Source of the DNA: a virus
Strand: one strand, 5' to 3'
IMG/VR virus record: IMGVR_UViG_3300037325_000289
Location: 1 to 21,355 of that record
Length of the DNA: 21,355 bases
Part shown: positions 1 through 21,355 of the stretch, in pieces
Position numbering within the stretch: the stretch's first letter is position 1
Layout: each line of letters opens with the position of its first letter
Position numbers and translations under genes: made by a program
The notes under the pieces: model-generated
What the model saw: the letters and a program-made list of their open reading frames with translations, nothing else
What the model was told of the DNA's origin: nothing
The model's database searches: none

Positions 1-325
1 CGGCATGCGTGCGCCCGTCATACTCCGCGCCGGCGCTGACCAGATCCGGCCGGATGCGAACCTGTCCGCTCCCGAGCTCGACCACGTCGACACCATCGGT
101 CGCGCGCAGCGCGATCCAATAGGAGCCAGGCGTCCAAGCGCCGGTCACCGCCGGCGCGGCGCGCAAGCCCAGCACGCCGTCGACCACGGCCGCGGTCAGA
201 TCGATGGCGACAGGACCGCGCAGATGCGCGGTCACGGTCCAGGACGCCGCCGGATAATCGGGCAGCTCGAGCGGAACCGACAGCGTCAGGCCCGCGGTGA
301 TCTCGGATGGAAAATTGATCGCCAC
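1..325 (-). CDS. Phage protein downstream of terminase, 3' end outside window
   Basis: About 108 codons are visible before the window edge and the frame stays open. It begins with GTG (323-325), four bases beyond the TerL stop, behind a GGTGAGG Shine-Dalgarno-like stretch. The N-terminus reads VAINFPSEITAGLTLSVPLE and continues with alternating hydrophobic residues, threonines, prolines and glycines that suggest an all-beta fold. Its place directly after TerL fits a small head or head-tail joining protein, but I do not recognise a named family. The inference comes from position and composition only. Confidence 0.6.
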   Translation of the reverse strand, partial: MAINFPSEITAGLTLSVPLELPDYPAASWTVTAHLRGPVAIDLTAAVVDGVLGLRAAPAVTGAWTPGSYWIALRATDGVDVVELGSGQVRIRPDLVSAGAEYDGRTHA

Positions 326-329
326 AGCC

Positions 330-2294
330 TCACCATGAATTCACCCAGCCTTTGCGCGCGCGCTTGCGCGGGTCCACCCGTGGGGCGCGTTTTCGGGGTG
401 GCGGCGTGGGCTCATCATCGGGCAGGGCAGGCGCCGCATCCTCTGGCGGATTTCCCGGCGCCGGCTTGGGCGCGCCAGGGCGCGATCGGGCTGCAGCTGG
501 CGGAGCCGGCGCGGCGCCCGCAGGCTCCAGCGACACCAGCCGCGCGACAGAGCGCGCAATGTTGGGGTTCAGGATCTTGAGCGCGGCGTGCGCATAGACC
601 CGGCAGTCCAGCGCCTCGTTGCGATCGCGCGTCTTGTGCCACTCGCGAACCGGAAAGCCCTTGATGTAGCGGGTCACCAGCCGCTCCGCGGTCAGCTGGT
701 GGAACCATTCAGGCTCGCGGTCCGCTGGGAAATGCATGAAGCCCGGACCGGGCATCTCAATCCCGAGACGGCGCTGCAAGATCAGCTTCGCGTCGTCCAC
801 GCCGATCATGAACAGGTCGATCGCACGGCCGCGGCGGCCTGACTTTTTGCGGCTCGGCGCAGAGACGATCGGCCGACCCCAGCCGCCCATGCCTTTGATC
901 GCAAACACCCGCCGGCCGATCTTGCCGCGCGCGTATTCATAGGCGGCCTGCGTGTATCCCGATCGACCGCCGGTATCGAGGCACGCTGACACGATGCCGA
1001 GATGCGCGCCGCTCTCATGCCGCCAAGTTTGCGCCAGCAGATCGTCCAGCGCCGCCCAGACCTCGCCCGCCATCGGATCGCCCCAGAGCACATGATACTC
1101 GATCGACCAGCTTTCCTCGCCCAAGCCCCAGCCGACCACCTCGACCTCGAGGCGATCCTCCTGCATGTCGACGCCCGCCGTCAGGATGGCGGCGCCCTGC
1201 GGCGCCGGAGCGGCATATTCCTCGGTGCGCTTCATCAGCCCGAACGCATCAGCCTGCGCGCCCGCTTCCTCCCAGGTCTCCGCAAGCGAGACGTTGATGA
1301 ACGTCTGCATGTCGTTCGCGGCCTTCTTCTCGAGGAAGGATCGAACGATGTCGCGCAGAGGGCGAAAGCAGCTGTAGAGCTCGGAGAGGTGGTAGCTGGC
1401 GTGGCCGCGGAACGGACGCGACGCCACCCACGCCCCAGCGCGGATCGCAGCGATGCGCTCACCCTCGCGCCACAGCGCCCCGCATTCGGCGCAAGCATAG
1501 GCGGCAGTGTCGGGCAGGTGCTCGCCATCCTCCGCCTTGCTCCACCTCACGCCTTCCCAGCGCAAAGCCTGCCGCTCCCCGCAATGCGGACACGGCACAT
1601 GAAACCGGCGCTGGTCGCCCGCCTCATAGGCGCTTTCGATCCAGCTCGCGCCCTTGATCGTCGGGGTGGAGATGTCGAGAAGCAGCCGCTGGTCGCCGAA
1701 CGTCGCCGCGCGCTGCCAGAGAAGGTTGACCGGATGGCCCTCCTGCGTGCGGTCATAGCCATCCGTCTCGTCGCACAAGATGAAAGGCGCGGAGCGACCG
1801 CGCATGGTCTTCGGGCTCCCGGACCAGGCAAACATGATGAAGCCCCCGACATAGGACTTCATCTGCTGGTTGTTCACGCCCTCGCGGCCGCGCGGCTTGG
1901 CGATCAATCCCGAGAGCCGCTCGTTCGCATCGACCATCGGGTTGAACTTGGTCTCGAGCCACGTTTGCAGATCGCCTTGGCTGGGCTGCATCATGATCTG
2001 GGAGGTCGGGTTTTGATCGATCCGGAAGCCTTGCGCGCAGAGCCCGACCATGGTCTTGCCGACCTGCGCGCCCCACATCAGGGTCACACGGCTGCAAGCT
2101 GGATCGGACGTCATGTCCAGCGGCTCTCGCTGGTAGGGCGCGTTGTCAAAGCGGATCAGACCAGGGATCGCGTTGCCCTGCGGAATGTAGATCGAACGCT
2201 CGGCCCATTCGGATGGCTTCAGCCGCGGCGGAGGCGCGAAGGCGGCAAGGACCTCACGCGCGAGGCGCTGGATCGCCTGACTGATCGCCGCCAT
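330..2294 (-). CDS. Phage terminase large subunit, GpA family
   Basis: This is the ATPase-nuclease motor that packages phage DNA into the prohead. The 654-residue length matches lambda gpA-type TerL. The Walker A-like loop GAQVGKT is at residues 75-81 and the Walker B segment FILCDE at 171-176. A CPHC...CAEC four-cysteine cluster, probably a zinc ribbon, sits around residues 232-273. The acidic segments GVDMQEDRLEVE and ACLDTGG near residues 375-440 fit the RNase H-like nuclease domain. The C-terminus is a proline- and arginine-rich tail. The start has GGGAG nine bases upstream, and the gene's first 41 bases lie inside the 3' end of TerS, so the two are translationally coupled. Family confident; headful versus cos packaging cannot be read from this sequence. 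Confidence 0.95.
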   Translation of the reverse strand: MAAISQAIQRLAREVLAAFAPPPRLKPSEWAERSIYIPQGNAIPGLIRFDNAPYQREPLDMTSDPACSRVTLMWGAQVGKTMVGLCAQGFRIDQNPTSQIMMQPSQGDLQTWLETKFNPMVDANERLSGLIAKPRGREGVNNQQMKSYVGGFIMFAWSGSPKTMRGRSAPFILCDETDGYDRTQEGHPVNLLWQRAATFGDQRLLLDISTPTIKGASWIESAYEAGDQRRFHVPCPHCGERQALRWEGVRWSKAEDGEHLPDTAAYACAECGALWREGERIAAIRAGAWVASRPFRGHASYHLSELYSCFRPLRDIVRSFLEKKAANDMQTFINVSLAETWEEAGAQADAFGLMKRTEEYAAPAPQGAAILTAGVDMQEDRLEVEVVGWGLGEESWSIEYHVLWGDPMAGEVWAALDDLLAQTWRHESGAHLGIVSACLDTGGRSGYTQAAYEYARGKIGRRVFAIKGMGGWGRPIVSAPSRKKSGRRGRAIDLFMIGVDDAKLILQRRLGIEMPGPGFMHFPADREPEWFHQLTAERLVTRYIKGFPVREWHKTRDRNEALDCRVYAHAALKILNPNIARSVARLVSLEPAGAAPAPPAAARSRPGAPKPAPGNPPEDAAPALPDDEPTPPPRKRAPRVDPRKRARKGWVNSW

Positions 2295-2775
2295 CCGAAA
2301 TGTCTCCCTCGCTCGCTCCCCGCATCGCCATCTCGATCTCGCTGCGCAAGATCTCTTTGATTTCTTGCTCGGACTCTCGGCCGATCACTTGCGCTGCAAT
2401 CCGAGCAGGCGTGGCGCCCAAGAGGTGCGCGCGGATCACGCCGATGACCGCGCGCCAGGACCGCCTCACATCATCCGCCTCCAACAATTCACCCTTGCGC
2501 AGCGACGCGTCCATTTCCGCAAGATCAGCCTCGGCGCGGATCTTGCGGGTCTTCTCCGCATGATAATCCGCCTCTGGCCCGCGCGACGATTGACCGACGC
2601 TGCGCTCCTGCAGATATCGCACGTAGCCCTGAACAGCCGAGGCCAGATCATAGCGGCCCCGCTCCGATCGCGGGATCACGCCCTCCTTGGTCAGCTGCTG
2701 GACCCGCCGCTCGGTCAGGAGCAACAGCTTGGCGATCGTGCCGACAGGATAGGTGGGAGGGGTCGGTGGTTTCAT
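2254..2775 (-). CDS. Terminase small subunit, Nu1-like
   Basis: This 173-residue protein should be the DNA-recognition subunit that delivers phage DNA to TerL. Residues 9-45 read like a winged-helix/MerR-type HTH (VGTIAKLLLLTERRVQQLTK, then GVIPRS), which is the form of lambda Nu1. A charged, probably coiled-coil region with the segment ADYHAEKTRKIRAEADLAEM follows, as seen in Nu1 homologues, where the C-terminal part assembles with TerL. Its start overlaps the stop of the upstream DUF7220 gene (ATGA) and its end overlaps the TerL start by 41 bases. Position immediately before a GpA-type TerL supports the call. Confidence 0.88.
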   Translation of the reverse strand: MKPPTPPTYPVGTIAKLLLLTERRVQQLTKEGVIPRSERGRYDLASAVQGYVRYLQERSVGQSSRGPEADYHAEKTRKIRAEADLAEMDASLRKGELLEADDVRRSWRAVIGVIRAHLLGATPARIAAQVIGRESEQEIKEILRSEIEMAMRGASEGDISDGGDQSGDPAPRA

Positions 2776-2990
2776 CGCCGCGCTCCGACCGCCTCGAACA
2801 GACGCCGCAGGGCGTAGGAGCGCGCCAGGCTGACCACGGTGAACGCAGCCCCGATCGCGAGATGGGCGCCCAGATCAACCCGAACCCCGAACGCAGGAAA
2901 AATCGCGAGCTGCGCGAGCACCGCAACCACATAGCCGATCGCCACGTTTGCCAGAGCCTCAAGCGCAGACCATTTGCGGCTTTGCATCAT
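2772..2990 (-). CDS. DUF7220-family small membrane protein
   Basis: The 72-residue product has two hydrophobic stretches, about residues 11-33 (LANVAIGYVVAVLAQLAIFP) and 43-58, with a positively charged C-terminus. The pattern 'S..EA.ANV.IGY.VA...Q...FP.FG' is characteristic of the DUF7220 family of phage and prophage proteins, whose function is not known to me. It starts with an ATGA overlap on the PLD-like gene and ends with an ATGA overlap on TerS, so it belongs to the packaging operon. It is probably an inner-membrane protein. Family recognition is from memory of the motif. Confidence 0.75.
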   Translation of the reverse strand: MMQSRKWSALEALANVAIGYVVAVLAQLAIFPAFGVRVDLGAHLAIGAAFTVVSLARSYALRRLFEAVGARR

Positions 2991-3691
2991 TCCGCCTCCA
3001 GCTGCAGGAACACGAGCCCATCCGGATCGAACGCCGGGGTGGGCGCCGAACCCGCCCCCTCGTCGGTCTCGCTGAGGAACCGATCGAACACCGCCTCCAT
3101 GATCGAGCGGTTGTCGTTGCTGCGGCCGCTTTCCTCCCAGAGCGCGTCAAACCATTGCAGGTAGAAGCGCGAGACATCGCCATCATCACCGCCGGCATCG
3201 ACATCGAGGTCGAACTGCTCGGTCCGCAGGTTCTTGTTCAGGTTCATCGACATGCGCATCGCACAGCACCCGCGCGCGCCAGAGACGATGATGACCTTCG
3301 CGTGGACAGAGGCGCAGCGGAACGCATCCACGCCCGCCGCCTCGATCAGCGGGCCCGCGAACTTCGGGCTCTTCTCGAAGGTGCCGCGATCGAGCAAGAA
3401 CCGCAGCGAACGAATCGCGCCATTGTCCCTCAGCGCCCGCGCGCGCTGGACATCATAGATCCCGGTGGTCCACGTCGACACCGCCACATCCGCAGGACCA
3501 AGCTCCTGCACCATGTGCTCCAACGCGTCGATCGCGCTGAACTGGCCCGCGGTGATCCCGGTCACGCGCACGCCAGGCGAAAGCGGGCCGATCACATGCG
3601 CCGCAGTGCCAGTGCGGTGCGCCACGGGCCGAACACCGCCGGTCGCGCCACGAAGCGCACGCGCGCCGCCCTTCTTGATTTTGCCCCTCAC
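2987..3691 (-). CDS. Phospholipase D-like domain phage protein
   Basis: I place the start at GTG 3689-3691, which overlaps the stop of the methyltransferase (GTGA). This gives 234 residues; the frame is open further upstream, but that stretch lies inside the methyltransferase and reads as arginine/glycine-rich shadow. One HKD-type half-site is visible: H130-A-K132 in SVHAKVIIVS, then N150 and E158 in SMNLNKNLRTEQFDLD. A single HKD motif suggests a dimeric enzyme such as a Nuc-like nuclease or a PLD-like DNA-binding protein. A conserved-looking segment around TWTTGIYDVQRAR precedes it. Genes of this type often accompany ParB-methylase genes in alphaproteobacterial prophages, so a role in DNA processing near packaging is plausible. 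Substrate unknown. Confidence 0.75.
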   Translation of the reverse strand: MRGKIKKGGARALRGATGGVRPVAHRTGTAAHVIGPLSPGVRVTGITAGQFSAIDALEHMVQELGPADVAVSTWTTGIYDVQRARALRDNGAIRSLRFLLDRGTFEKSPKFAGPLIEAAGVDAFRCASVHAKVIIVSGARGCCAMRMSMNLNKNLRTEQFDLDVDAGGDDGDVSRFYLQWFDALWEESGRSNDNRSIMEAVFDRFLSETDEGAGSAPTPAFDPDGLVFLQLEAE

Positions 3692-5064
3692 CGCGCGCGC
3701 TCCGCCTTCACGGCCGAGAATGAAAGCCCGCCCTCGAGGGACGCCTCGCGCCCGCTGAACTCCTGCCACCGCTTGACGATCACGTCCGCAAATCGCGGAT
3801 CGAACTCCATCAGCCGCGCCTGCCGGCCGATCTTCTCGCAGGCGATCAGGGTCGTGCCCGATCCGCCGAACAGGTCCAGCACCAGGTCGCCGCGCTGGCT
3901 TGAATTTTTGAGCATGCCCAGCACCAAGCCCACCGGCTTCATGGTTGGATGAACCGCGCTGCGCCGGGGCTTTTCGGCGCGGATCACCGACGACACCAGC
4001 TCTTCGACGTGAAGGCTCTCGCCAGAAATCCGGATGGTCGCGCCGCCATTCTCGATCAGCACCGAGCCATCGGCACCGACCGAGATCGGCATATCGGCCG
4101 CTTGCATCACTGTGGTTTTCGCGCGGCCGCCGAACCATTTATGCGCCGCGCCGCGCTTCCAGCCATAGAGAATCGGCTCATGACGCCACTGGTAATCCTT
4201 CCGCCCAAGAACCAGAGAACTCTTCACCCAGACCAGAATTCCAGACAGCTTGAAGCCCACCGAACCGAACGCCTCCAGGAAGTTGAGAGCCTCGACGTCT
4301 GCATGCGAAACGTAGATCGGCGCACCCTCGCGCATCACCGCCGATGCCGAACTAAACGCGGCAAAGAGAAACGACTTGAATTCCTCATCCGCCATGTTGT
4401 CGTTTGCGATCTTCCCCGCCTTCGCTTCATACGCGACGTTGTAAGGCGGATCCGTCCAGCAGCAATCCATCAGCGCGCCGGCGCACAGCGCCTCGACCTG
4501 ATCGAGAATAGTGCTGTCGCCGCACATCAAACGATGATCGCCAAGCAACCAGATATCGCCCAGGCGAGAGACGTGCCGATCGGACGCGGGGTCCGGAGCG
4601 GCATCATCCTCGGTCAAACCTTCGGCCTCGACATCGCCCAAGAGCAGGGTCAGCTCGTCGCCTGAGAACCCCGTCAATCCGAGATCGAAGCCCGCCTCTT
4701 TCAACGATCCGAGCTCGAGCGCCAGCAGCTCGTCGTCCCACCCCGCGTTCAGCGCAATCTTATTGTCTGCAATCACATAGGCGCGGCGCTGGCTCTCGGA
4801 GAGATGCGACAAGCGGATGCACGGCACGATCTCCATCTTCAGGCGACGCGCGGCAAGCACACGGCCGTGGCCAGCGATGATCCCGGCTTCATGATCGATC
4901 AGAACAGGGTTGGTGAAACCGAACTCCTGGATCGACGCGGCGATCTGCTGGACCTGCGCCGCGCTGTGCGTGCGGCTGTTCCGGGCATATGGCGCCAGCG
5001 CGTCGACCGCGATCATTTCGACCGCAGAGGCAGAGACGATCGGACGCCTGTCAGGGTTGCCCAT
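3688..5064 (-). CDS. ParB-like domain fused to beta-class DNA methyltransferase
   Basis: This 458-residue protein has a ParB/sulfiredoxin-like N-domain at about residues 17-110, including the GHGR box (GIIAGHGRVLAA, 61-72) and the ADNK segment. The rest is an SAM-dependent amino-methyltransferase: catalytic DPPY at 205-208 and the SAM-binding FGGSGTT loop at about 399-405. Motif IV before motif I, with a target-recognition region between them, defines the beta class (CcrM-like order). It should methylate N6-adenine or N4-cytosine, and the recognition sequence cannot be deduced. ATG at 5064 is preferred because AAGGA lies about 11 bases upstream; a TTG at 5103 would add 13 residues. No restriction endonuclease is adjacent, so self-protection of phage DNA is the likely role. 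Confidence 0.92.
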   Translation of the reverse strand: MGNPDRRPIVSASAVEMIAVDALAPYARNSRTHSAAQVQQIAASIQEFGFTNPVLIDHEAGIIAGHGRVLAARRLKMEIVPCIRLSHLSESQRRAYVIADNKIALNAGWDDELLALELGSLKEAGFDLGLTGFSGDELTLLLGDVEAEGLTEDDAAPDPASDRHVSRLGDIWLLGDHRLMCGDSTILDQVEALCAGALMDCCWTDPPYNVAYEAKAGKIANDNMADEEFKSFLFAAFSSASAVMREGAPIYVSHADVEALNFLEAFGSVGFKLSGILVWVKSSLVLGRKDYQWRHEPILYGWKRGAAHKWFGGRAKTTVMQAADMPISVGADGSVLIENGGATIRISGESLHVEELVSSVIRAEKPRRSAVHPTMKPVGLVLGMLKNSSQRGDLVLDLFGGSGTTLIACEKIGRQARLMEFDPRFADVIVKRWQEFSGREASLEGGLSFSAVKAERAR

Positions 5065-5116
5065 ACGAAACGAAATCCTTTTTTTGAGCCACGCAGAAAT
5101 CAAATTCCGCGATCAT
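5051..5116 (-). CDS. Possible 21-residue leader peptide before the ParB-methylase
   Basis: A short frame MIAEFDFCVAQKKDFVSYGQP starts at ATG 5114-5116, three bases after a G-rich stretch, and ends 14 bases inside the ParB-methylase gene. The overlap and the close G-rich upstream sequence would suit a leader coupling translation to the downstream start. It has no recognisable family and might be chance. Confidence 0.25.
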   Translation of the reverse strand: MIAEFDFCVAQKKDFVSYGQP

Positions 5117-5118
5117 AA

Positions 5119-5141
5119 TCCCCCCACCGGGGGTCCCCCCC
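5119..5141. other. C/G-tract hairpin in the lysis-methylase gap
   Basis: The run CCCCCC ACC GGGGG TCCCCCCC can fold as a short G/C stem on either strand. It lies between Rz1 and the ParB-methylase. On the transcribed (minus) strand no U-tract follows, so it is a poor intrinsic terminator. It may only attenuate transcription or be compositional. Confidence 0.3.
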
Positions 5142-5177
5142 GAAAAGGACCCGCGCCATTTCGGGCGGGGCGCGGCC

Positions 5178-5417
5178 TCAGCGGCCGCCGGTCGGGCAGG
5201 CGGCATCGAGCACCGCGAGGAAGGTCGCGGCCTCCTCGCGGCTGCGCGCAGTGTCGAGGCGCGACCAGGTGGGCAGGGCGCGGCGCACCTCGCGGCACAC
5301 GGCCGCCGCCTCAATCCCCGTCCCGGAGGCGCCCATGCTCGCGCAGCTGCTCATCGACATTGCGATCAGGGCGAAGGTTATTTTCCCAAGCCACATCGAC
5401 CCGCGCCTGCATCCCAT
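5178..5417 (-). CDS. Rz1-like outer-membrane spanin lipoprotein
   Basis: The 79-residue frame begins with a lipoprotein signal: MGCRRGSMWLGK, a hydrophobic stretch TFALIAMSM, then a lipobox SMSSC with the cysteine at residue 25. Its first 107 bases overlap the end of the Rz-like gene in a different frame, the classic nested Rz/Rz1 layout. The ATG at 5417 has GGGAG seven bases upstream; an ATG at 5396 would still leave an intact signal. The mature lipoprotein (about 55 residues) would sit in the outer membrane and pair with the Rz-like inner-membrane spanin to fuse the membranes at the end of lysis. Few prolines are present compared with lambda Rz1, so the assignment relies on signal and overlap. 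Confidence 0.72.
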   Translation of the reverse strand: MGCRRGSMWLGKITFALIAMSMSSCASMGASGTGIEAAAVCREVRRALPTWSRLDTARSREEAATFLAVLDAACPTGGR

Positions 5418-5595
5418 CGACCCGCTCCCTCTCGTGCTCGTTGATGGCGGCCCGGCTGTCGCGCCGGCCCTCGCGCGCGCCGCGCCAGTAGAGGATGCGC
5501 CCGATGATGCCGGCAGCGACCAGCGCGGCCGCGGCGCGGCCCACCCAGCTGCCGCGCACCATCGACCACAGCGCGAAGAATGCGGAGGGGATCAT
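5311..5595 (-). CDS. Rz-like inner-membrane spanin
   Basis: Starting at ATG 5593-5595, which overlaps the endolysin stop (ATGA), the product is 94 residues. It has one N-terminal transmembrane segment at about 17-37 (VGRAAAALVAAGIIGRILYW) and then a highly charged helix rich in R, E and D (AREGRRDSRAAINEHERERVD) that suits a periplasmic coiled coil. This is the architecture of an i-spanin. The overlapping Rz1-like lipoprotein gene downstream supports the role: connecting inner and outer membranes for the last step of host lysis. A longer reading upstream lies inside the endolysin gene and is discarded. Confidence 0.72.
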   Translation of the reverse strand: MIPSAFFALWSMVRGSWVGRAAAALVAAGIIGRILYWRGAREGRRDSRAAINEHERERVDGMQARVDVAWENNLRPDRNVDEQLREHGRLRDGD

Positions 5596-6227
5596 TCGAC
5601 CACCCCGCGTCGTCCGAAGGCGCGCCACAGCACCACGCCCAGCGACACCAGCCCCAGGACGGTGAATGCGCCCGCCACCCAATGCTCGGGCAGCAGAGGC
5701 GCCATGTCAGACACCACCCGCTCAGCGGCCGTCACAGCGAGCGTGACGGCGCCGCCTTCCTTGAGGGCTTGGGTCTTGGGGCGCGCCATCTGTTCGGGCG
5801 CGAACCGAACCACACGCTCAGGGAATGGCTTTCCCCAGCTGGCGATGCCCTCGGTCCGATCATCGATGTGAACGAAGCCCTTGTGCGGATATGTGCCGAA
5901 GCTGGTGAACCCGACCATACGCGCCGCATCAAGCAAGACATGCGGGTCCACGTTGTCGACGCGAATGTCGAAGGCGCGCCCCAGCAAGTGCTGGCTGTGC
6001 TTCGCCCCGCCAACGCGCCGGTTGTGCTCCGGATCACGGTAGGCGCTGGTCACGATCAGCGGCACGCCAAGCCATTCTCGCAGCGCCTGCAGCTTGTCGA
6101 GCGAGGCGCATGACAGCTTGATCGAGCCGTCGCCCTTGGAGGCGAGCTCGGCAGGGCTGAAGTTGGTCCAGCGCCACGCGGAGGTTTCAACCGCCTTCCA
6201 GTGGCTCGCTTCGATCATTTCCATCAT
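5592..6227 (-). CDS. Peptidase M15-type endolysin with C-terminal membrane anchor
   Basis: This 211-residue protein should cleave peptidoglycan cross-bridges during lysis as a zinc D,D- or L,D-peptidase of the M15A family. Zinc ligands fit SQH80LLGRAFD87 and VH120ID, the S-x-H-x(2)-G-x-A-x-D ... H-x-D pattern of M15. The TSAYRDPEHN segment around residue 60-70 is also typical. A hydrophobic stretch near residues 183-203 (GAFTVLGLVSLGVVLW) predicts a C-terminal membrane segment, unusual for a lambda endolysin but common in alphaproteobacterial prophages. The start ATG overlaps the upstream stop (ATGA) and has GGAGG five bases ahead. Upstream is the small membrane protein, downstream the spanins. 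Confidence 0.88.
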   Translation of the reverse strand: MMEMIEASHWKAVETSAWRWTNFSPAELASKGDGSIKLSCASLDKLQALREWLGVPLIVTSAYRDPEHNRRVGGAKHSQHLLGRAFDIRVDNVDPHVLLDAARMVGFTSFGTYPHKGFVHIDDRTEGIASWGKPFPERVVRFAPEQMARPKTQALKEGGAVTLAVTAAERVVSDMAPLLPEHWVAGAFTVLGLVSLGVVLWRAFGRRGVVE

Positions 6228-6475
6228 CCGTCCCTCCGACACAGCATCCGCACCTCGGCGCGCATCTCGCGCACATCAGTCCGCACCTCGCCCAATGCAG
6301 CCCGATCCGCCGCGCGCAGGGCGTCGCGCCCCTCGATCTCGCGTTGCAGCATCTTGATCTGCTGCTCATTGGTCAGAACGCGGCGGATGACCCATCCGGT
6401 CGCCGAGACGGCCGCCACGACCAAAGACACGCCGATCGCCACCAATCCGGCTTCCAATCGTTCGCTAAAGCTCAT
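6224..6475 (-). CDS. Small membrane/coiled-coil protein of the lysis cassette, holin candidate
   Basis: The 83-residue product has one transmembrane segment at about 8-28 (AGLVAIGVSLVVAAVSATGW). A long charged helix (NEQQIKMLQREIEGRDALRA...) with heptad-like spacing follows, so it may oligomerise. It ends in an ATGA overlap with the endolysin gene and is the first gene of the lysis cassette, the usual place for a holin or an XhlA-like accessory protein. No signature proves holin activity. The start ATG has only a weak G-rich sequence upstream. Confidence 0.6.
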   Translation of the reverse strand: MSFSERLEAGLVAIGVSLVVAAVSATGWVIRRVLTNEQQIKMLQREIEGRDALRAADRAALGEVRTDVREMRAEVRMLCRRDG

Positions 6476-6528
6476 CAGGAAATCGCCCCATGTTTTGCAG
6501 TTTCAAAGGGATACTCGCGCGCCATTCT

Positions 6529-6945
6529 TCAAAACGCCTCTGGCGGATTTCCCGCGGCCAAGACCTTGCGAACCACGTCCTGAGCCGCCTCGACGCGTTC
6601 GGCGATTTCCGCCGAACTGAGCCCGGCGCGCGCAAGGGCGTGGATCACCCGATCCCGCCACGCCCGCGCGACATGGCTGCAATTGGACGGCTGCAGGATC
6701 TCGCCCCCGAACCACCTGCGCAGCTTCTCCGCGTCGTGCCAGCCCATGAGGCGCACCAGCGGGTGATCGACGGGCATCGTTTTGGGGATGTAGAGAACCC
6801 GGCGCCATGGGCGCGACCCGGAGCGCGGCAGGCTCCCGATCAGAAACAGCGTCCGCTCTCGGCCGATCACATCCGCGATCTCCTGCGCGCTTGGGTGGAG
6901 CGGCACAGGGCGCGATGGGCTGACGTGGATCATGCAGGCGCCCAT
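6529..6945 (-). CDS. Mor-like transcription activator family protein, probable late regulator
   Basis: The likely product is 138 residues from ATG 6943-6945; TTG or other starts slightly upstream cannot be excluded. The segment RRVLYIPKT (48-56) resembles the 'YIPK' strand of the Mu Mor/C activator family. The last 30 residues contain a helix-turn-helix pattern (AGLSSAEIAERVEAAQDVVR), where Mor/C also carries its DNA-binding helix. The gene is isolated by gaps on both sides: 175 bp with repeated palindromes before it and 53 bp after it. It immediately precedes the lysis and packaging genes, which fits an activator of late transcription. The family call is from motif and position and is moderate. 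Confidence 0.55.
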   Translation of the reverse strand: MGACMIHVSPSRPVPLHPSAQEIADVIGRERTLFLIGSLPRSGSRPWRRVLYIPKTMPVDHPLVRLMGWHDAEKLRRWFGGEILQPSNCSHVARAWRDRVIHALARAGLSSAEIAERVEAAQDVVRKVLAAGNPPEAF

Positions 6946-7002
6946 TCTCAGCAATGTCCCGACCTGCCTCCAGCTGAGCCCGGGTGGGCTGTTGCGGGGC
7001 TT

Positions 7003-7037
7003 TAGGGTTTTTTTTGTGGTGTGGTGTGGTGTCTTGT
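7003..7037. repeat. T8 tract and GTGGT short tandem repeat
   Basis: An eight-base T run (7008-7015) is followed by about three copies of GTGGT. On the leftward transcript this is a CACCA repeat followed by A8, just upstream of the Mor-like gene. It is low-complexity sequence, possibly an unstructured leader. Confidence 0.5.
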
Positions 7038-7065
7038 AGGTGCGCAACAGTTTTTGGAGGTGTTG

Positions 7066-7111
7066 CAAACTGTTGCGCGCAACAGTTTCAAACTGTTGCG
7101 CGCAACAGTTT
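7066..7111. repeat. Two tandem copies of a 23-bp unit containing a perfect 22-bp palindrome
   Basis: The unit CAAACTGTTGCGCGCAACAGT plus TT occupies 7066-7088 and is repeated without change at 7089-7111. Within each unit, 7067-7088 and 7090-7111 are perfect palindromes (half-site AAACTGTTGCG). A further half-site, GCGCAACAGTTT, is at 7042-7053. The 23-bp period puts the sites about two helical turns apart, as expected for cooperative protein binding. They lie between the DUF1376 gene and the Mor-like gene, so an operator, a replication element or a processing hairpin in the leftward transcript are all possible. Confidence 0.8.
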
Positions 7112-7120
7112 CGAGAGGGG

Positions 7121-7900
7121 TTATTCGCGCCGGCGCATGCCGGTCACCTCGCTGCCAGAGCCGACATCCAGCCGCTGCATGGCCTCGAGCACGTTGGGTG
7201 CGTTCCAGCGCACCCCGCGCCGGCGCAGGTCCGCGATCAGGGCGTCCACGAAGTCAGCGCGCCCGGTCAGCCCCGCATGGGCGCCGGCCTCGCGCATCAA
7301 GCGGCGCATGCGCGAGGCGAGGGCGCGCTCCGATGCGATCCGGCTCCGATCCGCTTGGCCATTGATGCGCTTCAACGCCTCGAGCGCGACCTGCGCGATG
7401 ACTGGATGGCCAAGCCTGATCTGCTCGATCTCGCCCGACTCCGTGCCGCGGCACAGGACCGGCGTCCATTTGCGCAGCGCTCCGCGGGCGCGAACATCGA
7501 GCCACCCGTCGATATCGCGCCCAAACCCTGCCAAGTGCGCCAGCTCGGCATCGTCGTCGGGCAGCGTTCCCGCCGGATCCTGCCGCATCGCCTCGGCCAA
7601 CAGCACGATCGAGACGAATGCGGCGTCGCGGTCCGTCGTGCTCACCAGGCGCGAGCCGAGGAAGCGATCGATGTAGAACGGGAACCAATCGCCGCGCATG
7701 CGCGCGCCGATCTGGATGGGATATTCGTCATCCTCCAGATCGAGAACATCGACATGCGCCGAGGGCTGCACCTGCGCCCCGACCAATGAGGGCGCCGCCG
7801 CTTCGGGCTCAGACGCCGCGCTGAGGCGCCGCCGGTGCGCGGGAATGTTTTCCAGGAATTTTGACCAGTGATCCGCTGGCCCGCCTGCGGGCCCGGTCAT
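7121..7900 (-). CDS. DUF1376 (YdaU-like) phage replication-region protein
   Basis: The 259-residue protein contains a DUF1376 pattern beginning near residue 70: [20 protein letters not shown], then a region rich in small hydrophobics, then [23 protein letters not shown]1376 proteins (YdaU) are common in lambdoid prophages in the place of a replication initiator or helicase loader. The N-terminal 60 residues are low complexity and the C-terminal 80 residues are basic helices ([20 protein letters not shown]), which could contact DNA or replication proteins. The start overlaps the GapR-like stop (ATGA). A direct role in replication is inferred from family context. Confidence 0.72.
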
Positions 7901-8169
7901 GACGACAGCATCCCGAGGGCCTGCAGGTAGAGGTCGAGCATGGCCTCTTCTTCAGAGCGATCCTCAGCGGACTTCTTGCGCAGGCTGATGACCTTTCGCA
8001 GAATTTTGGGGTCGAACCCGTTGCCTTTGGCCTCCGCGTAGACCTCCTTGATCTGCTCGGCGACCTCCTTTTTTTCCTCCTCTAGCCGCTCGATGCGCTC
8101 GATGATCGAGCGAAGCTGCGAGGAATGGATGGTGGTGCTCGAAACATCGTCGATCGGCTGGTCCAGCAT
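7897..8169 (-). CDS. GapR-like (DUF2312) DNA-binding protein
   Basis: The 90-residue product matches the DUF2312/GapR pattern closely: [20 protein letters not shown], then the signature [20 protein letters not shown], and an ending [14 protein letters not shown]. Chromosomal GapR of Caulobacter binds overtwisted AT-rich DNA ahead of replication and transcription forks and helps topoisomerases. A phage-borne copy beside replication genes could assist phage DNA replication or interfere with host GapR. ATG 8169 is preferred because GGAG lies eight bases upstream and it gives the usual family length; an ATG at 8196, overlapping the upstream stop, would add nine residues. Confidence 0.88.
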
Positions 8170-8192
8170 GATGGTCTCCATCGGTTGCATGA

Positions 8193-8414
8193 TCATTGGC
8201 GCCCGCGGCGCAGCGCAGCGCGCTCAGCGCGCAGGCGGGTATCGAGAAGCTCGGCGCGGCGCGCTTCGATCGCGGCGCATTCAGCAGCGGTGAAGGGCGC
8301 CTGCACGCCCATCACGGCATCAGCCACGAAGGCGCGCACATAGGCGTCGACCTCATCCACGGTCGCCATGCGCGACACCGCGGTGCGGCCAAGCCAATCG
8401 TCCAGCGGCCTCAT
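8193..8414 (-). CDS. Small phage protein of unknown function
   Basis: The 73-residue product starts at ATG 8412-8414 overlapping the methyltransferase stop (ATGA) and ends at the GapR-like gene. It is a soluble, helical, charged protein ([20 protein letters not shown], later [20 protein letters not shown]-like) with a strongly basic C-terminus. No family is recognised. Its place among the early replication genes suggests an accessory early protein. Confidence 0.65.
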
Positions 8415-9223
8415 TGCGCATCCCCGCTCAAAAAGCCCGGCGCCGAGCATGGCGCCGTGAAGTGAGGCAGGGAGGTGCCGGGCTTGACGCCCCCGGCGGG
8501 TCCCGAAGGACGCGATACAGGAGCGGCGGTGTAGCCGACCCCGATCTCATAATCGCCAGGCCGCGTCAGGCGTGCGCGCGTGCCCGGCGGGATCCAGTCC
8601 AGCCGCGGCCGTGCCGAGGTGCGCAGCGGCGACCACACCAGCCAGCTGTAGGCGGTGGTGGTGCTGGGCTTGCGCCACTCGCCGCCCGCCTTCGAGCCGT
8701 TCTCGCGCCAGATGGGAATGTCCGGATCGAGCAAGCGCTCAGCGAGCATCACGGGCCGCTCGCAGAACTGCAGCACCAGCGAAGGCGGCGTCTGCGAGAA
8801 CAGGGCCCGATGGCGGCGCGAGCCCTCAAGAAAGGCCGATCGGACCAGCAGCGCGACGCCATGGCTTGCCGCCTCGATCGCGCGACCAGCGAACCGGGCC
8901 GCCTGCGAAAAGGGTGGGTTGGTGATGATCCAATGCGCGTGCGCTGCGGCCGGGCAGGGGATGCCATCAGACAGAAAGTCATGCGCCGGCCAGCCGAGCC
9001 CATAGTCCGCAATGTCGGATCCGACCACGGCCAAAAACCGCTCGCGCAGCGGCCGAACCATCGTGCCGCGGTTCGCTGCCGGCTCCCAAACGATCTGATG
9101 CTCGAGCCCCGCCGGCAGACGCTCCAACAGCGCGCGGGTCGCCCAGGGCGGTGTCGGAAAATCATCAGGCCCCGCCGGCGTGGCGCGATGAGCCATGATG
9201 GCGCTGGGCACGCGGCGGGTCAT
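8411..9223 (-). CDS. SAM-dependent DNA methyltransferase-like protein (NPPF motif)
   Basis: The 270-residue protein begins at ATG 9221-9223, overlapping the RusA stop. It carries DFPTPPWATRALLERLP at 21-37, typical of phage methylases that recruit DNA in this way. A motif I-like WEPAANRG (46-53) binds SAM, an acidic GSDIADYG (68-75) follows, and catalytic NPPF is at 102-105. NPPF/NPPY is the amino-methyltransferase motif IV, so N6-adenine methylation is likely. The order I-IV is that of gamma/alpha-type enzymes, unlike the ParB fusion. The proline-rich C-terminal 60 residues have no recognised domain. No cognate nuclease is present, so it is an orphan enzyme, probably protecting phage DNA. 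Confidence 0.75.
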   Translation of the reverse strand: MTRRVPSAIMAHRATPAGPDDFPTPPWATRALLERLPAGLEHQIVWEPAANRGTMVRPLRERFLAVVGSDIADYGLGWPAHDFLSDGIPCPAAAHAHWIITNPPFSQAARFAGRAIEAASHGVALLVRSAFLEGSRRHRALFSQTPPSLVLQFCERPVMLAERLLDPDIPIWRENGSKAGGEWRKPSTTTAYSWLVWSPLRTSARPRLDWIPPGTRARLTRPGDYEIGVGYTAAPVSRPSGPAGGVKPGTSLPHFTAPCSAPGFLSGDAQ

Positions 9224-9666
9224 TCGCCCAGCCCCGGCAGGCCGGTCAGCGGCGCGCCTGCAGCCAAAGGCGTGATCGTCACGATGGTGCGAGCGGTCAT
9301 GCCCCAGACCTTCGCGCTCAGGCCCAGCGCGACGCACTTGTCGTCCTCATAGGCGATGCCTTCGAGGGCGTCGGCTATCAGCTTCGCCAAGTTGTCGAAA
9401 TCGGGCCGCTTGGTCACCGGCGCGCCGCACAGCGCGGTGCGCTTGGCAGGCGACATGGACGCGGGCGGGGCGAACACCGCGACGACATCGAGGCGCACCG
9501 GGCCATCGACGGGCCGCACCTTGGCGGCGCGCGCGGCCCAGCGCACCAGATCCTTGCGCGCGGCCATGTCGTCGGGCGTGAAGCGCTGGGCGCCATTGGA
9601 CCCCGCGCGCTTCCAAGGCATCGGTGCGCCAGGGATGGTGAAGGTGATCGGCCCGGGAGGCTTCAT
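9220..9666 (-). CDS. rusA: RusA-family Holliday junction resolvase
   Basis: The 148-residue protein resolves four-way DNA junctions made during phage recombination or replication. The diagnostic RusA block is present: TKRPD89FD91NLAK95LIADAL, then EGIAYEDDKCVAL (102-114), giving the acidic metal-binding residues and the lysine expected in the family. The N-terminal strand ITFTIPGAPMPWKR (7-20) is also typical. The start ATG 9664-9666 overlaps the preceding stop (ATGA), and the end overlaps the methyltransferase start, so both are co-translated. The length is usual for phage RusA. Confidence 0.93.
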   Translation of the reverse strand: MKPPGPITFTIPGAPMPWKRAGSNGAQRFTPDDMAARKDLVRWAARAAKVRPVDGPVRLDVVAVFAPPASMSPAKRTALCGAPVTKRPDFDNLAKLIADALEGIAYEDDKCVALGLSAKVWGMTARTIVTITPLAAGAPLTGLPGLGE

Positions 9667-10136
9667 CGGTTCACCTCGATCAGTGCGACCTGCATGGAAG
9701 TGACCGCGGTGGCGAGCGCCTGCACGCTGGCAACGATCCGCACGCGCTCGCATGCCGTGATTTCAACCCCGCCGGGCCCGCGTGGGTCGAGCGCGGCGAA
9801 CAGCTCCGCAGTCAGCCGCGCCGCGCCGGTCGCGATCGCGCCGCATGCCTCGGATGGGCTGATGGCAGAGCCGTGGGCCGAGGCGAACGTGCCGCCGGCC
9901 ACCGCCGCGAAGTGCCGGGCGATGACTGCCGCAGGTTCTCCGGGGAACATTCGGCACATCTGCTCGAGGCGCTGGGCGGGGATCGGCAGGCCGTTGTCGG
10001 ACGCATCCTCGTAGCGCGACAGGGTGCCGCCCGCGATGCCCAGCGCAGCGGCGACAGGCTTGCGCCCCGCAGCGGTCACCGCGGCGGCGATGGCCTCATG
10101 GAGCGACCCTGGCTCCTGCGGGCGGGGCCGCGTCAT
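9663..10136 (-). CDS. CII-like helix-turn-helix phage regulator
   Basis: The 157-residue protein contains an N-terminal HTH-like segment at about residues 12-60: LHEAIAAAVTAAGRKPVAAA, LGIAGGTLSRYEDAS, with LPIPAQRLEQMCRMFP after it. This 'grouped by SRYxD' pattern is seen in CII-like regulators of alphaproteobacterial phages. The rest is alanine-rich and helical, probably for oligomerisation. It follows the small Cro-like gene, as CII follows Cro in lambdoid phages. Function as a lysis-lysogeny regulator is inferred from position and HTH. Confidence 0.55.
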   Translation of the reverse strand: MTRPRPQEPGSLHEAIAAAVTAAGRKPVAAALGIAGGTLSRYEDASDNGLPIPAQRLEQMCRMFPGEPAAVIARHFAAVAGGTFASAHGSAISPSEACGAIATGAARLTAELFAALDPRGPGGVEITACERVRIVASVQALATAVTSMQVALIEVNR

Positions 10137-10216
10137 GTGAAGTGCTCGTCAAATTGTTTCCTGCCCATGGCGCTGGGCGCAGGGCAGGGTGGGGGCATGG
10201 CGCGAGCATGGGTCAT
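10133..10216 (-). CDS. 27-residue mini-gene between Cro-like and CII-like genes
   Basis: The frame MTHARAMPPPCPAPSAMGRK... ends in QFDEHFT. It starts at an ATG that overlaps the stop of the Cro-like gene (ATGA) and stops at a TGA that overlaps the start of the CII-like gene (ATGA). All neighbouring genes of this operon are joined the same way, so the double coupling argues for real translation. The function is unknown; it may only keep ribosomes on the message. Confidence 0.5.
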   Translation of the reverse strand: MTHARAMPPPCPAPSAMGRKQFDEHFT

Positions 10217-10428
10217 GCCGGCTGAGCCTCCGCTTTGGCAGGGGCCGGCGGGTTGGCGTGCATGTAGGAGCGCACCTTCTCCACGGTGCGGGGAAGGCAT
10301 TCGCCGCCAGCCTCGAGCCGTTTGTAAAGGTGCCCATTTCCGACTGCACGGTGACAAACCGTTGACGGTTGTAGGCCTGCTGCATGGCAGTAGGCGTCGA
10401 TTTCTGATTTGATTGGGAGCGCTTTCAT
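10213..10428 (-). CDS. Small Cro-like helix-turn-helix repressor, first gene of leftward operon
   Basis: The 71-residue protein begins at ATG 10426-10428 (MKALPIKSEIDAYCHAAGLQ). Residues 6-55 fit an HTH with the recognition region PSTVCHRAVGNGHLYKRLEAGG and a following TVEKVRSYM helix, the form of small phage regulators divergent from the CI-type gene. It is divergent from the repressor gene, and its promoter contains the shared operator, the standard position of Cro. The C-terminus is proline/alanine-rich. It should be an early antagonist of the CI-type repressor; its binding sites may be the same operators. Confidence 0.68.
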   Translation of the reverse strand: MKALPIKSEIDAYCHAAGLQPSTVCHRAVGNGHLYKRLEAGGECLPRTVEKVRSYMHANPPAPAKAEAQPA

Positions 10429-10434
10429 GTGCGC

Positions 10435-10463
10435 AGAATTTGGCAAGTGCCAAACTAAGTCAA
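10435..10463 (-). promoter_or_regulatory. Leftward early promoter (predicted)
   Basis: On the minus strand, TTGACT (10463-10458) is separated by 17 bases from AATTCT (10440-10435), which lies just before the Cro-like start. The -35 is strong and the -10 weak. The palindromic operator at 10439-10454 fills most of the spacer, so bound repressor would exclude RNA polymerase. Confidence 0.6.
10439..10454. promoter_or_regulatory. Phage operator site O1
   Basis: TTTGGCAAGTGCCAAA is a perfect 7-bp inverted repeat around a 2-bp centre. It lies inside the leftward early promoter and matches the site at 11240-11255 closely. It is the best example of the operator consensus. Confidence 0.75.
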
Positions 10464-10477
10464 GGGCAAATGCAAAA
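10462..10477. promoter_or_regulatory. Phage operator site O2, imperfect
   Basis: AAGGGCAAATGCAAAA is an imperfect copy of the 16-bp operator, 23 bases from O1 and overlapping the -35 of the leftward promoter. The centre and one half-site are conserved. Cooperative binding with O1 is plausible from the spacing. Confidence 0.55.
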
Positions 10478-10506
10478 TTGGCACCACCCGTGGCCTGTTG
10501 TCATAT
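10478..10506 (+). promoter_or_regulatory. Repressor maintenance promoter (predicted)
   Basis: TTGGCA (10478-10483), a 17-base spacer and TCATAT (10501-10506) would start RNA about seven bases further on, almost exactly at the repressor ATG (10514). The -10 is a weak match, which is usual for an activated or autoregulated maintenance promoter. Confidence 0.4.
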
Positions 10507-10519
10507 GCCAACCATGGCA
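10504..10519. promoter_or_regulatory. Possible third operator overlapping the repressor start
   Basis: ATGCCAACCATGGCAT is an inverted repeat with the half-site TGCCA but in the opposite relative order to O1. It covers the predicted -10 and the start codon of the repressor gene. It could serve autoregulation like an O3 site, but the match is weak. Confidence 0.3.
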
Positions 10520-11149
10520 TTGAGCGAACTTTCTCAGCGGATCCTGGCGATCATGGAGGCGCGAGGCCTCAGCAAGCAGCAGGTCGCCGACCTTGCTGGC
10601 ATAAAATACCATGCGTTGAACCCGAACTTGACCCGCCACAATGCGACCCCGAATGCCATTATGGCGCAGCAGATAGCGGACGGTCTCGGTATCCCGATCG
10701 AGCATCTAACCAAGGGCGCTCCCTTGGACGCGCGCGCAACAATCGCCATCGCGGGAAGGGTCGGCGCCGGAGCGCGTGTGCCGCTGGTGGACGCCTACGA
10801 AAAGGGCGATGGCCCGCAGGTGCAATGCCCGCCAGGCCTCGGTCCTCACGGCATCGTGGCGGTGGAGGTGGAGGGCGACAGCATGGAGCCCGTTTATTCC
10901 GCCGGCGATCTCCTGTTCTACACCCGCCACGCCGTTGGCGTGCCTGCCGAGGCGCTGGGGCGGCGTTGCGTGTGCGAGGACGATGCTGGCAACGCGTGGG
11001 TCAAGCAGGTGAAGCCGGGGCGCGATCCGCGAGCCTTCGACCTCTACTCGATCAATGCCGCTGTCGCGCCGATGTATGGTGTCAGCCTCAGCTGGGCCGC
11101 CCCGGTTCGGCTGCACTGGCCTGCCGAGCTGGCTGTGCGGATCCGGTAA
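10514..11149 (+). CDS. CI-type phage repressor with S24/LexA-like autoprotease domain
   Basis: The 211-residue protein keeps the prophage silent and is expected to self-cleave after DNA damage. An N-terminal HTH covers about residues 3-60 (LSKQQVADLAGIKYHALNPN). A linker carries an Ala-Gly cleavage candidate, IAIAGRVG (A80-G81). The S24 domain has the nucleophile S123 in VEGDSMEP and the general-base lysine in AWVKQVK (164 or 167). ATG 10514 is chosen because the predicted -10 box leaves almost no leader; an ATG at 10505 (three codons longer) is possible. The gene is divergent from the Cro-like gene and ends at a strong terminator. Confidence 0.9.
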   Translation: MALSELSQRILAIMEARGLSKQQVADLAGIKYHALNPNLTRHNATPNAIMAQQIADGLGIPIEHLTKGAPLDARATIAIAGRVGAGARVPLVDAYEKGDGPQVQCPPGLGPHGIVAVEVEGDSMEPVYSAGDLLFYTRHAVGVPAEALGRRCVCEDDAGNAWVKQVKPGRDPRAFDLYSINAAVAPMYGVSLSWAAPVRLHWPAELAVRIR

Positions 11150-11177
11150 CTGGCCCCACCATTCGCGCCGCCCCGCA

Positions 11178-11213
11178 AGAGCCCCACCCATCTGGTGGGG
11201 CTCTTTGCTTTTC
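11178..11213 (+). terminator. Rho-independent terminator after the repressor gene
   Basis: An 11-bp perfect stem, AGAGCCCCACC / GGTGGGGCTCT, with a five-base loop (CATCT) is followed by TTGCTTTTC. It lies 28 bases beyond the repressor stop and separates it from the rightward promoter. Confidence 0.9.
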
Positions 11214-11239
11214 AGGCGTTGATGATTCGCGCTGTAGTG

Positions 11240-11255
11240 TTTGGCAAATGCCAAT
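11240..11255. promoter_or_regulatory. Phage operator site upstream of rightward promoter
   Basis: TTTGGCAAATGCCAAT has the same inverted 7-bp half-sites as O1 with one end mismatch. It lies just upstream of the -35 of the rightward promoter. Confidence 0.7.
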
Positions 11256-11262
11256 TAATTGA

Positions 11263-11291
11263 TTGACGTTTGGCGAATGCAAAATTAGCAT
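11263..11291 (+). promoter_or_regulatory. Rightward promoter (predicted)
   Basis: TTGACG (11263-11268) and TAGCAT (11286-11291) are separated by 17 bases. The spacer is filled by an operator copy. It should transcribe the genes from 11322 towards the integrase and be silent in the lysogen. Confidence 0.65.
11269..11284. promoter_or_regulatory. Phage operator site inside the rightward promoter
   Basis: TTTGGCGAATGCAAAA resembles O2 at 10462-10477 (identical GCAAAA half) and fills the -35/-10 spacer exactly. With the site at 11240 it forms a pair 29 bases apart. Confidence 0.6.
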
Positions 11292-11321
11292 GACCTCCAT
11301 CACCTCTTGATGGAGCCCGCC

Positions 11322-11549
11322 ATGCACACCGACCCCACGCCCCTCGCACGCACGACCGGCGCCGCTCTCGATCGGCTGGCCGCAGCCAATCAGGCACTGG
11401 TCGCCGCGCGCAGCGCCTACATGGCCCTGCCGCACGGGACGCGCACCCTCAGCCCGGATGCGACTGTCTACCTTGCCGCTGAGAAGGCCGAGCGAGACGC
11501 CGCCAAGGCCCATGGCCGCGCCTGCGACGCCCTTCAGGTGTCGGCATGA
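11322..11549 (+). CDS. Small phage protein of unknown function, first gene of rightward operon
   Basis: The 75-residue, alanine-rich, helical product starts at ATG 11322 with GGAG seven bases upstream. A TTG at 11307 is a poorer start. It reads MHTDPTPLARTTGAALDRLA and continues with helices of small and charged residues; no membrane segment or known motif is seen. It ends with an ATGA overlap on the next gene. It should be expressed when the repressor is lost. Confidence 0.65.
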   Translation: MHTDPTPLARTTGAALDRLAAANQALVAARSAYMALPHGTRTLSPDATVYLAAEKAERDAAKAHGRACDALQVSA

Positions 11550-11959
11550 CCGCCAAGCATCGCGCCCAGCGCCCCGGCGACCGCGCGCCGCTGACCGAGA
11601 TCGAGGCTCGCCGCCGAGCCCAAGCCGTGCGCGACGCCCGCCAAGTCGAACAGCCGGTGCAGGTGGCGCCCGCTGCGCCTGTCGCGCCCATCAGCCTGCT
11701 CTCGCGCCCCGACATCGAGGTGCGCCCCTTCGCGTCCACGCCCAGCGCCCCGAGCGCTGGGCGCCGCGTGAAGGCATCCATCACCCTGACGCTGATCGAC
11801 ACCAAGGACCGCAGCTTGATCGAGGCGATCAGCGCCGCGATGCGCGCGATGCAGGCCGGCCAGTCTGATGGCATCACCGATGACATGGCAGCCGATGCCC
11901 AAGACGCTCACTTCGTGGTCGAGCGGATCGAGATCAGCACCATCGAGGTGCAGGCATGA
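11546..11959 (+). CDS. Phage protein of unknown function
   Basis: The 137-residue product has a charged, disordered-looking first half (RRRAQAVRDARQVEQPVQVA, then proline/alanine repeats) and a more ordered second half with alternating beta and helix character (VKASITLTLIDTKDRSLIEA). It ends in ERIEISTIEVQA. No family is recognised. ATGA overlaps join it to genes on both sides. Nothing indicates membrane location. Confidence 0.65.
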   Translation: MTAKHRAQRPGDRAPLTEIEARRRAQAVRDARQVEQPVQVAPAAPVAPISLLSRPDIEVRPFASTPSAPSAGRRVKASITLTLIDTKDRSLIEAISAAMRAMQAGQSDGITDDMAADAQDAHFVVERIEISTIEVQA

Positions 11960-12093
11960 AGCGCCGTGATCCGATCGAGGGCGCGCCCAGCGGACCCCTC
12001 GAGATCCTCATCGATGTGGCGAGCGCGGCCTTCCTTGTCGGAGGCATCTGGTTCTGGCCGGCTGCAATCGCATGGGTCGGAGGCTGGCCATGA
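11956..12093 (+). CDS. 45-residue single-pass membrane protein
   Basis: The short frame MKRRDPIEGAPSGPLEILID ends in a hydrophobic run (VASAAFLVGGIWFWPAAIAW) that predicts one transmembrane helix. Both ends are ATGA overlaps with neighbouring genes, which supports real translation despite the small size. The positively charged N-terminus predicts an N-in topology. Function unknown. Confidence 0.6.
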   Translation: MKRRDPIEGAPSGPLEILIDVASAAFLVGGIWFWPAAIAWVGGWP

Positions 12094-12383
12094 GCCCCGA
12101 ATGGATGGCGCTGCAGATCCTCCTGCGGCAGCCGGTGGCACGGGCGCTGGACTGGACCGCTTGCGGCGCCGTGACCTTTGGGTGGGTCGCGACCTTTGCC
12201 GCGTCGGAATCCATGGCGATAGCCGCCTCAATCATAGCCGCCGCCGCTTGGAGCACTGCTGACCGGCTGCACGCTGAGCCCGGCGTCAAAAGCACCCTCA
12301 CACAGATCGCCAGCGCCACGGTGGCGACCGCCGTGATCCTCGCCACGTTCACCGCCTTTCACATCCTCATCGACGCGGCCTGA
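12090..12383 (+). CDS. Small multi-pass membrane protein of unknown function
   Basis: The 97-residue product starts at ATG 12090, overlapping the upstream stop (ATGA). It has about three hydrophobic segments: LDWTACGAVTFGWVATFAA, MAIAASIIAAAAW, and ASATVATAVILATFTAFHIL near the C-terminus. No family is recognised. It is likely an inner-membrane protein; early phage membrane proteins can act in superinfection exclusion, but that is speculation. Confidence 0.65.
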   Translation: MSPEWMALQILLRQPVARALDWTACGAVTFGWVATFAASESMAIAASIIAAAAWSTADRLHAEPGVKSTLTQIASATVATAVILATFTAFHILIDAA

Positions 12384-12396
12384 CCAGGAGCACGAC

Positions 12397-12633
12397 ATGG
12401 AAATCGACCTCTACCGGCCGCACGCGCGTAACTTGGGCAAAATGGCCAAAATGGCCGAAGCCGAGGGCCGGCTGATCGAAGCGGCATCGATGCGCGCTGA
12501 GGCGCTGGGCCTGCTGGTCCGCGCCGGCATCGAGCTCGAGGAAGAACAGGTGCAGGTCCATCGCCTGCATCTCCTGATCACGGCCGAGGCGAACGCCGAG
12601 CCCGCCGTTGCTCAATCCGCAGGGTCGGGCTGA
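12397..12633 (+). CDS. Small helical phage protein of unknown function
   Basis: The 78-residue product starts at ATG 12397 with AGGAG seven bases upstream. It is soluble and helical with many alanine, glutamate and leucine residues (NLGKMAKMAEAEGRLIEAAS, GIELEEEQVQVHRLHLL). No domain is recognised. Its stop overlaps the start of the next mini-gene (TGATG). Confidence 0.65.
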   Translation: MEIDLYRPHARNLGKMAKMAEAEGRLIEAASMRAEALGLLVRAGIELEEEQVQVHRLHLLITAEANAEPAVAQSAGSG

Positions 12634-12722
12634 TGTCCCCCCAATGGCCTTCGGGGTGGTGGATCATACCCGCGCTCTTTGGGACCTTCGCCCTCACCGC
12701 CGCGCTCATTGCACTGATGTGA
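12633..12722 (+). CDS. 29-residue membrane mini-protein
   Basis: MSPQWPSGWWIIPALFGTFA followed by LTAALIALM is almost entirely hydrophobic and would form one transmembrane helix. The start overlaps the previous stop (TGATG) and the following gene begins 15 bases later behind CCAGGG. Its size puts it at the edge of what sequence alone can support. Confidence 0.45.
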   Translation: MSPQWPSGWWIIPALFGTFALTAALIALM

Positions 12723-12736
12723 CCAGGGAACCTCAC

Positions 12737-12856
12737 ATGGAAGTCACGATAGACGATCAGATCCTCGGGCTGCGGCACGATGGGGTGAACAGGAGCGAGA
12801 TGATGCGCGGCCTGCTGGGTGAAGGCGGATCATGGTCCGAAGGGGCGGTGCAATGA
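12737..12856 (+). CDS. 39-residue phage protein of unknown function
   Basis: The frame starts at ATG 12737 (MEVTIDDQILGLRHDGVNRS) and ends overlapping the next start (ATGA). The pattern EVTIDDQILGLRHDGVNRSEMMRGLL resembles a short HTH-type helix pair, as in 'watch the -G-x-S- turn', but is too short for a firm domain call. AGGG lies nine bases upstream. Confidence 0.5.
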   Translation: MEVTIDDQILGLRHDGVNRSEMMRGLLGEGGSWSEGAVQ

Positions 12857-13437
12857 TCAAGGACAATCCCTCAATCGAGGCGCTGAGGGTCCAGCGCGTG
12901 GCAGAACGGACCGACGATCTCCAGCTGGCAGGAATGTCGCCCAAGGACGCGGCGCACTTCGGATCACGCGCGGGCGCCGACCTGGTCGACGGCGCGGCGC
13001 TGGCGCAAGCGCAAGGCGAGGCGAAAGTGCGCAAGCGCAGGCAGGCCGATCTCGACGTGCTGCGGCTGGCCCGCGGCGGTCTGAATCGAGCGCTCAACCG
13101 CAGCTCAATCCCAAAATGGGTGGTGGAGACGTTCTTGCGAATCGAGTGGCTTGGGCAGCTCCCCGCTCCAAGCGCGAAAAAGGATCGGACTGCGGCACCG
13201 CAATCCGTGACCATCCGACCGCTGCAATGGACCGCCACGCCCGCGGCGCACATGGCAGCGAAGGGCGTGGGCGGTTTTTACTGGCCATCGCCGCAAAAGG
13301 TCGGCCGCACGCGGCTGCTCTTCGCGCCCCATGAGGGCGGCAGCGACATGCTGGGTGAGATCGATGACGATGCCGACATGCGCAGCCTCGCCCAGCAGCA
13401 TCACGATCGACGCGTGCTCGCATGGATCGAAGGGTGA
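12853..13437 (+). CDS. Phage protein of unknown function
   Basis: The 194-residue product starts at ATG 12853, overlapping the previous stop (ATGA). The first 80 residues are charged helices (IKDNPSIEALRVQRVAERTD ... GEAKVRKRRQADLDVLRLAR). The last part has WTATPAAHMAAKGVGGFYWP and DDADMRSLAQQHHDRRVLAW. No family or catalytic motif is recognised. Its neighbours are small early proteins and a methylase-like gene. Confidence 0.65.
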   Translation: MIKDNPSIEALRVQRVAERTDDLQLAGMSPKDAAHFGSRAGADLVDGAALAQAQGEAKVRKRRQADLDVLRLARGGLNRALNRSSIPKWVVETFLRIEWLGQLPAPSAKKDRTAAPQSVTIRPLQWTATPAAHMAAKGVGGFYWPSPQKVGRTRLLFAPHEGGSDMLGEIDDDADMRSLAQQHHDRRVLAWIEG

Positions 13438-13442
13438 GCGGC

Positions 13443-14072
13443 ATGAGGGTCCTGATCGCCTGCGAGTTTTCAGGGACGGTGCGGCGTGCCTTCTCCGCCC
13501 GCGGGCACGATGCGTGGTCGTGCGATCTGCTCCCGGCTGAGGATGGATCGAATCGGCACATCGTCGGGGACGCGCGCGCGCTGCTGAATGACGGGTGGGA
13601 CCTGCTGATGGTCGCGCATCCGCCCTGCACGCGGCTGTGCAACAGCGGCGCGCGATGGCTCAAGAAGGCCCCGCCGGGCCGCACGCTCGCAGAGATGTGG
13701 TCGGAGCTCGAGGTCGGCGCCGCGCTGTTCTCTGACTTCTGGAATGCGCCGATCGAGCGGGTCGCGATCGAGAACCCGGTGATGCACAAGCACGCCAAGT
13801 CCCGCATCTCAGGATATGAAAAATACGCTCAAACCATCCAGCCGTGGCAATTCGGGCATGGCGAGATCAAGCGGACCTGCCTGTGGCTCCGGGGTCTGCC
13901 GGTCCTGACGCCGACGCAGGTTGTCGAGGGCCGCGAGCCGCGGGTCCACCGCATGTCGCCGGGCCCGAACCGTGGCAAGGAGCGGTCTCGCTTCTTCACC
14001 GGGATCGCAGAGGCAATGGCCGAGCAATGGGGCGCCATTGGCGCAGATCAAAGGGCATGGAGATTAAGATGA
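13443..14072 (+). CDS. C5-cytosine methyltransferase-like phage protein
   Basis: The 209-residue protein begins MRVLIACEFSGTVRRAFSAR, a motif I-like SAM-binding start of DNA C5-methylases. HPPC at 59-62 corresponds to the catalytic Pro-Cys motif IV, with C62 as the nucleophile, and IENP at 109-112 to motif VI (ENV in classical enzymes). A recognition domain and C-terminal motifs IX-X of full-length C5 enzymes (normally 300-400 residues) are not visible. The protein may be a compact phage family member or a non-methylating relative. ATG 13443 follows GAGCGGC; an earlier GTG/ATG would overlap the upstream gene more. It is followed by an HTH gene via an ATGA overlap. Confidence 0.65.
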   Translation: MRVLIACEFSGTVRRAFSARGHDAWSCDLLPAEDGSNRHIVGDARALLNDGWDLLMVAHPPCTRLCNSGARWLKKAPPGRTLAEMWSELEVGAALFSDFWNAPIERVAIENPVMHKHAKSRISGYEKYAQTIQPWQFGHGEIKRTCLWLRGLPVLTPTQVVEGREPRVHRMSPGPNRGKERSRFFTGIAEAMAEQWGAIGADQRAWRLR

Positions 14073-14353
14073 CCACGCAAGCGCAGCCGTTCGGCTTTGA
14101 CCGCACCGATGGCGCCGCGCATCTCGGCCTGTCGGTGTCCTCCTTCGATCGGCTCGTGGCGTCAGGGATGCTCCCTGCTGGCCGCATGCTCGGCGGTGCG
14201 AAGCGTTGGGTGCGGACCGAGCTCGAGCGCGCATTGATCGAGGCGCCTGCGGATGTGCCGCCCGGCGCCGCGCGGCGCGCCGAGGCTGCGGACAAGTCGG
14301 CGGGCGCCAACCCGTGGGATCTTGCGCTCGATGCGTCCGGTCCGCGGGCGTGA
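14069..14353 (+). CDS. Excisionase/AlpA-like HTH protein
   Basis: The 94-residue protein starts at ATG 14069, overlapping the previous stop, with GGAG six bases ahead; an ATG at 14057 would add four residues. Residues 9-50 fit a MerR/AlpA-type winged HTH: FDRTDGAAHLGLSVSSFDRL, then SGMLPAGRMLGGAKRWVRTE. The C-terminus is acidic and alanine-rich. Its stop overlaps the integrase start (GTGA), the usual place of a recombination directionality factor. A role as excisionase or regulator of integrase is inferred from the HTH and position. Confidence 0.65.
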   Translation: MTTQAQPFGFDRTDGAAHLGLSVSSFDRLVASGMLPAGRMLGGAKRWVRTELERALIEAPADVPPGAARRAEAADKSAGANPWDLALDASGPRA

Positions 14354-15444
14354 AGTACCAAAAGCAGTTTCCGGGCGCCTCGCCCTATCGCGACCGGCAC
14401 GGATCGCGGCGCTGGCGCTATCGCGCCAAGGGCTTCTCGGCCGAGATCGGGACCGACTACGGATCCGCCGAGTTCATCCTTAGATATGAGGCTGCGGTGC
14501 AGGGTGAAAAGACGCGCGCCGGGGTAGGGGCCAAGCGCACGGCGCCGGGGTCGCTCGATGCGCTGTGCGTCTCCTACCTGCGCTCTCCCGGCTATCTGCG
14601 GCTCGGGACCAGTTCCCGCTCGCGCGAGGGGAACGAGATCAAGCGCATGCGTGCGGCCTATGGCACGAACCCGGTCGCGCCGATCGAGCGTCGGCATATC
14701 ATCGTGATGATGGGCGCCAGGCACGCGACGCCGGCCAGCGCGAACCACCTCCTGCGCATGTGGCGCAAGCTCCTGAAGCACGCGCTCGACATCGGCATGC
14801 GTGCGGACAACCCCGCGACGACGGTCGAGTTCTACTCAACCTCGCCCGATGGCTTCCACACCTGGACCGAGCCGGAGATCGCGCGGTTTTTCAAGGTGCA
14901 TGCGCCGGGAGGCGTCGCCCATGCTGCGGTGACGCTGATGCTGCACACCGGCGCCGCGCGCGTCGACGCCGTACGCCTTGGTTGGACCAACATCCGCGGG
15001 GCGCGGCTGGTCTATCGGCGCGAGAAGACCCGCACGAAGACCGACACCGTGGTCGACATCCCGCTGCATCCGGCGCTAGCGGCGGTGCTCGCCACGCTGC
15101 CGCACGATCGGTTGACCTTCCTCGCGATCACCGGCGGTGCCCAGCGCAGCGCGAACGGGCTCGGGAACCAGATGCGCAAATGGTGCGACGCCGCGGGTCT
15201 GCCGGAATGCACGGCGCACGGGCTGCGCAAGGCTATCGCGCGCCGCCTGGCAGAAGCCGGAGCCTCACCGCATGAGATCATGGCGGTGACCGGGCACAGC
15301 ACGTTGAAAGAGGTAGAGCGCTACGCCCGCGCCGCCGGGCGCGCTGGGATGGCGGATCGTGGGCTGGAGCGGCTACGTGAGGCTGATGAGAAGGTGACGG
15401 CGCTGCCGCGGCGCGTGATAGGGGGGGGGATTGCGAAAGAGTGA
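14350..15444 (+). CDS. int: Tyrosine recombinase integrase
   Basis: This 364-residue enzyme integrates and excises the phage genome. The start is GTG 14350-14352, overlapping the stop of the excisionase-like gene; longer readings upstream are shadow. The catalytic set is R204 in HTGAARVDAVRLG, a lysine around 226-230, H290-x-x-R293 in AHGLRKAIARR, H316 in TGHSTLKEVERYARAA and the nucleophile Y325. The N-terminal 170 residues hold the arm/core-binding domains. The C-terminus passes through a nine-G tract (15421-15429). The last gene of the rightward arm, it is followed by a hairpin terminator, and the host attachment site lies outside or at the tRNA. Confidence 0.95.
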   Translation: MKYQKQFPGASPYRDRHGSRRWRYRAKGFSAEIGTDYGSAEFILRYEAAVQGEKTRAGVGAKRTAPGSLDALCVSYLRSPGYLRLGTSSRSREGNEIKRMRAAYGTNPVAPIERRHIIVMMGARHATPASANHLLRMWRKLLKHALDIGMRADNPATTVEFYSTSPDGFHTWTEPEIARFFKVHAPGGVAHAAVTLMLHTGAARVDAVRLGWTNIRGARLVYRREKTRTKTDTVVDIPLHPALAAVLATLPHDRLTFLAITGGAQRSANGLGNQMRKWCDAAGLPECTAHGLRKAIARRLAEAGASPHEIMAVTGHSTLKEVERYARAAGRAGMADRGLERLREADEKVTALPRRVIGGGIAKE

Positions 15445-15487
15445 CCGATGCGGACCTGCGGGTCGATGCAGGGTGCCGTTATTTTTG

Positions 15488-15507
15488 GCCCGAACCGGGC
15501 GTTTTCT
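15488..15507 (+). terminator. Possible intrinsic terminator after integrase
   Basis: A 5-bp stem, GCCCG / CGGGC, with a three-base loop is followed by GTTTTCT. It lies 43 bases past the integrase stop. The short stem makes it a weak terminator. Confidence 0.5.
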
Positions 15508-15683
15508 AAGGGGAGTTCATGATGAAATTTGGCCCATAAGGGCTGTCGTTGGTCATCGGTGAGGTTTTTCACGTTGGAAAGATAAGGTGGCGATAATTTT
15601 ATGCGTTTCTTATGTGGAAGTATAATATTTAAATATATCGCATTGTGTAATCTAAAAAATTTATGAATTTATCTAAAAATACA
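15508..15683. other. AT-rich junction between phage and CBASS operon
   Basis: The sequence switches here from the GC-rich phage style to A/T-rich stretches (for example 15622-15680). No gene or tRNA-like attachment core is seen. It contains a small GCCC-ATAA-GGGC hairpin at 15532-15543. This is where the phage arm ends and the defence cargo begins, so an attachment arm or recombination scar is possible but not shown. Confidence 0.5.
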
Positions 15684-16160
15684 CTAGTCGCCGATTTTTG
15701 GAAGCAATTGAAATACATCTGACCCGTCAGTGACGGACACAAATAAGCCGCTTGGGGGTGGATTTGTTCCAATAATAACTAACAAAAATCCATTCATTTC
15801 GTGAGCAGATTTTGAAAACATCTCATTTATATTTTCAATGTCGCACGAGGAGGGTTTTGGAACAGGCTCCGGATGGGTATGCCAGTCACCGACGAAGTGG
15901 AGCCCTCGGGCGTATCGGGTCGTGATTTCTCGTTGCTCGGCTACTCTGTTTGGCCGATAGGCGAACCGCGCCCTCCGGTCACAGACTCGCGGCCCCGTCG
16001 CTTCCTCCACTATGATCTTCGGCAACTGAAGTCGGGCGAACAGTTGTCCGCCTGCTTCTTTCTCCCATAAACCGTTCTGGCGATATTGATTAAAGTGATC
16101 GAGGACCGCGCGTGTGAACACAAGCCGCTGTCCCGATGCGGCGATCGGATAAGCCATCAT
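15684..16160 (-). CDS. cap3: CBASS Cap3, JAMM-type deconjugating protease
   Basis: Cap3 cleaves CD-NTase-target conjugates made by Cap2, tuning the system. The product from ATG 16158-16160 (overlapping the Cap2 stop, ATGA) is 158 residues, the usual size; an upstream frame inside cap2 is shadow. The JAMM zinc motif is complete: E35 in EKEAGGQLF, H94-T-H96, then seven residues, S104 and D107 (SSCD). The order E...HxH-x7-SxxD matches the JAB/MPN+ family exactly. It is the last gene of the operon and converges with the integrase. Catalytic residues appear intact. Confidence 0.93.
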   Translation of the reverse strand: MMAYPIAASGQRLVFTRAVLDHFNQYRQNGLWEKEAGGQLFARLQLPKIIVEEATGPRVCDRRARFAYRPNRVAEQREITTRYARGLHFVGDWHTHPEPVPKPSSCDIENINEMFSKSAHEMNGFLLVIIGTNPPPSGLFVSVTDGSDVFQLLPKIGD

Positions 16161-17977
16161 ACAGCCGCGGCCTCTCCCTTTTTGGAACTCGCAGTCGGCC
16201 AAGCCCGCTCGAAAACGAACCCGCCCTCGTGCCGGAATGACGGGTCGCACTGCCAGTTTTCTGACCACGCACCGCCCGCCTGTTCCACACGCTTGCAAGG
16301 TCCCACCCAAACCCTGTGCATCGGGCCGTTGACTGCCCCTAGGAGTGCATCCAGAGCAAGTTCGCAGATAACGGCGTTCGCCATACTCAGTTCGACGGGA
16401 CCGTACGGTTGAAAGACTGCTCCACATCCGGGCTCTTGGCGGACAGTGTCTTCGGACCCCCATGTCGTCACCGTAAAGTGAGGCAGGCCAGTACCGTCGA
16501 AGCCGGACTGGATGCTGCCAGGCGGTCCGCCGACAAGGACGGCATGTCCGGCGCAGGCATGTGCCTCAAGCCACCCATACAGAACGGGTGGGGGTCTTTC
16601 CGCTGCGCGCTGCCATGCCTCAACCCTTCTATCAGCGACCCAGCTTGCAGTCATAGAGAGAGCAAGGTCGACATTGGCAGTCGTCCCGCCATGCTCGCGT
16701 AAGAATGTGTCGGCATCCGCGACGTGGGCCGTGACTTGGATATGAGGGAAGTCTCTGCGTAGCTTCTCGGCGAGAGCCTTTGCCTTGGCTTGGTCCACCG
16801 AAGGTGCGCCGAGGACGTGCCTCCCGATATTCGGCCACTTCAGGGTATCCGGATCGACCAGGATGAGATGGCCTATGCCGGCTTGTGCCAGTTGGAGCGC
16901 AATCGCGCCACCGACGGAGCCACAGCCAAAAACGGCAACGGTCTTCTGCCTGAGCAGCGCAGCGCGCGGGTCGTGACCTCGGCCATGGACCCATTCGGCG
17001 TCAGCTCTCTCAACAATTCGTCGACTCACCTTTGACCCTCCCAGATATCGCGCCTCCAGAACTACTGGAGGAATAGATCCCGAGCGAAAGCCCTTCGTCA
17101 GCGGGTCAGTGGCCCCATAAGTTGCCTTTTTCGGTGCAGGGACGATCGCGCCCGCGAGGGTTGGGCCGTGTCGTGTATCAAACCCGAGGGCGACGATGAG
17201 AGTCTCGGGGCGCTTGCTGATCAGATTAGAGAGAACTTCAACGCCGGTTTTATCAGCTCCATCAACCATTTCACGCAGTTCACTTCCGGTGTTAGGATAC
17301 GCTGATGGCTGCGGTGGCGACTTCACCCAGACCAGCGCTGCGTCTCTCGCCCTGAAACCGCTTGGTTTATTCCCGTGGCGGTTGGCCAGCCATTCGTAAA
17401 GCTCAGCCTCTGTCTCGGCCAATAGACATATTGCCTGACCCCGCCAGAATTTTATCATCCGTGACGGTGGCTCAGCGCGAAGTAGGCTGACGATGCTTGC
17501 TCCATTTCGGTCGGCTCCATAACTCCAGTAAGAGTTAAATTCGTCCTGAAAGCGCTCAACCAGCTCGCCTTTGCTTACCTGCAAAACAAGTTGAACAGCC
17601 TCATCCAGCAGGCAAGCAGCAACCCCAGCCGGATCGTCGGGGTCAATCTCAAAGCTGTCAGATGACAAGCAGAGGACGCCGTCTTTTTCGATATGAGGCC
17701 AAGTTAAGAAAGGTGGGCGGTCAACTAACGCGATCCGTACCACCTTCCAAGGAAGCCCCTGTGGGAGTAAAATATCGAAGCGGCGCACCCTATTTTCTAA
17801 CTGGATGGATAGACGCCAACCAGCTACGGCGTTGTGGCCTTTGTAGGCTTGAAGCTCTGCAGCTGAGAGGGGGTGAAGCGGCGCAGCGCCGAGACACTCA
17901 AGCCATGTGGTGACTGCGGCTCGGGCCGCGTCAAACACTGGCCCAAGCTCAAGGGATGTTTTTGTGTCGTTAGGCAT
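16157..17977 (-). CDS. cap2: CBASS Cap2, E2-E1 fusion that conjugates the CD-NTase
   Basis: Cap2 activates and transfers the CD-NTase C-terminus to a target protein, priming CBASS signalling. From ATG 17975-17977 (overlapping the CD-NTase stop, with GGTGG eight bases upstream) the product is 606 residues. The E2-like N-domain has its catalytic cysteine C103 in EKDGVLCLSS (97-106). The E1/ThiF-like domain begins about residue 344, with the nucleotide loop GCGSVGG (351-357) and VDPDTLKWPNIGRH behind it. The catalytic E1 cysteine is C518 in QEPGCGAVFQP. The stop overlaps the cap3 start. Both active sites are present, so this looks functional. Confidence 0.93.
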   Translation of the reverse strand: MPNDTKTSLELGPVFDAARAAVTTWLECLGAAPLHPLSAAELQAYKGHNAVAGWRLSIQLENRVRRFDILLPQGLPWKVVRIALVDRPPFLTWPHIEKDGVLCLSSDSFEIDPDDPAGVAACLLDEAVQLVLQVSKGELVERFQDEFNSYWSYGADRNGASIVSLLRAEPPSRMIKFWRGQAICLLAETEAELYEWLANRHGNKPSGFRARDAALVWVKSPPQPSAYPNTGSELREMVDGADKTGVEVLSNLISKRPETLIVALGFDTRHGPTLAGAIVPAPKKATYGATDPLTKGFRSGSIPPVVLEARYLGGSKVSRRIVERADAEWVHGRGHDPRAALLRQKTVAVFGCGSVGGAIALQLAQAGIGHLILVDPDTLKWPNIGRHVLGAPSVDQAKAKALAEKLRRDFPHIQVTAHVADADTFLREHGGTTANVDLALSMTASWVADRRVEAWQRAAERPPPVLYGWLEAHACAGHAVLVGGPPGSIQSGFDGTGLPHFTVTTWGSEDTVRQEPGCGAVFQPYGPVELSMANAVICELALDALLGAVNGPMHRVWVGPCKRVEQAGGAWSENWQCDPSFRHEGGFVFERAWPTASSKKGEAAAV

Positions 17978-19043
17978 AGCGGCCGCCACCCTCTTTTCGA
18001 ACGGCGCTCTTTGCGGGTGCCGCGGCGCTGGAAATCAAACCAGCGGTCAAAACGGCAGGACTGGCAATTGCGGACTTCTGCTCCGAGTCAGCGCTTGCGT
18101 TTCCCCGCTCGCTGAAGAAATTCGTGTTGAAAACCTTATCCCAGCACTTAAGCGCCTTCTCTCGCGTGCAATCGGACTCGAGCGTCGGGGCAAGCTGATC
18201 GATTGCATCCGTCAGTTTATTGCAGAGAAATCGTGCTTTCGCATCATCGCTCCCGTTCGTGATTGTCTCGTTGGGCGTTACTGGGTGCTTGATGATCAAG
18301 CTGCCAGCTAGGCGTTTTCGGATGGCATTCATGGTGTCGTAGAGAGCTTGATCTTCCCTATTGATGCCGGCGCAAAACACTTCAACGGCGAGCTTCGTGA
18401 TTCCGAAACCACTCAGAGTCTGCCCGCTCCAACTCGTGCGGCTCCGGGAAAATTTCTTGATGTGCCGTATAACTCGGCGCAGTTGCCGTCCGTTTGTAAT
18501 GTCGGAGCTCTGTTTCTTGTTTTGTGCTTCAAACCAGTCCGTGACATCGCGCGCGTCGGATTTTTTCCATTCACTGCTGGCAAGTTCGTAATGATGGGTT
18601 TCGTTATCGAAAATGTCCTTCATCGTCACCCGGCGATATACGGGCATGTCAACGTGGTATCCAGCGGCATAGTAAATGCGAACACAATTCTTAATTATCT
18701 CAGGAGCTGTATTGAATCTTCCATCATCCACGGCATCTCGCACCATTTTTCGTGCTTGAAGCGCTGTCATTTCGGCCCCACGGTCGCCAATGAGTGATGT
18801 CTTTTCGAAGTAGATGCCATCATCGATATCATAGTCATTCTCAGGGTGCTGAACCATGGTTTTCATGGCATAGCTCCCTTGGCTCTTGCATTCAATTGGT
18901 GCTGGATTTCCGTTTTTTATGAGTCCATTATTCATGCGTACACGGTTGGCATCACGATGCGCGCGCATCGTGTTTCGATATGGCTGAGGTAGCGTCACTT
19001 TTTCATTGTGGTGAGCAATAATATCGTTGGCACAGTCATGCAT
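17970..19043 (-). CDS. dncV: CBASS CD-NTase, DncV-like cyclic dinucleotide synthase
   Basis: This 357-residue nucleotidyltransferase should make the cyclic dinucleotide that activates CapV (in the DncV group, 3',3'-cGAMP; product not readable here). The nucleotide-binding G56-S57 (SQGSYAMKT) and catalytic D72 and D74 in YDIDDG are intact. A third aspartate fits D132 in GYHVDMPVY. The C-terminal half is helical. The last residues, EGGGRYA, form the flexible tail that Cap2 would attach to targets. I choose ATG 19043 because AAAGG lies nine bases upstream and the gene then overlaps the CapV stop by eight bases; ATG 19052 adds three residues. The gene symbol follows the DncV-like (clade A-type) signature and is a family-level assignment. 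Confidence 0.88.
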   Translation of the reverse strand: MHDCANDIIAHHNEKVTLPQPYRNTMRAHRDANRVRMNNGLIKNGNPAPIECKSQGSYAMKTMVQHPENDYDIDDGIYFEKTSLIGDRGAEMTALQARKMVRDAVDDGRFNTAPEIIKNCVRIYYAAGYHVDMPVYRRVTMKDIFDNETHHYELASSEWKKSDARDVTDWFEAQNKKQSSDITNGRQLRRVIRHIKKFSRSRTSWSGQTLSGFGITKLAVEVFCAGINREDQALYDTMNAIRKRLAGSLIIKHPVTPNETITNGSDDAKARFLCNKLTDAIDQLAPTLESDCTREKALKCWDKVFNTNFFSERGNASADSEQKSAIASPAVLTAGLISSAAAPAKSAVRKEGGGRYA

Positions 19044-20226
19044 GGTCGGCATCCTTTCCAGCAGGCTCTGACGGAGACTGTCCCTGGGCAAGCGGGGCCT
19101 GACGCTTGAAAAGGGGAATGGTGAGCGGTGGCATCGCGTTAAATAGATCGCAGATCATCGCCGCCTCTGGGTCAGTATCTTGATAATTGCATTTGCTGTT
19201 CGTCATATCGGCATCCGTCTGCGCCTGTCTGATTAGCGCCTCGACAGCTTCCGTGCGTGTGTCATCTAGCCCTAAATACGGGATCAAGGCAGCAGGCACA
19301 TTTTCTGATGGAAATCGAAGCACCTTACAACTTCGTCCGGTGCTTATTTTAATCTGACTGGCCAACTTTTTTGCCATGTGATCATAGGCGAACTGCTGGG
19401 CGTCGACCGCTAGCGACGCGGCCTCACCGCCGAACTTCCATCCGGCGAGCCCGCGATGCACATCTGAGCGGTTTATCTGTTCCCCTGCCGGAAGTGGGCA
19501 GGTGCCGAGACTGAATACCTCGATAGGCTGTTCAGGCGCTGCGACATCCAGTGCCTCGATAAGGCCGATCATCACAGGATTGTTGGCCCATAAACCACCA
19601 TCGACAAATACGTTATGCGTCGGAGCTCCACCCGGATGATCTATGCTAGCCATGGAGCGAAATACCGGTGCCGCAGAAGTCGCTAAGCAAACTTCAACCA
19701 AGCGATAATTGTCATCGCGATGGTTTGTCGTCTCAAGGTGTGGCGTCTTAAATACCCAAGCGCGATGCTGGCTCATTTCTACCGCCGTGATGGCAAGCGC
19801 TATCCCTCGCTGCTTGTAAACATCGGCAATGGTTGTTTCACCGAGCACGTCCACAAGAGCTTTCCGGAGCGCTTCGTCCCCATGTGCCAACGCCTTTGGC
19901 CTCTTTATGAGGTCCGCAATGAGCCTCGGTATCATCCTTGTCAGTGGTCCATCAGGCAGTCGGCGGCTAAAAATCTTGGGGCCGTGTGTGCGGTAGAGTT
20001 CAGCTATGCTTTTGAGCGGAACGCCTTTCGCGAGCCCGCAGGCGATGATGCCCCCCGTGCTCGTCCCAACGATCAAGTCAAAGCCTGCCCCAATGTCCAA
20101 CGCCTCTTCTCCGCGACGCTGCGCGAAGGCGCTCGCCACCTGATTAAGGTAAGTCGCGGTGTACGTGCCGCGCATGCCGCCTCCGTCGAGACTGAGTACG
20201 CGGTAGGGGAGAAGCTCTGAAACCAT
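19036..20226 (-). CDS. capV: CBASS effector CapV, patatin-like phospholipase
   Basis: CapV degrades inner-membrane phospholipids once it binds the cyclic dinucleotide, killing the infected cell before phage release. The 396-residue protein has all patatin motifs: the oxyanion loop DGGGMRG (14-20), the nucleophile S56 in GTSTG (54-58), and catalytic D209 in VDGG (208-211) followed by LWANNP. An ATSAAP segment at 182-187 is also typical. The extra C-terminal region (about 250-396) should bind the messenger and support oligomerisation. It is the first gene of the operon; its ATG has AAGGA about 13 bases upstream, a loose spacing. The promoter is in the upstream AT-rich gap. Confidence 0.93.
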   Translation of the reverse strand: MVSELLPYRVLSLDGGGMRGTYTATYLNQVASAFAQRRGEEALDIGAGFDLIVGTSTGGIIACGLAKGVPLKSIAELYRTHGPKIFSRRLPDGPLTRMIPRLIADLIKRPKALAHGDEALRKALVDVLGETTIADVYKQRGIALAITAVEMSQHRAWVFKTPHLETTNHRDDNYRLVEVCLATSAAPVFRSMASIDHPGGAPTHNVFVDGGLWANNPVMIGLIEALDVAAPEQPIEVFSLGTCPLPAGEQINRSDVHRGLAGWKFGGEAASLAVDAQQFAYDHMAKKLASQIKISTGRSCKVLRFPSENVPAALIPYLGLDDTRTEAVEALIRQAQTDADMTNSKCNYQDTDPEAAMICDLFNAMPPLTIPLFKRQAPLAQGQSPSEPAGKDADHA

Positions 20227-20260
20227 TTGGCGTACCGAATCCTTAGTGTCATTAATAATT

Positions 20261-20289
20261 CATATGGATATAGCTTCGCGATACGTCAA
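20261..20289 (-). promoter_or_regulatory. Predicted CBASS operon promoter
   Basis: On the minus strand TTGACG (20289-20284) is followed after 17 bases by CATATG (20266-20261); TATGAA nearby, at 19-base spacing, is an alternative -10. It lies 35 bases upstream of the capV start, in AT-rich DNA just next to the WYL-gene remnant, exactly where a divergent CapW repressor would act. Confidence 0.45.
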
Positions 20290-20310
20290 GATGTTGAATT
20301 GAGTGCGAGC

Positions 20311-20795
20311 ATGTCAAGGGCCGGCGGGCACTCATGGACGCAAAGTCAAAGATTCGATTTCATTGATTCGAGTTTTTTAGTGGATGGCTGATTTGAAGGA
20401 GGCCTAGGGTCAATTGCAAAATTGCTACTCCGTAGATGCCAGCGGACATTCGAGGATACCCAAAATGGAGAATATACCCTCGGTGAAGTACTTGTGTGTA
20501 CTCGGTGAGGGGGAGGATGGAATCCTTGCGTATCTCCGTGGCTCGCTTGCGAGAGGCGTCAGAAACACTAAGCATCTACGTTTCGTGCGGCTTCTGACGT
20601 CTCTTGCAGACGAGCGACCACCGCGATGTGATCGAGGTGCAATATTAATTGATGGTCAAGATTCTTGGGCAGAAAATCGCGCTCCACGCATTCGCTTTTG
20701 ATGGTTGCCGCTGGCATGTATACTCATGGGCAATCGACTGCGAAGGCTTCAGGGGCTTCGTTGTTCCAAGGTTTGACGAGATTGGCATTTCCTAA
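20311..20795 (+). pseudogene. Decayed WYL-domain regulator, CapW/BrxR-like
   Basis: Broken coding sequence reads away from the CBASS operon. In the frame of ATG 20311, SQRFDFIDSSFLVDG (residues 12-26) matches the start of CapW/BrxR winged HTHs (typically 'R..FI+...W+G+'), then a TGA (20389) follows. After a frameshift, RDVIEVQY at 20622-20645 fits the first WYL strand, followed by TAA at 20646-20648. The same frame continues with LHAFAFDGCRWHVYSWA and GFRGFVVPRF, which correspond to the 'HA..FDG.RWHVRA' and 'F+DFV..R' blocks of WYL. TAA at 20793 ends it. HPDLNDEKAG at about 20863-20892 in another frame may be a remnant of the WCX domain. At least two internal stops and one frameshift make a functional protein unlikely. 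Confidence 0.72.
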
Positions 20796-21182
20796 CCGGC
20801 GAACTTTGATTCAGACGACGATAAGGTTTGAAATACAAAGATCGCAACCCTGCTCAGCCCGACATCCCGATCTGAATGACGAAAAGGCAGGCACGAATGG
20901 TTACTGCCGATTAATGCCGCAGGCGTAACTCAGCAGCCATCCGGATCTGTTCTTCGCCCATCTCAGGGTCTCGCTGAGAGGTGACCGCTCCCAGGATCTC
21001 AGCCTAAAGCAGCCCGCAGTACGATGTTTCGCATGCGCCGTGGACGGCTCATGTCTGCCGGTTCTGCACCCTGCTTCGCTCGTACCGATGCAAGAGGCGG
21101 CAGGCCTGACAAATGCGCTGGATCATCGAAGAGCTGGATGAGTAGCAAGCCATCGCCAGCCCATGCCCCCTCGCCTCAAACC
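20796..21182. other. Non-coding or degraded stretch before the tRNA gene
   Basis: No intact gene is supported here. The first part may still carry WCX-domain remnants of the WYL pseudogene. Open frames up to about 70 codons exist on both strands, but none has a ribosome site, a family motif or a plausible neighbour. A frame on the minus strand at 20911-21003 reads like a coding 3' end but begins right after a stop. Confidence 0.6.
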
Positions 21183-21211
21183 TTGACGAACCTTTGCCAA
21201 AGGTTCGTCAA
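21183..21211. repeat. 29-bp perfect palindrome near tRNA-Tyr
   Basis: TTGACGAACCTTTG, a central C, and CAAAGGTTCGTCAA form a perfect 14-bp inverted repeat. It lies about 44 bases downstream of the tRNA CCA end in the tRNA reading direction. It may be an integrase or regulator site, or a terminator stem; no T-run follows it. Confidence 0.8.
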
Positions 21212-21229
21212 CGCGCCCCGTAGGGCGCG
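21212..21229 (-). terminator. Possible terminator hairpin downstream of tRNA-Tyr
   Basis: CGCGCCC / GGGCGCG (7 bp) with loop CGTA is directly next to the 29-bp palindrome. In the tRNA direction it is followed by TTGACG rather than a clear T-run, so termination is only likely as a structured stop. Confidence 0.4.
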
Positions 21230-21254
21230 CTAGGCAAAGCATCTTTTTTGGGGG

Positions 21255-21338
21255 TGGTGGGCGGGGTGGGAATCGAACCCACTATGCGTCACCGCGGCGG
21301 AGTTACAGTCCGCTGCTCTACCTTAGAGCATCCCGCCC
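21255..21338 (-). tRNA. tRNA-Tyr (anticodon GTA), CCA encoded
   Basis: The minus strand folds as a complete tRNA. The acceptor stem is GGGCGGG/CCCGCCC (7 bp), the D-arm GCTC-TAAGGTA-GAGC, and the anticodon arm GCGGA-CTGTAAC-TCCGC with GTA. The 14-base variable arm has a GCG/CGC stem, and the T-arm is GTGGG-TTCGATT-CCCAC. It ends with A and an encoded CCA. The long variable arm agrees with bacterial tRNA-Tyr. Its 3' end points at the CBASS island, the usual orientation for an integration target. Confidence 0.95.
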
Positions 21339-21355
21339 GCCGCGTTACCTATCGG

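Follow-up and report, generated by a model that had tools for sequence, protein, structure and literature searches.

A short array of inverted repeats directly 3′ of the rep gene (7121-7900) in this viral DNA is very likely the replication origin of the phage, in which the repeats would act as iterons bound by the adjacent replication protein (Rep); we infer binding and firing from comparison of related loci. The window, by which we mean the whole stretch of 21,355 bp that was analyzed, carries the following features. Read along the minus strand, they run from the Rep stop (7121) through two palindromes, a degenerate half-site, CTGTTGCGCA, CCTACAAGACA and the T-free tract CCACACCACACCACAAAAAAAA to a Mor-like gene.

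7121..7900, minus strand: DUF1376/YdaU-like replication protein (Rep; PHROG profile match), proposed origin-binding initiator
7090..7111, no strand: palindrome 1, two half-sites CTGTTGCGC
7067..7088, no strand: palindrome 2, same letters as palindrome 1, 23-bp period
7060..7066, plus strand: degenerate half-site, offset −16 from the last half-site
7041..7050, minus strand: last half-site CTGTTGCGCA, abutting the box; the separate half-site of the initial annotation (7042-7053)
7030..7040, minus strand: box CCTACAAGACA, family pattern CCTAYARGACA
7008..7029, minus strand: T-free tract CCACACCACACCAC plus A8, proposed unwinding tract
6529..6933, minus strand: Mor-like late activator gene (phrog_836 late transcriptional activator, E = 1.4e-18), start uncertain; outside the origin

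The initial annotation had pointed to two identical palindromic units and a half-site, and these are real: the perfect 22-bp palindrome AAACTGTTGCGCGCAACAGTTT occurs twice in identical form (7067-7088 and 7090-7111, period 23), and the half-site AAACTGTTGCGC occupies positions 7042-7053 of the minus strand. The same element also includes a degenerate half-site (7060-7066) and, at 7008-7040, the box and tract. Among the spacer-free perfect palindromes of at least 14 bp in the record, only the two units exceed 20 bp; the others are one of 20 bp at 18953 and one of 14 bp at 14265. The 20-bp palindrome (CACGATGCGCGCGCATCGTG, 18953-18972) sits within a CD-NTase gene. No further copy of the 12-nt half-site, at up to one mismatch, was found anywhere in the 21,355-bp record, which is a fragment. 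The 3′ gap of rep was more repetitive than all 100 of its 100 dinucleotide shuffles. A TTG-started ORF (6529-7068, minus strand) overlaps the palindrome by two bases; because the similarity of the relative L010 to this ORF starts at residue 40, the element most likely lies between genes.

The window Rep matched the replication protein profile phrog_22470 (E = 1.2e-9), as did 12 of the 14 members of the family alignment. Its match to Pfam DUF1376, a domain of unknown function, reached 13.2 bits, below the cutoff of 30.1; six of the 14 alignment members matched this domain at E ≤ 0.01 (best 1.6e-4), and a plasmid-borne Rep relative is annotated as "YdaU family protein". Comparison of the Rep alignment profile with Rac YdaU gave no similarity. 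The structure model of Rep, of modest confidence (mean pLDDT 66), has a weak winged-helix-like core at residues 72-165, with weak VIA-align matches (Z ≤ 5.6) to DnaD, RctB and many unrelated winged helices. Foldseek with this model returned no match at E 0.001, and a PDB sequence search found no convincing relative, with one match at E 0.65. No helicase or loader was found among the subset of window ORFs that was scanned. Directly upstream of rep, a GapR homologue (7897-8196 in the window) is also present in L007, L009 (where it is cut at the contig end) and L010; it was unmatched in 18 other loci searched, many of them short.

Rep relatives were drawn from virus contigs, from genome contigs (seven loci) and from 394 genomes of the family to which the L024 host, a Phaeobacter, belongs. 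Five of the seven genome-contig loci come from named Rhodobacteraceae genera, and the remaining two from one Rhodobacteraceae MAG and one MAG labelled Alteromonadaceae. A Rep match occurred in 28 of the 394 family genomes compared with four of 385 genomes searched class-wide, so the Rep group is narrow. Apart from the near-identical L007 and L009, the relatives' Reps share 24 to 72% identity with the window Rep. L007 and L009 carry the unit together with Rep, and L010 has one palindrome and Rep. The more distant relatives, mostly Rhodobacteraceae, usually have the same layout in the same place with another half-site word; by eye, the words behind rep include CTGAAAT, CTGTAAT, GTGTGAC, CTGTTGCGC, CTGTTCC, CTGTCC, TTCCG and others. 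Across the compared loci, the place and layout of the array are thus seen to recur behind rep, and the half-site word is seen to change in step with the Rep protein. Conservation of the units in related phages, the check proposed in the initial annotation, has to be judged with care, as the letters of the unit change between relatives and its place and layout are kept. A search of virus contigs for the unit itself returned members of the lineage and, as the sole other contig with an exact 18-mer, L023. By eye, the 500 bp around that match contain a stretch resembling a tRNA as well as a different palindrome of greater length, and this contig was set aside.

To compare arrays, the last half-site was defined as the 10 nt preceding the box, and copies of its first 7 nt were counted. 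At least two further array copies were present in 17 of 19 box-bearing loci (five in the window), the exceptions being L042 with no further copy and L045 with one. In the window the copies lie at offsets −58(+), −49(−), −35(+), −26(−) and −16(−); L028, L029 and L032 have −64/−53/−43/−32 (+) and −25/−15 (−) in common, and L034 lacks one of these. The half-site-to-box spacing of 10 is not universal, as L089 and L112 look like 11, and L010, with a box that differs in its final base, escapes the box pattern. From the box onward, a raw count gives 1 to 10 T residues in 45 nt across loci and two in the window.

The excess of repeats behind rep was evaluated by comparing the first 110 nt after the gene with 100 dinucleotide shuffles, with 150 stretches located 3′ of other genes of these loci as controls. 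No more than one of 100 shuffles was as repetitive in 30 of 42 rep gaps and in one of 150 controls; at the level of five of 100 shuffles, the figures were 33 of 42 and four of 150. Nine of the 42 gaps (L008, L047, L052, L057, L059, L062, L063, L065 and L067) were unremarkable at the latter level, and several of them hold repeats by eye. These 42 were taken from 54 loci, with the omission of L007 and L009 (near-identical to the window), L030 (truncated rep), L072 and L073 (distant), L076-L080 (other hosts), and L068 and L081 (near-duplicates of L044). No 3′ repeat excess was seen in the omitted L072, L073 and L030, or behind the five Pseudomonas, Burkholderia and Synechococcus phage genes.

The same gaps are enriched in DnaA boxes. 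In a count of 47 of the 54 loci (without L007, L009 and L076-L080), the perfect box TTATCCACA was found in 14 gaps (14 in 16,255 bp), always as TGTGGATAA and at +106 to +208 after the rep stop, compared with none in the 228,042 bp that these loci contain beyond the gaps; five further gaps contained a one-mismatch box. The position of this box 106-208 nt past the rep stop in many relatives suggests that DnaA helps there. The window lineage is without it: the perfect box was absent in the window, L007, L009 and L010, and the window array has none even at one mismatch. In the Paracoccus phage vB_PbeS_Pben1, an array, the box CCTACAGGACA and the DnaA box TGTGGATAAG lie behind p32. Pben1 belongs to a set of induced, active phages, and p32 is its predicted replication initiation protein (PMC6536676). 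The word "iteron" is absent from the main text of that report, and the passages available do not discuss the origin (PMC6536676). At the level of titles, and with subscription journals mostly outside coverage, no description of these rep-linked arrays was found in the literature.

To determine which protein the repeats follow, repeat similarity was compared with protein identity. It correlated with Rep identity (Mantel r = 0.674, p = 0.0002, n = 43), and this held when the downstream protein was kept constant (partial 0.683, p = 0.0002, n = 34), compared with 0.141 (p = 0.006) for the downstream protein with Rep kept constant. The automatic downstream ORF was misframed or misplaced at some loci, and the partial tests cover just the 34 with a homologous downstream protein; loci without the box were left uncut at the tract, so that tract letters may add similarity in the Mantel tests. 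The similarity of the repeats follows Rep much more closely than it follows the next gene. Outside the lineage, the Reps closest to that of the window are those of L069 (45%), which has CTGTTGCGC, and L046 (44%), which has mainly CTGTTTCGC and one CTGTTGCGC. The downstream gene of both belongs to the family of other relatives, a family unmatched in the window, L007, L009 and L010, where Mor takes the downstream place.

A search with the box alone, blind to protein, recovered 34 virus-contig stretches, 29 of which have the end of a Rep gene of this family immediately upstream. Five of these 29 contigs were known from the protein searches, and 16 Reps are left after removal of those at least 95% alike. 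The search added the half-site words CTGTTAT and CTGTGAT. Of the five matches without Rep, L086 is truncated, with 261 nt of upstream DNA in which an array is visible; the other four (L099, L100, L109 and L110), where no array was seen, look like chance. When the box pattern was combined with the window's own half-site, two lineage contigs and no others matched.

The suggestion in the initial annotation of an origin-type repeat beside the DUF1376 protein is therefore well supported, since the layout follows the Rep family even though the downstream gene differs. In the model that we favor, the half-sites (those of the two palindromes, the degenerate site and the last site abutting the box) would be iterons to which the DUF1376-like Rep binds. 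Once assembled on the array, Rep would open the neighboring CCTACAAGACA box and the T-free C/A tract, and the opened tract could then let the host helicase load, so that initiation would take place there.

Known origins offer partial parallels. The lambda origin combines a cluster of short initiator-binding repeats with an adjacent opening tract, and its origin makes up a single module with the initiator gene (PMC7466680). The element described here resembles the lambda type (ori-lambda, O protein) in the coupling of a repeat cluster to the phage's own replication gene. However, the lambda iterons lie in the middle of the initiator gene, whereas here the array begins past the rep stop; the window Rep gave no match to the Pfam replication-O (lambda O) family up to E 10, although the two may be distantly related; the side tract of the window is T-free and C/A-rich; and here half-sites occur in both orientations and DnaA boxes in 14 of 47 relatives. 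Among seven DUF1376-like rep stretches from other hosts, internal repeats were significant in two, phi297 (a gene) and Solano (a matched, unannotated stretch), where they lie inside rep and not behind it; in phi297 they are followed, as in the window, by a T-free tract (GACAGGG). The other five include ydaU of the E. coli Rac prophage, which has TGTTCAAACA-like repeats within the gene that were not significant (7 of 30 shuffles reach the level). The known origin of Rac is oriJ (PMC3945230). Origins of iteron plasmids and second chromosomes, of the RepA and RctB types, are similar in having repeats about one helical turn apart, as in many of the relatives, and DnaA boxes, as in some; the weak matches of the Rep model to winged-helix domains of RctB and DnaD point the same way. 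They differ in that the present setting is a phage, that Rep has no sequence relative among solved structures and that the window has no DnaA box.

The main competing explanation is that the array is a Rep-bound operator, a control site for the downstream gene, with the origin elsewhere. The array does lie between rep and the next gene, and covariation of Rep and repeats fits any site that Rep binds. We consider this reading unlikely, because the array is kept across a replacement of the downstream gene, which is Mor in the window lineage and belongs to another family in relatives, and because an operator needs neither DnaA boxes nor a box with a T-poor tract. A simple consensus scan, which is weak evidence, also found no sigma-70-like promoter within 6400-8300.

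Two other readings in the initial annotation have fared worse. Mor-type proteins bind dyads, and the Mor-like gene begins just downstream of the array, so the repeats might be binding sites of this late activator. Yet TGTTGCGC was found within 450 bp upstream of none of ten Mor relatives (L011-L020), which gave no Rep match in the DNA examined, and L069 and L046 have the half-sites but no Mor match within 3.6 kb. The unit also has no second copy elsewhere in the record, a fragment, and we regard Mor binding as very improbable. An RNA hairpin or terminator that divides early from late transcription is equally disfavored. The window fold on the minus strand is very stable (z = −9.1), and z was −2.7 or lower in eight of 12 arrays tested, but inverted DNA repeats fold anyway. 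The z scores, from single-base shuffles, were unremarkable in the other four arrays (L010, −1.3; L044, −1.6; L046, −0.2; L075, −1.0), a scan for terminator-like sites (a stem followed by a T-run) found none, and the Rfam matches were to microRNA models, all far below gathering scores. An operator of the CI-like repressor is scarcely credible: the prophage does carry an S24-type repressor, but the dyads by its gene have a different word (TTTGGCAA..TGCCAAA-like, by eye), and matches to the half-site near that gene have three mismatches and are no more frequent than chance.

Returning to the origin model, one pair of close relatives suggests that the array may move as one cassette with the end of rep. 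The Reps of L044 and L102 are 92% identical, and 15 of their 17 amino-acid differences fall in the final 67 residues; the last half-sites are CTGTAAT and CTGTGAT, respectively, and the L102 array also contains CTGTTA. In 60-nt windows, DNA identity between the two is 60% in the first window, mostly 88-98% in rep, 76-86% at the end of rep, 40-60% in the array and 98-100% beyond. The partial correlation with the repeats was 0.348 for the C-terminal part of Rep vs 0.133. However, the pair L096 and L101, which shares six of the L044/L102 changes (V151M, K157R, K158R, D180E, E184Q and L207V), has 28 differences spread over the entire protein, and L044 and L096 have similar words yet also differ in 28 places; both comparisons speak against a cassette. 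L101 and L102 may have a segment in common by descent. We give about even chances to the proposal that the 3′ third of rep makes up, with the array, an exchangeable specificity cassette, in which the C-terminal domain and the iteron word would be swapped and the N-terminal domain, box, tract and DnaA box would stay. If so, a single chassis would carry many origin types that are blind to each other, and the DNA-reading code would lie in the C-terminal domain of Rep.

If the element is an origin, one gene and the approximately 100 bp behind it would predict the origin in many alphaproteobacterial prophages, and an origin-binding role for DUF1376 would be indicated. About eight iteron words (by eye) in one layout would then be a natural data set for the evolution of initiator specificity. 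It would also bear on the means by which phages resident in the same host might keep from firing one another's origins, and these loci could be a source of orthogonal replicons.

Several other features of the record and its relatives were observed. Contig 3300037293_000454 (L006/L009) has rep, the array, Mor and lysis genes in common with the window; by eye, its small terminase subunit is a different one and its large subunit has diverged, a mosaic break. In L014, L017, L018 and L020, other short repeats (GTGACCA, TACCCT and TGGTCCC words, by eye) precede the Mor-like gene and are perhaps origins of other replication modules. The TTTGGCAA..TGCCAAA-like dyads at 10439-10455 and 11241-11285 flank the S24-type repressor gene (10409-11149) and, by eye, look like its operators. 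A four-gene CBASS-like defence operon (15684-20226), encoding JAB, E1-E2, CD-NTase and patatin-type phospholipase proteins, is placed between the integrase gene (14206-15444) and tRNA-Tyr (21255-21338).

Follow-up and report, generated by a model that had tools for sequence, protein, structure and literature searches.

The locus described here raises the question of what became of the regulatory gene beside an intact CBASS operon, and of how that operon can be carried without it. The window (the whole stretch of DNA analysed) is the 21,355-base record of an uncultivated virus contig from IMG/VR, with phage genes (PHROG) to the left and the CBASS operon at its right end. The type II set is complete (CD-NTase, effector, Cap2 and Cap3) and all four reading frames are open:

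19036 to 20226, minus strand: capV, CBASS patatin-like phospholipase, intact, with DGGGMRG, GTSTG and DGG motifs (PADLOC PDLC00758, 1.4e-102; NCBIfam CBASS_lipase over its cut-off)
17970 to 19091, minus strand: CD-NTase (DncV-like), intact (PADLOC cyclase, 7.8e-148; Pfam DncV-like_NTFase)
16157 to 17989, minus strand: cap2, E1-E2 fusion, intact (PADLOC E1-E2, 2.8e-213)
within 15684 to 16463, minus strand: cap3, JAB protease (PADLOC JAB, 2e-66, residues 102-254)
20227 to 20310, no strand: divergent intergenic region of 84 bp, the expected place of the capV promoter and of a CapW operator

The cap3 open reading frame probably starts further in, the JAB match beginning only at residue 102. The patatin effector had been called intact in the initial annotation and it is: capV is full length, carries its motifs and has a strong family match.

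On the plus strand, starting at 20311 and thus divergent from capV (start at 20226, minus strand) with 84 bp between them, the stretch 20311-20911 is a decayed capW, the gene of a wHTH-WYL-WCX repressor. A plus-strand CapW-type wHTH/WYL gene divergent from capV had been proposed at this place; PDB comparison, tblastn and profile alignment all bear this out, and the proposed coordinates were good. The evidence is as follows: (i), the open piece 20649-20792, which reads LMVKILGQKIALHAFAFDGCRWHVYSWAIDCEGFRGFVVPRFDEIGIS in frame +3 of the six-frame translation, was compared as 48 residues with the PDB (177,635 sequences) and matched CapW best (9c5g, E 1.2e-9), then Stenotrophomonas maltophilia CapW (3.8e-4), a WYL-domain entry and BrxR (7t8k, E 0.08), with nothing else close, and an 88-residue reading across stops matched the same CapW (9c5g) at E 5.8e-15. 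(ii), the intact CapW of locus L004, used as a tblastn query against the whole window, gave a single match, at the relic (E 5.7e-4, next 0.85). (iii), an alphaproteobacterial CapW profile built from 28 intact CapW-like proteins and aligned to 20227-21254, allowing frame changes, gaps and stops, scored 92.2 bits on the plus strand and 35.8 on the minus strand, against maxima of 49.1 in 200 dinucleotide shuffles and 43.6 in 76 pieces from elsewhere in the window; a profile restricted to the five closest CapW proteins gave 116.9 bits along a simpler path (maximum of 20 simple shuffles, 43.2). The initial annotation had suggested a search of the frames with profile models. Pfam, NCBIfam and PADLOC models found no match to the relic pieces in raw frames or in the stitched reading, as expected for pieces so short and broken, but a six-frame HMM search of the window returned 20649-20792 as its sole significant piece (E 1.5e-10, runner-up 1.7).

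Remnants of all three domains lie in the order wHTH, WYL, WCX, with the wHTH, the WYL and the start of the WCX each significant:

20311 to 20391, plus strand: start region; ATG 20311 opens MSRAGGHSWTQSQRFDFIDSSFLVDG, then TGA; first wHTH helix
20381 to 20459, plus strand: remaining wHTH, in frames +2 then +3, with TAG 20433-20435 (frameshift-tolerant alignment)
20460 to 20597, plus strand: wHTH-WYL linker, unrecognisable and partly deleted
20598 to 20861, plus strand: WYL remnant, 88 codons in frame +3, indel-free against Rhizobiaceae CapW (84 bits)
20862 to 20911, plus strand: start of the WCX, HPDLNDE..QARMVTAD, after two more frame changes
20912 to 21182, plus strand: possible remaining WCX, very weak

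From ATG 20311 the relic N-terminus, MSRAGGHSWTQSQRFDFID, matches that of the Rhizobium phaseoli CapW at L129, MTDEKRPWTQNQRFEFIEWKLFWEG; the part 20332-20367 aligns to CapW WTQNQRFEFIE with 23 bits. Further on, W MADLKEA ... CKIATP*MPADIRGY of the relic aligns with W RSDLEET FEISTPQASVDLRRY of CapW. When the parts were tested separately, none of 500 shuffles reached the score of the wHTH (20300-20470), the first WYL strand, the WYL core or 20796-20911; the linker alone (20470-20600) was reached by 122 of 500, and 20912-21254 was marginal (16 of 500). The extent 20311-20911 is therefore firm. The WYL motif of CapW has a conserved Trp and carries His instead of Tyr (RWH), followed at a distance by Arg, Phe and Arg (PMC9122588); this signature, which sets CapW apart, is kept in the relic, where CRWHVYSW...FRGFVVPR retains R, W, H, R, F and R.

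The single open frame of CapW (about 290-300 codons) is absent from the window. Decay with two stops and frame changes had been described at first; the decay and the frame changes stand, while the count was too low, since four stops lie on the aligned path (TAG 20433, TAA 20646, TAA 20793 and TGA 20829), the last three inside the 88-codon WYL stretch (20646-20648, 20793-20795 and 20829-20831), together with several frame changes and a net deletion of about 150 bp. As the only product from the start ATG is 26 residues long, no working CapW can come from the window copy. An intact capW might look broken in this way through errors of sequencing or assembly in a metagenomic contig, and the relic region had no identical copy for comparison in a DNA-level search of plasmids and phages, in which the tRNA alone matched. 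Against such errors, however, all the damage (four or more stops, several frame changes and the loss of the linker) lies within about 600 bp, whereas the 6 kb of capV, the CD-NTase gene, cap2, cap3 and the integrase gene are open throughout; the 88-codon stretch, although free of indels, still has three stops and just 45% identity to its relatives. With the lesions confined to the capW relic, we reject sequencing error, which we regard as extremely improbable. We give no more credit to the idea that the fragment 20652-20792 survives as a functional small protein: it has an ATG (20652), and no part of the relic is better preserved than the WYL core, but the product would amount to one incomplete beta-barrel domain, devoid of DNA-binding and dimerisation parts, and the very long branch of the relic in its tree (4.77) is consistent with loss of constraint.

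The closest known counterparts are the CapW proteins of Rhizobiaceae type III-like CBASS (L129, L130 and L132; PDB 9c5g), in which capW lies divergently beside an annotated oligonucleotide cyclase and AAA ATPase. The relic shares with them the N-terminus WTQNQRFEFIE and the RWH signature, lacks in its WYL core the insertion of the L004 and L005 proteins, and is likewise divergent from the first CBASS gene; unlike them, it is broken and stands beside a type II CapV operon. Identity to the Rhizobiaceae proteins of L128-L132, all of which keep RWH as the relic does, is 40-45% over 85 residues, against 24% to the L004 CapW over the WYL stretch. At L128 (4551-5468) and L131 the CapW relative adjoins an N-6 DNA methylase gene (the genes of L129-L132 lie at 4551-5444), and a single subfamily of CapW seems to work with several defence systems. 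BREX BrxR (7t8k) has the same fold and domain order as the relic and gives a weak match over 48 residues, but the CapW matches are far stronger and the window contains no BREX genes, the neighbours being CBASS and phage genes. A tree groups the relic with L128-L132 (99/99); given the very long branch, this grouping is suggestive only. Since the relic is closer to the CapW of Rhizobiaceae type III CBASS than to that of the nearest CBASS relatives, these comparisons suggest that an exchange of regulator may have preceded the decay. A fuller scenario, which we offer tentatively and hold to be somewhat doubtful, is that a prophage type II CBASS once acquired a CapW from the type III lineage, later lost this regulator, and persists with all four core genes open. 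If true, this would be a natural CapW-null experiment, with a repressor both exchangeable and dispensable in such a setting.

An intact divergent capW stands beside a related capV in four loci (L004, L005, L051 and L058). As in these CapV type II systems, the relic lies divergently and immediately upstream of capV; their CapW genes are intact, unlike the relic, and those of L004, L005 and L058 fall into a different CapW group. Among the CapV relatives compared (47-69% identity), the window falls in a supported clade (99/97) with the CapW-bearing L004 and L005, and also with L001, L006 and L010. Other loci carry at the same divergent position upstream of capV the genes of CapH/CapP-like regulators, an HTH protein and an ImmA/IrrE-type peptidase (L001, L120-L124 and L126, several of them Rhizobiaceae plasmid loci). 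No such pair lies upstream of the window capV: open reading frames for an Xre-type HTH protein and an ImmA/IrrE-type peptidase were absent from 20227-21254, and Pfam was blank in the plus frames. At L002 (3630-5445) and L009 (3992-5882) the divergent genes upstream of capV include an ImmA/IrrE-type peptidase gene, with at L002 also a protein weakly matching sigma-70 region 2; they are possibly another CBASS regulator set. In 17 CapV loci without intact CapW, a frameshift-tolerant scan found no relic above shuffles. Many close CapV relatives thus have CapH and CapP-like genes or no visible regulator, and the differences between related loci indicate that the regulator at the position upstream of capV turns over and that absence of CapW is ordinary. 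Core genes may also be broken in CBASS operons: Bradyrhizobium sp. BRP22 has an apparently frameshifted capV (L010, 5983-6774), and the cyclase of Rhizobium sp. CC1099 is annotated as two pieces (L122, 4111-5156).

The operon and the relic are probably prophage cargo, judging by their place relative to the following features:

14206 to 15444, plus strand: tyrosine-type phage integrase (Pfam Phage_integrase, 2.2e-13; PHROG integrase)
21244 to 21267, no strand: att core TTTTTTGGGGGTGGTGGGCGGGGT, at the 3' end of the tRNA-Tyr gene; 23 of 24 positions identical to a sequence just 3' of the integrase gene in the phage contig L090
21255 to 21338, minus strand: tRNA-Tyr (GTA), by ARAGORN

In L090, whose integrase is 80% identical, the att core follows within about 100 bp of the integrase gene (850-1000) with no cargo; in the window 5.8 kb separate the two and G+C falls from 0.69 in the integrase gene to 0.41-0.60 beyond, which is why we place CBASS and relic between integrase and attachment site as cargo. 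A wider alignment of the att region between window and L090 scored 83 (shuffle maximum 35). The DNA immediately inward of the att core, next to the tRNA-Tyr gene (21183-21235), has two strong hairpins (TTGACGAACCTTTG/CAAAGGTTCGTCAA and GCGCCCCGTAGGGCGC). Relatives of the window CapV, Cap2 and CD-NTase were absent from the viral contigs searched, which hence supplied no phage relative with an intact capW.

This position invites the idea that CBASS became coupled to lysogeny, with the phage repressor (10409-11149) or some other regulator of the phage taking over its control. A phage-type transcriptional repressor (PHROG) is indeed encoded on the same element and the cargo is flanked by integrase and att, but the related loci offer no precedent and we consider such a takeover very unlikely. 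Somewhat less remote, while still unlikely, is that the operon remains under a WYL protein that is encoded elsewhere, in the host or on another element, and acts in trans, the local loss then being of little effect: alphaproteobacterial replicons often carry CapW-like genes (in one order, 36 of 297 genomes; 689 plasmids). L004 (5886-5936) and L005 (5882-5965) have common inverted arms, GAATAGAAACT / AGTTTCTATTC, which flank the divergent capW-capV promoter region and are a likely CapW operator. In the window, however, the best match to this type of half-site is at chance level, and the 84-bp gap (20227-20310) holds no palindrome or promoter match above chance.

Our preferred explanation is that of a capW pseudogene beside an operon that now runs without CapW control and whose killing is gated after translation; taken as a whole, we give it a probability of about 0.9. 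CapW represses its CBASS promoter (PMC9122588), and its release, like that of BrxR, by single-stranded DNA has been reported (PMC13373217); a divergent capW would normally hold the adjacent operon down until this ligand binds CapW. In the window, the strength of its own promoter, or some regulator of host or phage origin, would now determine how far the operon is expressed. Basal expression is what we favour; it would be tolerable because the need to activate the cyclase, together with the Cap2/Cap3 pair, presumably also gates killing, as in the many CBASS systems without capW. With a complete Escherichia coli CBASS, CapW mutants were unobtainable and the authors inferred toxicity of the unrepressed system (PMC9122588). 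The initial annotation had judged an intact effector without its repressor unusual and potentially costly; this inference is weak, and the rarity is not supported, since in a survey of 6233 CBASS systems CapW was present in no more than 160 (PMC9122588) and many close relatives lack it. As probable cargo between prophage integrase and attachment site, the operon would most likely protect the lysogen against other phages.

The decay is thus real, yet because CBASS clusters without CapW are common, the locus offers an elegant natural case without representing a new type of system. It documents turnover at one position (CapW, CapH/CapP-like or none) among closely related CBASS operons, and the pairing of a dead capW with an intact killer operon makes it a natural place to ask what renders loss of a repressor tolerable, be it a weakened promoter, gating after translation or a replacement regulator.
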